Part shown: positions 1 through 60,632 of the stretch, in pieces
Numbering within the stretch: the first letter of the stretch is position 1
How the letters are laid out: every line of letters begins with the position of its first letter
Program-made: the position numbers and the translations under genes
Notes under the pieces: generated by a model
Databases searched by the model: none
What the model saw: only the letters and a program-made list of their open reading frames with translations
Told to the model about the DNA's origin: nothing
Assembly (NCBI RefSeq): GCF_011039205.1
Contig: NZ_JAAKEL010000020.1
Coordinates: 1 to 60,632, forward strand
Direction of reading: 5' to 3'
Source: Dysgonomonas sp. ZJ279
GTDB taxonomy: Bacteria; Bacteroidota; Bacteroidia; Bacteroidales; Dysgonomonadaceae
Length of the DNA: 60,632 nt

Positions 1-80
1 AAAACAGGTACCGATTTAGTACCTATTTCTTGTCTGCCGTTGGCTTTTTGTAGTCTTTAAATTGGAATAGATATTAAAAA

Positions 81-113
81 AATAGCTTCCAATCTATTGA
101 TTTGGAAGCTATT
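81..113 (-). terminator. Intrinsic terminator downstream of tRNA-Gly
   Basis: Two perfect 11-bp arms (AATAGCTTCCA at 81-91 and TGGAAGCTATT at 103-113) are followed, in the minus direction, by a run of seven T residues. This is a classic rho-independent terminator for the leftward tRNA-Gly transcript. Confidence 0.8.
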
Positions 114-149
114 ATCTATATATTTCTTTCTGATGTCTCTCAGAGACAG

Positions 150-222
<73 letters not shown>

Positions 223-288
223 AAGATGTGATGCTTGGGAATCTTTTATTGGACTAACACTTTAGTCTTAATTCCTGTTTAGCGAGTG

Positions 289-320
289 CAAATGTAGAAA
301 ATGTTTTTGCTTTCTGCAAA
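289..320 (-). promoter_or_regulatory. Promoter of tRNA-Gly
   Basis: On the minus strand a TTTG (-33 box, 317-320) is followed 20 nt later by TACATTTG (-7 box, 289-296). This exactly matches the Bacteroidetes primary sigma consensus TTTG-N19-21-TAnnTTTG. The start would lie about 60 nt upstream of the mature tRNA. Confidence 0.75.
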
Positions 321-336
321 GTTTAAGCAACTAATT

Positions 337-819
337 TTAACGGGTGATGTAAAAAATACTTGGTTCTAACTGTGAATACCTAGTTTGATAGCGCTTGAGA
401 CCATGTTTTGATGGACCGGAGATCTTTCGACCTGAACCATCCAAAATATAATATACACTTTCGCATTTGGCACACTTCGCTGTTCCATCGCTTTGTGCTT
501 TTACAATTACATTTTTTTGTACCTCATTAGGGCAACAAAGATCATAAGCATATAATCCATATATGCTACCTGTGATTGAAGTAGTGCTACAAATAACGAG
601 AAGTCCAGAAAACCCGATACTTTCACCTTTTAGTATTGACGTGGATTCAGTATATGACACCGTGTTTAATGGTGTCACTAGGTTATGATCACGCGGGCTG
701 ATCAAATTAATCTTAAGGTTTACAGGCCAATCAGGGATAGGGTTTTCCTCTTCCTCTTTTCCACAAGCCAGAAAGGTGACGCAAACGCATATAATAAATG
801 CACGAAATAATATTTTCAT
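337..819 (-). CDS. Lipoprotein with CC...CxxC cysteine motif
   Basis: A 160-residue protein with a lipoprotein signal peptide (hydrophobic residues 5-18, lipobox ending LAC at Cys19) followed by a Glu-rich linker. The mature part has a CCPNE motif, then CAKC about 20 residues later and a glycine-rich stretch (DGSGRKISGP). The spacing of the cysteine pairs recalls a metal or Fe-S ligand set, such as Rieske-like lipoproteins in Bacteroidales, but the canonical Rieske histidines are missing (CC and CxxC rather than CxH and CxxH). It probably sits on the periplasmic face of a membrane. The gene stands alone, with queG downstream in the same orientation across a 76-nt gap that shows no clear promoter. 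The function is unknown. Confidence 0.6.
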   Translation of the reverse strand: MKILFRAFIICVCVTFLACGKEEEENPIPDWPVNLKINLISPRDHNLVTPLNTVSYTESTSILKGESIGFSGLLVICSTTSITGSIYGLYAYDLCCPNEVQKNVIVKAQSDGTAKCAKCESVYYILDGSGRKISGPSKHGLKRYQTRYSQLEPSIFYITR

Positions 820-895
820 TATTCTTTTGATATAAATAGAGACTATAAAGTTAGTAAATAAACGTTATCGGATAATAGAATATTATTGTAAGTCT

Positions 896-1816
896 TTATT
901 TTAACGCTTCTATGTTTCTTTTCAATCCGCTATATTTTGCTCGTTTTACGGCAGAGCCTTTAAATATCTGTTGGTAATTTTCTACAGACAGGTTGTCTAA
1001 TTTGTCGAAATCCAAGTCCATAAAGGCCTCTGATGGCTTGAATGCAGATGTATTGTGTGGGCGGGCATATTTGTTCCATGGACAAACTTGCTGACAGATG
1101 TCGCAACCGTAAAAACGATTATTAAGAAGTGGTTTTATTGTTTCGTCAATCTCTCCCTTATTTTCTATTGTCTGATAAGAAATACACCGATTGGCATTTA
1201 TCACTTTTGGTTTTACGATCGCTTTTGTAGGACAAGCATCTATACAACGAGTGCAATTTCCACAAGAGAGCGAAAGCGGATTGTCGTAGTCCAATTCAGT
1301 GTTTATAATCAGTTCTCCTAAAAAAAAGAAAGAGCCTTTCTTCGGAATGATCAGTAATGAGTTTTTGCCGATGAATCCAATTCCTGCTTTAGCAGCCCAG
1401 TAGCGTTCCAAAATAGGAGCAGTGTCGCAGAATAAACGTCCTTCGAGTGTAGGGATGAGTGTTTTGATATAATCGAAAAGCTGTTGTAGCTTTTCTTTCA
1501 TTACCACATGATAATCTTTGCCATAAGCATAATAAGCAAATTGCGGAGCTTCGGGCGATTGCTTTACATCCGGATAATAATTGAGAGCTAAACTGATAAT
1601 AGAGTGGGAGCCTTCTACTAATAATGTAGGATCGCATCGTTTATCGAAATGATCAGCCATATAATCCATATCGGCATTATATGATTTATCTAACCAATCT
1701 CTAACATGCAGTTTCTCCTCCTCAATACTTCCGGCTTTACAAAAACCGCAAGCATCGAAACCAAGATTATAGGCATAATCTTTTATTCGTCGGGAAAGAG
1801 AAACCTCCGCTGTCAT
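896..1816 (-). CDS. queG: Epoxyqueuosine reductase QueG
   Basis: This 306-residue enzyme performs the last step of queuosine synthesis, the cobalamin-dependent reduction of epoxyqueuosine in the wobble position of tRNA Asp, Asn, His and Tyr. The N-terminal half holds the B12-binding domain (CDTAPILERYWAAKAGIGFIGKN). Two [4Fe-4S] cluster motifs follow, CGNCTRCIDACP near residue 185 and CDICQQVCPWN near residue 236. The length is that of the short QueG form. The start overlaps the stop of the upstream gene by 4 nt (ATGA), so the two are translationally coupled. Confidence 0.95.
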   Translation of the reverse strand: MTAEVSLSRRIKDYAYNLGFDACGFCKAGSIEEEKLHVRDWLDKSYNADMDYMADHFDKRCDPTLLVEGSHSIISLALNYYPDVKQSPEAPQFAYYAYGKDYHVVMKEKLQQLFDYIKTLIPTLEGRLFCDTAPILERYWAAKAGIGFIGKNSLLIIPKKGSFFFLGELIINTELDYDNPLSLSCGNCTRCIDACPTKAIVKPKVINANRCISYQTIENKGEIDETIKPLLNNRFYGCDICQQVCPWNKYARPHNTSAFKPSEAFMDLDFDKLDNLSVENYQQIFKGSAVKRAKYSGLKRNIEALK

Positions 1817-2388
1817 TTTAAGTATTTACTAACCCTGTTTATCTTGAAATAATCATGTATAGACGGATCGACATATATTTCTTCTTTGGTCTGCTTATTG
1901 GTGAAGATAACAAAATCATGGTTTTTAAAATACGACTTTTTTGCTTTCGTCGTCAATTCACTACCGAACAAATACAGCTTACCTTTAACAGGCTTAGCAT
2001 CCCAATCGTCCATCTTGTACTTGTCGAGCAGATAGTTCCCTACAGCCGCTGCAAATGCTGCATACCCTTCGCAATTGGCTTCGCCTGTCGGGAATAGCTT
2101 CTTTGGATCCTTTTCTTTCGATTCAAGAGAGAAACTAAGGGTATTGCTCGTTATAGCTAATGATAGATCTACTATTGCCTCTATATTTGTTAGTTTCTCA
2201 TCCGGAAGATATTCATCTATATACGCAGCCAGCTTGTCATCTTTCACCTTATAGGTTTTACGACCGCCTGCATCTTTATATTCCATTGTTGTTTGATAGA
2301 TGCAGCTTCTACAAAATATAACAACTATAAGTAAAACCAGAAGGCCAAGACCAAATCTTGTTAAATTCTTTTTTAATCCTTTATTCAT
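1813..2388 (-). CDS. Membrane-anchored protein with possible Cys-His-Asp protease-like fold
   Basis: A 191-residue protein with one N-terminal membrane helix (residues 10-28) and a soluble domain outside or inside the inner membrane. In the domain, a Cys in GEANCEGYAAF near residue 104, a His in KNHDFVIF near 155 and an Asp in YVDPSIHDYF near 173 are spaced as in transglutaminase-like or papain-like folds, with small residues and a helix after the Cys. That assignment is by eye and no catalysis is shown. The stop overlaps the queG start by 4 nt and the gene follows a glycosyltransferase by 14 nt, so it belongs to a five-gene leftward unit with queG and the YfhO/GT2 pair. Confidence 0.6.
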   Translation of the reverse strand: MNKGLKKNLTRFGLGLLVLLIVVIFCRSCIYQTTMEYKDAGGRKTYKVKDDKLAAYIDEYLPDEKLTNIEAIVDLSLAITSNTLSFSLESKEKDPKKLFPTGEANCEGYAAFAAAVGNYLLDKYKMDDWDAKPVKGKLYLFGSELTTKAKKSYFKNHDFVIFTNKQTKEEIYVDPSIHDYFKINRVSKYLK

Positions 2389-2402
2389 AGGTAAATTCTT
2401 TT

Positions 2403-3308
2403 TTATTTTCCGAGTAGTCCTTTACTAACGTTCCATCTGAATTGTATTAATTTCCATCCTTTCGATGGTGATAGTGCTAGCGTATAGCCAAGACAGAGAA
2501 CGATTGATGCTGACCATTTTATCATTTCTGAGTATAGGCGTTTTCTGTATGTTTTTTCTGAAATGGATTTAGTGCGAATCCGTTCGCTCTTTCCTATCGA
2601 GTAGGTGAGTCGATGGAAAAAATAATTCGTCAGTTTACTATCGGGTATATGATGGTATATGGGGATATCGGGGAAGTAATAACAATCTATATTGTTTTCT
2701 ATCAAGCGCAGGAACATATCTTTGTCTTCTGCTCCTAATAGTGATGATCCTTTGCGTCCCAATTGGGTATTAAAGTCGCCGAAAAGAGTGAACAATTCTT
2801 TTTTTATAATTGCATGCCCCGTTCCTGGATAGTCTTTGCCCCCAAGCGTCTTCACCTCTGATCCTTTGTTGTAATAACCGGTAATAAGACGCATGGTATA
2901 GTGCGACAGCCATTTAGGTTTTTCTGTTTCATAAACAGGAACGACAGATGTTGCACATAATCTGGCATCCGGATATTGTGTGAGGTACGAATCGAGTTTT
3001 TCCAGATAAAAATTATCAATAGTCTCGTCATCATCTATAAATACGATGAATTCACCTTTAGCCTCTTTTATACCTCTGTTTCGTGCAAAGGAAATGCCTT
3101 GTTCTGTTTCCAGAATATATCGTAACTGCACTTGGCTATACTGCTCGATATATGCTCGGCATATATCAGCAGTTTTGTCAGGGCTATTGTTATCGATTAC
3201 AATAATTTCGAAATTATCGTTTGCAAAAGTTTGCCGGCAGACCGAATCTAAACTTGCTCCGATATACTTCTCCCTATTATATGTGCAAATAACAATTGAG
3301 AATCTCAT
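2403..3308 (-). CDS. Family 2 glycosyltransferase
   Basis: A 301-residue GT-A fold enzyme that moves a sugar from a nucleotide-sugar donor to an unknown acceptor. The N-terminus FSIVICTYNREKYI is the usual GT2 nucleotide-binding strand, DNNSPD near residue 47 and the acidic metal-binding DDDE near 95 are present, and the GAEDKDMFLRL motif near 190 provides the catalytic acid region. There is no clear membrane helix, apart from a weak hydrophobic stretch near residues 265-280. It overlaps the upstream YfhO gene by 1 nt, which suggests that the two act on the same membrane-linked glycan. Confidence 0.9.
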   Translation of the reverse strand: MRFSIVICTYNREKYIGASLDSVCRQTFANDNFEIIVIDNNSPDKTADICRAYIEQYSQVQLRYILETEQGISFARNRGIKEAKGEFIVFIDDDETIDNFYLEKLDSYLTQYPDARLCATSVVPVYETEKPKWLSHYTMRLITGYYNKGSEVKTLGGKDYPGTGHAIIKKELFTLFGDFNTQLGRKGSSLLGAEDKDMFLRLIENNIDCYYFPDIPIYHHIPDSKLTNYFFHRLTYSIGKSERIRTKSISEKTYRKRLYSEMIKWSASIVLCLGYTLALSPSKGWKLIQFRWNVSKGLLGK

Positions 3309-5902
3309 CAGACAACACTATCTTTTCTCTCTTTTCTGAAAAAGAGAGTACCAAGACCAATCAACAGCAAAAGAACCAGAATACCGCTACTAGCGGTGGC
3401 TATCATACGTGAGTTGTTATAACCTTTTGGTTCAAATTTGAATTCTATTTCGTGTTCTCCCGCTGGTATTCGCATAGCTCTAAGAGTCCAGTCGGCACGG
3501 AAGTGCGACGTTGGTGTACCATCAATATAAGCTTGCCATCCATTGGCGTAATATATTTCAGACAAAACGGCTAATTGTTCACGGCTCGTTTTCGTTTTAT
3601 ATTTCAGATAATTCGGTTTGTATTCAGTCAACTCCATTGTCGCCGTAGAATCAACTTTGAGAGTCAGTCCTGTAAGTTCACTCTCGAATCTTTTATCTAC
3701 AATAGCTGTTTGATGCGGATTCATATCATTAATTGCTGCAATCTCTTCATCCGCATTGTTTACCAACTTGTATTCGGAAACAAACCACGCATTACCCAAA
3801 GCGTATGGATTAACAACCGGAGGAAGTTCAGGATGATAAATCACGTATTTAGCGTTCAATAGATTAAGAGCTGTTGTGACACCAAGTAAAGGCGATACAC
3901 TATCTTGTATAGTTACAGCGATGTTTAGAGGATTAACCTCTTTGCCATCTTGTTGAGCAGCATTTAAATTTTCTATTTCTTTATTTAATTGATTGTTCGC
4001 TTTATTTTGAAGAAATGCTACTTCTTGTTGCAGACGGTTGTCGATCAATTCTTGATAACGTTTTAGTTTTGCAGCATGATAACCCCCTATAGATTTGTGG
4101 TAGTAAGATGTCGCTGTTTCCTGAAATGGATTATTTAGATTTAATACCCTGTATGAAGGATGTGTATCTTGCAAAATAGCTTTGTCAGCAACTGTCTCTT
4201 TAAATGCAGATGCTTGATATTCTGTTTTTTGTACAAAATTGTCGTTGTTCAGATAACGTTTGTCTACAGACCAAAGGTCGATTAATACTAGTACGGCTAT
4301 ACCAAATGTAGCAAGTGCGGCAATAAGTTGCTTACTCGTTTTCGAACGAAGACCTATCCATAGTATAGCTGCTGATAATATAATAAATATTAGGGAGCGT
4401 AAAGCATCAGATGATAGTAATTCTTTACGATCGAGTATCAGTGCATTGTAGTACCAATCCGGCATTTGAGATTTCCAAGCAGCATCCGATTCGGAAACAA
4501 AATTGAAGAAGAAACCCGGTGCAACCCAGAAAAATAAGGCCAGTCCGCCAACTATTCCGGCTGATGTGTATAGCGCCCTTGTCAGTTTCTTTCTATCTAT
4601 TTCGCTAGTCAGAAATTCATGTATACCCCATACAGCGACCATAATCATAGTCAGTGCAGGAATGACCAGAGCCATCGAAACGGTTCTGAATTTGTTGTAC
4701 ATAGGGAAATGGTAGAAGAAGAAATCATTAAACCATTCGAAATTTCGACCCCACGAAAGGAATATAAAGAATATGGTTGCTGCAAATAAAACCCATTTCA
4801 TTCGGTCTTGAATCACAATCATTCCCAAAACAAAAAGGAAACATATAATAGCCCCGAAATATACAGGTCCTTGTGTAAATGGTTGGTCGCCCCAATAAGT
4901 ATATGATTGTACTCCTTTAGGAGTTACTTGCGATCCATATCCTTGTTTTACCAATTCTTTATATAGATTCGACGATTTATCTAATGTGCCACCCGAAACA
5001 CCACCATGTATATCGGGAATCATTAAAGAGAAAGTTTCGGCTTTACCATAGCTCCATGCAAAAGCATAATCTTTATCCAATCCCGAAGATTGTTTTTCGG
5101 ATGTTGTAGGAGTCGAAAGTTCCGATTTTCCACGTGTACTTTCTTTCGACATTTCATAATTGGAGTATATATTACCCATATTACAGAATGCAGCCATAAC
5201 AACAGCGATAGCCAGAATTGCCGTAGCCTTGAATATACCTTTTATCTCTTTTGCTTTTATAAAATCAATAATAAGACCAATATATATAAATACACAAAGC
5301 AATGCTGTATAGTATGTTATCTGTAAGTGATTGTTTTTAATTTGCAATGCCAATCCTAAAGCCATAAGCAATCCTCCGAGTAGATACTTTCGTTTAAACA
5401 ACACCATCATACCTGCTATGATCAGCGGCATATAAGCGATAGCCCAGGCTTTGGTAACGTGTCCTGCTTCGAGGATGACAATATTGTAAGATGACAGAGA
5501 ATAAGCAATCGCACCCAATGCTGCAGTAACGGGTTTGAGACCCATAAGCGAAAATAAGAGGTAAGCCATCAGCATACCTGCAAATACCGCACCGGCATTG
5601 CTGCCCAGAGCTTTGAATGGTTTTTCCACATAATCGAGAAAATTGGGACTACCTCCCCACACACCTATCTGATAAGCGGGCATACCCGAAAACATGGCTC
5701 CTGTCCAAGCCGAACTTTCGCCTTCTTGGTTGTAGTATTCTCTCAATTCCTGCGAACCTCCGGTATATTGCTTCACATCTCCTTGCGGAAGTATTTTTCC
5801 TCCCAATTGAGGGCTGAAATAGATCAGTGTAATTGCCAGAAACACTATAATAGCAGCGATATGCGACAGGACTTTGATTAGTGGTATTTCCTTATTAGTC
5901 AT
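3308..5902 (-). CDS. YfhO-family membrane protein (GT-C-like)
   Basis: An 864-residue polytopic protein with about 12 hydrophobic helices, a large extracytoplasmic region (roughly residues 560-830) and a C-terminal helix. The overall plan matches the YfhO family, whose Gram-positive members decorate teichoic acids or lipoteichoic acids with sugars using lipid-linked donors. The N-terminal Asp and ELREYYNQ region in the first extracytoplasmic loop fits GT-C type catalysis. In Bacteroidales the substrate is unknown. The GT2 downstream overlaps by 1 nt and may make the lipid-linked donor, which is an inference from YfhO-GT2 pairs elsewhere. Confidence 0.85.
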   Translation of the reverse strand: MTNKEIPLIKVLSHIAAIIVFLAITLIYFSPQLGGKILPQGDVKQYTGGSQELREYYNQEGESSAWTGAMFSGMPAYQIGVWGGSPNFLDYVEKPFKALGSNAGAVFAGMLMAYLLFSLMGLKPVTAALGAIAYSLSSYNIVILEAGHVTKAWAIAYMPLIIAGMMVLFKRKYLLGGLLMALGLALQIKNNHLQITYYTALLCVFIYIGLIIDFIKAKEIKGIFKATAILAIAVVMAAFCNMGNIYSNYEMSKESTRGKSELSTPTTSEKQSSGLDKDYAFAWSYGKAETFSLMIPDIHGGVSGGTLDKSSNLYKELVKQGYGSQVTPKGVQSYTYWGDQPFTQGPVYFGAIICFLFVLGMIVIQDRMKWVLFAATIFFIFLSWGRNFEWFNDFFFYHFPMYNKFRTVSMALVIPALTMIMVAVWGIHEFLTSEIDRKKLTRALYTSAGIVGGLALFFWVAPGFFFNFVSESDAAWKSQMPDWYYNALILDRKELLSSDALRSLIFIILSAAILWIGLRSKTSKQLIAALATFGIAVLVLIDLWSVDKRYLNNDNFVQKTEYQASAFKETVADKAILQDTHPSYRVLNLNNPFQETATSYYHKSIGGYHAAKLKRYQELIDNRLQQEVAFLQNKANNQLNKEIENLNAAQQDGKEVNPLNIAVTIQDSVSPLLGVTTALNLLNAKYVIYHPELPPVVNPYALGNAWFVSEYKLVNNADEEIAAINDMNPHQTAIVDKRFESELTGLTLKVDSTATMELTEYKPNYLKYKTKTSREQLAVLSEIYYANGWQAYIDGTPTSHFRADWTLRAMRIPAGEHEIEFKFEPKGYNNSRMIATASSGILVLLLLIGLGTLFFRKERKDSVV

Positions 5903-5932
5903 CTTATATTTTATTATATTATATTCTACTTT

Positions 5933-6592
5933 TTATATTGTGAATAGTTTTCTATCTACTTCATCGAAATTCTTGATTATTTGATAGTCTGCCCAATTGT
6001 TATAGTTATCATCATTCGAATTAACTACAATGATATTTCCGGCTTTGGCATTTTTTGCTGATTGCAATCCCGCAATAGCGTCTTCGAAAACAATCACGTC
6101 TTCGGGTTTTTTATCGATAACAGACATTGCTATCTGGTATATCTCCGGATCGGGTTTACCTTTTATCTCCCCGTTATTATATACTACTTTATCATAGTCG
6201 AACCAGTTGGATATAGTTAGATGTTCGAAAAAGAAATCGAGGTTTTCTTTTCCCGATGCAGTAGCAATAGTATAAGGAATATTGTTGTTTTTGAGAAAAT
6301 CCAGAAAGTTTTCTACTCCCGGTGCGAGAGCCAAATCGGTTTGCAGGCAAAGTTCTTGATAGAGGCCTTCTTTTTCGTTGATGAATTGTTTAATCTCTTC
6401 TTCGGTCAGTGGACGCTGAAACAAAGAGATGAATATATCCCTGTTGTTTTTACCGTGAATCAGGCGAAAAAACTCGTCATCGGAAAACCGCAGATCATAC
6501 TTTTTCAGGAATATGTTCCATGCTTTGTTATGCAACGGTGTGTCCCAAAACAGTGTTCCATTAAAATCGAATATAACTCCGGAATAGGTCAT
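5933..6592 (-). CDS. HAD-superfamily hydrolase, beta-phosphoglucomutase-like
   Basis: A 219-residue HAD enzyme. Motif I is DFNGTL at residues 9-14 (nucleophile Asp), followed by a helical cap. TATASG near residue 110 is motif II, the Lys in KGKPDPEIY near 145 is motif III and VFEDAIAGLQSAKNA near 165 is motif IV. The cap type and the FEDA.AG motif put it with beta-phosphoglucomutase and sugar phosphatases. The first residue after the nucleophile is Phe and the second is Asn (DFNGT) where DxDGT is usual. Loss of the second Asp, the general acid/base in many members, could change activity. It lies 30 nt downstream of the YfhO start and on the same strand. Confidence 0.85.
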   Translation of the reverse strand: MTYSGVIFDFNGTLFWDTPLHNKAWNIFLKKYDLRFSDDEFFRLIHGKNNRDIFISLFQRPLTEEEIKQFINEKEGLYQELCLQTDLALAPGVENFLDFLKNNNIPYTIATASGKENLDFFFEHLTISNWFDYDKVVYNNGEIKGKPDPEIYQIAMSVIDKKPEDVIVFEDAIAGLQSAKNAKAGNIIVVNSNDDNYNNWADYQIIKNFDEVDRKLFTI

Positions 6593-6765
6593 ATATAATT
6601 AAACTTTGAGTACAAATGTACAAAATACTTGGATATAAATTCATTCGGTTTATACGAACTGCGTATATTTACATTTTTTAATTTAACAAATGAAGAACTT
6701 TTTTCGAACCGGAAGCGTTAAATATACATGTGTGTAAACATAGACTAATATAAAAACTAATTGTT

Positions 6766-7365
6766 ATGACTAGAAATTTTAAGGAAGCGATTAAACATCG
6801 TAGAACGTATTATTCATTGAGTAATAAAAGTACTCTTACAGACAAAGAATTAAAAGAACTTATTGAGTTTGCAGTACTAAACATTCCATCATCTTTCAAT
6901 TCACAATCTACGCGTATTGTTCTTCTTTTAGGAGAAAATCATGCGAAGTTGTGGAACATTACAAAAGAAATATTAAGGAAAAAAGTGTCTGCTGAAGCTT
7001 TTCCTGCAACGAAATCAAAAATAGACGGTTGTTTTGCAGCCGGCTACGGAACAGTTCTTTATTTCGAAGATCAGGAAGTTGTGGAAGGTTTACAGAAAGG
7101 TTTTCCTTCATATAGCGACAAATTCCCTCAGTGGTCTGATCATACATCGGCTATGCATCAGTTAGCTATATGGACAATGCTCGAAGATGCCGGAATGGCT
7201 GCTTCATTGCAACATTACAATCCATTGATTGATGAAGAAGTTGCGAAGACATGGAAACTTAGCCCTAAATGGAGGCTGATTGCTCAAATGCCATTCGGCG
7301 TACCTGCAGGTGAGCCGGGTGAGAAAGAGTTTTCACCATTAGATAAACGAGTGCTGGTTTTCTAA
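6766..7365 (+). CDS. Nitroreductase family protein
   Basis: A 199-residue FMN-dependent oxidoreductase of the small nitroreductase group (Hbn/YdgI-like). The FMN phosphate-binding start KHRRTYYSL, the central NIPSSFNSQSTRIVLL segment and the GVPAGEPGEKEF C-terminal glycine loop fit this family, which reduces nitro compounds or quinones with NAD(P)H as a cytoplasmic dimer. The gene is a monocistron bounded by a divergent HAD gene on the left and a terminator on the right. Confidence 0.88.
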   Translation: MTRNFKEAIKHRRTYYSLSNKSTLTDKELKELIEFAVLNIPSSFNSQSTRIVLLLGENHAKLWNITKEILRKKVSAEAFPATKSKIDGCFAAGYGTVLYFEDQEVVEGLQKGFPSYSDKFPQWSDHTSAMHQLAIWTMLEDAGMAASLQHYNPLIDEEVAKTWKLSPKWRLIAQMPFGVPAGEPGEKEFSPLDKRVLVF

Positions 7366-7387
7366 AATAAAAGAAATAGATAAAATG

Positions 7388-7420
7388 AAAGGAGATTGTT
7401 GGATAAACAATCTCCTTTTT
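7388..7420 (+). terminator. Terminator of the nitroreductase gene
   Basis: A hairpin with arms AAGGAGATTGTT and AACAATCTCCTT and a short loop is followed directly by a T run, 22 nt after the stop codon. Confidence 0.85.
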
Positions 7421-7538
7421 TGTGTTGTCTGTAATAATCTTTTTTGAAAAATGGTCGTACATACGCTGTGTCTCCTGCTTTCGTCGATAATTTAATGTGT
7501 TTTGTCGATTTATAGTATGTCTATACTCTACTCGATTA

Positions 7539-7546
7539 TATCTTTG
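7539..7546 (+). promoter_or_regulatory. Putative -7 box of the LiaF-like/LytTR operon
   Basis: TATCTTTG matches the Bacteroidetes TAnnTTTG -7 element and lies 39 nt upstream of the start codon at 7586. I do not see a well-spaced TTTG -33 element, so the promoter may need an activator. Confidence 0.45.
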
Positions 7547-7585
7547 TGTCAAATGAAATGAATAACAATTTAAAATGAATAGATT

Positions 7586-8359
7586 ATGAATGCAAATTTA
7601 AAAAAGAGTAGACCAGCAGGAATGGGCTGGGCGGTATTACTCATATGTGCAGGCGCTGTCTTTTTACTATTAAATCTGGGAATTATACCGGCTATATATA
7701 AACCGATACTTATATCGTGGCAAATGCTTTTAATAGCGTTGGGATTATGGTCTCTTATCCAAAGGCATTATCTGGGGGGGATATTATTGATTGTTGTAGG
7801 AGGTATATTTATTTATCCCCAACTCTATACTATTTTCCCTGATTATTTTTTAGATATAGATATTAGTTTTAAAACTTATTGGCCTGTATTGCTAATCGTT
7901 GTCGGTTTATTTATTGTATTTGGCAAGAATAAGTTCTGTAAGCAACTAACCGTATCCGGTAGCTGTTGCAGTAATAAATCATATACCGGCGATTCTGGTT
8001 CCGCAACGCAAAAAGGAGCAGACTATCTGGAAAAGAACATAATGTTTGGTAGTGCCGAACAAATTGTGCTGTCTCCCAACTTTAAAGGAGGTGAAGCAAA
8101 CGTTATGTTTGGTGAGTTGATTCTAGATCTTCGGAAAGCAAAGTTAGCTGACGGATCAACTAATCTGGAGGTTAATATTCTGTTTGGTTCGGCCATCCTG
8201 TATGTTCCTTCCGATTGGGTGGTCGATGTGCAGAATAGTACTGTATTTGGTGGATTTCAAGACAATCGTAATGTAAAAGACGGTGAAGATATGCAAGGGA
8301 ATCCACATCTGATAATTAGAGGGGGTTGTATGTTTGGTAGCGGAGAAATAAGAAATTAA
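7586..8359 (+). CDS. LiaF/LiaI-like membrane protein
   Basis: A 257-residue protein whose N-terminal half contains about four membrane helices (within residues 15-112), as in the LiaI/LiaF transmembrane domain family. A short Cys-containing loop follows (CCSNKSY), then a beta-rich C-terminal domain like that of LiaF, with repeated MFGS/MFGE/LFGS/VFGG turns. LiaF-like proteins sense or restrain cell-envelope stress signalling through membrane histidine kinases in Firmicutes. Here the partner seems to be the LytTR protein 16 nt downstream, since no kinase is nearby. Confidence 0.8.
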   Translation: MNANLKKSRPAGMGWAVLLICAGAVFLLLNLGIIPAIYKPILISWQMLLIALGLWSLIQRHYLGGILLIVVGGIFIYPQLYTIFPDYFLDIDISFKTYWPVLLIVVGLFIVFGKNKFCKQLTVSGSCCSNKSYTGDSGSATQKGADYLEKNIMFGSAEQIVLSPNFKGGEANVMFGELILDLRKAKLADGSTNLEVNILFGSAILYVPSDWVVDVQNSTVFGGFQDNRNVKDGEDMQGNPHLIIRGGCMFGSGEIRN

Positions 8360-8375
8360 TTTACCTGCAAAGAAA

Positions 8376-9212
8376 ATGGAAAACAAACGTATAATAGCCA
8401 TTTATCTTATCGGTGTATTACTGATTGCAGCTATTATTTACTTAATTACACGACCTTTGATGTCATCGGCTTCCGAATCGATGCTGATTACAGATGCAAT
8501 CATGTGTGGAGTATTATTGGCTGGAGTATTGACATTGTTGAAAATTATAGTAAAATATAGCAATTTATCTTCACTTTATCTTTATCAGAAATTGACTGTT
8601 TATATAGCTTTGGCTGTATTATTTGTACTTTGTTGGTTCGGAATTGAGTTTCTTCTGTTATATCTTATCTTTCCCACAGACGATTGGTTATTATTCTCTC
8701 CATCTGTTCCAGTGCGGATTCTGGTTGGTGTTTTGACGTATGGTTTTGCAATTCAGTTGTATTTGTCTTTCTACAAGAAAGAAAGGCAAGCGGTTGAAGA
8801 TAATTATCAGGGAAACAATTTGGCTGAAGAGTCGGACTCAGCATTAATCAGTGAGAATGAAAGTAATCAGTCAGAGAAATTGCAGGAGCGTATCGCTGTT
8901 AAGAATGGACAGAAAATAGATGTGATAATGGTTTCCGAAATAGTCTATTTGCAGGCAGAAGGCGACTATGTGATGATACATTCGGTAAAAGGTAAGTATT
9001 TAAAAGAGCAAACAATGAAGTCCTTCGAAGAATTTTTACCTTCTTCCCAATTTGTCCGTGTACACCGGTCAAGCATAGTTAATGTCGATTTTATTGCGCA
9101 GATAGAACTCTATGACAAGCAAAATCAATTGTTGAAAATGCAGAATGGGGCACAGGTAAAAGTCAGTATAAGCGGATACCGAATTTTAAAGAAAACCCTT
9201 GGGTTGAAATAA
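8376..9212 (+). CDS. Membrane-bound LytTR-family transcriptional regulator
   Basis: A 278-residue protein with four hydrophobic helices (about residues 7-25, 37-58, 68-95 and 108-128), an acidic linker, then a LytTR DNA-binding domain from about residue 170 to the end. The domain shows the hallmark YLQAEGDYVMIHS strand and FVRVHRSSIVN segment. LytTR proteins bind short direct repeats with a beta-fold. Because the DNA-binding domain is tethered to the membrane and no receiver domain is present, it probably responds directly to a membrane signal, perhaps via the LiaF-like protein encoded just upstream. Confidence 0.88.
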   Translation: MENKRIIAIYLIGVLLIAAIIYLITRPLMSSASESMLITDAIMCGVLLAGVLTLLKIIVKYSNLSSLYLYQKLTVYIALAVLFVLCWFGIEFLLLYLIFPTDDWLLFSPSVPVRILVGVLTYGFAIQLYLSFYKKERQAVEDNYQGNNLAEESDSALISENESNQSEKLQERIAVKNGQKIDVIMVSEIVYLQAEGDYVMIHSVKGKYLKEQTMKSFEEFLPSSQFVRVHRSSIVNVDFIAQIELYDKQNQLLKMQNGAQVKVSISGYRILKKTLGLK

Positions 9213-9233
9213 TAATACAATACTCGTTAAGAA

Positions 9234-9262
9234 AAAAGCACAAATATTTAATTTGTGCTTTT
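9234..9262. terminator. Bidirectional terminator between convergent genes
   Basis: Perfect 12-bp arms AAAAGCACAAAT and ATTTGTGCTTTT with a 5-nt loop lie between the LytTR gene (+) and the GT-C gene (-). A and T runs on both sides let it serve both strands. Confidence 0.85.
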
Positions 9263-9266
9263 ATTA

Positions 9267-10805
9267 TTATCTCTTCCGATATAAATAGTAAGTTGAAAAT
9301 TCATCTCCAAATACTATCCTTTTATTTACGAAAGTGTCCATGAGTATATAATTCTCTTTGAACGCCTGAAGGTTTCGGAAATGTTGATAGTTGAACGAAA
9401 AGTTGTCGACTACTATAAAGTCTACTTCTTTGTTTTCTATATATTTAGTTTGTTCGTCACGCATTTGCGGATACATATTGTAATATATATTGGGCGTGAG
9501 AAAATACTTCACATTGGGTGTGATATTACATATAGTAAAAATACTATTTCCATATCCGGAACCAAGATTAAGCAGTGTCGGATTTTTCTCTGTTTCTATT
9601 ATTCTAGAGAACTGAAATTCAGGACTGTTCGGGTCTATTTGACGGGTTATTTCATATCCTCCTAAGCCGAAAAAGTTCTTGCTGCTAATTCCTACTAGAA
9701 GTGCGAGTGTGGCAAATAGGCAAAGTAATTTACCGGAATAGCTGATATATACATATCTCTTTATAAATAATGATATTGAAATTAATCCGGGAATAATGAA
9801 TATATAAAATGATAGGGGATAATAGAAATGAAAAGTACGTGGAGTGAATAATATAAAGAATAATGACAGCGCACAGAGTATCATTGACACTTTGCCGATT
9901 TTATTCTTGATGTGTTTTATTGGAAAATAAAGCGCTCCAATAGACATAATAATAAATCCTACAATGTCGTTACGGAAAAAAGAGTAAGTTCTCATGAATG
10001 TATGGTTCATAGTATCAGATGCTGATAGCGGACTGCCATACTTCATATTCAATAGTATGTATACATTGAACGCTTCGGTCAATGCATTATTTATATATAG
10101 ATATAAGCAGATTGGTACAGCAATCACAAATACACCAAGTATAAATGAAAGTATATTGTGCAGCAGATTCTTATATTCTTTATGTATTAATATGCAGATC
10201 AATATACCTAGGATGGGGAACACCCAAAATATAACCAAATTAAGCTTAATGAAGAATACCATCGAGAACAGTATTCCATGCAAAAACATATACTTAGGAT
10301 TATGAACTGTTGTATTTTCATCCATGAAAAAGCGGTAAAAGAAATATAGGCTGACAACAGACATAATGAGGATAAACTCTTCGGCAGACCCTCCTGTATG
10401 GGTATATTTGATTAAGAATGCAGGGACTATAAGTGAAATAATAAACGAAAACTCTCTTTGAAGGTATATTCTGGCTGTAAGAAATATTGTGTATATAAGA
10501 ATCAGCCATCCTATCAACTCGATAATGAAAACCCCTAAGAAAGTGCTATTCGATATAAGATAACCAATCCCATAAATAATAAATATAAGTGGTCCTTTGT
10601 GGTCAAAAGATTCGGTATATAAGGTTCTTCCTTCCATCGCTGCTTTACCAATGTTGAAATAGACATTTATGTCAGACCATTCGTTGATAGGATACAGTGG
10701 TGACATCTTTGAGGTAAAGAATAAAAAAAAGAAAGTAAATATAGATAGTATGATGATGTACTTCTTATCAGAGGCAAGCTCTTGGAAAATAGTCTTCTCT
10801 TTCAT
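9267..10805 (-). CDS. Polytopic GT-C-type membrane glycosyltransferase (putative)
   Basis: A 512-residue protein with about 10-11 membrane helices and a C-terminal soluble tail. The first extracytoplasmic loop has an acidic pair after helix 1 (NEWSDINVYFNIGKAAMEGRTLYTESFDHKGPL), which is the position of the catalytic Asp in GT-C enzymes such as PMT and ArnT. This suggests transfer of a sugar from a polyprenyl-phosphate donor. There is no recognisable neighbour that would name the substrate. It is a monocistron convergent with the LytTR gene. Confidence 0.65.
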   Translation of the reverse strand: MKEKTIFQELASDKKYIIILSIFTFFFLFFTSKMSPLYPINEWSDINVYFNIGKAAMEGRTLYTESFDHKGPLIFIIYGIGYLISNSTFLGVFIIELIGWLILIYTIFLTARIYLQREFSFIISLIVPAFLIKYTHTGGSAEEFILIMSVVSLYFFYRFFMDENTTVHNPKYMFLHGILFSMVFFIKLNLVIFWVFPILGILICILIHKEYKNLLHNILSFILGVFVIAVPICLYLYINNALTEAFNVYILLNMKYGSPLSASDTMNHTFMRTYSFFRNDIVGFIIMSIGALYFPIKHIKNKIGKVSMILCALSLFFILFTPRTFHFYYPLSFYIFIIPGLISISLFIKRYVYISYSGKLLCLFATLALLVGISSKNFFGLGGYEITRQIDPNSPEFQFSRIIETEKNPTLLNLGSGYGNSIFTICNITPNVKYFLTPNIYYNMYPQMRDEQTKYIENKEVDFIVVDNFSFNYQHFRNLQAFKENYILMDTFVNKRIVFGDEFSTYYLYRKR

Positions 10806-10918
10806 TGGAATGTGTATTTACTTTTTGAATTATATGAACGGACTATCATAATAAACAAAATTTGTTTGTGTAAAGTTTATGGTGTTTCCTTTATTAAGTA
10901 GTAGAAGCGCATAAAAGT

Positions 10919-10957
10919 GATATGCCAATTACTCTCATATTTGTATATTGGCATATC
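10919..10957 (-). terminator. Putative metG terminator
   Basis: Perfect 11-bp arms GATATGCCAAT (10919-10929) and ATTGGCATATC (10947-10957) lie just past the metG stop. On the minus strand they are followed by a moderate T stretch (ACTTTTATG). The 17-nt loop and weak U-tract make it a less certain terminator. Confidence 0.5.
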
Positions 10958-10969
10958 ATGATATTTTTA

Positions 10970-13012
10970 TTAGCCTATTTGGCTGCCCGGATTCACTATT
11001 GAGGAAGGTTGGATCAGCGATAAACTTCCATCTGCATTCTCGGCAGAAAGGAGCATTCCTTGCGATTCTATTCCTTTCAGTTTCCGCGGCTCTAGATTAG
11101 CAATAAAGCATACTTGTTTCCCTATCAGATCTTCGGGTTTGTACCATGCTGCAATGCCCGATATAATAGTGCGTTTTGCCATGCCGTCGTCTATCAGGAA
11201 TTGAAGTAGCTTATCTGTTTTAGGTACTTTAGTACATTCAAGTATAGTTCCTACTCGGAGATCAAGTTTACCAAAATCGTCGAAAGCTACATTTGTTTTT
11301 TGAGGAGCAACCTTTATTTCGGCTTGTTCTTCATTTGCTTTCTTCGTGTCAAGAAGTTTCTGTACTTGTTTTTCAATTGTTTCGTCTTCTATCTTCGCAA
11401 ATAGTAATTCCGACGGATTCAATTGATGTCCTACGGGTAACAAGTCAGTTCTTCCCAACTGATTCCATGTAAGGTTGTCCATATTTATAAATTGACGGAT
11501 TTTCTTTACGCTGAATGGTAAGAATGGTTCGAACGCAATCGACAGATTAGCTGTTATTTGTAACGATATATTCATGATTGTAGCTACACGATCCATATCT
11601 GTTTTAGCAATCTTCCAAGGTTCTGTGTCTGCCAGATATTTGTTTCCGATACGAGCCAGATTCATAGCCTCTTTCTGCGCATCACGAAAACGATATATAT
11701 CGAGTAACGATTCTACTTTACTTTTCGCATCGGCAAACTCAGCAAGGGTTTCTTTATCGTAAGCAGTCAACTCGTTTAGTTGAGGAACTTTATTGTCGAA
11801 ATATTTTTGAGTCAATACCAGCGCACGGTTCACAAAATTACCAAATATAGCTACCAGTTCGTTGTTATTACGAGCTTGGAAGTCTTTCCAAGTGAAGTCG
11901 TTATCTTTAGTTTCGGGTGCGTTGGCTGTCAACACATAACGAAGTATATCCTGTTGCCCAGGAAAATCTTCAAGATATTCGTGCAACCATACAGCCCAGT
12001 TGCGTGAGGTAGATATCTTATCACCTTCCAGATTCAGGAATTCATTTGCAGGAACATTTTCCGGCAATATGTAAGAACCTTCGGCTTTAAGCATGGCAGG
12101 AAATACAATACAATGAAACACGATATTGTCTTTACCTATGAAGTGAAGCAATTTAGTATCTTCATCTTTCCACCATTTCTCCCAGCTGTCGGGCAATAAT
12201 TCTTTTGTGTTCGATATATAACCGATTGGTGCATCGAACCAGACATAAAGCACTTTACCTTCCGCATTCGGTAGGGGGATAGGCACGCCCCAGTCTAAGT
12301 CACGGCTTACGGCACGGGGCTGTAAACCCATGTCGAGCCACGATTTACATTGTCCGTATACATTGCTTTTCCACTCCTTATGATCTTCCAGTATCCATTG
12401 GCGCAACCATCCTTCATGTTTGTCAAGCGGTAGATACCAGTGTTTGGTTTCACGCATGACAGGCGTAGAGCCGGATATAGTAGAATGAGGATTTTTCAGG
12501 TCTGTAGGGCTTAGAGAAGTTCCGCACGATTCGCATTGGTCTCCGTAAGCATTCGGATTACCACAGTGCGGACATTCGCCCATAATATAGCGGTCGGCAA
12601 GAAACATCTGGGCCTCTTCGTCGTAATACTGCTCATTTGTTTTTTCTTCGAACTCGCCTTTATTATAGAGTTCGAGAAAGAAATCGGAAGCTGTTTTTTT
12701 GTGTACATCCGAGCTTGTGCGTGAATATATATCGAAGGTGATACCAAAATCCTCGAACGATTTCTTGATAATGCCATGATACTTGTCAACGATATCCTGC
12801 GGTGTAACGCCTTCTTTCTTAGCACGTATAGTAATAGGAACACCATGTTCATCCGACCCTCCGATGAAAAGTACTTCTTCGCCTTTCAATCTCAGATAGC
12901 GTACATAAATATCCGCAGGGATATACACTCCGGCCATATGACCGATATGTACAGGGCCATTTGCATAAGGCAACGCCGATGTGACAAGGGTTCTATTGAA
13001 TTTTTTAGTCAT
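10970..13012 (-). CDS. metG: Methionyl-tRNA synthetase
   Basis: A 680-residue class I synthetase that charges tRNA-Met. The HIGH-type motif reads GPVHIGH near residue 20. The zinc knuckle is present (CPHCG...CESCG, residues 147-163). The KMSKS loop appears as KISTSR near residue 335. The catalytic core is followed by the helical anticodon-binding domain and a C-terminal EMAP/Trbp111-type tRNA-binding domain (about 575-680) that supports dimerisation. It has full length for the Bacteroidetes form. Confidence 0.97.
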
Positions 13013-13130
13013 ATAAATGATTCTCTTTATATTTCGATTTTTAGGTGAAATTCATTTTGGAAAACAAAGATAGAAACTAAAGTAATAAATAGCACAGATG
13101 TTTATTAGTTTTTACCTGATTGTTTCAAAC

Positions 13131-13436
13131 TTATTTGCGTAACTTCTTTAAAGTTTCTTCGATCATTTCTAATCTGTTCTTGACTTTTTCGGCAGCTGCG
13201 TCCAAGGTGTAGCCTTCATCTAATAGTTCTTTTATCAATAGCATTTTTTTGATATTAGGATAATCATATCGCCTATTCTTCCCTTCTTCTTCGGTTAGGC
13301 TTGTGATGATTCCTTTTTCTTCCCAATAGCGGATTTGGCGTGTAGGAATACCTGTTATCAAGGATACCTCGCCAATACCAACCATTAGCTTATCAAGAAA
13401 TTCCATATCGGAATATAGTCTATTAATGTCGCTCAT
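13131..13436 (-). CDS. MerR-family transcriptional regulator
   Basis: A 101-residue protein with the MerR winged-helix start (GIGEVSLITGIPTRQIRYWEEKGIITS, residues 21-47) and an arginine-containing second wing, ending in a short coiled coil. It lacks a long effector-binding domain and has no conserved metal-binding Cys set, so the ligand is unknown. It is divergent from the ABM-SDR-NTF2 operon and shares a 118-nt intergenic region with it that contains a perfect dyad, so it probably controls that operon and itself. Confidence 0.85.
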   Translation of the reverse strand: MSDINRLYSDMEFLDKLMVGIGEVSLITGIPTRQIRYWEEKGIITSLTEEEGKNRRYDYPNIKKMLLIKELLDEGYTLDAAAEKVKNRLEMIEETLKKLRK

Positions 13437-13463
13437 TTTGAAAGTAATTTACAATTATTGTTG

Positions 13464-13494
13464 CAAATGTAACAAAAATTATTTTACTTTGCAA
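13464..13494 (-). promoter_or_regulatory. Promoter of the merR-like gene
   Basis: On the minus strand a TTG (13492-13494) stands 20 nt upstream of TACATTTG (13464-13471), matching the Bacteroidetes promoter. The start would fall about 20 nt upstream of the MerR start codon. The -33 element overlaps the left edge of the dyad at 13492-13514. Confidence 0.65.
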
Positions 13495-13514
13495 TTGTAA
13501 ATTATTTACAATTG
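13492..13514. promoter_or_regulatory. Operator-like dyad between merR-like gene and redox operon
   Basis: A perfect inverted repeat with 10-bp arms CAATTGTAAA and TTTACAATTG and a 3-nt spacer. It overlaps the -33 region of the leftward promoter and lies 41 nt before the rightward operon. A further half-site-like TTTACAATTATTG occurs at 13448-13460. Binding by the adjacent MerR protein is an inference from position and symmetry. Confidence 0.65.
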
Positions 13515-13554
13515 TTGTATTTAATGTAAATTTAAAGAAATTAATCGACAAAAA

Positions 13555-13845
13555 ATGAAAAGTCAAAAAGTAGAATCAACAGTAATTCTGAGATGTAAAA
13601 AAGGTAAAACAGCAGAATTTAAAAATGCTGTAATTAAATTGGTAAAAGAAACAGAAAAGGAACTTGGTTGTGAGTTATTCAGAATATTTGAAAACAAAGA
13701 TAACAGCGAAGAGTTTGTTCTGTGGGAAATATTTAAAAACGAAGAAGCGCTGGAAGCACATATGCAGGCTGCTCACACGAAAGAATGTTTTGCATTGGGT
13801 TTATTCGAACCTATCTCTTTTATCCATCATATTGAAGTGAAATAA
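13555..13845 (+). CDS. Antibiotic-biosynthesis-monooxygenase (ABM) domain protein
   Basis: A 96-residue single-domain ferredoxin-like protein of the ABM/YgiN type. The core has a RCKKGKTAEFKNAV strand-helix unit, the ELGCELFRIFE segment and the EEFVLWEIFKNEEALEAHMQAAHTKEC motif, whose His residues are typical of this family. Such proteins act as quinol monooxygenases or reactive-metabolite detoxifiers in the cytoplasm, usually as dimers. It is the first gene of an operon divergent from a MerR regulator. Confidence 0.85.
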   Translation: MKSQKVESTVILRCKKGKTAEFKNAVIKLVKETEKELGCELFRIFENKDNSEEFVLWEIFKNEEALEAHMQAAHTKECFALGLFEPISFIHHIEVK

Positions 13846-13908
13846 TAAAAACTTTACAACCTCCATTCTTAAACAAATAGAGGTTGTAAGTCTAAAATTG
13901 ATATTAAA

Positions 13909-14676
13909 ATGCTAAAAAACAAAAATGCTGTAATAACGGGAGGTAGTGATGGTATAGGACTAGCTATCGCTAAAGAATTTGCAAAAAATGGAGCCAATGT
14001 GTGTCTGATTGGACGTGATGAGAATAAGCTGATTGCTGCGAAAAAGGAGCTCGATCTATTGGGTTCAGAAGTATTCTTTATAAAAGCAGATTTATCTGAA
14101 CTATCGCAAATAGAAAGTGTGTCGAAGCACATTCTGAAGCTTTTTCCAAAGCTCGATGTTTTAGTGAATAATGCTGGAATCGGAAGATTTATACCTTTTA
14201 CTGAAATGAATTTGAGCGATTTAGATATGCATATCGATTTGAATGTGAGAGCTCCTTATATGTTGACTAAACATTTGTTTGCATCACTAAGCGAGAATAA
14301 AGGAAATGTGATTAATATCTCGTCCTATTTCTCTCATCGTATGCTCCCGGGCAGGAGTACCACAGCTTATTCATTGACAAAAGGAGCTATCGATTCCTTT
14401 ACTAAGGCATTAGCTTTTGAAGCAGGGGCAAAAGGTGTGAGAGTAAATGGTATAGCCCCCGGAAGTATTGATACGCCACAGTTACGTTACAATCTGACAA
14501 AGCTAAACTCGAACGAATTAAAAGAATTTGAAGATTTAATACAAACTATTTATCCTTTAGGTAGGATAGGGCAGCCCGAAGATGTTGCACAAATGGCTGT
14601 ATTTTTGGCTTCAGATAGAGCAAATTGGATAACCGGAGCTATATATTCGGTGGATGGTGGATTAACAACAAATTGA
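13909..14676 (+). CDS. Short-chain dehydrogenase/reductase
   Basis: A 255-residue SDR with the cofactor motif TGGSDGIGLAIA (residues 10-21), NNAG near 87, the catalytic Ser in NISSYF near 139 and YSLTK with catalytic Tyr and Lys near 156-160. The C-terminal SVDGG motif is typical of classical SDRs. An Arg in the second strand (LIGRDENK) suggests NADPH preference. The substrate is unknown. It lies 63 nt after the ABM gene and 10 nt before the NTF2-like gene. Confidence 0.92.
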   Translation: MLKNKNAVITGGSDGIGLAIAKEFAKNGANVCLIGRDENKLIAAKKELDLLGSEVFFIKADLSELSQIESVSKHILKLFPKLDVLVNNAGIGRFIPFTEMNLSDLDMHIDLNVRAPYMLTKHLFASLSENKGNVINISSYFSHRMLPGRSTTAYSLTKGAIDSFTKALAFEAGAKGVRVNGIAPGSIDTPQLRYNLTKLNSNELKEFEDLIQTIYPLGRIGQPEDVAQMAVFLASDRANWITGAIYSVDGGLTTN

Positions 14677-14686
14677 AAAAGAGGAT

Positions 14687-15172
14687 ATGAGAAAGTTTCT
14701 ATATACAACTATTATTTTATTCGTATTTATATTGGCTTCGTCTCAACAAGCTAAAAGTAATAATCCTAAAACAAAAGATAAAATGGAAGAACAAAAAATC
14801 GAGAAATTACTGGAAGAAAAATATATTAATGCTGTTGCTAATGAGTTGAATACAGATAAGATGCTGGAGTTGTTTCATCCCGATTTTGCTATTTTTTCAG
14901 CTGACGGAAATAATCTGGCTAAATTTCCACTTCTCGAATGGAAAAAGGTTATAGATGATTATAAAGTGGATAATAAAGGTAATGCTGATTTGCGCAATCT
15001 GACACATGAGTTCGTATTTATAGATATAACCGGAACGGCAGCTATCGCAAAAGTGCAGTTGTATAGGAGAGGGGAATTGATAGCAACGGATTATATTTCT
15101 TTATTGAAATTTAATAATGATTGGAAGATTGTAGCAAAAGTACCGTATGCCCACATCGAAAAACCTTTTTGA
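14687..15172 (+). CDS. Exported SnoaL/NTF2-like protein
   Basis: A 161-residue protein with an N-terminal signal peptide (residues 3-20, cleavage near SSQQA) and a cone-shaped NTF2/lumazine-binding-like domain. Conserved-looking segments are LEEKYINAVANELNTDKMLELFHPDFAIFSADG and IAKVQLYRRGELIATDYISLLKFNNDWKIVAK. The fold binds small hydrophobic ligands or acts as a simple isomerase. It is the last gene of the MerR-linked operon and is followed by a strong terminator. Confidence 0.8.
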   Translation: MRKFLYTTIILFVFILASSQQAKSNNPKTKDKMEEQKIEKLLEEKYINAVANELNTDKMLELFHPDFAIFSADGNNLAKFPLLEWKKVIDDYKVDNKGNADLRNLTHEFVFIDITGTAAIAKVQLYRRGELIATDYISLLKFNNDWKIVAKVPYAHIEKPF

Positions 15173-15210
15173 GAGCATAGCATCATTAGTTGAAACTAGT
15201 ATAATATATA

Positions 15211-15243
15211 GAAAAAGGTTGCTAATGAAAGCAACCTTTTTTC
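15211..15243 (+). terminator. Terminator of the ABM-SDR-NTF2 operon
   Basis: Arms GAAAAAGGTTGC and GCAACCTTTTTTC enclose a short loop and end in a T run, about 40 nt after the stop codon. Confidence 0.85.
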
Positions 15244-15326
15244 TATAAATATCAATTAATCGAATACTATAGAGATGTACAGTACAGAATAAAATGATTT
15301 TTGAAACATGTTTCTTAAAATATTTA

Positions 15327-15334
15327 TAACTTTG
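15327..15334 (+). promoter_or_regulatory. Putative serS -7 box
   Basis: TAACTTTG fits TAnnTTTG and lies 41 nt upstream of the serS start. A TTTG occurs 23 nt further upstream (15300-15303), slightly wider than the usual spacing. Confidence 0.45.
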
Positions 15335-15374
15335 TACACATAAAATATTCACTTTGTCACTTAAATAAATAATA

Positions 15375-16646
15375 ATGCTGACTCTTAAGACAATAAGCGA
15401 AAATCCGCAAGAGGTAATCAAACGATTAGCGAAGAAGCACTTCGATGCAAAAGAAATAGTTGCTCGGGTATTAGAAATAGATCAAATCAGACGTCAGAGT
15501 CAGACAACACTAGATGCTTCGCAATCCGAATTGAATACCTTGTCGAAGCAGATCGGCATGCTGATGAAAGACGGCAAAAAAGAAGAGGCAGAGGCTGCTA
15601 AAAACAGAGTAGCCGAAATAAAAGCAGAGAATAAAGTAATAGAAGACGCTTTACGTCAGGCTGAAATAGACCTGCAAGAGTTGCTGTATCTTATTCCCAA
15701 TCTTCCTGCTGACGAAGTGCCCGAAGGTAGAACACCCGAAGAGAATGTTGTTGAAAAAACGGGTGGTACTATCCCTACATTAGATAAAGATGCTGTTCCT
15801 CATTGGGACTTAGCGAAAAAGTACGATTTGATAGACTTCGAATTAGGAGTGAAAATTGCAGGTGCAGGCTTCCCTGTATATAAAGGAAAAGGTGCTCGTT
15901 TACAACGTGCCCTTATTAATTTCTTCCTCGATAAAGCGCGTGACGCAGGTTATATGGAGGTGCAACCACCGTATGTAGTTAATGCCGCTTCGGGTTATGG
16001 AACAGGTAATTTGCCCGACAAAGAAGGGCAAATGTATCATGCTACGGTAGACGACCTATATTTGATCCCTACGGCAGAAATACCTGTAACTAATATATAC
16101 CGAGATGTGATTCTCGAAGAAAGAGACCTGCCTATCAAAAATACCGCCTATTCGGCATGTTTCCGTCGCGAAGCCGGTTCGTATGGTAAAGATGTACGAG
16201 GATTGAATCGCCTACATCAGTTCGATAAAGTAGAGATTGTACGTATCGACAAACCCGAAAATTCGTACCAATCGCTCAAAGAAATGGTCGATTATGTGCA
16301 ATCATTGGTCGAAGACTTAGAACTACCTTGGCGTATCCTTCGCCTCTGTGGAGGTGATATGAGTTTTACATCGGCTCTTACATTCGATTTTGAGGTTTAT
16401 TCTGCCGCACAGGAACGTTGGTTAGAGGTCAGCTCTGTATCCAATTTCGAAAGTTTTCAGGCCAATCGCTTGAAATGTCGCTATCGTGATGCTGATAAGA
16501 AAATGCAACTGGTACATACATTAAATGGTAGTGCACTGGCACTTCCTCGCATTGTAGCCGCATTGTTGGAGAATAATCAGACGCCCGAAGGTATTCGTAT
16601 TCCGAAAGCTTTGGTTCCTTATACAGGATTTGAATTTATTAATTAA
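15375..16646 (+). CDS. serS: Seryl-tRNA synthetase
   Basis: A 423-residue class II synthetase. The N-terminal residues 1-110 form the long antiparallel coiled coil that holds the extra arm of tRNA-Ser. The catalytic domain shows motif 2 around FRREAGSYGKDVRGLNRLHQFDKVE (near 265-290) and motif 3 in LNGSALALPRIVAALLEN near 380. The length is normal. It charges tRNA-Ser and initiates selenocysteine charging where that pathway exists, which nothing here suggests. Confidence 0.97.
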   Translation: MLTLKTISENPQEVIKRLAKKHFDAKEIVARVLEIDQIRRQSQTTLDASQSELNTLSKQIGMLMKDGKKEEAEAAKNRVAEIKAENKVIEDALRQAEIDLQELLYLIPNLPADEVPEGRTPEENVVEKTGGTIPTLDKDAVPHWDLAKKYDLIDFELGVKIAGAGFPVYKGKGARLQRALINFFLDKARDAGYMEVQPPYVVNAASGYGTGNLPDKEGQMYHATVDDLYLIPTAEIPVTNIYRDVILEERDLPIKNTAYSACFRREAGSYGKDVRGLNRLHQFDKVEIVRIDKPENSYQSLKEMVDYVQSLVEDLELPWRILRLCGGDMSFTSALTFDFEVYSAAQERWLEVSSVSNFESFQANRLKCRYRDADKKMQLVHTLNGSALALPRIVAALLENNQTPEGIRIPKALVPYTGFEFIN

Positions 16647-16700
16647 AGTGAAAAGCGAACGTTTTTGCTTCCGTAGCTGTTATATATAAAGGTAATATAC

Positions 16701-16708
16701 TATATTTG
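16701..16708 (+). promoter_or_regulatory. Putative -7 box of the first SPOR lipoprotein gene
   Basis: TATATTTG matches TAnnTTTG and lies 38 nt upstream of the start at 16747. No well-placed -33 TTTG is visible. Confidence 0.4.
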
Positions 16709-16746
16709 TGTTAAATAAAATAACTTAGGATAATTAAAAATTACTT

Positions 16747-17265
16747 ATGAATAAGAAATTAATTGGAATCGGATTGGCTATAGTTTGCCTCGTTTCATTT
16801 GGCTCTTGTAAACCAAAACAAAGTGCATACAAATCGGTGTATGAAGCTGCTAAAGAAAGAGAAGTAGAGGAAAATACACCTGCTACTGTAACTACGCCTG
16901 CAACTACAACTCCTACGTATCCAACTTCATCTGAGTCGGTTCGTAAAGAAAAAATCACTCCTGTATATGATGCTGATGCATCTGGATTAAAAGCTTATAG
17001 CGTAGTAATTGCGGCTATGGGTATGAAACCAAACGCAGAATCGTTGAAACAAAGAATAGAAAACGATGGTTATAAAGTTATCCTTGCTCAAAACGAACAA
17101 GGTATGTATCGCGTTATTATTGCCAGCTTCGATTCTAAAGATCAGGCTTCTGCAAGAAAAAGCGAGATTTTAGCAGAGTATGCTGCTAAAGGCGATGCAA
17201 CGACATTGAAAAGTAAATATGGTATTCCTTTCAATGATTGGTGGATTTTGCAACGTGAATACTAA
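16747..17265 (+). CDS. SPOR-domain lipoprotein
   Basis: A 172-residue protein with a lipoprotein signal (residues 4-20, FGSCKP, lipidated Cys21), a Thr/Pro-rich linker (residues 40-60) and a C-terminal SPOR domain from about residue 80. SPOR domains bind glycan strands stripped of stem peptides at division sites, so the protein probably sits at the septum. It resembles the next gene, especially in the SPOR start (YSVVIA) and the end (IPFNDWWI against IPFSDVWI). Confidence 0.85.
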   Translation: MNKKLIGIGLAIVCLVSFGSCKPKQSAYKSVYEAAKEREVEENTPATVTTPATTTPTYPTSSESVRKEKITPVYDADASGLKAYSVVIAAMGMKPNAESLKQRIENDGYKVILAQNEQGMYRVIIASFDSKDQASARKSEILAEYAAKGDATTLKSKYGIPFNDWWILQREY

Positions 17266-17291
17266 GAATCCAAATTAGTAATATAATATAT

Positions 17292-17319
17292 AAGAGGAGT
17301 CTAGATGTAGGCTCCTCTT
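17292..17319 (+). terminator. Terminator between the two SPOR genes
   Basis: Arms AAGAGGAGTCT and AGGCTCCTCTT (one G-U pair) are followed by GTATTTT. It lies 26 nt after the first SPOR gene, so the second needs its own promoter or read-through. Confidence 0.65.
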
Positions 17320-17414
17320 GTATTTTGTCTGGGTATGATGTGCAATATTCAGACTGCTTTTTATATCTTTGTCGTATATATTTCTATAATATTAAAAACT
17401 TTACTATCACGCGT

Positions 17415-18242
17415 ATGAGGACTTTAAGCTACACAACTTTATTTTTATTATTTATAACAATCTTTACTTCTTGTAAAACAGATAGTTCTGGTGGATATCG
17501 AACGTTTTATACAACTGCCAATAAGGAGTATGCCGCGGCAATATCCATTGGTCAGGCACGCGTTGCAGAAGAAGCAGAACTACTTAGAAAAGAAAATGAG
17601 AGGATAGAGCGAAAGGAAAGAAAAGAGGCTAAGAAAAAACAGAAAGATGAATCTGTTCAACAAAATAGTGTAGTATCGGCGGTATCTACAGATCCTTTGC
17701 CTGTTGTTACAGATAAAGTGGGCGCAGGGTCGGTACAAACAGTTCGAGGAGGTCTGTCTCAACAATCAGCGCAATTCGAGGAGTCGTCTGTTTCACCTGT
17801 TTCATCGGTGCCGATGACAGAAATTAGAACAGGAGAATCAAAGTCAGAGACAAAATCAGAGACGAAATCGAAAGAACCTGTTGTATTGGATAAAACGAAG
17901 GCAGATGGGGATAAGGTGGTGTTTAGAAAAGCAAAGATTACAGCAGAAGAGGGCTATGAAGGCCAATTGAAAAAGTATAGCGTTGTTATTGCTTCTTTAT
18001 CTAAAAAAGAAGGAGTTGAACGACTCAAGTTGGCATTTGAAGAAGCAGATGAACCAGTTGTTATCGCCAAAAATAATAAAGGAATTTATTATTTTATATT
18101 GGGTAGCTATGATGAGAAAAATGATGCAGTGGAAAAGAGAACTGAAGTCAGAGAGAAATATGTAAATCGTTACTCTAGGGCAGAGCTTCTAAAACAATAT
18201 GCTATTCCATTTTCAGATGTATGGATAGCAGTGAATGAATGA
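17415..18242 (+). CDS. SPOR-domain lipoprotein with charged linker
   Basis: I place the start at 17415, because an upstream extension to 17325 would begin with TTG and spoil the signal peptide. From 17415 the 275-residue product has a clean lipoprotein signal (MRTLSYTTLFLLFITIFTSC), a highly charged helical segment rich in Lys and Glu (about residues 40-75), a low-complexity Ser/Thr/Lys linker and a C-terminal SPOR domain. It is a longer paralogue of the preceding gene and probably also works in septal cell-wall remodelling. Only 10 nt separate it from the MBL hydrolase. Confidence 0.85.
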   Translation: MRTLSYTTLFLLFITIFTSCKTDSSGGYRTFYTTANKEYAAAISIGQARVAEEAELLRKENERIERKERKEAKKKQKDESVQQNSVVSAVSTDPLPVVTDKVGAGSVQTVRGGLSQQSAQFEESSVSPVSSVPMTEIRTGESKSETKSETKSKEPVVLDKTKADGDKVVFRKAKITAEEGYEGQLKKYSVVIASLSKKEGVERLKLAFEEADEPVVIAKNNKGIYYFILGSYDEKNDAVEKRTEVREKYVNRYSRAELLKQYAIPFSDVWIAVNE

Positions 18243-18252
18243 AATTTAAAAT

Positions 18253-19011
18253 ATGAAGGTTAAGTTTTTAGGTACAGGAACATCGACAGGCAATCCCGAA
18301 ATCGGTTGCCGATGCGAAGTTTGTACCTCTAATGATAAAAGAGACAGACGCTTGAGGGCGTCTGTTTTAATTGTAGTAGATGATAAAAGAATTTTGATAG
18401 ACTGTGGTCCCGATTTCAGGGAGCAGATATTAGGTGAGGAGTTTACAAAAATTCATGGTGTGCTTATTACTCACGAGCATTACGATCATGTGGGTGGATT
18501 AGACGATCTTCGTCCGTATTGTAAGCTTGGTGATATTGAGATTTATTCGAACAGGATAGCGTTAGATTCTCTTCGTACTAGAATTCCATACTGCTTTAAT
18601 AATCATCCTTATCCCGGTATCCCTGTGTTGCATCTCAATGAAGTGGCGTCTGATAAGCCTTTTTTAATAGAAGGTGTAGAAGTCCTTCCTATAAACATTA
18701 TACACTATAAGCTTCCTATCTATGGTTATCGCATACAGGATTTTGCTTACCTCACAGATGTGAAACACATTCCTGAAGAAGAATATGATAAATTGAAGAA
18801 TCTGGAAGTGCTCGTTATCGATGCCTTGCGGATAAAAGAGCATCTATCTCACGAAAATTTGGAACAAGCGCTGGAAAATATTCGTCGTATAGCTCCCCAA
18901 AAGGCATATCTGATCCATATGAGCCATCAAATAGGATTGCATGCCGAAGTGCAAAAGGATTTACCCGAAAATGTATTCTTGTCTTACGATGGATTGGAAC
19001 TGGAATTCTGA
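18253..19011 (+). CDS. PhnP-like metallo-beta-lactamase-fold hydrolase
   Basis: A 252-residue MBL-fold enzyme. The metal motif HEHYDH lies near residue 76, further ligands are present in later His and Asp positions (DVK near 178, HMSH near 226), and two early cysteines (CRCEVC) match the zinc-binding site of PhnP-type proteins. PhnP is a cyclic phosphodiesterase of phosphonate use, but no phn genes are near, so the natural substrate may be another cyclic nucleotide or ribose phosphate. It is convergent with the flavin reductase gene, with no gap between the stops. Confidence 0.88.
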   Translation: MKVKFLGTGTSTGNPEIGCRCEVCTSNDKRDRRLRASVLIVVDDKRILIDCGPDFREQILGEEFTKIHGVLITHEHYDHVGGLDDLRPYCKLGDIEIYSNRIALDSLRTRIPYCFNNHPYPGIPVLHLNEVASDKPFLIEGVEVLPINIIHYKLPIYGYRIQDFAYLTDVKHIPEEEYDKLKNLEVLVIDALRIKEHLSHENLEQALENIRRIAPQKAYLIHMSHQIGLHAEVQKDLPENVFLSYDGLELEF

Positions 19012-19578
19012 TTATTTTTTTTTCTTGACAGACCAGCCGAAACCTCCTAGTTTGTTTCCTAACTCGTAATACTGACCATGTGAATAGGCAATTGGTTTTG
19101 CCTCCTCCAAACTGAATTTACCTGTCTCGGGGTTGATATATTTTTCGTCTGCTTTCACATTTACAACATCGGCAATAAACATGTCGTGCGATCCCAAGCT
19201 CATTATTTCTCTCACCCTGCATTCTATGTTTAAAGGGGATTCTTCTATTGTGGGTGCTTGCACTATACTTGCTTTTCCTGCAGTGAGACCCATTTCGTCG
19301 AACTTATTATAATCTTTGCCCGATTTCACCCCACACCAATCGGTGGCAAAGGCTAAATCTTCGGTCGTGATATTAATAATAAATTCCATATTCTTTTTGA
19401 TAATATCGTAAGAATAGCGTTCGGGGCGAACAGATATATAGCACATAGGAGGATTGGTACAAATAGTTCCAAGCCAGCTCAGTGTTATTATATTATATTC
19501 CTCTGGAGTATTTCCGCAACTAATCATTGCAGCAGGGAGAGGATATATCAGAGTTCCCGGTTTCCAGTCTTGTTTCAT
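19012..19578 (-). CDS. Flavin reductase family protein (flavoredoxin-like)
   Basis: A 188-residue split-barrel FMN-binding protein. The NIITLSWLGTICTNPPMCYISVRPERYSYDII segment carries the FMN-binding pattern of the flavin reductase-like domain. C-terminal residues (EAKPIAYSHGQYYELGNKLGGFGWSVKKK) match the flavoredoxin group. It moves electrons between NAD(P)H or a ferredoxin and free flavin in the cytoplasm. It is separated by 3 nt from the upstream membrane-protein gene and forms a leftward unit with pyrBI. Confidence 0.88.
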   Translation of the reverse strand: MKQDWKPGTLIYPLPAAMISCGNTPEEYNIITLSWLGTICTNPPMCYISVRPERYSYDIIKKNMEFIINITTEDLAFATDWCGVKSGKDYNKFDEMGLTAGKASIVQAPTIEESPLNIECRVREIMSLGSHDMFIADVVNVKADEKYINPETGKFSLEEAKPIAYSHGQYYELGNKLGGFGWSVKKKK

Positions 19579-19581
19579 GGT

Positions 19582-20151
19582 TTATGCCTCGCTAATTTTA
19601 AATACAAGCAAGCAGGTTGCTTTATCTATTTTATTATATAATACCTCTTCTTGCTCTTGTATATCATCAGGATATACAAATCCCTCTTCGGTAGTAAGCT
19701 TACTTGTCGACAGTAAATTTCTGTGTTGCGTACAAAGATCATTGATTTCTATAATCTCGTTTTCAAAAGATGTCTTCATCTTGGCAAAGTCCAGCAGAGT
19801 TGTTATGGTATCTAATCTATATTGACATAGGTCAAGCGTATTTCGGATCGACATATTGTCCTTCATCGACTTACTCTCTTGTTGCACCAATAGATTTATT
19901 CTGCGGTAGAAGGCTTGTAGCTCTTCTATACGTTTCTCTATCAGATCTTTCTTGTCTTTTTGTACCTGGAGCTGCCTGTCTAGAACTTCAGGTATATAGA
20001 CAGCTAAGAAAATAGTAGTAACTAAGGTTGCTAAATCGATAAGATTAATAGCTTCTGCCGTTTGGAATCGGTGATAATGGGTAACAATAAGTCCAATTAC
20101 GATACCGATAATAATCAGAAATACATAAAGGGAATATTTAAGTATCTTCAT
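19582..20151 (-). CDS. Membrane protein with coiled coil, unknown function
   Basis: A 189-residue protein with two N-terminal membrane helices (about residues 5-25 and 38-55) and a long cytoplasmic helical region rich in Lys, Glu and Gln (60-95) likely to form a coiled coil. I recognise no domain. It sits 8 nt downstream of pyrI and 3 nt upstream of the flavin reductase, so it is probably co-transcribed with the pyrimidine genes, but nothing in the sequence ties it to that pathway. Confidence 0.6.
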   Translation of the reverse strand: MKILKYSLYVFLIIIGIVIGLIVTHYHRFQTAEAINLIDLATLVTTIFLAVYIPEVLDRQLQVQKDKKDLIEKRIEELQAFYRRINLLVQQESKSMKDNMSIRNTLDLCQYRLDTITTLLDFAKMKTSFENEIIEINDLCTQHRNLLSTSKLTTEEGFVYPDDIQEQEEVLYNKIDKATCLLVFKISEA

Positions 20152-20159
20152 ATCTTTAT

Positions 20160-20621
20160 TTATTTTAGAACAATATCTTCCTTGTCTATTTTAACTCCGC
20201 AATAATGACATTTCAATTCGATATTGGCGTAATCAATTACTTCAAATCGGGTATGCATAGGTTCATTATTGGTGATACACTTAGGATTGTTACATTTCAC
20301 AATTCCCAGAATAGTTTGTGGTAACTCAACTCTTTTCTTTTCTACCACCTCGTAGTTCCTAATAATATTCAGTACGACATTAGGTGCTACAACTGCTATC
20401 CTGTTTATTTCGTTTTCTTCAAAAAACTTGTCAGCTATTTTTATAATACCCTTGGTGCCCATCTTTTTACTTTCGAGTTTGTTGCCAATAGTAATCGGAT
20501 TGTCTAATCCTTCCAAGCCTAAGAGAGAGACAACTTTGAATACAACATCTGATGGTATATGATCTATTGCTGTTCCATTACAAAGGGCAGCTACTTGTAA
20601 TTCTGTTCTTTTTTCTTTCAT
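20160..20621 (-). CDS. pyrI: Aspartate carbamoyltransferase regulatory chain
   Basis: A 153-residue PyrI. The N-terminal allosteric domain ([10 protein letters not shown], with the nucleotide-binding region) is followed by the zinc domain with four cysteines (CNNPKC and CHYC). With PyrB it forms the 12-subunit enzyme inhibited by CTP and activated by ATP. The gene begins 25 nt after pyrB, and the pair is likely controlled together through the leader terminator upstream of pyrB. Confidence 0.96.
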
Positions 20622-20646
20622 ATCGATAGATATTTTTCCTGAATTA

Positions 20647-21564
20647 TTATTCTATTGGAATATTCAATGCATCACAAATTACAGCTTCGCGTGTGAACAT
20701 GCCATTTTTTGCTTGCTCAAAATAATAAGCCTTAGGGCTGTCGTCTACATCTTGCTGTATTTCGTTTACACGTGGCAGCGGATGTAATATTTTGAGATTA
20801 TCCTTAGTATCGTTTAGCATATCTTTGCGGAGAATATAGACATTCTTTACCTTTTCGTACTCCATCAAGTCAGTAAAGCGTTCACGCTGAACACGTGTCA
20901 TGTAAAGAATATCCGCTTTATTTATAACCTCAGGCGAGAAATCGATATGCTCTTCGTATTTTATATTATTCTCGTCGCAGAAATTCTTATAAACCTCCGG
21001 TACTCGCAATTCTTCCGGTGCAACAAAAAGGAATGTCGGATTGAAGTGCGACATGCCTATAATCAGAGAATGTACGGTGCGTCCGTATTTCAAATCGCCT
21101 ACAATCGTAATCGTCAGATTTTCTAATGTTCCCTGTGTTTTATATATCGAGTATATATCGAGCATCGTTTGTGTCGGATGCTGGTTTGCACCATCGCCCG
21201 CATTGATGATTGGTACACTCGAGATTTCGGATGCATATCGTGCAGCACCTTCCAGATGATGGCGCATAATAATGATATCAGCGTAGTTGTTTACCATCAG
21301 GATTGTATCTTTCAATGTCTCACCTTTGGATGAGCTGGTGGTAGAAGCATCAGTAAAACCGATAATTCGCCCCCCAAGTCTGTTTACTGCCGTTTCGAAA
21401 CTAAGACGAGTACGGGTCGATGGCTCGAAAAAGAGAGTTGCACAGACCTTGCCTTCAAGCAGCCGTCTGTTAGGGTTTTCATCAAACTTTTTAGTTAAAC
21501 TCAGTATTCTGAGAATGTCTTCTTTCGAATAATCTGTAATGGATACTAAACTCTTGTTACTCAT
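20647..21564 (-). CDS. pyrB: Aspartate carbamoyltransferase catalytic chain
   Basis: A 305-residue enzyme that makes N-carbamoyl-aspartate from carbamoyl phosphate and aspartate, the first committed step of pyrimidine synthesis. The carbamoyl-phosphate site STRTRLSFE is near residue 52, [11 protein letters not shown] near 80, HPTQTMLD near 134 and HPLPRVNEI near 265. It has full length. Its 5' leader contains a short ORF and an intrinsic terminator that ends 36 nt before the start codon. Confidence 0.97.
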
Positions 21565-21600
21565 ATGTCTTTAATTTGAAGAACGATAATGTATCTGGTC

Positions 21601-21636
21601 AAAAAAAATCCCCGAAAAAGGTAACTTCTTCGAGGA
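21601..21636 (-). terminator. Leader terminator (putative attenuator) of pyrBI
   Basis: On the minus strand TCCTCGAAGAAG (21636-21625), a GTTAC-type loop and CTTTTTCGGGGA (21620-21609) form a 10-of-12 bp hairpin that is followed by eight T residues (21608-21601). It lies between the pyrB promoter and the pyrB start, with no other gene upstream on this strand, so it can only act on the pyrBI transcript. This is the position of a transcription attenuator. Confidence 0.75.
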
Positions 21637-21645
21637 TAAATATAT

Positions 21646-21723
21646 CTAAATTTTAATAAAATCAATAATAAAACAGCTACCTCTATGCAGAAAATGTATA
21701 TCAAATAAAAATATTCTTTTCAT
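21646..21723 (-). CDS. Putative pyrBI leader peptide (25 aa)
   Basis: A 25-codon ORF starts about 12-15 nt after the inferred transcription start and stops 9 nt before the attenuator hairpin. It begins MKRIFLFDIHF and its codons are strikingly U-rich (ATA TTT TTA TTT, later TGT TTT ATT ATT GAT TTT ATT). In enteric pyrBI operons a translating ribosome close behind a UTP-starved polymerase blocks the leader terminator, and the layout here would allow the same. No Shine-Dalgarno is visible, which is common in this phylum. Expression is unproven. It is too short for routine gene calling. Confidence 0.5.
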   Translation of the reverse strand: MKRIFLFDIHFLHRGSCFIIDFIKI

Positions 21724-21741
21724 AACAGATTTTTGTTTCAT

Positions 21742-21749
21742 CAAAGATA
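21742..21749 (-). promoter_or_regulatory. Putative pyrBI -7 box
   Basis: On the minus strand TATCTTTG fits TAnnTTTG. Initiation about 6 nt downstream would give a leader of roughly 170 nt containing the short ORF and the terminator. No good -33 TTTG is present. Confidence 0.55.
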
Positions 21750-21852
21750 AATACTTTTTCTGATATTAGTTGTTGTGATATAATAAATAATGAAGTCTTC
21801 TCGACTTTTTCTCTGTGGTTAAAAGTCAAGATTAACTCAATGTCATTTCGTT

Positions 21853-21883
21853 ACGATAAAAAATATTAAATATTTTTTATCGT
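21853..21883. promoter_or_regulatory. 31-bp perfect palindrome upstream of the fimbrillin-like gene
   Basis: Arms of 15 bp (ACGATAAAAAATATT and AATATTTTTTATCGT) surround a single central A. It lies about 30 nt upstream of the candidate -7 box at 21914 and is far from the pyrB -7 box. Its symmetry fits a dimer-binding operator or activator site. It could also act as a bidirectional terminator, but no gene ends nearby. Confidence 0.5.
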
Positions 21884-21913
21884 TCTGGTAACACCTTTAT
21901 AATCAGAATTAAC

Positions 21914-21921
21914 TATATTTG
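21914..21921 (+). promoter_or_regulatory. Putative -7 box of the fimbrillin-like lipoprotein gene
   Basis: TATATTTG fits TAnnTTTG and would give an AT-rich 5' leader of about 145 nt. The interval from 21565 to 22073 otherwise holds only the pyrBI leader on the minus strand and the palindrome at 21853-21883. Confidence 0.45.
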
Positions 21922-22073
21922 TACATATTAGCCTTTTTAACTAAACAAACATTACAAACTATTTTCTTCTCTTTTTTGAATTTGCGATATGTAAATACTT
22001 AATTAGTCCCAGTTCTTCAAACACAAACAATATTTGAAAAATCAACAAACTTTATTTACTTAACCCCTTAATT

Positions 22074-23717
22074 ATGAAAAAACTTTTAACTTTACTTACT
22101 GCGGTTCTATTTTTTGTCTCATGTAGTAATGATGATGAAACATCTGTATCGGGACAAAAAGAAATCAGATTTTCTACCGAAGTCGTTTCCACAAAATCCG
22201 GGTATGAAAGTACTCTGATTGCTAAGGACCAACAAATTGGAGTGTTGATTGCAGAGAATTCTGCAACTCCGGCAACAATCTATGAGCAAAATCTGGCTTA
22301 TACAGCCGATGGCGCTGGTAGCTTGGCAGGAATCACCCAGTACTTTCCAACTAACGGTAATAGTCTGAAAATATCAGCTTATCACCCTTACTCGGCAACC
22401 GAAAATGCGACTTATGCATTTACTGTGTTAGCAGATCAAACAGATGCTTCGAGTATTCATGCTTCGGATCTTTTGCATTGTGCAGAATTTGTACAATCAG
22501 CTACCACAGCACAAATTGTATTGAATTTCAAGCACAAACTATCCCAGATAACTTACACGCTAAGTGCAGGTAATGGCTCTCCTGACCTTGCAGGAGCTAA
22601 AGTAAGCGTTATGAATGCTTTTTCTGCAATAGAATTTAATCGTTTGACGGGTGTTTTGGGTTCAACATCTAAAATGCAAGAAGTACAACTTGGTGAAGGT
22701 GTCGGAATAATCGTACCACAAGAAGTTGCTGCCGGAACTAAATTCCTGAAAATAACATTGGCTTCGGGTAAGCAGCTGTATTACACTACACCTAGCAATA
22801 TAACATTGGTTTCGGGTAAGAAATACAATTTCGATCTTCAGGTTAATCTGAGCGATGCGTCATCTATAGGCACATCGGTAGAAGAGTGGGAGACTGGCGG
22901 GACAATAACGGGAGGTGCTGAAGAGGAAATTTCGGAGAAATTGTTACCTGCACAGATTAATTATGAATTTCCAGAGGCTACATGTAAATATGTATTTACT
23001 TACGATGATTCAAACCGTTTGTCAGTACTGGAGATGTATAATAAGCCATACCCAGCTTCGAAGCCGAACATGATAGAATATAGCCACATTACCTTCGAAT
23101 ATGATGATGAAGGTAATGTTATCGGTTATCGTGGTAATCTGCCGAACGAAAATAATCCTGCCAGTTCAGCTACATCAAATGCGACTTTCATATATAATGA
23201 CGTTGCTAAGCAGGTAACATTAAAAGAAGATTTTACTATGTATGGTTCGACAAACACAAACACATATATATTTGATGTGGATGAAGAAGGAAGATTTTTA
23301 TCTGGCGATAAATCTAATTACACAGTGGTTCCAGAGCATGAATATGATGAAAAGGGTAATTTGGTAAAACGCACCGAAAATTATTCAGATAATTCCGGAA
23401 ATGTATTTAAGAATGTGACTGTTTATCAATATGATTCTAAAAATAGTATTCTTAAGAATCTGAATATACCGGCATGGCTTATCAACTATTTTTCAAACCA
23501 AATAAATTCAAAGAGTTTGAACAATGTTAATGACCGTAGTATCGCAATTTATAAGAATGGTAATTTGCTACCAGAAGATGATACAGTATATGCTTGGGCA
23601 TATACATACAACGCTCAAGATTATCCGACAGCATTAGTATATACTTTAACTGATAAAATCACAAATAAGGTATGGACATATACGACAACTGTTACATACA
23701 AAGCGTGGAAGAAGTAA
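22074..23717 (+). CDS. Fimbrillin-like lipoprotein with C-terminal YD-repeat-like region
   Basis: A 547-residue lipoprotein (signal residues 1-17, Cys17 in FVSCSND). Residues about 25-265 match the Mfa-like/FimA fimbrillin fold of Bacteroidales (EIRFSTEVVSTKSG, later LLHCAEF, LNFKHKLSQITYTL and LVSGKKYNFDLQVNL). The remaining 280 residues contain repeated short units such as FTYDDSNRLSVLEMY, FEYDDEGNVIGYRG and HEYDEKGNLVKRTENY, which look like YD/RHS-type repeats. Fimbrillins form pili or sit on the outer membrane surface, so this may be a surface protein with a repeat stalk. Joining these two modules is unusual to my eye. Confidence 0.75.
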   Translation: MKKLLTLLTAVLFFVSCSNDDETSVSGQKEIRFSTEVVSTKSGYESTLIAKDQQIGVLIAENSATPATIYEQNLAYTADGAGSLAGITQYFPTNGNSLKISAYHPYSATENATYAFTVLADQTDASSIHASDLLHCAEFVQSATTAQIVLNFKHKLSQITYTLSAGNGSPDLAGAKVSVMNAFSAIEFNRLTGVLGSTSKMQEVQLGEGVGIIVPQEVAAGTKFLKITLASGKQLYYTTPSNITLVSGKKYNFDLQVNLSDASSIGTSVEEWETGGTITGGAEEEISEKLLPAQINYEFPEATCKYVFTYDDSNRLSVLEMYNKPYPASKPNMIEYSHITFEYDDEGNVIGYRGNLPNENNPASSATSNATFIYNDVAKQVTLKEDFTMYGSTNTNTYIFDVDEEGRFLSGDKSNYTVVPEHEYDEKGNLVKRTENYSDNSGNVFKNVTVYQYDSKNSILKNLNIPAWLINYFSNQINSKSLNNVNDRSIAIYKNGNLLPEDDTVYAWAYTYNAQDYPTALVYTLTDKITNKVWTYTTTVTYKAWKK

Positions 23718-23766
23718 CAACAGGATTAATATATGTTTGAGCCTTTTAGCATGTGTCTAAAATAAG

Positions 23767-23799
23767 AAAAGCTCGTAGAAGACTATTCTACGAGCTTTT
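23767..23799. terminator. Bidirectional terminator
   Basis: Perfect 14-bp arms AAAAGCTCGTAGAA and TTCTACGAGCTTTT with a 5-nt loop lie between the fimbrillin-like gene (+) and the carboxynorspermidine gene (-), which converge on it. Confidence 0.9.
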
Positions 23800-23819
23800 T
23801 TATTATGTTATCTGACTGA

Positions 23820-25013
23820 TCACATTTCCAAATCAATATCGAACAATTCGTGCCAAGGCAATCCTTGTTTGTTTAATTGTTCCATAAACGGATCAGGGTT
23901 AAATTCTTCTACATTATATACACCCGGTTTGCGCCATAGACCTTTCATAAACATGATAGCACCGATAGTAGCAGGAACGCCGGTCGTATAGCTTACACCC
24001 TGTGCGCCTGTTTCTTTATAGGCAGCTTCGTGCGAACAGTTATTATATACATAATAAGTACGCTCTTTACCATCTTTCACACCTTTGATACGGCATCCGA
24101 TTGAAGTTTCGCCGGTATAGTTCTCTCCTAGTTCACCCGGATCGGGAAGCACAGCTTTTAAGAATTGGATAGGAACGATTTCTACACCATTATATATAAC
24201 AGGGTCGATACGAGCCATACCTATATTTTGTATCACACGTAGATGTGTAAGATATTCTTGTCCGAATGTCATCCAGAAACGGGCACGTTTAAGAGTCGGG
24301 AAGTTTTTCACCAACGATTCTAATTCTTCGTGATAAATTACGTAAGACTCTTTCGGTCCGATATTAGGATAATTCAGTGGTTTATGTATTTCGTGCGGTT
24401 CGGTTTCTATCCATTCGCCATTTTCCCAATACTTTCCTTTTTGAGTAACCTCACGTATATTGATTTCAGGATTGAAATTTGTAGCAAAAGCTTTTCCGTG
24501 ATCACCTGCATTGCAATCTACGATATCAAGATAGTGAATTTCATCGAAATGATGTTTCGCTGCATAAGCAGTAAATACACTTGTAACGCCCGGGTCGAAT
24601 CCGCAACCTAAGATAGCAGTCAATCCGGCTTCTTTGAATCTGTCTTGATAAGCCCATTGCCATCCATACTCATATTTAGCTTCATCTTTAGGCTCATAGT
24701 TTGCAGTGTCGAGATAGTTAACACCACAAGCCAGACAAGCATCCATTATTGTAAGATCCTGGTATGGAAGAGCTACATTAATCACCAACTCTGGTTTAAA
24801 CGAATTGAATAATCTTTTCAAATCTTCCACATCGTCAGCATCCACTTTGGCTGTTTGTATCTTATTTCCACCAATAGCTTGAGCTATTGCATCGCATTTC
24901 GATTTTGTGCGGCTGGCTAGCATGATTTCTGTGAAAACATCAGAGTTCTGTGCAACTTTATGAGCTACAACGGTTCCAACTCCACCGGCACCTATAATTA
25001 AAATTTTTCCCAT
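23820..25013 (-). CDS. Carboxynorspermidine dehydrogenase (saccharopine-dehydrogenase family)
   Basis: A 397-residue enzyme with an N-terminal Rossmann fold (ILIIGAGGVGTVVAHKVA, residues 4-21). The body matches carboxynorspermidine synthase/dehydrogenase, with GCGFDPGVTSVF near 155 and the DCNAGDHGKAFATNFNPEINIRE segment near 185. It condenses aspartate semialdehyde with a diamine using NADPH, on the alternative sym-norspermidine/spermidine pathway common in gut Bacteroidales. The decarboxylase partner is not in this window. It is a monocistron with a -7-like box at 25091-25098. Confidence 0.9.
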   Translation of the reverse strand: MGKILIIGAGGVGTVVAHKVAQNSDVFTEIMLASRTKSKCDAIAQAIGGNKIQTAKVDADDVEDLKRLFNSFKPELVINVALPYQDLTIMDACLACGVNYLDTANYEPKDEAKYEYGWQWAYQDRFKEAGLTAILGCGFDPGVTSVFTAYAAKHHFDEIHYLDIVDCNAGDHGKAFATNFNPEINIREVTQKGKYWENGEWIETEPHEIHKPLNYPNIGPKESYVIYHEELESLVKNFPTLKRARFWMTFGQEYLTHLRVIQNIGMARIDPVIYNGVEIVPIQFLKAVLPDPGELGENYTGETSIGCRIKGVKDGKERTYYVYNNCSHEAAYKETGAQGVSYTTGVPATIGAIMFMKGLWRKPGVYNVEEFNPDPFMEQLNKQGLPWHELFDIDLEM

Positions 25014-25090
25014 TTTAAATTTCTTTGATTATTCCAATAACTAATGTTAACTAATCCTTAAAATAATAAGTCTACTTACTTTTTTTTATA

Positions 25091-25128
25091 CAAAAGTAGC
25101 ACTAAAAAATGAATAATGATTATATTTG
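25091..25128. promoter_or_regulatory. Divergent -7 boxes in the 357-nt gap before the atp operon
   Basis: On the minus strand TACTTTTG (25091-25098) could serve the carboxynorspermidine gene. On the plus strand TATATTTG (25121-25128) could serve the atp operon with a leader of about 235 nt. Neither has a good -33 TTTG. The gap also holds a perfect 14-bp palindrome GTTGTTTAAACAAC at 25255-25268. I see no ORF or structured RNA in the rest. Confidence 0.4.
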
Positions 25129-25367
25129 CTATGACATTAACAGGGTATGTCAGCGACCATGAACAGATAAACACAAGTTCTTAGACATTTTTTAGACTTA
25201 GAAATTGTTATAAATTTTAACTAATTTAGGGATATTATGTACCTGATACTTAGGGTTGTTTAAACAACTTTGACGAGTTGGTACTTTTATTTCATTTTAT
25301 AATTTAAAACAGGGTTTATCGTATTTATAGAAATAGAAAAGGAATAAATAATATAATAAATAAATAG

Positions 25368-26885
<1,518 letters not shown>

Positions 26886-26895
26886 AAAATAGATT

Positions 26896-27144
26896 ATGAG
26901 AAGTTCAGAACTCCAATTAAATATTATATCGCCCGAAAAAAGATTGTTTTCGGGGGCAGTGTCGTCTGTCATTATTCCCGGTATAGCCGGTAGCTTCGGT
27001 GTTCACCCCGACCATGCTCCGTTGATCTCACCTCTCAAAGAAGGTGTTATCACATATAGCGTAAAAGGAAACGATAAGACACTGGACGTAAAAGGCGGAA
27101 TTGCCGAAGTGAATAATGGTGTGGTAACTATTTGCGTAGTATAA
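26896..27144 (+). CDS. atpC: ATP synthase F1 subunit epsilon (short form)
   Basis: An 82-residue epsilon containing only the N-terminal beta-sandwich (LNIISPEKRLFSGAVSSVIIPGIAGSFGVHPDHAPLISPLKEGVI). The C-terminal two-helix domain that inhibits rotation in E. coli (about residues 90-139) is absent, so epsilon-based inhibition of ATP hydrolysis is unlikely here. This short form is usual for Bacteroidetes. Confidence 0.95.
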   Translation: MRSSELQLNIISPEKRLFSGAVSSVIIPGIAGSFGVHPDHAPLISPLKEGVITYSVKGNDKTLDVKGGIAEVNNGVVTICVV

Positions 27145-27147
27145 TAT

Positions 27148-27549
27148 ATGGATTTTTTTAGAGCTAAATTGGTAACCATTATTCTCGCATTCGGATTAAT
27201 CGTAGGAGGACTTATAGGTGCGTTGTTGTACTTTCAGTTACCCGATTATTACCCCAACTGGTTCGAAGGTATTTTGCTCTTCTTCTTGGTGCTGGAATCT
27301 TCGGTAGTAGCCTATGTTGAGGCGCAAAGCCGAAAAGCGACGCAGAGACAGTTGCTTAATACATACATGCTGACGAAGATAGTTAAGATATTTGCCTCTA
27401 TTATATTCGTAGGCATATATGCTTTGGTTATCAAAGAAGGGATAAAAAACTTTATTCTTATTTTTATGTTGTTTTATCTTCTTTACTTATTTGTGGAAAC
27501 ACTTATATTTACGAGGATAGAAAAACGGTTGAAGGAAAAAAAACAATAG
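27148..27549 (+). CDS. Membrane protein in atpI position
   Basis: A 133-residue protein with four predicted membrane helices (about residues 8-30, 42-60, 75-97 and 100-122) and a Lys-rich tail. It occupies the place between epsilon and subunit a where Bacteroidetes operons carry a small ORF. By size and topology it resembles AtpI-type assembly factors that help build the c-ring, but I see no clear AtpI motif. It starts 3 nt after atpC and ends 1 nt before atpB, so it is surely co-translated. Confidence 0.65.
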   Translation: MDFFRAKLVTIILAFGLIVGGLIGALLYFQLPDYYPNWFEGILLFFLVLESSVVAYVEAQSRKATQRQLLNTYMLTKIVKIFASIIFVGIYALVIKEGIKNFILIFMLFYLLYLFVETLIFTRIEKRLKEKKQ

Positions 27550-27550
27550 A

Positions 27551-28663
27551 ATGAAACACTATTTGAAATACATCTTGACATTTCTCTTTATCTTTTCCCT
27601 AGCGGGTATTCAGCCTGCCATGTCGCAAGACGGGACAGAAGGGCATGAAGCACAAGCGGAGGAAAAGGAACTGAATGTTAAAGAATTGATTCTCGATCAC
27701 TTGGCCGATGCTTATGAATGGCATCTGACTACTATCGGCGAAACACATGTTTCTATTCCTTTACCTATTATTGTAATAGGTGAGGAGAGTGGCTTGAATG
27801 TGTTTATGTCTTCCAAGTTCCATCATGGGCACGAGGCTTACAAAGGCTTTTATATTGCTCAATCGGGAGACCACAGAGGAAAGATAGTAGAAAAAAATGC
27901 AGCCGGAGAAGAAATTCGCCCATGGGATTTTTCGTTGACAAAGATCGCTGTCAGTTTGATTATCAGTTCTATTCTGCTTATCATTATTGTAATGAGTGTT
28001 GCCGGATGGTATAAGAAACAAGCTAAGAGCGGAGAACATAAAGCCCCGAAAGGTTTTGTAGGCTTTATGGAAATGTTTGTAATGAGCGTTCAGGACGATA
28101 TTATTAAACCCTGCGTAGGCAAGAACTATAAGAAATTCTCTCCATACTTGTTGACGGTATTTTTCTTTATCTTCTTCAACAATATTATGGGCTTAATCCC
28201 AATCTTCCCGGGAGGTGCAACCGTAACAGGTAATATCTCGGTAACATTGATATTGGCATTATTCACATTTGTGATAGTCAATTTCTTTGGAACAAGAGAA
28301 TACTGGCGGGAAGTGTTCTGGCCCGATGTGCCAACATGGTTGAAAGTGCCGATTCCTATTATGCCCGCTATCGAGTTGGTTGGAGTATTTACCAAGCCTT
28401 TTGCATTGATGATTCGTCTGTTTGCAAATATATTGGCAGGTCACTCTATCGTACTCGGATTAACATGTTTGATATTCGTTACAGCTAATATGGGTCCTGC
28501 GATAAGCGGCTCTATGACATTTGTGTCTGTACTCTTAAACGTGTTTATCAGTCTGGTAGAAATATTGGTTGCCTACATTCAGGCTTATGTGTTTACTATG
28601 CTGTCGGCTGTGTTCATCGGTCTGGCACAGATAGAGCCTCACCATCATAAAGCAGAGGATTAA
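27551..28663 (+). CDS. atpB: ATP synthase Fo subunit a
   Basis: A 370-residue subunit a. It has a long N-terminal extension: a signal-peptide-like helix (residues 5-25), an acidic region and a periplasmic segment up to about residue 130. The usual membrane helices follow. The essential Arg lies in IRLFANILAGHSIV near residue 290, and the last two helices carry LVEILVAYIQAYVFTMLSAVFI. The C-terminus is His-rich (PHHHKAED). Extended a-subunits are common in this phylum. Confidence 0.96.
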   Translation: MKHYLKYILTFLFIFSLAGIQPAMSQDGTEGHEAQAEEKELNVKELILDHLADAYEWHLTTIGETHVSIPLPIIVIGEESGLNVFMSSKFHHGHEAYKGFYIAQSGDHRGKIVEKNAAGEEIRPWDFSLTKIAVSLIISSILLIIIVMSVAGWYKKQAKSGEHKAPKGFVGFMEMFVMSVQDDIIKPCVGKNYKKFSPYLLTVFFFIFFNNIMGLIPIFPGGATVTGNISVTLILALFTFVIVNFFGTREYWREVFWPDVPTWLKVPIPIMPAIELVGVFTKPFALMIRLFANILAGHSIVLGLTCLIFVTANMGPAISGSMTFVSVLLNVFISLVEILVAYIQAYVFTMLSAVFIGLAQIEPHHHKAED

Positions 28664-28725
28664 TAAAACGATAAAATACAATACATTTAAAACAAATAAT
28701 TAATTAACTATAAAATAAAAAGATT

Positions 28726-28974
28726 ATGTTACTATCAACTTTATTACAAGCAGCAGATGCTGCAAGCTTAACAGGTTTTGGTGCTGCACTAGGAGCAGGA
28801 TTAGCTGTAATCGGAGCAGGTCTGGGTATCGGTAAAATCGGTGCTTCTGCTATGGAAGGTATTGCACGCCAGCCGGATGCTGCGGGAGATATCCGTACAT
28901 CGATGATTATTGCGGCAGCTCTGGTTGAGGGTGTTGCTCTATTCGCTGTGGTAGTATGTGGATTTATTCTATAA
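28726..28974 (+). CDS. atpE: ATP synthase Fo subunit c
   Basis: An 82-residue hairpin of two glycine/alanine-rich helices joined by the polar loop ARQPDA. The ion-binding carboxylate is Glu in AALVEGVALF, helix 2. The helix 1 position that is Gln in Na+-dependent c subunits is Ile here, and the Glu is followed by Gly rather than Ser/Thr, so this ring should carry protons. Confidence 0.97.
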   Translation: MLLSTLLQAADAASLTGFGAALGAGLAVIGAGLGIGKIGASAMEGIARQPDAAGDIRTSMIIAAALVEGVALFAVVVCGFIL

Positions 28975-28996
28975 TTGACCCCTAAAACAAGAAACT

Positions 28997-29494
28997 ATGT
29001 TATTATTACCTGAATCTGGGCTTCTGTTTTGGATGCTTCTATCTTTCGGTATTGTATTCTTCATTTTGGCAAAATTCGGTTTTCCCGTAATTACCAAAAT
29101 GGTTGACGAACGCAAAACATATATCGAAAACTCTTTAGATGCAGCCAAAAAAGCTAATGAACAATTGGCTACAATCAAGCAAAAAAGCGATGAAATATTG
29201 TCGTCGGCTAAAGCAGAGCAGGTGCAAATCTTAAAAGACGCAGCCGAAACACGCGATCGTATAGTAAACGAGGCTCGTGATCAGGCTAAAGTTGCAGGGA
29301 TGAAAGAATTGGAAGAAATCAGAAAGCAAATACAAGCAGAAAAAGATCAGGCTATCCGCGACATTCGTCGTCAGGTAGCAGAACTATCTGTGGATGTTGC
29401 CGAAAAAGTGCTTCGCAATTCGTTGAAAGATCCTAAAGAACAAATGTCAATGATTGATCGCCTGGTTGATGAGGCTTTAGTTTCTAAATCTTAA
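28997..29494 (+). CDS. atpF: ATP synthase Fo subunit b
   Basis: A 165-residue stalk protein with one N-terminal membrane helix (residues 7-27) and a long charged helix with many Ala, Glu, Lys and Gln residues that dimerises as a coiled coil. Only one b gene is present, so the peripheral stalk should be a homodimer. It starts 22 nt after atpE and ends 5 nt before atpH. Confidence 0.95.
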
Positions 29495-29499
29495 ATGTT

Positions 29500-30054
29500 A
29501 TGAATGAAGGGATGATCTCAAAGCGATATGCTAAAGCTCTATTGCTATATGCGGTGGAACAGAAATCTGAAGATGTAATTTTTTCGGAAATGAAAAAACT
29601 TGCTTCGGCATTTGCCGGTGAGCCGAAATTGCGTATGGCAATGGATAATCCTATGGTGACTGCTACAGATAAAATGGAGCTTGTTAAAGCAGCCGTGGGA
29701 GGTAAAGCCAGCCCGGCGCTTGTACAATTTATGCATCTGGTGTTGAAAAACAAACGTGAAGCGTATCTGCAAGTGATTGCTTTATGCTACTGCGATTTGT
29801 ATCGCGACTCCAAGCATATAAATATAAGCAGGCTTGTAACCGCTACATCTGTAGACAATACTGTGATAGAGAAGATGAAAGGTTTGTTGCAAACTATCAA
29901 ACCCGGAACGCTCGAATTCGAAACAAGTGTTGATCCGAGTATCGAAGGAGGATTCGTTCTCTATATAGATACCTATCGACTTGATGCCAGTGTGGCTTCT
30001 CAATTGAAACGAATCAAGCAGAGATTTGTCACCGAAAACAGTAAGATTGCATAA
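29500..30054 (+). CDS. atpH: ATP synthase F1 subunit delta
   Basis: A 184-residue delta subunit. The N-terminal helical bundle begins ISKRYAKALLLYA, and the C-terminal part ends with the conserved type of motif PSIEGGFVLYIDTYRLDASVASQLKRIKQRF. It links the b dimer to the top of the alpha3-beta3 ring. A start at Met5 (29512) is also possible. Confidence 0.95.
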   Translation: MNEGMISKRYAKALLLYAVEQKSEDVIFSEMKKLASAFAGEPKLRMAMDNPMVTATDKMELVKAAVGGKASPALVQFMHLVLKNKREAYLQVIALCYCDLYRDSKHINISRLVTATSVDNTVIEKMKGLLQTIKPGTLEFETSVDPSIEGGFVLYIDTYRLDASVASQLKRIKQRFVTENSKIA

Positions 30055-30118
30055 ACAAAGCTCTCAGTAAGAGCCGAGAAGTGAATTATATCACTAAATT
30101 TTAATAAAAAGAAGTTTT

Positions 30119-31705
30119 ATGTCTGAAAATATAAAAGCAAGCGAAGTCTCCGAGATATTGAAGATGCAACTCGCAAACATCGACAGCCGTGTGCAGTTTG
30201 ACGAGATTGGTACTGTTCTTGAAGTAGGGGATGGTGTTGTTCGTGTATATGGACTTAAAAATGCAGAATCGAACGAGCTTTTGGAGTTCGACAATGGCAT
30301 AATGGCTGTTGTGATGAACTTGGAAGAAGACAACGTTGGTGCTGTATTGTTAGGCCCGTCTGACCAGATAAAAGAAGGATTTACAGTAAAACGTACCGGC
30401 CGTATTGCCTCTATCAATGTGGGGATGGGAATGCTCGGACGTGTAATAAATCCGCTTGGTGTGCCTATCGATGGAAAGGGACCTATTACCGGCGAATTGT
30501 TGGAATTGCCATTGGAGCGTAAAGCACCGGGGGTAATCTACCGCCAACCGGTAACTCAACCTTTACAAACCGGGCTTAAGGCTGTGGATGCGATGATTCC
30601 TATCGGTCGCGGACAGCGTGAGCTTATCATCGGTGACCGTCAAACAGGAAAAACTGCAATTGCTATTGATACTATTATCAATCAAAAGTCTAATTATGAG
30701 GCAGGCGATCCGGTATATTGTATCTATGTAGCTATCGGTCAGAAAGCATCGACAGTAGCAAATATTGTTGAAACATTAAAAGAAAAAGGTGCGCTTGATT
30801 ATACGGTTATTGTATCGGCAACAGCGGCCGAACCGGCAGCTGTGCAGTACTTCTCGGCATTTGCCGGAGCTACTATCGGAGAGTTTTTCCGCGATACTGG
30901 TCGTCATGCATTAGTAGTATATGATGATTTATCGAAACAGGCTGTAGCATACCGTGAAGTTTCGTTGATTCTTCGCCGTCCTCCGGGTCGTGAGGCTTAT
31001 CCGGGCGATATTTTCTACCTGCATTCTCGCTTGCTGGAACGTGCGGCTAAGATTATCAATCAACAGGAGGTGGCCGAGCAAATGAACGACTTGCCGGAGA
31101 GTCTTAAAGGTAAGGTTGTTGCAGGAGGTTCGCTTACTGCATTGCCTATCATCGAGACACAGGCTGGTGACGTATCGGCATATATCCCGACTAACGTAAT
31201 TTCGATTACCGACGGACAGATATTCCTCGATGTTGACTTGTTTAATGCTGGTATGCGTCCTGCTATTGATGTAGGTATTTCGGTTTCGCGTGTTGGTGGT
31301 TCAGCTCAGGTAAAAGCCATGAAAAAAGTGGCAGGTACGTTGAAGATTGATCAGGCTCAGTATCGTGAATTGGAAGCATTTACTAAATTCGGTGGTGATC
31401 TGGATGCTGTTACAGCAATGACTATCGACAAAGGAAAGAAAAATACAACATTGTTGGTTCAGCCTCAATATGCGCCGATGCCTGTTGAAAGACAAATCGC
31501 TATTCTGTACTGTGGTACAAACGGTTTGTTGAGACAAGTACCGACCGAAAAAGTACATGATTTTGAAACTGAATTTCTGAGAACATTGGAAATGCAACAT
31601 CAAGCAACTGTACTAGATGTGTTGAAAGCCGGAAAGATCAACGAAGAAGTAGAAGGTATTATAAAGAAGGTGGCTAAAGATGTAGCCTCTCAATATAAAA
31701 AATGA
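30119..31705 (+). CDS. atpA: ATP synthase F1 subunit alpha
   Basis: A 528-residue non-catalytic nucleotide-binding subunit. The P-loop [13 protein letters not shown] is near residue 177, [14 protein letters not shown] near 267 and the arginine-finger region [15 protein letters not shown] near 383. It lies 64 nt after atpH, the largest gap within the second half of the operon, and 7 nt before atpG. Confidence 0.98.
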
Positions 31706-31712
31706 TTGAATT

Positions 31713-32594
31713 ATGGCATCTCTTAAAGAAATAAAAACCAGAATAAGTTCTGTAAATAGTACCAAGAAGATTACCTCTGCCATGAAGATGATTGCATCGT
31801 CTAAGCTGCATAGGGCTCAGTCGGCAATTTCCAACTTCTTGCCTTATCAGCAGAAACTGGATGCCATACTGACTAATCTTTTATCGTCGGATGCTACTTA
31901 CGATTCTCCTTTTATTCAGGAAAGAGAAGTTAAGAGAGTGGGCATAGTTGTTTTTGCTTCCAACTCGTCGCTTTGTGGTGCTTACAATGCCAATGTTATT
32001 AAGGATTTCACAGCTACTTACAATAAGTTTAAGCCTCTGGGTAAGGAAAATATACTGATATACCCTGTGGGTAAGAAAATAGCTGATGCTGTAAAGAAAC
32101 AGGGGTTGAAGTCGCAAGGTGATTATAAAGAGATGGCCGACAAACCGGCTTTTCAGGATGTACAGGCTTTAGCGAAAAACCTGATCGGTAAATTTGTTAA
32201 CAAGGAATTGGATGAAGTGGTGTTGATATATCATCATTTCGTTTCCACCGGTTCGCAAAAATTACAAAATAAGGTTTATCTGCCATTCGACTTGTCTCGT
32301 CCCGAAGCTAAAGAGGGAGCAAGCAATAGTTATGGTGTGGATTATATCTTCGAGCCATCGAAGGAAGAAATTCTGGAGAGCTTGATTCCGACTGTTCTTT
32401 ATTCCCGCCTCTATGCTGCGCTATTGGATGCTACGGCATCTGAACATGCTGCACGTACGGTAGCTATGCAGATAGCAACTGATAACGCAGAGGAGTTGAA
32501 TCAGGAATTGACGATAGTATATAATAAAACACGTCAACAGGCTGTTACTAACGAATTACTTGATATTATCGGTGGAGCTTCGGCTTTACAATAA
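31713..32594 (+). CDS. atpG: ATP synthase F1 subunit gamma
   Basis: A 293-residue central shaft subunit. The N-terminal coiled-coil arm reads ASLKEIKTRISSVNSTKKITSAMKMIASSKL, and the C-terminal helix ends TRQQAVTNELLDIIGGASAL. It is the last gene of the operon and is followed by a strong terminator. Confidence 0.97.
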   Translation: MASLKEIKTRISSVNSTKKITSAMKMIASSKLHRAQSAISNFLPYQQKLDAILTNLLSSDATYDSPFIQEREVKRVGIVVFASNSSLCGAYNANVIKDFTATYNKFKPLGKENILIYPVGKKIADAVKKQGLKSQGDYKEMADKPAFQDVQALAKNLIGKFVNKELDEVVLIYHHFVSTGSQKLQNKVYLPFDLSRPEAKEGASNSYGVDYIFEPSKEEILESLIPTVLYSRLYAALLDATASEHAARTVAMQIATDNAEELNQELTIVYNKTRQQAVTNELLDIIGGASALQ

Positions 32595-32618
32595 TGTGGT
32601 AAGGATAGATTGAAATAG

Positions 32619-32650
32619 AAAAAAGACTAACCAAACGGTTAGTCTTTTTT
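32619..32650 (+). terminator. Terminator of the atp operon
   Basis: Perfect 14-bp arms AAAAAAGACTAACC and GGTTAGTCTTTTTT around an AAAC loop, 24 nt after atpG, ending in a T run. Confidence 0.95.
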
Positions 32651-32685
32651 TATGATGTTTTGAAAAAAAATATCTGTTTTGCCTT

Positions 32686-32772
32686 TGTCATTCCGAAACG
32701 TAGTGAGAAATCTGTCATTATTATATCAAAGTAAATTAAGGAATAGATTCCTTACTGTGTGTCGGGATGACA
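32686..32772. repeat. REP-like imperfect palindrome
   Basis: The outer arms TGTCATTCCGA (32686-32696) and TCGGGATGACA (32762-32772) pair with one G-U. Inside, GAAATCT and AGATTCC are a second pair of partly complementary blocks. The pattern CATTCCGAAxxxAGTGAGxAATCT with a matching CGGGATGAC end looks like a dispersed intergenic repeat family of this group. That is from memory and was not checked against the genome. Confidence 0.55.
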
Positions 32773-32801
32773 GAAAATACAAAGGATAATGGCATAAAAA
32801 A

Positions 32802-32829
32802 GTGGAGAAGCTATGATCAGCTTCTCCAC
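32802..32829 (-). terminator. Terminator of the XRE-regulator gene
   Basis: Perfect 11-bp arms GTGGAGAAGCT and AGCTTCTCCAC with a 6-nt loop. In the minus direction they are followed by a T run (A6 on the plus strand at 32796-32801). Confidence 0.85.
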
Positions 32830-32865
32830 GTATGGTTTCTCCATGTACATTTTTACATGTACATA

Positions 32866-33297
32866 TTATTTCTTTTCATTCAATAGCTTTTCTAACCAAG
32901 CTATTTTTTCTTTTTCCAGTTCTAACATGCGTTCGTAAAGTGCCGCTTTTTCGTTGGCCAGTTCTATAATTTTATCTAGCGGATTATAGATTGTATCACA
33001 ATTATCTACAGATTGTCCTATAATACTACTGCTTTCAAATGTATTATTTTCAATATAAATGGCAGCAGGGTCTTCTTCGAGTAGTTTAATAATATCGACA
33101 GGAACGGATAGGATAACGGCCAGTTTTTGTAATGTTTCATCGTCGATCACTTCTTTTTGCTCGAGTCGTGCAACACTAGGCTGTGCCATATCTAATTCGT
33201 TGGCTATTACCTCCTGTTTTATACCACGTGCTTCGCGCAGACGCTTAACATTGTGCCCGTGGTGTATTTTTTTCTTTTCGATATTATCTGTTCTCAT
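32866..33297 (-). CDS. XRE-family transcriptional regulator
   Basis: A 143-residue protein with an N-terminal helix-turn-helix (HNVKRLREARGIKQEVIANELDMAQPSVARLEQKEVIDDETLQKLAVILSVPVDII, about residues 14-70) and a C-terminal coiled coil (ANEKAALYERMLELEKEKIAWLEKLL) likely used for dimerisation. The middle lacks any recognised ligand domain. It stands alone between the atp operon and the ABC transporter genes. Confidence 0.85.
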   Translation of the reverse strand: MRTDNIEKKKIHHGHNVKRLREARGIKQEVIANELDMAQPSVARLEQKEVIDDETLQKLAVILSVPVDIIKLLEEDPAAIYIENNTFESSSIIGQSVDNCDTIYNPLDKIIELANEKAALYERMLELEKEKIAWLEKLLNEKK

Positions 33298-33375
33298 CCG
33301 TGCTGTTATTATAGTTTAAACAAATATACAAATCAATTTCAGACTTGGGAAAAAATGTATAAAAAAAGCGGGTAT

Positions 33376-34926
33376 TTATTCCTCGGGAATACTTTTCCAT
33401 TTACGGATTAGCATAGAGATCGGGAACATTATTACGATCGTAATTAATATGTTTACCCAGAAAACGCATTCTAATACTTCATTGTCATTAATGTTATAGT
33501 AATATTCACTTTCAACTACATCTAAGAAAAAGTAGTGTCCAAAGTATATAAGTGGGCAAATAAATGGTAACAACCACATAAATAAATTTACGAATATGTT
33601 TGATTTCCCTTTATTTCCTGTATTCTTGATCTTAGCTATAATAATGGACATTAAAATAAAGAAAAGAATAATCCAGAACGAGCACAGGAATAATCCATAT
33701 ATTTCGCCTCTTCTATAGTCTGCAATTTCGGATAAAACGACTCCTATAAAAGCTGATAAAAACAGAAGGACGCCACATGCCACGAATGCTATAAGCCAGC
33801 TTTTGCCTGTAGTCGCTCTGAAAGAAAATATAAAAACCGATAGAATTGTCGAGATGCATATACAGACTAGTGTTATTATGCGTATAACATCATTGTCGTT
33901 ATAGCTTCTGATAATCTTATCATATCCGGATGATAATTCTTGATATTGGAGATAGGTTTGCTGTCTACTTGTATCATGATCATAGTCATAATAATAAGCG
34001 TCGCTGCTGCTACTTGCTATAATTGTATTTTCATTTACGGCAAAATAAGGTGGATTGTATATCTTTTTCAACCATTCATTTGCTGTTAATGTAGCAGGCA
34101 TATTATGTTTTTCCTGTAATTTAAGATAGTCGGTCATCAGTGCAAGAATGGCTTCTTTGTTACCATCTCTGAACCACTGTTTTATTTCTTCAATTTTTTT
34201 GACCCTTTCTTTTGCTTCTTTTTTCTCTTTCAATTCGTCAGCACTGTACTCGTAATTTGTATAGTAGTTAGTGTCATAGTAGTTGTAGTCGTAATTATGA
34301 TAAAACAGAATTGACGGGCCTGTGTATCCTTTTATTACGATGTTTCCATCTCTGTTGTAGTCGAAAGCATAAAGGTCAAGATCTAAAGTATCTATGCGCA
34401 ATGCCATGCCGCTGGGGATGGGAATTGGTTTGTTGTTATCAGAGTCGTACCTGTAGTTGTCCTTATCATCAGGAATCAATATTCTGACTTTGTCTAGCAG
34501 ATCCATAACCTTAGTCGCTTCGGAGAGCGAGGCGGCAGAGTTCCATTTGTAGATACTGCCTCGCGTAAGTGTTGCGGGAATTAGTGTTATGCTCGTAGTG
34601 ATCACTAAAATGAGTATCCATTCTAAGAAGAGATAGGGTGATTTTCGTGGGTAGAAATTCTTAAAGCTATTGTTGCGGCTATAGAAAATAAGCCATCCGA
34701 TAAACAAGAGTATTCCGACCAGTATGCTGCCGAAATAGATAAGCCCCAAGTCGTCGGCAGGTGAATAATAGTAATTACTGCTATCGAAAACGGTATCGGT
34801 AGCTATGTAACCTATGGCAAAGAATATGATGTGTATAGCTATTAATATAAGTAACATAGGTATTAGCCTTATATTCCAAATAATCGGATAGTGTAATAGC
34901 AAATGTTTTTGTATGTTTTTTATCAT
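33376..34926 (-). CDS. ABC transporter membrane component (putative)
   Basis: A 516-residue protein with three N-terminal hydrophobic helices (about 22-45, 65-87 and 100-125), a large hydrophilic domain of about 230 residues rich in Tyr, Asp and Asn, then five C-terminal helices (about 350-510). The layout resembles ABC-2 type permeases with an extracytoplasmic domain. The main evidence is the neighbour, an ABC ATPase ending 12 nt upstream on the same strand. The cargo is unknown. Confidence 0.65.
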   Translation of the reverse strand: MIKNIQKHLLLHYPIIWNIRLIPMLLILIAIHIIFFAIGYIATDTVFDSSNYYYSPADDLGLIYFGSILVGILLFIGWLIFYSRNNSFKNFYPRKSPYLFLEWILILVITTSITLIPATLTRGSIYKWNSAASLSEATKVMDLLDKVRILIPDDKDNYRYDSDNNKPIPIPSGMALRIDTLDLDLYAFDYNRDGNIVIKGYTGPSILFYHNYDYNYYDTNYYTNYEYSADELKEKKEAKERVKKIEEIKQWFRDGNKEAILALMTDYLKLQEKHNMPATLTANEWLKKIYNPPYFAVNENTIIASSSSDAYYYDYDHDTSRQQTYLQYQELSSGYDKIIRSYNDNDVIRIITLVCICISTILSVFIFSFRATTGKSWLIAFVACGVLLFLSAFIGVVLSEIADYRRGEIYGLFLCSFWIILFFILMSIIIAKIKNTGNKGKSNIFVNLFMWLLPFICPLIYFGHYFFLDVVESEYYYNINDNEVLECVFWVNILITIVIMFPISMLIRKWKSIPEE

Positions 34927-34938
34927 TTTGTTTTTGTT

Positions 34939-36105
34939 TTATGAAAGGAAAAATCTACGGGTCGAATTTGATATATTTCTGAAGTAAGATATTGGAACTT
35001 GTTTATCCAGTATTAGTCTCAGAAAGTTTTCTTGTGTTATGGTGCTAGGGAAACTGGCAACGTATGTACCTCCATTGATCTGCATTTTTTCAAGTTGGAG
35101 AGTCTCAAATACTAGTCGTAACTGCTCTTGCGACCAATCGGACTCGAACTCTACAATGAATTTTGTTATTTCGGTAAACACAGCATCAGTGTCTTGTGTT
35201 AGATTGCGAGGTGTTCCGTTTTTCAAGAAGATTACGAAATCCGAAGCCTTTTCTACTTCATAAAGTTGTTGTGAACTTAGTATTATACCCAAAGGTCGGA
35301 ATGGAGAGCGTGCAATGTCTCTGAAATCGTCCAGCACTATTTGTTGAGCTAGTATGTCGAGATTGGCAAGAGGTTCGTCTATCAATAATAGCTTTGGCTT
35401 GCGCAAGAGCGCTCTTGCTAATTCGAATCGCATTTTATATCCCGACGATAGATTTTTCCAGCTATAATCTCTATACTTACGCAATCCCATGCGTGCAATA
35501 ATAAGTTGCACCATTAATTCGTTTTCTTCTCCTTGGATGCCGTAGTATGCTGCTGTGAATTGCAGATTGGATAGCAGTGAGCCTTGCCACGAATTTGTAC
35601 GCTGGGGTATGTATATCAGATGCGATCGAAGATCGTAGCTGTCTTTGTGTGGAAAGAGATATTTAACTTCTCCGTTGGTAGGTTGTAATTCTCCGCATAA
35701 CGAGCGGAGCAGGGTTGTTTTTCCATTTCCGTTTTCGCCAACCAGCCCTAATATTTGTCCTTCTTTTACTTCGAAACTAATGGGTCCTAGTGCAAACGAA
35801 GATCTTTTATATGATCTTATCAGGTTGTATACTGATAGTAATGGAACGCCGTTTTCGGTAGCTTGTAGCGGCTTGTCCTTGAGTGTTTCATAGAGATGGT
35901 CGAGTATATTGGAGAATTTTGCTTTCTTCTCGGGGATATTATCATGATTGTGATCCAGCCAATCCAGAAAACTGACAGTCTCTTTATAATGATTAGTATC
36001 TTCGGTGTCGAGTGTTAAATCTATTACCCGCTTAATCAGTAATGAATAATCATCATAATCGATAAGTTGTCTGATCTCTTCAAACTGGATTTGAAATATG
36101 TTCAT
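34939..36105 (-). CDS. ABC transporter ATP-binding protein
   Basis: I choose the ATG at 36105; a GTG two codons upstream is also in frame. The product has a 75-residue helical N-terminal extension, then an ABC ATPase domain with Walker A GENGNGKTTLL near residue 130, Q-loop IYIPQRTN near 172, signature LSSGYKMRFELARALL near 218 (Tyr-containing LSSGY instead of LSGGQ), and Walker B LLLIDEPLANLD near 240. A C-terminal 100-residue regulatory-like region follows. It is translated just before the membrane component, with which it should form an exporter. Confidence 0.85.
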   Translation of the reverse strand: MNIFQIQFEEIRQLIDYDDYSLLIKRVIDLTLDTEDTNHYKETVSFLDWLDHNHDNIPEKKAKFSNILDHLYETLKDKPLQATENGVPLLSVYNLIRSYKRSSFALGPISFEVKEGQILGLVGENGNGKTTLLRSLCGELQPTNGEVKYLFPHKDSYDLRSHLIYIPQRTNSWQGSLLSNLQFTAAYYGIQGEENELMVQLIIARMGLRKYRDYSWKNLSSGYKMRFELARALLRKPKLLLIDEPLANLDILAQQIVLDDFRDIARSPFRPLGIILSSQQLYEVEKASDFVIFLKNGTPRNLTQDTDAVFTEITKFIVEFESDWSQEQLRLVFETLQLEKMQINGGTYVASFPSTITQENFLRLILDKQVPISYFRNISNSTRRFFLS

Positions 36106-36246
36106 AAGCACAATGTGTTTTTATTATATTTTGTGTTTTTTATCGTTTTGTAAACTAGAGACAAATATATCTCTTTTTCCATAAAGAGATTCATTTATTT
36201 GAAAAAACTGATATCGGTTTATCCGGAGCGGGTTTTGTCCCCCGGT

Positions 36247-38952
36247 TTATTCGACACTTATTTTATCTACTTTGTAGAATGGAATTCCATTGTCTGTTAT
36301 TCCTTCTACAACAATAGAGTATTCTGTTGTTGCATCTGATGTGTAAAATTGAATTTCTGCTTCTCCATCTTTAAATTCAATATTAGGCTCCCAGTGGATT
36401 GTGGTTCTCAAGTCAGGAATAGTAGATTCTATATCTTGAATCGTTGTGTATTTGGGTGAGTAAAATTTCATTTCGTTTTGGTATCCTAAGGGTATAAATT
36501 GTGATTGGTTCGGTTTATATTTAGGTGCTGAGTCTCCTTTTTTAGTCGTAATCATGATGGCTCCGTTACTGGCTCTAGGACCAAATAGTGCACTTGCTGT
36601 AGTCATTTCGGCAACTTCTATATTATCTATATCTTCTACAAGAAATCCGGAAGTCATAAAATATGGATTTTCTACGTTATCTACAATTATTAATGCCGGT
36701 ATATGTGGATATGGGCTTCTATTGGCACCCCGGTTAATATACAGATTACCGGTTGGTCCTCCTTCTCCATATTCAACAAATATCCCAAGATGACGGAGCA
36801 TAACACCAATGTCAGATGTCTTCGTTTCAGAAAGATCTTTAGAAGTGTAAATTTTACTGTAAGCCGAAGTCATTAGAGATTTTCCTTTCTTTTTGCCAAA
36901 GACTTCAACATCTTTTAGGTGTATGATCCGTTGCCCGTTTTCGTATGTATATTTTAAATTTGCTTTAGAAAAGTAGTTATCAAGATCCTCGCTTACGATC
37001 GGCTGTTTCCATTTATAATTATGTGTTAATGGTTTTCTGTATTTTACAAAATTATCCTGATTTATTATTAGTTCTAAACGCTCTCCTCCTTGTTTAGTGA
37101 CGGCATTAATAGAATATATGGTGCTGTCGGGGAGGTCATACCCTCCGATTGCGAAGTACCCGTTCTCATCAGTTTCAACGGTTTTGAATGAATATGGATT
37201 TAGGGTTAATACTGTAATGTCTATGTTATTGGCTTTTCTATTTAAAAGGATTCCGCTTTTCACATTTCCGGTTAAAATATTTGTATATTCCATACCGATA
37301 CTGGGTTTGGCAATTTCTCCCCGCAAAATATTTTTCATATTGTATCGTCGCCACCCGTGAGTAAGCATTAACAGGTCTAACAATGATTCTGACCTATGGT
37401 TCTCTTGCATGTAATAAGATGGTTCTTCTATTGTTCCTTTCAACTCGGAAGTTAAAAATAAGGATGATAAGATATTTTGTGTGCTATCGACTTTTACATC
37501 TTTATTGTCTATTATGCTTACAGAAGCATTGCCTGTCAGCATAATATTCGATTTGTCAGATAAAACAATCTTCGTTTTAACCAGATGTCTTGGTTTATAA
37601 TGTAATTTATCTGTCTCTATTTTAATATTTGGCTCTGCTAGTTCATTTTTGTTTCTGCTAGTTCATTTTTGTTATAAATGAGGCGTTCACTGATTGGATT
37701 CATTTTAGAATCTAATAATTGAAAGCTAATTATTCCCGAAGGGAATTCCTTATTTCGGAAAACGACAGAAGTTTTATCTATAGTATTAATATAGAATACT
37801 TCCCTTTTGCTATGTACTAAAAGGAATAAGGAATCGGATATTTGTGAATTTGTCGAATTGATAGTTGCTGATATGTATCCGTTTGCAGAATATAGAGATA
37901 ATCCATAACCGTTTTCTATCATGGCTGATAAATCTATCTTTTTTAAGATGTTATCTGAATTCAGGCAGTGGACAGTATATTTACTCATATCTGTGGGGGT
38001 AAAAGAGAATAAGCCCATCCCTTTATGTGTCGATTTTGAAGTTTTAAATAGTATCTCCCTTCTCGTTAATAACAGCCAGCGTCACATCTTCGCCCAGACC
38101 GTTCGAATCTACGGCTTTAAATGCCACTCTACTTGTTATGTCTTTTAGTAAATTACCGCCCTCGGGTAATATTTGAATGTCATAGTCTTGGCTAATGGAT
38201 GGAACTTGTATGTATTGTTTTCTGATTTTTTTATCAAATTTGTATTCCAAATATATATGAGTTAATGGATTATCTTTAGAACTCGGATAATCTAAAGATA
38301 ATAATCCATTTGGATCTGTATGATATTCTTGTAATTGACCTTTTTTATTTCTGATACGTAATTCTTCTGGTACAAAAGTTTTATTTGATTGTGTTTCAAT
38401 AAAGTTTAAATTTATTTCTATTTTATCATTTTCATATTGGAAAGTGGGTTCTATATGGCATAGGTTCGATAATCCACCGCCAACTATTATATTTCGTTTA
38501 AAAAAATAGTCTTCACCTAAGTTTTTCATGTATTTTGTGTAAAAGGACATGGTGTATACTGCATCGGCTAACTCTTCATCAATTTTGAAGTGACCAGTAT
38601 AAATTCCATTTCTCCTTATTATTTTTACACTGTCTACTACATTCCCTATCGGGTCGATGAGTTCGCCGTAGACATATAGACTGGTAGTATTGTGTCGATG
38701 GCTAAGGGCATTCACTAAATGTATTCGAAACCATATATTTTCGCCTGTAACGTAGAGGGGTTTATCATTATGTACATAAATTTTTTCTTGTGGATAGGTC
38801 TCCAACTGTCTATTGATTCTTGCTTGTATAGAGTCAATCAGAGTATTTGAGTTTTGTGCGTAAATATTAGTAGAGACTAATTGCAGTGTGAAGAAGATTA
38901 AATTAATCCATAATAACCTACCAGTATACCATGATTGTTTTATATTTTTCAT
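36247..38952 (-). pseudogene. MG2/TonB-plug outer-membrane protein gene, broken by two frameshifts
   Basis: Three leftward reading frames (38952-38044, then 38018-37638, then 37542-36247) join into one protein of about 900 residues. It has a signal peptide, a macroglobulin MG2-like domain (YPQEKIYVHNDKPLYVTGEN), a carboxypeptidase-like insert and a TonB plug domain near the C-terminus (IALIIVDNVENPYF region, EVAEMTTASALFGPRASNGAIMITTKKG). The first break is a one-base shift near 38046; re-reading restores GDTLFKTSKSTHKGMGLF. The second break is a perfect 20-bp tandem duplication at 37634-37673. Without it the frame runs NELAEPNIKIETDKLHY into the third segment. The barrel of a full TonB receptor was never part of this family. 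Confidence 0.85.
37634..37673. repeat. 20-bp perfect tandem duplication inside the TonB-plug pseudogene
   Basis: The unit TCTGCTAGTTCATTTTTGTT occurs twice in direct succession (37634-37653 and 37654-37673). Since 20 is not a multiple of 3 it shifts the frame. Removal of one copy restores a continuous reading frame. Confidence 0.95.
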
Positions 38953-39082
38953 AATGTATTTTGGTTAATTGGACGTAAGATTTTCATGACTAAGATAATA
39001 CTTTCCTGTTATAATAATAAAATAAGAATAATACTTTTTTGTATAATGCCTACGAATAGAAGTAATAAATCTAAAAAATAAC

Positions 39083-39090
39083 TATCTTTG
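39083..39090 (+). promoter_or_regulatory. Putative ssrA -7 box
   Basis: TATCTTTG matches TAnnTTTG about 70 nt upstream of the mature tmRNA 5' end, which leaves a short leader for RNase P removal. No matching -33 TTTG is visible. Confidence 0.5.
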
Positions 39091-39159
39091 TTATCGAATA
39101 TCTGGGCAAACACTTACTGATATTTGTGTTAGATGTTCAGAATTTCGTATTAAACTCAT

Positions 39160-39553
39160 GGGGCTGACCGGTTTTGACAGCGAGATGAAGTGATTTGTAA
39201 GCATGCAGTGCGTAGTCGGCTAGCACTATAATCTCAGACGTCAAAATTTTAACTGGCGAAAATAATTACGCTCTTGCTGCTTAATCGAATTACAGTAGAT
39301 AAAGCTTAATCTCTGCACAGGTGTAGAGACAAGACATCACCCGGAAGCTGTGGCTTCGAAGCATTCCGATATGGTGGTGTAGGTAAATCGGAGATAGGAT
39401 AGGGAAGGCTTCGGTCTCTATCTGAAATAAAGAAGCTAAGGTTTGGGTTGGTGGCTTCGGTCTTGCCCACTCCCTACAATTAAAGCGAAGATAAGCATGT
39501 AGAAAGCAAGTTAATTCCTTGTTTGGACGAGGGTTCGAATCCCTCCAGCTCCA
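39160..39553 (+). ncRNA. ssrA: tmRNA (ssrA)
   Basis: The 5' end GGGGCUGACCGGUUUUGACAG and the 3' end with T-arm GGGTTCGAATCCC and CAGCTCC form the tRNA-like acceptor domain (7 bp). The tag reading frame at 39255-39284 encodes GENNYALAA and a stop, the tag type known from Bacteroidales such as Porphyromonas. The pseudoknot region lies between. CCA is not encoded. tmRNA with SmpB frees stalled ribosomes and tags the protein for decay. The 3' end is the attachment site of the element to its right, whose insertion keeps the mature sequence complete. Confidence 0.96.
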
Positions 39554-39554
39554 C
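39542..39554. repeat. Left attachment core of element E1
   Basis: CCTCCAGCTCCAC, made of the tmRNA T-arm/acceptor 3' end, is repeated exactly at 52931-52943 on the same strand. It marks the left edge of E1. Confidence 0.85.
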
Positions 39555-39588
39555 AAATAACACTGGTTATCAGCGAGTTAAAAAGATT

Positions 39589-39606
39589 ACACCCAATTTT
39601 ACACCC
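39589..39606. repeat. Left arm-type site of E1
   Basis: ACACCCAATTTTACACCC here matches ACACCCAAATATACACCC at 52794-52811 in 16 of 18 positions. Both lie inside E1 near its ends, as integrase arm-type sites do. Confidence 0.6.
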
Positions 39607-39626
39607 TGAAATGTAAAGTTGGGTGT
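39589..39626 (+). terminator. Element-borne terminator downstream of ssrA
   Basis: A 15-bp stem (ACACCCAATTTTACA at 39589-39603 and TGTAAAGTTGGGTGT at 39612-39626, one G-U) is followed by TTTTATTTT. It lies 35 nt past the left attachment core and so comes from E1, replacing the terminator that ssrA lost on insertion. The left arm also contains the ACACCC motif pair found near the integrase end. Confidence 0.8.
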
Positions 39627-39660
39627 TTTTATTTTAAATTATTAGATGTAGCTCTATATT

Positions 39661-42645
39661 TTATTCGTTATATTTTAAGTTTAACACTTTATCATCAAAG
39701 AAATCTGTAAATTGCTTATAGGCTTCAATTATTTCTTCTTTTGTTACATCCTTGTTGTATCTATTTTTGTAAGTCCAATCATATAACGATTCTGTTACCG
39801 ATTTTTCTACAATTAGTTTAACTATTTGATCTGATTCATCATTTATTTGATCACCAGAGGAGCTTGATTTTAATGAATATGGAGACATCATCATGGGGAA
39901 ATGGTCTGAAATAAATTCTCTAATATAATGCTTATCAAAATAAGAAATCTTTAAATCTTGTCTTAGTCTCAATTTAATATACTTTGTATCACAAGGCAAA
40001 ATATATCTTTCTAATGACGGAGAGAACCAATCACAGAATTTTCCAGTTATATATTTTATTACTGCATCTTGATTAAATAATTGTGATTCTGTTTTTGATC
40101 TGATAAATCTTCTTATATAGCTTCTATTATTTTCATCTAATTCTTCCTTAATATACGGATAATTCTTTTTTATAATGTGAAGAATAAAAGCCATTATATC
40201 ATCGGTACTCTCGAATGTCAATTCTAAGTTAGAACCTTCCATTTCAAAAGTTGGTAATTTGTAAAAAATATCATTTGCTTCATTTGCTTCATCTTCATCT
40301 ATTAGATTTATAATTATATTTTCAGTTTTATCGAATATTTCCTTAAGAGAGATTTTACCTTTTCCATTTATTAGAATTTGATAATTTTGCCACTCTTGGT
40401 ATTCTTCTTTTTTAAAATACTTAGCAAAATCTTCTTCCCAGTAAAAATGAATAAACATGCTAACTTTTTGTTTCTGCAAGTCATTCAACTTATTACTTTT
40501 TACATATTCTGGTATTATTTTGAATATGCATTCTAACCTTTCTTTATCGAAATCTTTGACATACGAAGGCAATATGTAATTTCTGTTAATGGAAATAATA
40601 TTCGACGTATCATTCTTCAATATATTTACTTGGCTACCTAAAAATCTAAGATCGTTAGAACTATTGTTAATTAGCTGATTCTTATAATAAACTTCATTGG
40701 GGTTGTTTGGTTTTCCACTATTTACAATATTGAAATGAAGATTATGTTCCTTATTGAAATATTCAAAGCCGAAAGAAATATCTTTCTTATTTTCTTCACT
40801 GACTGTTTTCCCATCAATAATCAATCTGATATGAAAATAATTTTGTTTTGCAAAATCTTGTATTTCTTTTATTATTACTTTCATCTCTATTGACCCTTTA
40901 CTTATATTAAATGGATCAACATCTTCAATCATGTATCTGCGTCCTAGCCTGTAGTAATATTTACCTGAAGATTCATTTGTATCCAATTTACTGTATTCTG
41001 TATTGAATGATAAAAAGGTTCCAGGCTTAGTTTTGTAAGATGGGGGAAGCTTTTTAATTAATATTTCGCCCTTTCTTTTCGATTCGGGATTTGTCAGTTC
41101 GATCATTAATTCCGTTTGTTCTATAAGGCTTTTTGTCTTTATAGAAACGACATCTGCTAGCATAAAAATACTTTGAAAGCCTATGCCAAATGCACCAGAA
41201 GGTCTTAACCATTCTGGCATTTCTTCAATTATCTGTTTCTTTTTTTTGTTTTTAGAACTACTCCCTGTTGTTGATATAAATTTTAAATCATCTAAAGAAA
41301 TACCAATACCCAGATCTTCAATAGTAATTTTCCATTTAGGATTGTCTTCCTCTGTTGTAATATCACTAATTGTATCTAACTTGATTGTAATAGGGTATTC
41401 CTTACACCACTCCTGAAATATCGGGTTGTTTGGAGTAAGATCTTTAGCCTGTTCATCTGTATGATGCTCTAACCAAAGTCTTATCAATGAAGCATCCACT
41501 GAATTTTGCAATAGTTCACGAATACTTTGTCCAGAATGGCTATATAGTCCTGTTCCTTTTAGTAACTCCAAGGCTTTTTCGGTATCAACATTAAATACAG
41601 GTTTTTCTTTATCATTAATATATTCCCATTCTTCAAGTTCTACTTTCAGATTTTTTATTGTAGGCAGATATCCATAATTAAGATTGGGTACAATATTATT
41701 CCAGTTGAGCATCTGATTAACAACCTCTTTTCGTATATAAGAAAACCAGTGTTGAGTTATTGTAGCAACATCATAACTTATACATTTAGCTGTTATATCA
41801 ATTTCTTTTTGATCTACACTAAAGTGAATAATTGAAAAATGTTTATCTCTATGTAATAAAGAATCATACGGTATGGTTTTTACAGTACGCAAAAAAACAT
41901 CAGAGAATCTATTATTGTCTAAATCAAGCAAATCTCCTAATCTTAAGAGACATGCAATATATCGTGGATGTGCATCATAGGTGTCAATTCCCACTTCCTT
42001 GATTGGTAGCTTCATTACCTTTTCAAAGTCTTCTGTATGAACAGAACATATTTCTCCCAATATTTTAATAATTCGTTGAGGAATAATACCTCTCGGAGAA
42101 TTCAATGAAATCTCTTTCATCGGATCAATAATTATTTCCTCCGAACGCTTTGCGTGATATTTTCTAAAGTAATCAGCTAAAAGGAATTTAACACTGTCAT
42201 ATACCTCTATTGAAAAATCTCTATTTTCTAAAACTAACTGTTTACCTTCTTTATGGAAATGGCTTGCATATATATTTAGGTAGTGAGTATTATCATTTTT
42301 TATATCAATAATATGGTTTATGAAAGCTTCACTTTTTAAGGCTTTTTCTAATTTTTCCGCATCAATAGCCATACCAATATCATGATAGTAGGCTGAGGTT
42401 AAAAGAAACCAAATGTCAATAGCCGTAAATTGTTCAATTGTATCAACTCCAACTAGCCTTACAATATTGTTAATAATCGTCTCCGAATGAGATTGATCAT
42501 GCATACTATAATGAGGGAATATGCTTGATATTAAACTTAAAGCTTTAGGTACTAATCTTTTATCATAAATCCATTGAGTATATAATATATCACTTTGAGA
42601 ACCTTCAGTCTTTTCAAATAATAATCTTTCTAATTTTTTAATCAT
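39661..42645 (-). CDS. HD-domain plus Hsp90-type ATPase (GHKL) protein
   Basis: A 994-residue protein. The N-terminal 280 residues hold an HD-type phosphohydrolase region (HDQSHSETI near residue 49, YYHDIGM near 93 and LLRLGDLLDLDNNRF near 240). A GHKL/Hsp90-type ATPase follows: N-box SIRELLQNSVDASLIRLW near 385, G1 box IEDLGIGISLDDL near 447 and G2 box PSGAFGIGFQSIF near 496. The C-terminal 350 residues show no known domain. HD and Hsp90-like ATPase pairs occur in conflict and defence genes, so a role in phage or plasmid defence is my inference. It is cargo of E1, 49 nt downstream of the nucleotidyltransferase-HEPN gene and likely co-transcribed with it. Confidence 0.75.
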   Translation of the reverse strand: MIKKLERLLFEKTEGSQSDILYTQWIYDKRLVPKALSLISSIFPHYSMHDQSHSETIINNIVRLVGVDTIEQFTAIDIWFLLTSAYYHDIGMAIDAEKLEKALKSEAFINHIIDIKNDNTHYLNIYASHFHKEGKQLVLENRDFSIEVYDSVKFLLADYFRKYHAKRSEEIIIDPMKEISLNSPRGIIPQRIIKILGEICSVHTEDFEKVMKLPIKEVGIDTYDAHPRYIACLLRLGDLLDLDNNRFSDVFLRTVKTIPYDSLLHRDKHFSIIHFSVDQKEIDITAKCISYDVATITQHWFSYIRKEVVNQMLNWNNIVPNLNYGYLPTIKNLKVELEEWEYINDKEKPVFNVDTEKALELLKGTGLYSHSGQSIRELLQNSVDASLIRLWLEHHTDEQAKDLTPNNPIFQEWCKEYPITIKLDTISDITTEEDNPKWKITIEDLGIGISLDDLKFISTTGSSSKNKKKKQIIEEMPEWLRPSGAFGIGFQSIFMLADVVSIKTKSLIEQTELMIELTNPESKRKGEILIKKLPPSYKTKPGTFLSFNTEYSKLDTNESSGKYYYRLGRRYMIEDVDPFNISKGSIEMKVIIKEIQDFAKQNYFHIRLIIDGKTVSEENKKDISFGFEYFNKEHNLHFNIVNSGKPNNPNEVYYKNQLINNSSNDLRFLGSQVNILKNDTSNIISINRNYILPSYVKDFDKERLECIFKIIPEYVKSNKLNDLQKQKVSMFIHFYWEEDFAKYFKKEEYQEWQNYQILINGKGKISLKEIFDKTENIIINLIDEDEANEANDIFYKLPTFEMEGSNLELTFESTDDIMAFILHIIKKNYPYIKEELDENNRSYIRRFIRSKTESQLFNQDAVIKYITGKFCDWFSPSLERYILPCDTKYIKLRLRQDLKISYFDKHYIREFISDHFPMMMSPYSLKSSSSGDQINDESDQIVKLIVEKSVTESLYDWTYKNRYNKDVTKEEIIEAYKQFTDFFDDKVLNLKYNE

Positions 42646-42694
42646 GATTGATTTTAAGATTTATGTATTTTGTTTTGTGTTTACTATATAATTA

Positions 42695-43591
42695 TTATTT
42701 CCTATACTCCATCTCCCCATACTCCCCAATCTTCTCCTCACAAATCCTCTTCGTAATATCCCTCAACAATTCCACTTTCGGCACAAGGGCATCAATATCT
42801 TCTTTTGTAACAACAAAATCAGGATCATAGCGTCCATTTACATAAGCAGCTTTAATAAGCTCGAATAATCGTTTTTCTTCTGCTGTATCCTGTGGAAAGA
42901 CTTTGATAAACTCGTTAGAATATTTCTTTACGGAGTTTAATAATTTTGTGAGATTATGTTGTTTTGGGTTTTCGAGTGTATTCACTAGGCGAATAGCATA
43001 AATAAGATTTTCACAAGTTTGATGTAAGTTGAATGATGCTAATTTATATTTCTCTTTTTCATAATAGAATTTAGCTCCTTCTAAGAAATCGTTTGCGTAA
43101 TTAAACTTATCAATAAAATATTCCTGAGCCTGTTGTTTTATTTCATCAAAGCTGAGTTTGCGTCTTCGTGCTAATTTGTGTTTTCCGCTATCATATAATA
43201 CAACACCCTCTTGCTTTATCTGTGTATAGAAATATCGCCCATCATTCAGGTACTTGTTCAGTTTCTTCATGTCTTCACTGATAAACTGAACAGGAGGCTG
43301 TCTGTCAGGGTCTTTTGCCCTGTCATAATACAAATCTTCTACATTACTGAGTGACCTGATTGCTCCTCCATCCGATACTCCGCTTGTGACAACTAATATA
43401 TCATAATCGCTTACATAAAACTGTAGTTTGCCAAACTCATATTTTTCATCATATACCACATAGTCATTTCTGGCATAGCTACCGAAGAGGATTATCATTT
43501 CGGTTTGTTTCAGCCGTTGTAAAACAGCCTCGACAATAAAATGTAAGTCTCTCTGGTTGGTTGAAGGTAAATATGATATGGATTTCTTCAT
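42695..43591 (-). CDS. Fused nucleotidyltransferase (MNT) and HEPN-like protein
   Basis: A 298-residue protein. Residues 1-125 form a pol-beta-type nucleotidyltransferase with GSYARNDY near 37 and the catalytic SDYDILVV near 62. The spacing between them is longer than in minimal MNT antitoxins. From about residue 150 the helices (FLEGAKFYYEKEKYKLASFNLHQTCENLIYAIRLV) match a HEPN domain, but I do not see the RNase motif R-x4-6-H. In MntA/HepT toxin-antitoxin pairs the two functions are on separate proteins; here they are fused. It is the first gene of the E1 cargo operon. Confidence 0.8.
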   Translation of the reverse strand: MKKSISYLPSTNQRDLHFIVEAVLQRLKQTEMIILFGSYARNDYVVYDEKYEFGKLQFYVSDYDILVVTSGVSDGGAIRSLSNVEDLYYDRAKDPDRQPPVQFISEDMKKLNKYLNDGRYFYTQIKQEGVVLYDSGKHKLARRRKLSFDEIKQQAQEYFIDKFNYANDFLEGAKFYYEKEKYKLASFNLHQTCENLIYAIRLVNTLENPKQHNLTKLLNSVKKYSNEFIKVFPQDTAEEKRLFELIKAAYVNGRYDPDFVVTKEDIDALVPKVELLRDITKRICEEKIGEYGEMEYRK

Positions 43592-43675
43592 CGGGTTTTA
43601 TTTATGATCTTAAAATTAAGAATATAAAGATATTGAAAAAAGGAAAACAAAGATTAACTTTTTGTTTGTTAATTG

Positions 43676-43683
43676 TATATTTG
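43676..43683 (+). promoter_or_regulatory. Putative -7 box of the E1 130-aa gene
   Basis: TATATTTG fits TAnnTTTG. It ends exactly where the sequence shared with the E2 copy begins to be visible (43683), which would make almost the whole conserved block a transcribed 5' leader. Confidence 0.55.
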
Positions 43684-43815
43684 TATTTACATCCTGCTTC
43701 TTGTCAGTTTGACTAAAGATTATGGCTGACGACTCAATACCGCAGAGATATAAATTAATCACTTAATATTTATATCGGCTTGATTAACTAATCAGGCTTA
43801 AAAGCGGACATATAT
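43683..43815 (+). ncRNA. Conserved structured leader of the 130-aa gene (E1 copy)
   Basis: This 133-nt non-coding block is matched without gaps by the complement of 60500-60632, with only 3 differences. It can form three hairpins: H1 43703-43709 with 43724-43730, H2 43747-43755 with 43768-43776 (9 perfect pairs), and H3 43778-43785 with 43790-43797 (8 pairs, tetraloop AACT) 18 nt before the start codon. Two of the three differences lie in H1 and change U-A to U-G, keeping the pairing. It may be a cis-acting regulatory RNA; no ligand is known. Confidence 0.55.
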
Positions 43816-44208
43816 ATGGCAACACAACAAACAATCTCAAACGAATATTGTGCAATACTAATAAATTGTTCTTCTCTGGTATTAAGGCTATCCCATGACA
43901 AAATCAAAGAAAGCTACTCCGACAATCCCATGTATGTGAAGGAATACATTGCAAAAGGAGTAAAGGAAAATATAATCGATATTCTGTTCGATGACCAGAG
44001 GGCGACTTTATCCTGTACTTTTGATGAGAATAATATCTGCAACACTTCTTATATATTCCTTGACAATCTGGACGAGTTGGGTTACTATATTATTTATCTC
44101 AATGGTAAGTATGATTATGACTATATTCGGAACCGATGGACATTACCCAATTCATTCATATCCATAGAAAAGACGAAAGACGATATCTACTTTAAGTCTT
44201 TCTATTGA
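43816..44208 (+). CDS. Unrecognised 130-aa element protein (E1 copy)
   Basis: A 130-residue protein with no signal peptide or membrane helix and no domain I recognise. It is about 75% identical by eye to the product of 60107-60499. Segments shared exactly include YCAILINCSSLVLRLS, IKESYSDNPMY, NLDEL, NRW and LPNSFISI. It is the only rightward gene in E1 and converges on the MobV relaxase gene; the E2 copy likewise converges on a relaxase operon. A role tied to mobilization or element control is inferred from that position only. Confidence 0.7.
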   Translation: MATQQTISNEYCAILINCSSLVLRLSHDKIKESYSDNPMYVKEYIAKGVKENIIDILFDDQRATLSCTFDENNICNTSYIFLDNLDELGYYIIYLNGKYDYDYIRNRWTLPNSFISIEKTKDDIYFKSFY

Positions 44209-44228
44209 TAATCGGGTTTTCTATGATA

Positions 44229-44259
44229 ATTCAGGCAAGATCTTAAATCTTGCCTGAAT
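44229..44259. terminator. Hairpin between convergent 130-aa gene and mobV
   Basis: Perfect 13-bp arms ATTCAGGCAAGAT and ATCTTGCCTGAAT with a 5-nt loop. It sits between convergent genes, but no strong T run follows on either strand, so termination efficiency is uncertain. Confidence 0.6.
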
Positions 44260-44294
44260 ATTAACAAAATGGTAGCTTTATACCATATTCTTAT

Positions 44295-45728
44295 TTACCT
44301 TCTCTGTCCCTGCTGATTCTTCGGTTGATTCACCTTTATGCCCAAATACTCAAAGAATTTCTGTTTCTGCTCCCTGAACCAACCGCTATACTCTTTTCCC
44401 TCAATAGCCAGAAACGGTGTATTGTCTTTTGAGTTTTTGTCAATCGTTATTTTGGCATTATCAGCCTCAAAATGCTGACTGTGTTCGGGAGAGAACAATT
44501 TACCTGTATAAAAGGCATCTTTACCAGAGAACGCTTGCTTGGCTATATGATAAGGTAATTTGATGGTCTCGCACAGCCTCAATATAAAATCATATTCTTT
44601 TAATGCAGGTATGCAGTCAAACAGCTTATCCAATTTACCCTTTAGGATATTGATGGTACTATCCTTTTCAAGAATAGACCTGTCTTTTTCAGCAATGTCT
44701 TTTTTTGCCTGTTTATTGACAGCTTCCTTCTCTTCCTGTAAGGCTTCAATTTCTCGTCTTAGCTCATCGTTTTGAGCTTCGAGCCTTTTGGCTTTGGGGT
44801 TTCCCATCAATGATCCTATACCATCCGAAATATTTTTAGCTGTTTTCTTCAAAGATTTTTCCACACCCAACATTTTTACTTCGGTTTTAGCTTCTTGAAC
44901 TAGTTTTTGGTTTTCCTTCAGTTCACTCTGCTTTTTGTCAGCCTGTTCTTGCAGGGCAGACAAGCGGAGTTGTTCTTGTGCTTCTTTCTGCTGTAAGAGC
45001 TTGACGGCTTGTTGTTCCTGTTCTTTCTCCTGCTGCAACGAACCTATTTCCTCTTTGATGGTTTCGGTTTGTAGAAATATATTCCTGTAATACTCATACG
45101 TCTCCGTATGCTTCGCTTTCGACCCATCAACACCTCGTTCCAGTCCGTAGGGTTTCATCCATTCCGCATACGAGTTCTGATATTCTTTAAGTTTGTTCCT
45201 TGCCATTACATCATCTGCACACAATCGGGAGGTATCTTTGCTTTTCTTCTTATATGCTTTTTTATTAGCCTCTTGTTTCTTGCTGTCCTTTACCTTTCTT
45301 CTCTCACCGGTAACAATAGGTACAACAGTTGCATGAATATGAGGTGTCTTCTCATCCATATGTAAGACGGCAGATACAAGGTTCTTTTCTCCATAAGTCT
45401 GTTTTAACCAATCGATATTATCGGTACACCAGTTATCGAGGTTTCCTGATTCTTCGATGTCTTTCATATCCTCATGTGTACCTGAGAGCATAATGCGGAT
45501 AGCATGTACCTGATCTTTGGATATCTTCCTTTTGATATCCGCATTCTCTATTCTATGCTGTATGGCTTCTGTCCGGCTATTGACTCCTTCGGGAAAGTAT
45601 ATTAATTCCTTATTGAGGTGTGTACGGTTTTTATCGACATTATGGGGATCGATTGTCCGTTCGATATGTGCCGACATGGGGGCATCGTTCCCCTTGGCTT
45701 TCTGTAAATGAAGTACTACATATCCCAT
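44295..45728 (-). CDS. MobV-family relaxase (Pre/Mob)
   Basis: A 477-residue plasmid-recombination/mobilization protein. The N-terminal relaxase domain contains the metal-binding motif HMDEKTPHIHATVVPI near residue 125 and an early region starting MGYVVLHLQKAKGND. The middle (about 230-355) is a long Gln/Glu/Lys-rich coiled coil, and the C-terminus ends in a basic tail. It nicks oriT and leads the strand into the recipient through a helper conjugation system. The upstream 257 nt contain nested palindromes, the likely oriT. Confidence 0.92.
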   Translation of the reverse strand: MGYVVLHLQKAKGNDAPMSAHIERTIDPHNVDKNRTHLNKELIYFPEGVNSRTEAIQHRIENADIKRKISKDQVHAIRIMLSGTHEDMKDIEESGNLDNWCTDNIDWLKQTYGEKNLVSAVLHMDEKTPHIHATVVPIVTGERRKVKDSKKQEANKKAYKKKSKDTSRLCADDVMARNKLKEYQNSYAEWMKPYGLERGVDGSKAKHTETYEYYRNIFLQTETIKEEIGSLQQEKEQEQQAVKLLQQKEAQEQLRLSALQEQADKKQSELKENQKLVQEAKTEVKMLGVEKSLKKTAKNISDGIGSLMGNPKAKRLEAQNDELRREIEALQEEKEAVNKQAKKDIAEKDRSILEKDSTINILKGKLDKLFDCIPALKEYDFILRLCETIKLPYHIAKQAFSGKDAFYTGKLFSPEHSQHFEADNAKITIDKNSKDNTPFLAIEGKEYSGWFREQKQKFFEYLGIKVNQPKNQQGQRR

Positions 45729-45985
45729 ATCTTGAATAATTATCGGTTTATATTTTACTGATTATCCTTATATAAATCGGGAATATTCCCGATCTTTATT
45801 TCTACCTTTAGCCCTTCTTCAGGTCGCTAAAGCGACTGCGGTCAACAGACCGCCAAGGGGATTTCAAAGGGGTGAAACCCCTTGACTCAGGAGGGCTTTT
45901 TTAGTGAGAGTGCAACGAAGCGTTAAGAAAATGCCCTAATGAGCTATGGCTTTTCTTTAAAAGCCCGTTGGGTAGCTGACGAAGA
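45729..45985 (-). other. Putative oriT region of E1
   Basis: The gap between the primase and mobV genes holds several close palindromes: CGGGAATATTCCCG (45779-45792), GTCGCT-AA-AGCGAC, GCGGTC-AACA-GACCGC and AAGGGGT-GAA-ACCCCTT. It is GC-richer than its surroundings. Position directly upstream of the relaxase gene and the density of hairpins suggest the transfer origin. The nick site is not identified. Confidence 0.6.
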
Positions 45986-46927
45986 TTACCGCCTGAAACC
46001 TCTGGAGGGTTTGCGTATCTGCTCTTGTTTTTGTACTTGCTGTTCTTTCTCGATTAGCTTGGTTTTACAGAGCCACTCGTTTAGGTCTTTGTAGTTGGCA
46101 TAGTCTGTTGACTTGTCTATGACTGCTTTGCAAGTTTTACTTATCTGCTGGGTTGCGTTTTTTCCTGCTTGGTCATTGTCCAGATAGGTATAGACTTTTT
46201 GATGGGATGTTATAAAATCGATGGCTTTGGAGAGATTGGATATGGAGTTTAATATAACTGTATCTGCTTTTGAGTGTTGGATGTTTTTCATGGTCAGGTA
46301 AGAGAGGTAGTCCATAAAGCCTTCGAAAACGATACAGGTGTCCTTGCTATTTCGGATCGTTGTTATATGCTTCGGAGATACCGAGGCTTTGAAAGTAGAT
46401 TCGTTATTGGATTTATGGCTTAATTCATATCCTCCTTTATCATTGGGGAATCCTACGGCGAAATAGTTCTTACCCTGTACTTGGTAATGTATTTCCTTAC
46501 AATAGAGCTGAGCCACTGTCAAATCTATATGACGGGATTGGATATAATCTATTAATGCCGGGTGTGAAATGGGTATTTCCTTTATTACCTGTATAGCTTT
46601 ATCTTCCTGATCTCGTTTATCAGAACTACTTAAGATATCTTGCTGTTGAAAGGAAAAAGAATTGCTTTCCTTACTCAAATGGCTTAGTGCTGCTGATATA
46701 TTAGGTAGGTTATGTATTGCCATAACAAGGTCTAAGATATTACCTCCTTTACCTGATCCGTGATCGTACCAGACATTTAGTAGGCAGTCCACTTTAAAAG
46801 AAGGGGTTTCTTCTTTTCGTAAGGGTGAGCTATACCAGTAGTTATTCCCTTGTATCTTCTTTGGTTCAATTCCCTGTGAATAAAGGTAATCTACTATCTT
46901 GATTGTTTTTGCTTGTATTGAGTTCAT
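45986..46927 (-). CDS. Toprim-type primase with CHC2-like N-terminus
   Basis: I place the start at the ATG at 46927; an upstream extension would begin with TTG. The 313-residue product starts with a CHC2-like primase module (NNYWYSSPLRKEETPSFKVD, WYDHGSGKGGNILDLV) in which the zinc cysteines are not conserved. A Toprim domain follows (VFEGFMDYLSYL near 195 with the Glu, and YTYLDNDQAGKNA near 245 with the DxD-type Asp pair). It would prime replication of the excised element. Confidence 0.85.
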   Translation of the reverse strand: MNSIQAKTIKIVDYLYSQGIEPKKIQGNNYWYSSPLRKEETPSFKVDCLLNVWYDHGSGKGGNILDLVMAIHNLPNISAALSHLSKESNSFSFQQQDILSSSDKRDQEDKAIQVIKEIPISHPALIDYIQSRHIDLTVAQLYCKEIHYQVQGKNYFAVGFPNDKGGYELSHKSNNESTFKASVSPKHITTIRNSKDTCIVFEGFMDYLSYLTMKNIQHSKADTVILNSISNLSKAIDFITSHQKVYTYLDNDQAGKNATQQISKTCKAVIDKSTDYANYKDLNEWLCKTKLIEKEQQVQKQEQIRKPSRGFRR

Positions 46928-47075
46928 AACTAATTTTGTGTTTGAGTGATTAATAGGATAATTGAATAATCTTTTTTCTTTCACCAGCAAAGAGTTTGCA
47001 AATGAAAGAAGTAGGAAGTAGGTTAGTATGGTTTATTATATATATACCCAAACTAACCTAAACCTGTGTTTGAGA

Positions 47076-48128
47076 TCAATAATAGAAGTTTGGATTGTAG
47101 CGATACTGTTTATCTTCGCTTTGAATAACCATACGCTTATTGGTCAGAAACTGCTTCAGTTGTTTCGCCTTACTTACCCCGAAGGCATAGCCTGCATCCG
47201 TATAGCATAACCGCAACCTTTCTATGAGCGAAGCATAGGAAAGACTTTCTCCGATAGAAAATACCGCTTCCAATGCTTCCTGGTGTTTTGCTTCCGATAC
47301 TTCCTTATAATCGAATGCTTTCTTTTTCAGGGGTTGCTGCGGTTGGTAGTTTTCTATCAGTTCGGGCAAACTGTCTTCGTTGATGCGAAAAGCGAAAGGC
47401 TCAAAATCCCTGTCACGGATATACATAGAGGCAACAGAACTGATATCCTTGTCCATATCGTCTTTCGTGACTTGCAGAACGGTTTCAGCTTTGTTGTTCA
47501 ACTCCGTACCTAAATGTCCTCGGGTATTATCGTCGCCTTTATTCAGATGCAAAACGGTATGGATATGTATTTGCCGTTCATCCGTCCACTGCATCAGTTT
47601 GGTTATAAGGCTTGTCGATTCACTCGGACTGTTAATATCATAGACCAGATCCCGAATACCATCTATAATGACTAACCCCAGATGAGGAATATTATAAATA
47701 GCATATTCGATTATAGATAATCGAGTTTTCGGGTCACTGCCTCTTAGGCACAGGAATTCCAGTGCATCAGGTTGTTTCTCGGTCGATAAGTCAGCCAATG
47801 ATAGAATCCGCTTTAATACCCTTTGACAGTGGAACGGGCTTTGTTCAGTATCCACATACAGGACTTTCCGCTTAGCATGGGGGAAATCGGAACGGTAATT
47901 CAATACCGTGCCATTTGTTAAAGCCGAAGCTACAATGACACAGATATTGAATGTCTTTTTGCTCTTGGCTTTCCCTGTGGACGCACTGAAGTTACCCAGA
48001 GTACCGATGATGGAATCATCGACTCTAAGTACGACAGGCGGTTGCAAAAACTGATCTGTAACATACAAACGTGATTTTTGCCACAATTCGCAAACAGGGA
48101 TTGCCTCATTGGCTTTTGACTGTTGCAT
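47076..48128 (-). CDS. RepA-like hexameric helicase/ATPase
   Basis: A 350-residue RecA-fold ATPase of the plasmid RepA/DnaB-like type. The Walker A region reads SASTGKAKSKKTF near residue 50, Walker B is LGLVIIDGIRDL near 152 and HTVLHLNKGDDNTRGHLGTELNNKAETVL near 195 is the arginine-finger/sensor part. It probably unwinds the circular form of E1. The start overlaps the stop of the DUF3853 gene by one base (TAATG). Confidence 0.85.
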   Translation of the reverse strand: MQQSKANEAIPVCELWQKSRLYVTDQFLQPPVVLRVDDSIIGTLGNFSASTGKAKSKKTFNICVIVASALTNGTVLNYRSDFPHAKRKVLYVDTEQSPFHCQRVLKRILSLADLSTEKQPDALEFLCLRGSDPKTRLSIIEYAIYNIPHLGLVIIDGIRDLVYDINSPSESTSLITKLMQWTDERQIHIHTVLHLNKGDDNTRGHLGTELNNKAETVLQVTKDDMDKDISSVASMYIRDRDFEPFAFRINEDSLPELIENYQPQQPLKKKAFDYKEVSEAKHQEALEAVFSIGESLSYASLIERLRLCYTDAGYAFGVSKAKQLKQFLTNKRMVIQSEDKQYRYNPNFYY

Positions 48129-48430
48129 TACCTCCGTCCTCCGCTCTTGCGTCCTGCCAGTTCAATAGCCAGTTCCGAATCGACAATAATCTTTCTGCCG
48201 ATTTGTGTAATGGCTTTATCTATCTTCCCGCTCTTTTTGATACGGCAAGCGGTGGGAATACTGCACCCAAATAGTTTAGAGATACCCGGTATCCCATATA
48301 CATACTTTTTGGATGTGTCGATTACAGGAGATACAGGAGCATCTTTTACTCCTTCACTTTTTAACAGGCATAACAATTCTTCCCCTGTCATTTGCCAGAT
48401 TGGTTTTTCTTTTAACTCATTAATATTCAT
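48128..48430 (-). CDS. DUF3853-family DNA-binding protein
   Basis: A 100-residue protein with a winged-helix/MerR-like core (KKYVYGIPGISKLFGCSIPTACRIKKSGKIDKAITQIGRKIIVDSELAIEL). This family is common in Bacteroidales mobilizable elements at the start of the replication operon, where it may act as an excisionase-like or replication regulator. It is translationally coupled to RepA. Confidence 0.85.
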   Translation of the reverse strand: MNINELKEKPIWQMTGEELLCLLKSEGVKDAPVSPVIDTSKKYVYGIPGISKLFGCSIPTACRIKKSGKIDKAITQIGRKIIVDSELAIELAGRKSGGRR

Positions 48431-48461
48431 AACACCTGAAATTTAGAAATTCATGCAATAG

Positions 48462-48480
48462 GATAGCCGGCCGGTCTATC
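48462..48480. promoter_or_regulatory. GC-rich palindrome upstream of the E1 replication operon
   Basis: GATAG and CTATC flank a core containing the perfect palindrome CCGGCCGG. It is 32 nt upstream of the DUF3853 start in an otherwise AT-rich 256-nt gap with no ORF, so it is a candidate operator or replication iteron-like site. Confidence 0.4.
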
Positions 48481-48686
48481 GTCATGCGATGTCACGAAGG
48501 TAATATGAGTTTTTAGGGGAGATTGGAAATCGTAGTTAAGTCGATTTTTAAGAAATGATAATGAGTGATTTACGATAATAATCCCTGATACGATTCCGTA
48601 ATCTGGTCGTAGTGGGCTTGTATAAAATAGGATATCAGGGGAAATAGTATAATTTTAAGATAATATATACAACTTGTTTCTGTAAT

Positions 48687-49229
48687 TTAACCCTTAGTTA
48701 TCCTTAATCGCTTTTTTATTTGTAGCATGAAATCACTCATTTTTACACCTTTTATTTTAGACCTATTTTGAATTAAAGCTAGAAGGAGTAGAAACGTAAA
48801 ACTATTAATGTATATGTCCTTCAAATCAAAAATAAATAATGGCTTTAAATAAATATAATCAAGAATTCCTTTTGTCCATATCAGATTTCCAATTAATGCA
48901 CAAGACCACCCAGCTACATATAACATAAATGCAAAATCTAATAACTTACTGTTGATAATATTTTTATAAAAATCGTATACAAAAGCGATTATACTTATTG
49001 CGAATAGAAATAAAATAAGGTGAGGAAATAATCCGAAGTTTATATTAAGTTTTTCATTCAATAAAACATTTAGATAACTATATTTTTGATTAAATACAGG
49101 TTTAAATTCTAATATAGAGGGAATTATTTCAAAATTGTAATCTAAGAAAAAAGCGTTTATTATAATTTTAACAACTTGATCTATAATTATCAAAATGAGT
49201 ATCCATAAAATAATTGTCTGTGTTTTCAT
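48687..49229 (-). CDS. LspA-like membrane protein with degenerate active site
   Basis: A 180-residue protein with four to five membrane helices. Parts fit lipoprotein signal peptidase: helix 1 with IIDQVVKIII, an N-x-N-x-G stretch (KLNINFGLF) and the GN of the GNxxDR motif (ALIGNLIW). The first catalytic Asp (GNxxDR) is replaced (GNLIWTKG); the second region reads FDLKDIYINSF, where the family has N-x-A-D. It is therefore a diverged LspA homologue, probably inactive as a peptidase. It lies 26 nt downstream of the unknown 355-aa gene. Confidence 0.55.
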   Translation of the reverse strand: MKTQTIILWILILIIIDQVVKIIINAFFLDYNFEIIPSILEFKPVFNQKYSYLNVLLNEKLNINFGLFPHLILFLFAISIIAFVYDFYKNIINSKLLDFAFMLYVAGWSCALIGNLIWTKGILDYIYLKPLFIFDLKDIYINSFTFLLLLALIQNRSKIKGVKMSDFMLQIKKRLRITKG

Positions 49230-49255
49230 CTTATGCTTGGTCTTCTATTTTCTAA

Positions 49256-50323
49256 TTAAAATTTATACTCAAAAAACACTGTTTGATATTCGTTTAAATA
49301 TTTTATTCTCCTTTGTCTTTCAAAGTTCTGACCGATCGTAACAGTATAGCGTGTTTCAAAGAAGATTTTGATTTTAGGGTCTTTGTTTGGAAGGAAATAC
49401 CTGCTTTCTACTAACCCGACTAGGAAAGTAACAAGGCTTTTTATGTCTACTGTACTATTATCGTGTCTGGAAATCCATTTCAGATTCTCATCTAAATATC
49501 TGTCTGCGATTAGCTTTTGTTCTAATTTCTGAAATTTGTTATACATTTCGTCCGATCTGAAAATCATATCGGCTTCTATGGTTGGTTTTACTGTTATCGG
49601 TGGCTCATTATTTTCTTCCAACTGTTCAGTAATCGGGTTTTCTTCTGGTTCTATATCAGGAGTAGGACTCTCAACCGTTTCTTGTTGTACAGGAAAGTAG
49701 CTGTTGATTATTGTCTGAAAGGTGGTGCTTAATTGGTGTATCTTGGCGAATAGATTCTCGGCATACTTGGATGCGTTACTATCAGCTTTTTTCTTCTTCT
49801 GATAAAGGATATTGAGTTTCTTTTGTTCTGCTTTGTATCGTTTATTCAGTTCTTCTTCCTCTTTGAATAATCGATCTGTAGCTGCTTGGTTTCCCTTCCA
49901 GCTTTCTGCTTCTAAATTACCTCTTAGCTCTTTTAGTTTTTGCCATACGCTATTTGTTTCTTGTAACTGTATTTTAATTTCATGTGGGAACGGATCGGGT
50001 CTTTCTGCACAGATATTTGATGTATCCAATTTATCAAAGAAAGCATTGTTGTTGATATATGCTTCAATATTCCTGCCTATTTCTACTCTAAAGCTTTCTA
50101 TAATCTGTAATTGTTTTTCTTTATCAGTTGTAAGGATAAAGTTTAGAATTGTTTTATCAAAGGTAAGGGTGTCTTTAAACCCGTTATAAAAATCTGTGAT
50201 AAGGCATTGATTATGAAAGTTCAATTTAGACTCATTTATTGTGTCCCAATATAAAGAGTTAACTAATCTGTATTGAGGTAACAGTTCTATCAATACGGAT
50301 AAAGGTCTTTCAAGTTTTTCCAT
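49256..50323 (-). CDS. Unrecognised coiled-coil protein of E1
   Basis: A 355-residue soluble protein. Residues about 120-200 form a charged coiled coil, residues 215-250 are a Pro/Glu-rich linker, and the last 100 residues are an alpha/beta module (KWISRHDNSTVDIKSLVTFLVGLVESRYFLPNKDPKIKIFFETRYTVTIGQ). The C-terminal module reminds me of RteC-type or related element-regulatory proteins, but I cannot confirm it. It is 21 nt downstream of the DUF1016 gene. Confidence 0.55.
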   Translation of the reverse strand: MEKLERPLSVLIELLPQYRLVNSLYWDTINESKLNFHNQCLITDFYNGFKDTLTFDKTILNFILTTDKEKQLQIIESFRVEIGRNIEAYINNNAFFDKLDTSNICAERPDPFPHEIKIQLQETNSVWQKLKELRGNLEAESWKGNQAATDRLFKEEEELNKRYKAEQKKLNILYQKKKKADSNASKYAENLFAKIHQLSTTFQTIINSYFPVQQETVESPTPDIEPEENPITEQLEENNEPPITVKPTIEADMIFRSDEMYNKFQKLEQKLIADRYLDENLKWISRHDNSTVDIKSLVTFLVGLVESRYFLPNKDPKIKIFFETRYTVTIGQNFERQRRIKYLNEYQTVFFEYKF

Positions 50324-50344
50324 GCCTGATTGTATTATGGGATT

Positions 50345-51409
50345 TTACTTAAATAGTTCATGTAATTTTCTTTGTAATAACTTCTTGTCGGGTAGTTGTG
50401 TTTTGTACTCCGAAACCATTGTCGGGGATAAGTATCGGCTTAAAGAGTATTCAACAACCTCATTATCTTTGCCTTTACATAGCAGTATCCCTATGCTTGG
50501 GTTTTCATTCTCCTTCTTCACATCTCGGTCTAATGCTTCTAAATAGAAATTCAGTTGTCCTAAATGTTCCGGTTTAAATTTCTCGGCTTTCAGTTCGAAG
50601 GCGACCAGACATTGTAGTCCCCGATGATAAAAAAGCAAATCAATATAAAAATCGCTATTACCAACCTGAACCCTGTATTCATCTCCTATAAACAAAAAAT
50701 CTTTTCCCAATTCGAGTATGAAATTTTTCATTTTGCTTATTAGCCCTTTTTGCAAATCTCCCTCATCGTGGGAGTCGGGCAAGCCTAAGAACTCAAAAAC
50801 ATAGTCGTCTTTAAGATTATTCCTAATATCAGGATATTCATTCTTTATCTTTTGGGGTATGTTTGTATTACTTATCATTACCCGTTCAAATGTACTGCTG
50901 TCTATTTGGCGGTCTAATTCCTTTACCGTATATCTTTCTTTAATACAAAGCTGCAAGTAGAATTCTCTTTCTTCATCTGATTTTGCTCGGGATATTAACG
51001 CCAAATGATGTGTCCAACTGACTTTTGTTAAAATAGTTTCTTTTATATTATCGAATTGTGTCATCGCCGATGACACAATTTTTACATCTTGATTTTCAGC
51101 GATTTGATTTTGTGTCATTGGCGATGTCACAAATGACATGGAACTGTATGTTTCATAAAACTGTTTCATCCGATAAAGACCTCTCCGATTAAAGCCTTTT
51201 ATTTCCGGGTGCTCTTTTTGTATAAAGGATGCTAACTCATCTACAGTTTTATCTCCCCAACTAGCATTGGTCAATTGTTTATTAATATACTTACCAACAT
51301 TCCAATATAGATTAATCAATTCTGTGTTTACAGCCATTAACGCATCGTTCCTAGATTGTTTAATCAACTGGATAATGTCGGAGAATTGTTTTTGCTTATC
51401 TAATTGCAT
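50345..51409 (-). CDS. DUF1016/YhcG-type PD-(D/E)XK nuclease-like protein
   Basis: The likely start is the ATG at 51409, since the longer frame to 51451 begins with TTG. The N-terminal domain (about residues 1-130, SRNDALMAVNTELINLYWNVGKYI) and the C-terminal PD-(D/E)XK domain (GNSDFYIDLLFYHRGLQCLVAFELKAEKF, with Asp and ELK) match the DUF1016 family. Such proteins are common on mobile elements and near restriction systems, and their exact role is unknown. Unusually, residues around 95-120 contain two similar units (SFVTSPMTQN and KIVSSAMTQF) coded by palindromic DNA. Confidence 0.85.
   Translation of the reverse strand: MQLDKQKQFSDIIQLIKQSRNDALMAVNTELINLYWNVGKYINKQLTNASWGDKTVDELASFIQKEHPEIKGFNRRGLYRMKQFYETYSSMSFVTSPMTQNQIAENQDVKIVSSAMTQFDNIKETILTKVSWTHHLALISRAKSDEEREFYLQLCIKERYTVKELDRQIDSSTFERVMISNTNIPQKIKNEYPDIRNNLKDDYVFEFLGLPDSHDEGDLQKGLISKMKNFILELGKDFLFIGDEYRVQVGNSDFYIDLLFYHRGLQCLVAFELKAEKFKPEHLGQLNFYLEALDRDVKKENENPSIGILLCKGKDNEVVEYSLSRYLSPTMVSEYKTQLPDKKLLQRKLHELFK
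51054..51080. repeat. 27-bp perfect palindrome inside the DUF1016 gene
   Basis: 13-bp arms AATTGTGTCATCG and CGATGACACAATT with one central base. A related unit with the same TGTCATxGGCGATGxCAC pattern occurs at about 51111-51130. Both are in frame. Confidence 0.85.
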
Positions 51410-51475
51410 ATAGTTAAATTGGTTGAATTCAGGCAGCAACCTCCTGCCCAAATTGTTCTTGTTTTACAAAAATAA

Positions 51476-52768
51476 TCACAATTGATCGAATTTACTCATT
51501 GCATTGGCTTTTATATCATCTGCGATATCTATATAAGGCTTCATCGCCTTATAATCACTATGCCCTGTCCATTTCATAACAACCTGTGCAGGAATACCCA
51601 ATGATAAAGCATTACATATAAATGTCCTACGACCAGCATGGGTACTTAATAAAGCATATTTAGGAGTAACTTCATCAATTCGTCTGTTTCCTTTATAATA
51701 AGTTTCACGAACGGGTTCGTCTATTCCGGCTAGTTCTCCCAATTCTTTCAAATAATCGTTTACTTTTTGAGTTGTGATTACCGGCAGAACTTTGTTGTGC
51801 TCGAAGTGAACATCCTTGTACTTTTCAAGTATACCTTTGCTATGGTTATTTAATTCAATAATCAGACTATCTGCTGTTTTCACTGTTGTAACCTCAATAT
51901 AATTTTCCTTTACATCCGTCCGTTTTAAGTTAAACACATCAGAATATCGAAGTCCGGTAAAACAGCAAAATAAAAATATATCGCGTACTCGTTCCAGATA
52001 CTTCTTAGTTTCAGGAATAGTATATTCCCTCAGTTTAGAAAGTTCGTTCCATGTTAGGAAAATAACTTTCTTCTGGGTGGTTTTTAGTTTAGGTTTGAAT
52101 GCATCAAAAGCATTGTTGTTATTGTATTCTTTCTTTATAGACCATCGAAGAAACCATTTAACAAATTTAAGTTGTTTCTCTATTGAACTGTTTCTAAAGT
52201 CTTTTTTATTTCTAAGATAATTGACATAATCTGTTAATCGGGATTCATCCAGAGATTCAAATGTGAGTTCTGCATCAAATTGGGTTAAATGATTTTTTAC
52301 AGTTTTAAATTTTTTATATGTTGACTCAGTCCAGTTGTTTTGTATCCCACATTCTTTAACAAATTCATCAAAAATTGAGAAGAAAGTAAAAGTTGGTATA
52401 TCCTCTTTTGATCCTTCTTCATTTTGATTCTTCTTATATTTTTTATTGAAAGCATCTTTGATTTGTGTAGTTTCAGGGGTAATTTCTAAAACTTCAAACT
52501 CCTTAAATATATTCTGAATACATGTACTATATTCATTAAGATCAGAGTTAATTTCAGATGCCGTTTGTCTAAGTTTGTTTGTGCAACCATTCTTTACTCG
52601 TTGTAATTTCTCATCCCATTTGGAGGCATCAATACGATATCCTGTTGTGAATTCTATTCGATTCCCAGCATATACTACTCTCATTCGTATAGGCACATTT
52701 TCTATAAGGGGAAGACCATTCTTTTTTCTACTTTCTAATGAGAAAATGACATTGCGTTTTATATTCAT
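51476..52768 (-). CDS. Tyrosine recombinase (integrase) of E1
   Basis: A 430-residue integrase. It has an N-terminal arm-binding domain (residues 1-70), a SAM-like core-binding domain (about 130-230), and a catalytic domain. The first catalytic Arg is in TGLRYSD near residue 270, the H-x-x-R motif is HAGRR near 378, GHSDYKAM is near 404, and the nucleophile Tyr is in YIDIAD near 411. All expected residues are present. It lies 160 nt from the right attachment core and reads away from it, the standard layout for its own recombination site. Confidence 0.93.
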   Translation of the reverse strand: MNIKRNVIFSLESRKKNGLPLIENVPIRMRVVYAGNRIEFTTGYRIDASKWDEKLQRVKNGCTNKLRQTASEINSDLNEYSTCIQNIFKEFEVLEITPETTQIKDAFNKKYKKNQNEEGSKEDIPTFTFFSIFDEFVKECGIQNNWTESTYKKFKTVKNHLTQFDAELTFESLDESRLTDYVNYLRNKKDFRNSSIEKQLKFVKWFLRWSIKKEYNNNNAFDAFKPKLKTTQKKVIFLTWNELSKLREYTIPETKKYLERVRDIFLFCCFTGLRYSDVFNLKRTDVKENYIEVTTVKTADSLIIELNNHSKGILEKYKDVHFEHNKVLPVITTQKVNDYLKELGELAGIDEPVRETYYKGNRRIDEVTPKYALLSTHAGRRTFICNALSLGIPAQVVMKWTGHSDYKAMKPYIDIADDIKANAMSKFDQL

Positions 52769-52793
52769 GGTTGAGTTTAATTAAAGAAAAACA

Positions 52794-52812
52794 ACACCCA
52801 AATATACACCCA
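52794..52812. repeat. Right arm-type site of E1
   Basis: ACACCCAAATATACACCCA is a near copy of the motif at 39589-39606 and lies between the integrase start codon and the right attachment core. Confidence 0.6.
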
Positions 52813-52930
52813 TTTTTTGAGATAACAAACGATTATTTAAGACAATTTACTGAAAGATTATATTTTATATTTATCTAATAATAAGACAAATAACTCAATA
52901 TGATAATTAGATAGGGATCAGGAGATAGAA

Positions 52931-52943
52931 CCTCCAGCTCCAC
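52931..52943. repeat. Right attachment core of E1 / junction with E2
   Basis: CCTCCAGCTCCAC repeats the ssrA 3' end exactly. It separates E1 from the DNA that carries the second integrase. If E2 also used ssrA, this copy would be shared as the E2 left end, with its right end outside the window. Confidence 0.8.
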
Positions 52944-52970
52944 TTTTTAACAATTCAAAAGGGTTCAATT

Positions 52971-52995
52971 CCGTATAAATCAATGATTTATACGG
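52971..52995 (+). terminator. Terminator next to the middle attachment core
   Basis: Perfect 11-bp arms CCGTATAAATC and GATTTATACGG with an AAT loop, followed by T5. It lies 28 nt past the ssrA-like core, as the E1 terminator does at the left. It is either the original ssrA terminator displaced by E1 or the one carried by E2. Confidence 0.8.
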
Positions 52996-53005
52996 TTTTT
53001 CTTTT

Positions 53006-53195
53006 AGGTGTACAATCTAAAATAATCCGTTTAAATTCATATTTCAGGTGTACTATTCGGTGTACATTTCCATTTTGAAAAAATGACACCGAATACGCCT
53101 ATATTTATTTAGCTATCAAATAATTATGAATTTTTAAGTTTCATAACGAATGGATTACTTTTGACTGATTTAGTGCTGATATTTGATGTACACCT
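53006..53195. repeat. GGTGTAC repeats (putative arm-type sites of E2 integrase)
   Basis: AGGTGTAC occurs at 53006-53013 and 53046-53053 (exactly 40 nt apart), GGTGTAC at 53059-53065, and an inverted copy GTACACCT at 53188-53195. They lie between the attachment core and the integrase start codon (53387). The 618-nt gap 52769-53386 holds no ORF; it contains these sites, the right E1 arm site, the core and the hairpin. Confidence 0.6.
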
Positions 53196-53386
53196 CCAAA
53201 TTTCAATGTTCTTTAGTCCAATTCAATCTTATTCTCTGTATCTCCTTTTTGTTGAGATGTGGCTTATAAATATCAGATTTTTTGATTGCTAAATACAAGT
53301 TTGTAGATTTAATAAAGTCAAATCTTTGATTTTTATTGAAATAAATCACAATAAACTATTTAGTATTAATTTAAACTGATTTACAC

Positions 53387-54592
53387 ATGAAAACAATGAG
53401 TGTAGCCTTTTTTACAAGAAAAGAACGTATTAACGAAGGCAATGAAGTTCCTATTTTTATGAGAATTACTATTGATGGAAAACGTGCTGAGTTTTCTATT
53501 AAAGAAAAGATAGAAGAAGAAAAATGGCTAAACGGAAGAGCTGTTGGAGCTTCTAACAAAAGTAAAAACCTGAATGATTTATTAGATTCTTATACAGCAA
53601 AGGCTAAGGAATATTACCGCTATTTGTATGATAGAAATGAATCTGTTACTGCTCTAAAAGTTTCAGATTTAATGAAAGGTAAAAACACAAGCGATAAGAC
53701 TCTGTTGTGGCTTTGTGATAAATACATATCGAAAATATCAAACTTAATAGATAACGGATACGCTGATGCAACCCTTACACGCTATCAAACAACAAAAAGG
53801 CATATAGAAGCTTTTTTAAAGAAGAAATATAAGAAAAGCGATATTCTTATTACTGACCTGAATTATGAGTTTATCTCCGAATTTGAGACCTATTTTAAGC
53901 GGACTCGTGATTGTAATCACAATACATCAATGAAGTATCTCAAAAATTTAAAGGCTATTGTTAATCTAGCTTTAAAGAATGATTGGCTGGATAAAGATCC
54001 TTTCAGAAACTTTGCCTGTAAAGTACAACCAGTAGAAAGAGACTTCTTGACAGAAGAGGAAATTCTCAAAGTAAAAAGTAAGAAGATATCAATTGAGCGG
54101 TTAGATATAGTCAGGGATGCTTTTGTCTTAGCTTGTTATACAGGATTATCTTATATTGATATCAAAGGATTGACCAAAGGGCATATTATTAAAGGCGTGG
54201 ATGGAGAGCAATGGATATATGCAAATCGAGAGAAGACAAACGTAATGTCAAAGATTCCTATTTTGCCTGAAGCTGAAAGGATTATTATAAAATATAGCTC
54301 AGGTCAGCATTATAAAGATACAGGGTGTGTTATCCCTGTTCCATCGAATCAGAAAGTAAATGCTTATTTGAAGGAAATTGCAGATATGGCAAAAATTAAC
54401 AAGAATTTAACTTTTCACGTTGCGAGACACTCGTTCGCAACCCTAATGCTCAGTTATGGTATGTCCATCGAATCAGTGAGTAAAATGCTAGGACATAATC
54501 AGATTAGAACAACACAGATATATGCTAAGGTCACAGAAGAGAAAATAGCAAAAGAAATGATTGCTTTCAAAAATAGAAATATAAAACGATAA
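53387..54592 (+). CDS. IntDOT-like tyrosine recombinase of E2
   Basis: A 401-residue integrase with an N-terminal arm-binding domain, a core-binding domain (about 100-210) and a catalytic domain. The usual first catalytic Arg (TGLR) is Ser (ACYTGLSYID near residue 250), as known for the CTnDOT integrase group. HVARHSF near 345 gives H-x-x-R, GHNQIRTTQIY near 370-381 ends in the nucleophile Tyr. It reads away from the middle attachment core and is followed by a 17-bp terminator stem. Confidence 0.92.
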   Translation: MKTMSVAFFTRKERINEGNEVPIFMRITIDGKRAEFSIKEKIEEEKWLNGRAVGASNKSKNLNDLLDSYTAKAKEYYRYLYDRNESVTALKVSDLMKGKNTSDKTLLWLCDKYISKISNLIDNGYADATLTRYQTTKRHIEAFLKKKYKKSDILITDLNYEFISEFETYFKRTRDCNHNTSMKYLKNLKAIVNLALKNDWLDKDPFRNFACKVQPVERDFLTEEEILKVKSKKISIERLDIVRDAFVLACYTGLSYIDIKGLTKGHIIKGVDGEQWIYANREKTNVMSKIPILPEAERIIIKYSSGQHYKDTGCVIPVPSNQKVNAYLKEIADMAKINKNLTFHVARHSFATLMLSYGMSIESVSKMLGHNQIRTTQIYAKVTEEKIAKEMIAFKNRNIKR

Positions 54593-54631
54593 TGTACAGT
54601 AATTCAAACACATCCTATTATCTGATCTATG

Positions 54632-54670
54632 TAAAAGCAATTGTCAAGTAATTCTTGACAATTGCTTTTA
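54632..54670 (+). terminator. Terminator of the E2 integrase gene
   Basis: Perfect 17-bp arms TAAAAGCAATTGTCAAG and CTTGACAATTGCTTTTA with a 5-nt loop, 40 nt after the stop codon. Confidence 0.85.
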
Positions 54671-54720
54671 CACCATAAAGAGCAGAGATATTTATCTAAA
54701 AATATAAAAAGTGCACAATT

Positions 54721-54773
54721 ACACATAAAGTCATAGGGTAAAAATGTATCTTTACACGTAAAGTCGTAGGGTA
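54721..54773. repeat. Direct repeats upstream of the AAA/DUF4143 gene
   Basis: ACACATAAAGTCATAGGGTA (54721-54740) and ACACGTAAAGTCGTAGGGTA (54754-54773) differ at two positions and have a period of 33 nt (three helical turns). A partial third copy (TACACCATAAAG) starts near 54669. They lie 31 nt before the start codon, so they may be operator repeats. Confidence 0.65.
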
Positions 54774-54804
54774 TTTATGTAAATGATAAAAAACAACCAA
54801 ATAT

Positions 54805-56118
54805 ATGAGAAGAACAGCATTAAGTTTCTTACAGAAATGGAAACAAAAAAATACACGAAAGCCTCTTATAATCAGAGGGGCTCGCCAAGTCGGTAAAACT
54901 TGGTTGATGAAGGAATTTGCTAAAACCGAATATGAAAATTTCGCCTATATAAACTTTGAAGACAATCAACAGCTAAAAACACTGTTCTTAAATGATTTCG
55001 ATATACCTCGTATTCTATTAGCTATTCAGATCGCAACAGGAATAAAACCAGAGCCAAACAAAACGTTGATTATATTCGATGAGATTCAGGAAGCAGAGAG
55101 AGCTATAACCTCATTGAAATATTTTCGGGAAAATGCTCCCGAATACCATATTGTAGCAGCGGGCTCTTTACTGGGAATCGCATTACATGAGAATACATCT
55201 TTTCCTGTGGGTAAAGTTGAATTCCTCGATTTATATCCTCTTAGCTTCACTGAGTTTTTAGAAGCATTGGGAGAACACAATTTGACCGATTTAATTCAGA
55301 AGCAGCAATGGGAAATGATAAATACCTTTAAAACAAAGTATATAGAGCTATTAAAGCAATATTACTATGTTGGAGGGATGCCCGAAGTTGTTGCCAATTT
55401 TGCTTCGAATCAGGATTTTACCGAAGTACGCCAGATTCAGCAACAAATACTCGATTCTTACGAACAGGATTTCTCAAAGCATGCTCCCACAGATGTCGTT
55501 CCACGCATTCGTATGGTGTGGAATTCCGTTCCTGCTCAGTTATCAAAAGAGAACCGTAAATTCATTTACGGCTTGATAAAACAAGGAGCTAGAGCCAAAG
55601 AATTTGAATTAGCCTTATCTTGGCTAATGGATTGCGGTTTAATACACAAGGTTAATAGGATATCCAAGCCTGCCTTACCATTGAAAGCCTATGAAGATAT
55701 GGGAGCATTTAAACTGTATCTGCTTGATATAGGCTTGTTGGGAGCGATGGCAAATCTTGATGTAAAAACCTTACTCGATGGTAATCTTATTTTTACTGAA
55801 TTTAAAGGAGCTTTGACCGAACAGTATGTTTTACAACAATTGGTTACAGACAGAGAAATTTCCATTTTCTATTGGTCGTCGGATAAATCGGATGGAGAAA
55901 TAGATTTACTTATACAATATAAGAACGAGCTTGTACCCATAGAAGTAAAAGCTGCCGAAAATTTACAGGCAAAAAGCTTACGTGCTTTTGTGGAAAAGAA
56001 TAAACCTAAGATGGCAATACGGACTTCCATGTCAGATTTCAGAGAAGAAACATGGTTGACAAACTTACCTCTATATGCTATCAATGAGCTGACAGGTTAT
56101 CTTGAATCAAAAAACTAA
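54805..56118 (+). CDS. AAA ATPase with DUF4143 C-terminal domain
   Basis: A 437-residue protein. Walker A GARQVGKTWLMKEFA is near residue 27, Walker B TLIIFDEIQEAERA near 88 and sensor 1 HIVAAGSLLGIAL near 116. The C-terminal DUF4143 region has a PD-(D/E)XK-like signature (GEIDLLIQYKNELVPIEVKAAE near 370-390), so it may bind or cut DNA. These proteins are frequent in Bacteroidales accessory regions with unclear roles. The next gene begins 6 nt later. Confidence 0.9.
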   Translation: MRRTALSFLQKWKQKNTRKPLIIRGARQVGKTWLMKEFAKTEYENFAYINFEDNQQLKTLFLNDFDIPRILLAIQIATGIKPEPNKTLIIFDEIQEAERAITSLKYFRENAPEYHIVAAGSLLGIALHENTSFPVGKVEFLDLYPLSFTEFLEALGEHNLTDLIQKQQWEMINTFKTKYIELLKQYYYVGGMPEVVANFASNQDFTEVRQIQQQILDSYEQDFSKHAPTDVVPRIRMVWNSVPAQLSKENRKFIYGLIKQGARAKEFELALSWLMDCGLIHKVNRISKPALPLKAYEDMGAFKLYLLDIGLLGAMANLDVKTLLDGNLIFTEFKGALTEQYVLQQLVTDREISIFYWSSDKSDGEIDLLIQYKNELVPIEVKAAENLQAKSLRAFVEKNKPKMAIRTSMSDFREETWLTNLPLYAINELTGYLESKN

Positions 56119-56124
56119 TCAAAA

Positions 56125-56712
56125 ATGAGAAACTATTTAGAGACAGCAGAAAAAAATCAGGCAAAAGCAGAAAAGATAGTAGAAAGTCTGGATATAGTAA
56201 ATATATGGGAATCAGTCGGAGCTACAATTAATCGTGTCGGTTCAACCAGAATGGGCTTACTGATGAAGCACAGAGATATTGATTTCCATATCTATACCGA
56301 TTCATTAGATATTGCCGATAGCTTTAAAGCGATCTCCAAACTGGCACTTAATCCCTATATAAAAAAAGTAGAATATACCAACCTGATAGATACAGACGAG
56401 AAATGTATAGAATGGCACGCATGGTATCAGGACACTGATAGTGAAACGTGGCAAATAGATATGATACATATCCTAAGAGGTTCACAATACGACGGTTATT
56501 TTGAAAACGTTGCCGATCGGATAATAGCAGTGCTAACCCCTCAAACAAAGGAAACCATTTTAAAACTAAAATACCTGACACCCGACACTACTAAAATTAT
56601 GGGTATAGAATACTATCAGGCAGTCATCGGATATGGTATAACAGATTATGACAATTTTATAAAATGGAAACAAGAACAACCCGATAATAGAATTATTGAT
56701 TGGATACCATAA
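56125..56712 (+). CDS. Nucleotidyltransferase-fold protein
   Basis: A 195-residue protein. VGSTRMGLLMKHRDIDFHIYT near residue 38 has the GS and DxD pattern of pol-beta-type nucleotidyltransferases, and the third acidic position could be the Asp in WQIDMIHIL near 112. No second domain is seen. It follows the AAA/DUF4143 gene by 6 nt and they probably form a functional pair. The substrate is unknown. Confidence 0.65.
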   Translation: MRNYLETAEKNQAKAEKIVESLDIVNIWESVGATINRVGSTRMGLLMKHRDIDFHIYTDSLDIADSFKAISKLALNPYIKKVEYTNLIDTDEKCIEWHAWYQDTDSETWQIDMIHILRGSQYDGYFENVADRIIAVLTPQTKETILKLKYLTPDTTKIMGIEYYQAVIGYGITDYDNFIKWKQEQPDNRIIDWIP

Positions 56713-56782
56713 TTACAACGAAAATTATCGTAAATTAGCTTCTTGCAGCTATTTATTATTAGTCACGATTATTACATAGACT

Positions 56783-57520
56783 ATGAAAACAAGTTTCAAA
56801 TATCAATGGGGTAGCTTTTTTGATTACTTAGGAGCTTTTGATAACTCCTTTAGTGGGAAACAGAAGATTTTCTATCAGCGAATTAAAGATAATCCTAAGA
56901 GCAAAGATGAAAAATACTTTATTCATGTTTGGGCTGATGAAAAAGAGAAAACTAAAAGACGAATATCAAGATACTCTCGACTAATAAATCTCCGCACAAT
57001 ATCACTACCCCTTATAATAGTAGCCAATATTGTTGCTACTATTTGCTTTCTGTTACAGAGTTGGTTATTATTCACTATTTCATGTATATTAACAATCGTA
57101 TTTTTACCTTATTGGTTAATTAGCAGAGATTTTATATATGATAAAGATACTTGTTTAACCTATTTGCAATGGATGAATAAATCAGAAGCTCAGGGGAGAT
57201 TCCCTGAAATTTTAGAAGAAGCCTTTTCCTCTGATGAGCAAATTACAACAACGGCAATTGCCGACCTACCTAAAATAACACAAAGTGAACTAACAGCTTT
57301 GATCGCTGCTCTGGTTCTGTCAGAGAACCTGAAACTATCCATAGCGGACAAAGACTTTATCAGACGCATATCTTCTCAAATAAATATCTCTGGTAAAGAG
57401 ATAAATAAGACCTCGTTTTATAAAAGCTATAGCCGATTCAAGAACGATCCTTTCTTAGCTAAATCTGCATATAATGACTTGCTGAATAAACTCAATAATA
57501 TAGATTTCGATAAAAATTGA
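56783..57520 (+). CDS. Membrane protein of E2, unknown function
   Basis: A 245-residue protein with a soluble, basic N-terminal third, two adjacent membrane helices (about residues 75-117) and a soluble C-terminal half. I recognise no family. It stands 70 nt downstream of the nucleotidyltransferase gene and 114 nt upstream of the HTH gene. Confidence 0.55.
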   Translation: MKTSFKYQWGSFFDYLGAFDNSFSGKQKIFYQRIKDNPKSKDEKYFIHVWADEKEKTKRRISRYSRLINLRTISLPLIIVANIVATICFLLQSWLLFTISCILTIVFLPYWLISRDFIYDKDTCLTYLQWMNKSEAQGRFPEILEEAFSSDEQITTTAIADLPKITQSELTALIAALVLSENLKLSIADKDFIRRISSQINISGKEINKTSFYKSYSRFKNDPFLAKSAYNDLLNKLNNIDFDKN

Positions 57521-57634
57521 GTCATATTTATTCTCCTGATTTACAGTGTAGACTAAAGTAGTTCATTCTGGTCAACAATTTTTCCAAACATATTTTTATT
57601 TTTTCGTGGCATGTTTCATTTAAAAATATGAATT

Positions 57635-57904
57635 ATGCCTCAAGTATTAACGTACGAAGACTTCAAAGAGTTTGAAGCAAGAATCTTAAGGGAGATTGAA
57701 GAGATAAAGAAAGCCTTACCTTCTATATCTCCAAAGAAATGGTTACGCTCTTCCGATATTAAGGAATTGCTCGGAATATCGCATGGAAAACTACAAACCA
57801 TGCGTAATAATAAAGAAATACCTTTTACAGTTATTGGGGGAACGATATTCTATTCACTAGAAGATGTGAATAGAATGTTGGATGGTAAAAAGCAGAGAAA
57901 ATAA
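57635..57904 (+). CDS. Helix-turn-helix (excisionase-type) protein
   Basis: An 89-residue protein with a short N-terminal coiled coil and a MerR/excisionase-like winged helix (KKWLRSSDIKELLGISHGKLQTMRNNKEIPFTVIGGTIFYSLEDVNRML, residues 37-83). Proteins of this type direct excision or regulate mobilization genes in Bacteroidales elements. It lies just upstream of the oriT-like region. Confidence 0.8.
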   Translation: MPQVLTYEDFKEFEARILREIEEIKKALPSISPKKWLRSSDIKELLGISHGKLQTMRNNKEIPFTVIGGTIFYSLEDVNRMLDGKKQRK

Positions 57905-58142
57905 TCATCGTTTTTGCTCGTCGGGAGGAGTGGTCTCCCCCCTTGCCGCTGGGCGTTCCCCGACCGATGAGTTATTGTGTTTGGTCATAACTGTAAGTCA
58001 AATTTGCTGAATAAACGAACTGCTCCTATGTGAGCCTGCCTTTTGTGTGCGTTAGCGTAGCGAGGTTATGTTTTCATTGCATGAAAACCCTCGCTTTGGC
58101 TGACCGCCAAAGGAAAAATTGCTCCCGTTGGTCGACAATTTT
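57905..58142 (+). other. Putative oriT region of E2
   Basis: A 238-nt gap before mobC, markedly GC-richer than its neighbours. It contains small palindromes such as GGAG-TGGT-CTCC (57925-57936), a partly matching CTCGTCGGG and CCCGACCGATGAG pair, and CTTTGGC-TGACC-GCCAAAG. Position and structure fit an origin of transfer. The nick site is not identified. Confidence 0.55.
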
Positions 58143-58532
58143 ATGGAGAAGAAGAGTACAGATAACAAGAAAGGAGGACGTCCCCCAAAGACTTCCGTAA
58201 GCCGAAAAAGCAAGACCGTAGGAGTCTGTTTTTCCGAGCCTGAACTCTATGCCATCAAGCATCGGGCAAAACAGGCAGGACTTCCTTTAAGTATCTATTG
58301 CCATGACGCCATTCTCAAAGCAGAAATAAAAGAAGCCATGAAAAAAGAAGATATACAAACACTCAAAGGACTAGCCAATATGGGCAATAACCTGAACCAA
58401 TTCGTAAAAATGGCACGCTTTACAAACCTCAAAACACTAGAAGAAGAATCACTAAAACTATTTGAAGAAATTCAACAAATTATAAAACAACTGTCCCATG
58501 ATTGGAAAAATAGTAAAAGGAAAGAGCTTTAA
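58143..58532 (+). CDS. MobC-like relaxosome protein
   Basis: The frame is open from a TTG at 58119, but the ATG at 58143 gives the usual MobC start (MEKKSTDNKKGGRPPK). The 129-residue product has a ribbon-helix-helix-like region (KTVGVCFSEPELYAIKHRAKQAGLPLSIYCHDAIL) and a C-terminal helix ending in LANMGNNLNQFVKMA, the MobC family signature. It binds oriT with the relaxase. It overlaps the relaxase gene by 35 nt. Confidence 0.88.
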   Translation: MEKKSTDNKKGGRPPKTSVSRKSKTVGVCFSEPELYAIKHRAKQAGLPLSIYCHDAILKAEIKEAMKKEDIQTLKGLANMGNNLNQFVKMARFTNLKTLEEESLKLFEEIQQIIKQLSHDWKNSKRKEL

Positions 58533-59424
58533 AGGCTGCATTTCCTATGTCCTCGATAAAGAAAATGTTAGACTGATAGACAGTGAAGGCGTATTAATAA
58601 CAGATACAAAAGCCATCATTAACAGTTTCTATCTACAAAGCCTGATGAGCCCTAAACTCACGAAAAGTGTCGGTCATATCCCCATCAGCTATTCCAAAGA
58701 AGACGAATCCCGACTGACAGACCAATTTATGATTCAACTCGCAAAAGAATACATGGAAGCCATGAAAATTAAAAATACCCAGTATATTATCGTCAGACAT
58801 AACAATACCGACAATCCCCATTGCCATATCGTTTTTAACCGAGTAGACAATGACGGTAAAACCATATCCGATAAAAACGATCACTACCGCAATGAAAAAG
58901 TATGCAAACAACTAAAAGATAAATATAACCTTACCTATGGAGAAGGCAAAGAACAAACCAATATCCAGAAACTCAAAGGAGCAGAGAAAACCAAATACGA
59001 AATATACCATGCCATTAAAGCGACTCTGAAAATATCAAAAGATTGGCAACAATTCGAGCAAAACCTAAAACAGCAAGGCATATCCATTGCTTACAAATAC
59101 AAAGGTCAAACCGACGAAGTGCAAGGAATCTCATTCAGGAAAGGAAAACATACCTTCAAAGGCTCAGACATAGACAGACAGTTCAGCTATTCAAAATTGA
59201 ACAACCTCTTTCAACAAAATCACAACCAAAAGCAGCATATCTCTGAAAAGCAAGCACAAACAGAAGATACCCCAGTCCAGCCGATTACAGAATCGATGTC
59301 GGACAATCTCGGAGGAATCTTTAACATACACCTGAACGGAGAAGACCATGAAGAAGACGCATTTAGGAAAAGAATTGAACACGAAGAGAAGAAACGTCGT
59401 AAGAAAAACGGAATTAAAAGATAA
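58498..59424 (+). CDS. MobA/MobB-type relaxase (pfam03432-like)
   Basis: A 308-residue relaxase. The nucleophile Tyr is in CISYVLDKENVR near residue 18, and the metal-binding motif HNNTDNPHCHIVFNRVD lies near 101-117. It is a different family from the MobV relaxase of E1. The C-terminal third has a Gln/Lys-rich region and ends in a basic tail. It nicks oriT and stays attached to the transferred strand. Confidence 0.92.
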   Translation: MIGKIVKGKSFKGCISYVLDKENVRLIDSEGVLITDTKAIINSFYLQSLMSPKLTKSVGHIPISYSKEDESRLTDQFMIQLAKEYMEAMKIKNTQYIIVRHNNTDNPHCHIVFNRVDNDGKTISDKNDHYRNEKVCKQLKDKYNLTYGEGKEQTNIQKLKGAEKTKYEIYHAIKATLKISKDWQQFEQNLKQQGISIAYKYKGQTDEVQGISFRKGKHTFKGSDIDRQFSYSKLNNLFQQNHNQKQHISEKQAQTEDTPVQPITESMSDNLGGIFNIHLNGEDHEEDAFRKRIEHEEKKRRKKNGIKR

Positions 59425-59470
59425 GAAATATCACATATTAAAATCATTATAAACTTAAACAATAACAATT

Positions 59471-60022
59471 ATGTCAAACGTATCAAATGAAGCCCTTTGG
59501 GGCAAGCTGTCCGAAATGGACGAGAAACTGGATAAGATATCCAAAAAAGAAGTATCAATTGAGATACCACAACAAGATATACCTACTATTTCCAAAGAAG
59601 AAATAAAGGCTATAGCAGATGAATCAATAACGATTCTGGGTAAAAATGTGGATTCTCATTTTGCAGCAAACAGAAAGAATATAGAGTTGTTAAATAACAC
59701 TATTCTCAAAACAAGAAAACTTGTTGAGGATATAAAAACACCCGAAAATGGTATCACATTAGAAACGATACAATCCATATTGTCAAAAGATAAAACGATG
59801 GTATTCGGATGGGGCAGAATCCGTAAAACCACATTTATTATAGGAGTATTGATCGTATTCTTGTTTATGATGATTACCTTCAGTATGAAACAGCACGCAG
59901 ATTATGCGATCCTCCAAAACAGGTACACTTGGCAGAGTGTAACCATTTATAAACTACAAATAGAAAATGACAGTTTGAAAACAAACAACACTATTACAGA
60001 CAAGAAAAAGAAGACAAAATAA
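59471..60022 (+). CDS. Mobilization-linked coiled-coil membrane protein
   Basis: A 183-residue protein with a helical N-terminal part (residues 1-110, heptad-like), one membrane helix (about 122-142, TTFIIGVLIVFLFMMITFSM) and a short C-terminal coil. Similar proteins follow the relaxase gene in many Bacteroidales mobilizable elements. It begins 46 nt after the relaxase and probably helps dock the relaxosome to the helper secretion channel (inference). Confidence 0.7.
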   Translation: MSNVSNEALWGKLSEMDEKLDKISKKEVSIEIPQQDIPTISKEEIKAIADESITILGKNVDSHFAANRKNIELLNNTILKTRKLVEDIKTPENGITLETIQSILSKDKTMVFGWGRIRKTTFIIGVLIVFLFMMITFSMKQHADYAILQNRYTWQSVTIYKLQIENDSLKTNNTITDKKKKTK

Positions 60023-60050
60023 AATTGATATGCTTAACTGACGTAATATA

Positions 60051-60084
60051 AAAATGCGTGCTAATAAGCTAAAGCACGCATTTT
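60051..60084. terminator. Terminator between E2 mob operon and the 130-aa gene
   Basis: Perfect 12-bp arms AAAATGCGTGCT and AGCACGCATTTT with a 10-nt loop, between convergent genes. T runs occur on both strands. Confidence 0.8.
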
Positions 60085-60106
60085 ACAATACAATATTTGG
60101 AATCCG

Positions 60107-60499
60107 TTAATAGAAAGACATAAAGAAAATATCGTCTTTGGTCTTTTTTATGGATATGAAAGAATTGGGTAATACCCAACGGTTCTGAATATAATCATAA
60201 GCGTAAGTCTTATTCAGATAACTGATATAGTTATTCAACTCGTCTAAGTTGTCAAAGAATATATAAGAAGCATTGCAGTTATTATTTCCGTCAAAGGCAC
60301 AGGACAGGGTTGCTTTCTGATCATCGAACGCAAGTTCTATTAAATTCTCTTTCATTCCATTTTCAATATACTCGGCTATATACATAGGATTATCTGAGTA
60401 GCTTTCTTTGATTTCATCATCGGATAGCCTGAGTACTAAGGAGGAACAATTTATCAGTATTGCACAATATTCAATTGAGATTTTTTCTTGTGTTGTCAT
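60107..60499 (-). CDS. Unrecognised 130-aa element protein (E2 copy)
   Basis: A 130-residue homologue of the E1 protein at 43816-44208, of the same length and without gaps, about 98 of 130 residues identical by eye. The conserved cysteine-containing stretch EYCAILINCSSLVLRLS and the end LPNSFISIKKTKDDI are shared. As in E1 it runs toward the relaxase genes and ends shortly past them. No domain is recognised. The 3' flanks of the two copies are unrelated. Confidence 0.7.
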   Translation of the reverse strand: MTTQEKISIEYCAILINCSSLVLRLSDDEIKESYSDNPMYIAEYIENGMKENLIELAFDDQKATLSCAFDGNNNCNASYIFFDNLDELNNYISYLNKTYAYDYIQNRWVLPNSFISIKKTKDDIFFMSFY

Positions 60500-60632
60500 A
60501 TATATGTCCGCTTTTAAGCCTGATTAGTTAATCAAGCCGATATAAATATTAAGTGATTAATTTATATCTCTGCGGTATTGAGTCGTCAGTTATAATTTTT
60601 AGTCAAACTGACAAGAAGCAGGATGTAAATAC
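60500..60632 (-). ncRNA. Conserved structured leader of the 130-aa gene (E2 copy)
   Basis: The 133 nt upstream of the E2 start codon match the E1 leader without gaps at 130 positions. In this copy the H1 hairpin has seven Watson-Crick pairs (60585-60591 with 60606-60612), where E1 has two G-U pairs. The window ends exactly here, so how far the match extends is unknown. Confidence 0.5.

Follow-up and report, generated by a model that had tools for sequence, protein, structure and literature searches.

The locus examined here raises the question of why two copies of a small gene, whose 130-amino acid products are unlike at 32 of 130 residues, are preceded by a block of 133 nucleotides that is almost the same in both, and of what kind of element this block may be. 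The window, that is, the whole stretch of 60,632 nucleotides of Dysgonomonas sp. ZJ279 which was analysed, is the entire contig C11, and position 60632 is its final base. It contains both copies, designated E1 and E2, together with the following features around them.

43676..43683, plus strand: putative -7 box TATATTTG (position checked)
43684..43815, plus strand: E1 structured RNA leader (match of the RNA model R1 at 43684-43822, E 1.1e-23, E1 being one of the 14 rows from which R1 was built)
43701..43732, plus strand: hairpin H1 (arms 43701-43709 and 43724-43732)
43740..43743, plus strand: CCGC, predicted partner of GCGG at 43804-43807 (the best duplex of E1)
43747..43776, plus strand: hairpin H2 (arms 43747-43754 and 43769-43776)
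43777..43798, plus strand: hairpin H3, then UUAAAA (arms 43777-43785 and 43790-43798)
43804..43809, plus strand: GCGGAC, start-region segment predicted to pair back into the leader (swap tests, 24 leaders)
43816..44208, plus strand: E1 130-aa gene (protein unmatched in Pfam and NCBIfam)
44230..44258, plus strand: inverted repeat TTCAGGCAAGAT...ATCTTGCCTGAA, 3' of the E1 130-aa gene
60107..60499, minus strand: E2 130-aa gene
60500..60632, minus strand: E2 leader, cut by the contig end

Direct comparison of E1 43683-43815 with the complement of 60500-60632 confirmed what the preliminary description had reported of the two 133-nt leaders and their proteins: mismatches occur only at 43718, in the loop, and at 43724 and 43725, in the right arm of H1, where U-A pairs in E2 correspond to U-G pairs in E1. 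The equal length and the point at which identity begins had also been thought meaningful, but both are simply set by the end of C11. Contig C10 stops at the same base of another, third leader copy, so that the repeat probably extends beyond this point. A DNA search of this genome with the leader region gave 11 matches, of which two belong to a single C22 copy as separate pieces; a protein search with the 130-aa sequence gave 12, including the two pieces of one broken C57 copy. In the latter (G000:C57:5200-5587), the 130-aa gene lies in two pieces with internal stops, and the leader is still there (R1 E 0.24).

The octamer TATATTTG is taken by us to be a -7 box on the basis of the Bacteroidota consensus TAnnTTTG. 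Of the 26 leaders for which upstream sequence is available, 25 have this consensus immediately 5', and the 26th, L061, has TATCTTTA. The putative leader thus lies on the sense strand, 5' of the ORF and behind a conserved -7 box, and reaches the ATG. Beyond the E1 gene, the inverted repeat at 44230..44258, read from the sequence, is a possible terminator without a T-run; a terminator scan did not report it.

The three hairpins previously placed between the leader start and the ATG are all present, and E1 43683-43830 folds at -30.6 kcal/mol with a z of -3.24, one of 200 shuffles being equally good; the z of the E1 leader fold ranges from -3.2 to -3.3. All of 24 diverse leaders, representing groups A, B and C, fold below the mean of 150 dinucleotide shuffles, with a mean z of -3.36 and a weakest z of -1.83. 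In the 14 leaders of group A, 88.2% of the cells of a five-helix model are paired versus 34-40% in slid controls. An alignment of homologous leaders with a covariation test had been proposed earlier; in these 14 leaders the covariation score of 0.172 (shuffled, 0.119 +/- 0.009) is reached by none of 500 shuffles and the double-sided changes at 11 of 36 pairs are matched by 6 of 500, but further pair types, one of the five measures used, are equalled by 60 of 500. Among the individual helices of group A, H1 has 80.7% of its cells paired and double-sided changes in 5 of 10 pairs, H2 has 95.5% paired and a double-sided change in 1 of 8 pairs, and H3 has 100% paired, with a U-G pair kept in 12 of the 14 leaders; forms of H3 occur also in groups B and C. 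The long-range helix P1, with just 68.7% of its cells paired, counts against the leader reading.

The model R1, built from the 14 group A leaders only, finds members of groups B and C outside its training set (C26 at E 3e-7 and C55 at 7e-4) and likewise G034 46867 (E 2.9e-6). In a search of Rfam 15, no family matched the leader at the gathering threshold; the matches were only tmRNA and tRNA, apart from two at E 7 and 8, far under threshold. By these sequence comparisons, the leader looks like a real structured RNA which is unmatched in Rfam and has good comparative support. The preliminary description had proposed an undescribed structured RNA leader on the thin basis of three differences in one comparison cut by a contig end; the proposal now stands on covariation, fold z, cognate pairing and the Rfam result instead. 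The neighbouring MNT-HEPN gene, the long-range pairing of the start region and the second family of genes behind the leader, all treated below, go beyond that description.

The cognate pairing concerns the bases before the ATG, which in partner-swap tests are on average more complementary to their own leader than to other leaders. In these permutation tests, which do not fully correct for shared ancestry, p for 24 leaders is 1.5e-4 at the 5' end, 8e-4 in the interior and 5e-5 for the best of both, versus 0.88 for a control pair of segments; for the 13 leaders less than 65% identical, p is 5.5e-4, versus 0.54 for a reversed-segment control. Against this, a control of the leader with the H3 region gives p of 0.05, 0.03 and 0.21 at three clustering levels, the tests give weak results when confined to group A (p 0.05, 0.09 and 0.03), and E1 itself is not distinctive, ranking 22nd of 24 in 5'-end pairing and 12th of 24 in interior pairing. 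The predicted partner site varies among the 5' end, the H1 loop and an ACCGC segment before H2. Matched changes are seen at the 5' end in C7 (AUGUCC/GGACAU), C23 (AACAUCC/GGAUGUU) and L061 (GCGUUCC/GGAACGU), and at the H1 loop in C22 (GUCCGU/ACGGAC), L086 (GUCCAUU/AAUGGAC), L128 (GUUCGU/ACGAAC) and L069 (GUCUGU/ACAGAC); in E1 and L070 the predicted partner is the CCGC segment. Such a moving partner site is unusual for a conserved switch and counts against a role in translational control.

The genes downstream of the leader are of two kinds. The leader precedes either the 130-aa family or, at L038, L086, L088, L105 and L128, a family of 73-77 aa, and profile comparison detected no similarity between the 130-aa and 77-aa families. 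The E1 130-aa protein has a confident mixed alpha-beta AlphaFold2 model (pLDDT 90.8), for which structural comparison gave no telling match; the 77-aa protein is predicted to be helical (pLDDT 79.3). The downstream gene is lost or broken at L085, L107, C35 and C58, and at C35 and C58 the promoter, H1 and H2 alone are present, with no small gene downstream.

Homologues of the 130-aa protein have the leader at 27 of 38 loci; the remaining 11 have neither an R1 match at E <=1 nor a full MNT-HEPN gene in the stretch examined, and one of them, L082, has a short C-terminal MNT-HEPN remnant. At 8 of these 11 leaderless loci an XRE-like HTH gene faces the 130-aa gene (Pfam HTH_3 in all four checked), a pattern that would follow if the same gene were controlled either by MNT-HEPN together with the leader or by XRE. 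Upstream of many leaders there is a near-perfect palindrome, RGGTCTGNGACCY, which occurs in 29 of 168 loci (many of them overlapping), including two leaderless 130-aa loci, L021 and L082, and does not occur in the window (L006 1369-1381; L007 1364-1376; L021 1271-1283; L075 1297-1309; L082 1596-1608).

On the other side of the leader lies a constant neighbour.

42695..43591, minus strand: fused MNT-HEPN gene, 298 aa, divergent (PF05168 E 2.3e-16; PF18765 under cut-off)

At E1 this gene is 93 nt from the leader, and a divergent fused MNT-HEPN gene is found 82-585 nt away at all 32 leaders with at least 800 nt upstream. The leaders examined numbered 35; the other three are E2 and C10, whose leaders start where their contigs end, and C58, whose 196 nt of upstream sequence contain no MNT-HEPN match. 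All 35 were collected via leader DNA, the 130-aa protein or the RNA model, and never via MNT-HEPN. This genome has 13 MNT-HEPN matches, fragments included. MNT-HEPN genes without an R1 match were found at 8 of 30 loci (including one fragment and one degenerate copy), and also at L145-L149 and at L169 and L170 (a Parabacteroides and a Rhizobium plasmid). The MNT motif GS...DxD is kept in 30 of 32 copies. The HEPN RNase motif Rx4-6H is not conserved: the pattern appears in 14 of 32 copies at shifting positions, mostly as RSNKQH or RNNKQH, and E1 is without it. According to the consulted portion of PMC3710099, HEPN domains fused to MNT typically are without RNase residues. Among solved structures, chain 4nqf is a match for the HEPN part (E 9.6e-13).

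Some MNT-HEPN fragments consist of the 3' end only (G034:C1:1136877-1137164, G034:C1:4279106-4279339, G002:C2:224655-224804 and G000:C35:16945-17124) and are perhaps attachment-site copies or decay remnants. In addition, a 994-aa HD-CE/ATPase protein (window 39661-42645) adjoins MNT-HEPN and matches part of the defence-associated RT_UG24 profile (E 1.3e-11).

The leader and the gene behind it do not share one history. The leader had been described as far more conserved than the gene. This holds among E1, E2, C10 and L057, which have near-identical leaders and diverged genes, but not generally: when 10 loci with related 130-aa genes are compared pairwise, leader identity exceeds that of the gene DNA in 9 of 45 pairs (8 counting gaps), and in the reverse case of E2 versus L058 the genes are 90.8% identical and the leaders about 52%. 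At 22 loci with all three parts, the leader's 5' part follows MNT-HEPN (r 0.72, partial r 0.72) and shows hardly any correlation with the 130-aa protein (r 0.18; partial r 0.11, p 0.14). For the last 50 nt the order is reversed, the correlation being higher with the 130-aa protein (r 0.59) than with MNT-HEPN (r 0.32). Leader and gene together thus form a mosaic, and the higher conservation of the leader between E1 and E2 reflects separate histories of leader and gene. The mosaic suggests exchange of the small gene, with the junction near H3 and the start codon.

The surroundings of both copies are those of mobile DNA.

44295..45728, minus strand: Mob_Pre mobilization gene beside E1 (PF01076 E 3.7e-26)
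51476-52768: integrase gene, farther from E1
53387-54592: integrase gene, E2 side
58119-58532: NikA-like gene, near E2
58498..59424, plus strand: relaxase gene near E2 (PF03432 E 1.8e-34)

Several leader copies are near tmRNA or tRNA genes. A tmRNA gene lies near the E1 module (window 39160-39554) and near the Bergeyella copy (L164 1218-1622), and its vicinity may be a hotspot for integration. At the E1 module, no direct repeat was reported. Among 393 genomes of the order, R1 matched 3 under stricter filters (E <=0.01); under laxer filters it matched 10 of 14 genomes, these having been picked from earlier matches. Among 15 named MNT-HEPN loci, 8 have an R1 match, and these belong to Dysgonomonas species (D. 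alginatilytica and D. capnocytophagoides among them), to one MAG of Candidatus Azobacteroides, with two loci, and to one of Bergeyella.

Taken as sequence evidence, these results favour, at a probability of roughly 0.6, a new leader which controls the translation of an exchangeable small gene carried on integrative elements, with MNT-HEPN as a possible regulator. The support computed for it consists of the conserved RNA structure, the cognate start-region pairing, the constant MNT-HEPN neighbour and the mosaic histories. The block would be the 5' leader of the 130-aa mRNA, whose start we infer to lie about 6 nt past TATATTTG, near 43690. The leader would form H1, H2 and H3, and the bases before the ATG would pair back and close the structure up to the start codon. 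Given this pairing between the start region and the other parts of the leader, a control of translation is probable: the closed start region would repress it and a signal would open the leader. In the portions of PMC9976891 and PMC6847099 consulted, the Bacteroidia ribosome is described as ignoring Shine-Dalgarno sequences and mRNA structure as tuning initiation, so that closure of the start region is a plausible means of control. On integrative mobilizable elements, leader and gene would travel together as one module whose 5' leader part stays with MNT-HEPN. The likeliest trans factor, acting by binding to the leader or by modifying it, would be the fused MNT-HEPN protein encoded divergently. 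In a specific form of this idea, MNT-HEPN recognizes and perhaps nucleotidylates the leader and so switches translation of whichever small gene has recombined behind it, as an RNA counterpart of the XRE-like repressor; this we regard as tentative and rather unlikely, and leader and MNT-HEPN could be inherited together for no other reason than their physical linkage.

The same neighbour may be read in another way. The RNA could mainly be a partner of MNT-HEPN, as substrate, inhibitor or guide, similar to the RNAs of AbiF or type III systems, the small gene being merely read through. The presence of MNT-HEPN beside all 32 leaders with sufficient upstream sequence, the strong partial correlation of the RNA 5' part with it, the retained MNT active-site motif and the occurrence of promoter, H1 and H2 without a small gene at C35 and C58 speak for such a partnership. 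We nevertheless consider it unlikely, as C35 and C58 keep the 5' part only and C58 shows no MNT-HEPN match in its 196 nt upstream, complete copies show pairing between the leader and the small gene's start region, MNT-HEPN often occurs without the RNA, the HEPN part is without a conserved Rx4-6H motif, and the correlation could come from linkage. As far as the consulted part of PMC12373285 describes them, AbiF/RCd22 and type III toxin-antitoxin RNAs share with this leader a structured RNA, a HEPN-superfamily gene and mobile DNA; unlike them, the present RNA is divergent from the HEPN gene, so that, by position, it does not precede a toxin gene on the same strand, it ends at the ATG of another gene, and the accompanying HEPN part is without a conserved Rx4-6H. 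The HEPN/MNT (HepT/MntA) toxin-antitoxin systems, in the available portions of PMC7641770 and PMC3710099, likewise combine MNT and PF05168 HEPN domains, and those portions mention no RNA leader. Unlike these type VII systems with separate genes, one 298-aa ORF here holds both domains; across the copies GS...DxD is mostly kept, and Rx4-6H is absent in E1 and not conserved.

It may further be asked whether the block acts as DNA, that is, as a site of recombination or exchange, a protein-binding site or a single-strand promoter during transfer. Mobilization and integrase genes nearby, tmRNA or tRNA genes near several copies and the independent variation of gene and leader identity fit such an element, but the U-G pair of H3 and the U-A/U-G exchanges in H1 fit RNA pairing better than DNA pairing, the block is placed in the sense direction after a conserved -7 box and ends at a start codon, and homologous recombination could make use of a conserved H3 that is no dedicated site; a DNA element is accordingly judged improbable. 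That the block has no function at all, the E1/E2 identity reflecting recent recombination between paralogues and the hairpins being by-products, would suit the differing histories and the shared end base of C10 and C11, but is hardly credible in view of structure and cognate pairing which persist below 65% identity and across genera.

The translational-control leader has its closest relatives in a known class. Structured 5' leaders which sequester the start region include translational riboswitches and ribosomal-protein leaders. Like these, the present RNA lies on the sense strand directly 5' of a gene, has covarying helices and is predicted to pair its start region back, so that position and promoter, covarying structure and start-region pairing all point to a leader which controls translation. 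Unlike these, it has no Rfam match, three alternative partner sites and two dissimilar small-gene families downstream, on mobile elements.

If this reading is true, the cis-regulatory RNAs of a phylum in which ribosomes forgo Shine-Dalgarno pairing would include one more family, and the fused MNT-HEPN proteins would gain a testable role. Furthermore, the contrast between loci with MNT-HEPN plus the RNA and loci with an XRE-like gene before the same gene family would make the question directly testable.
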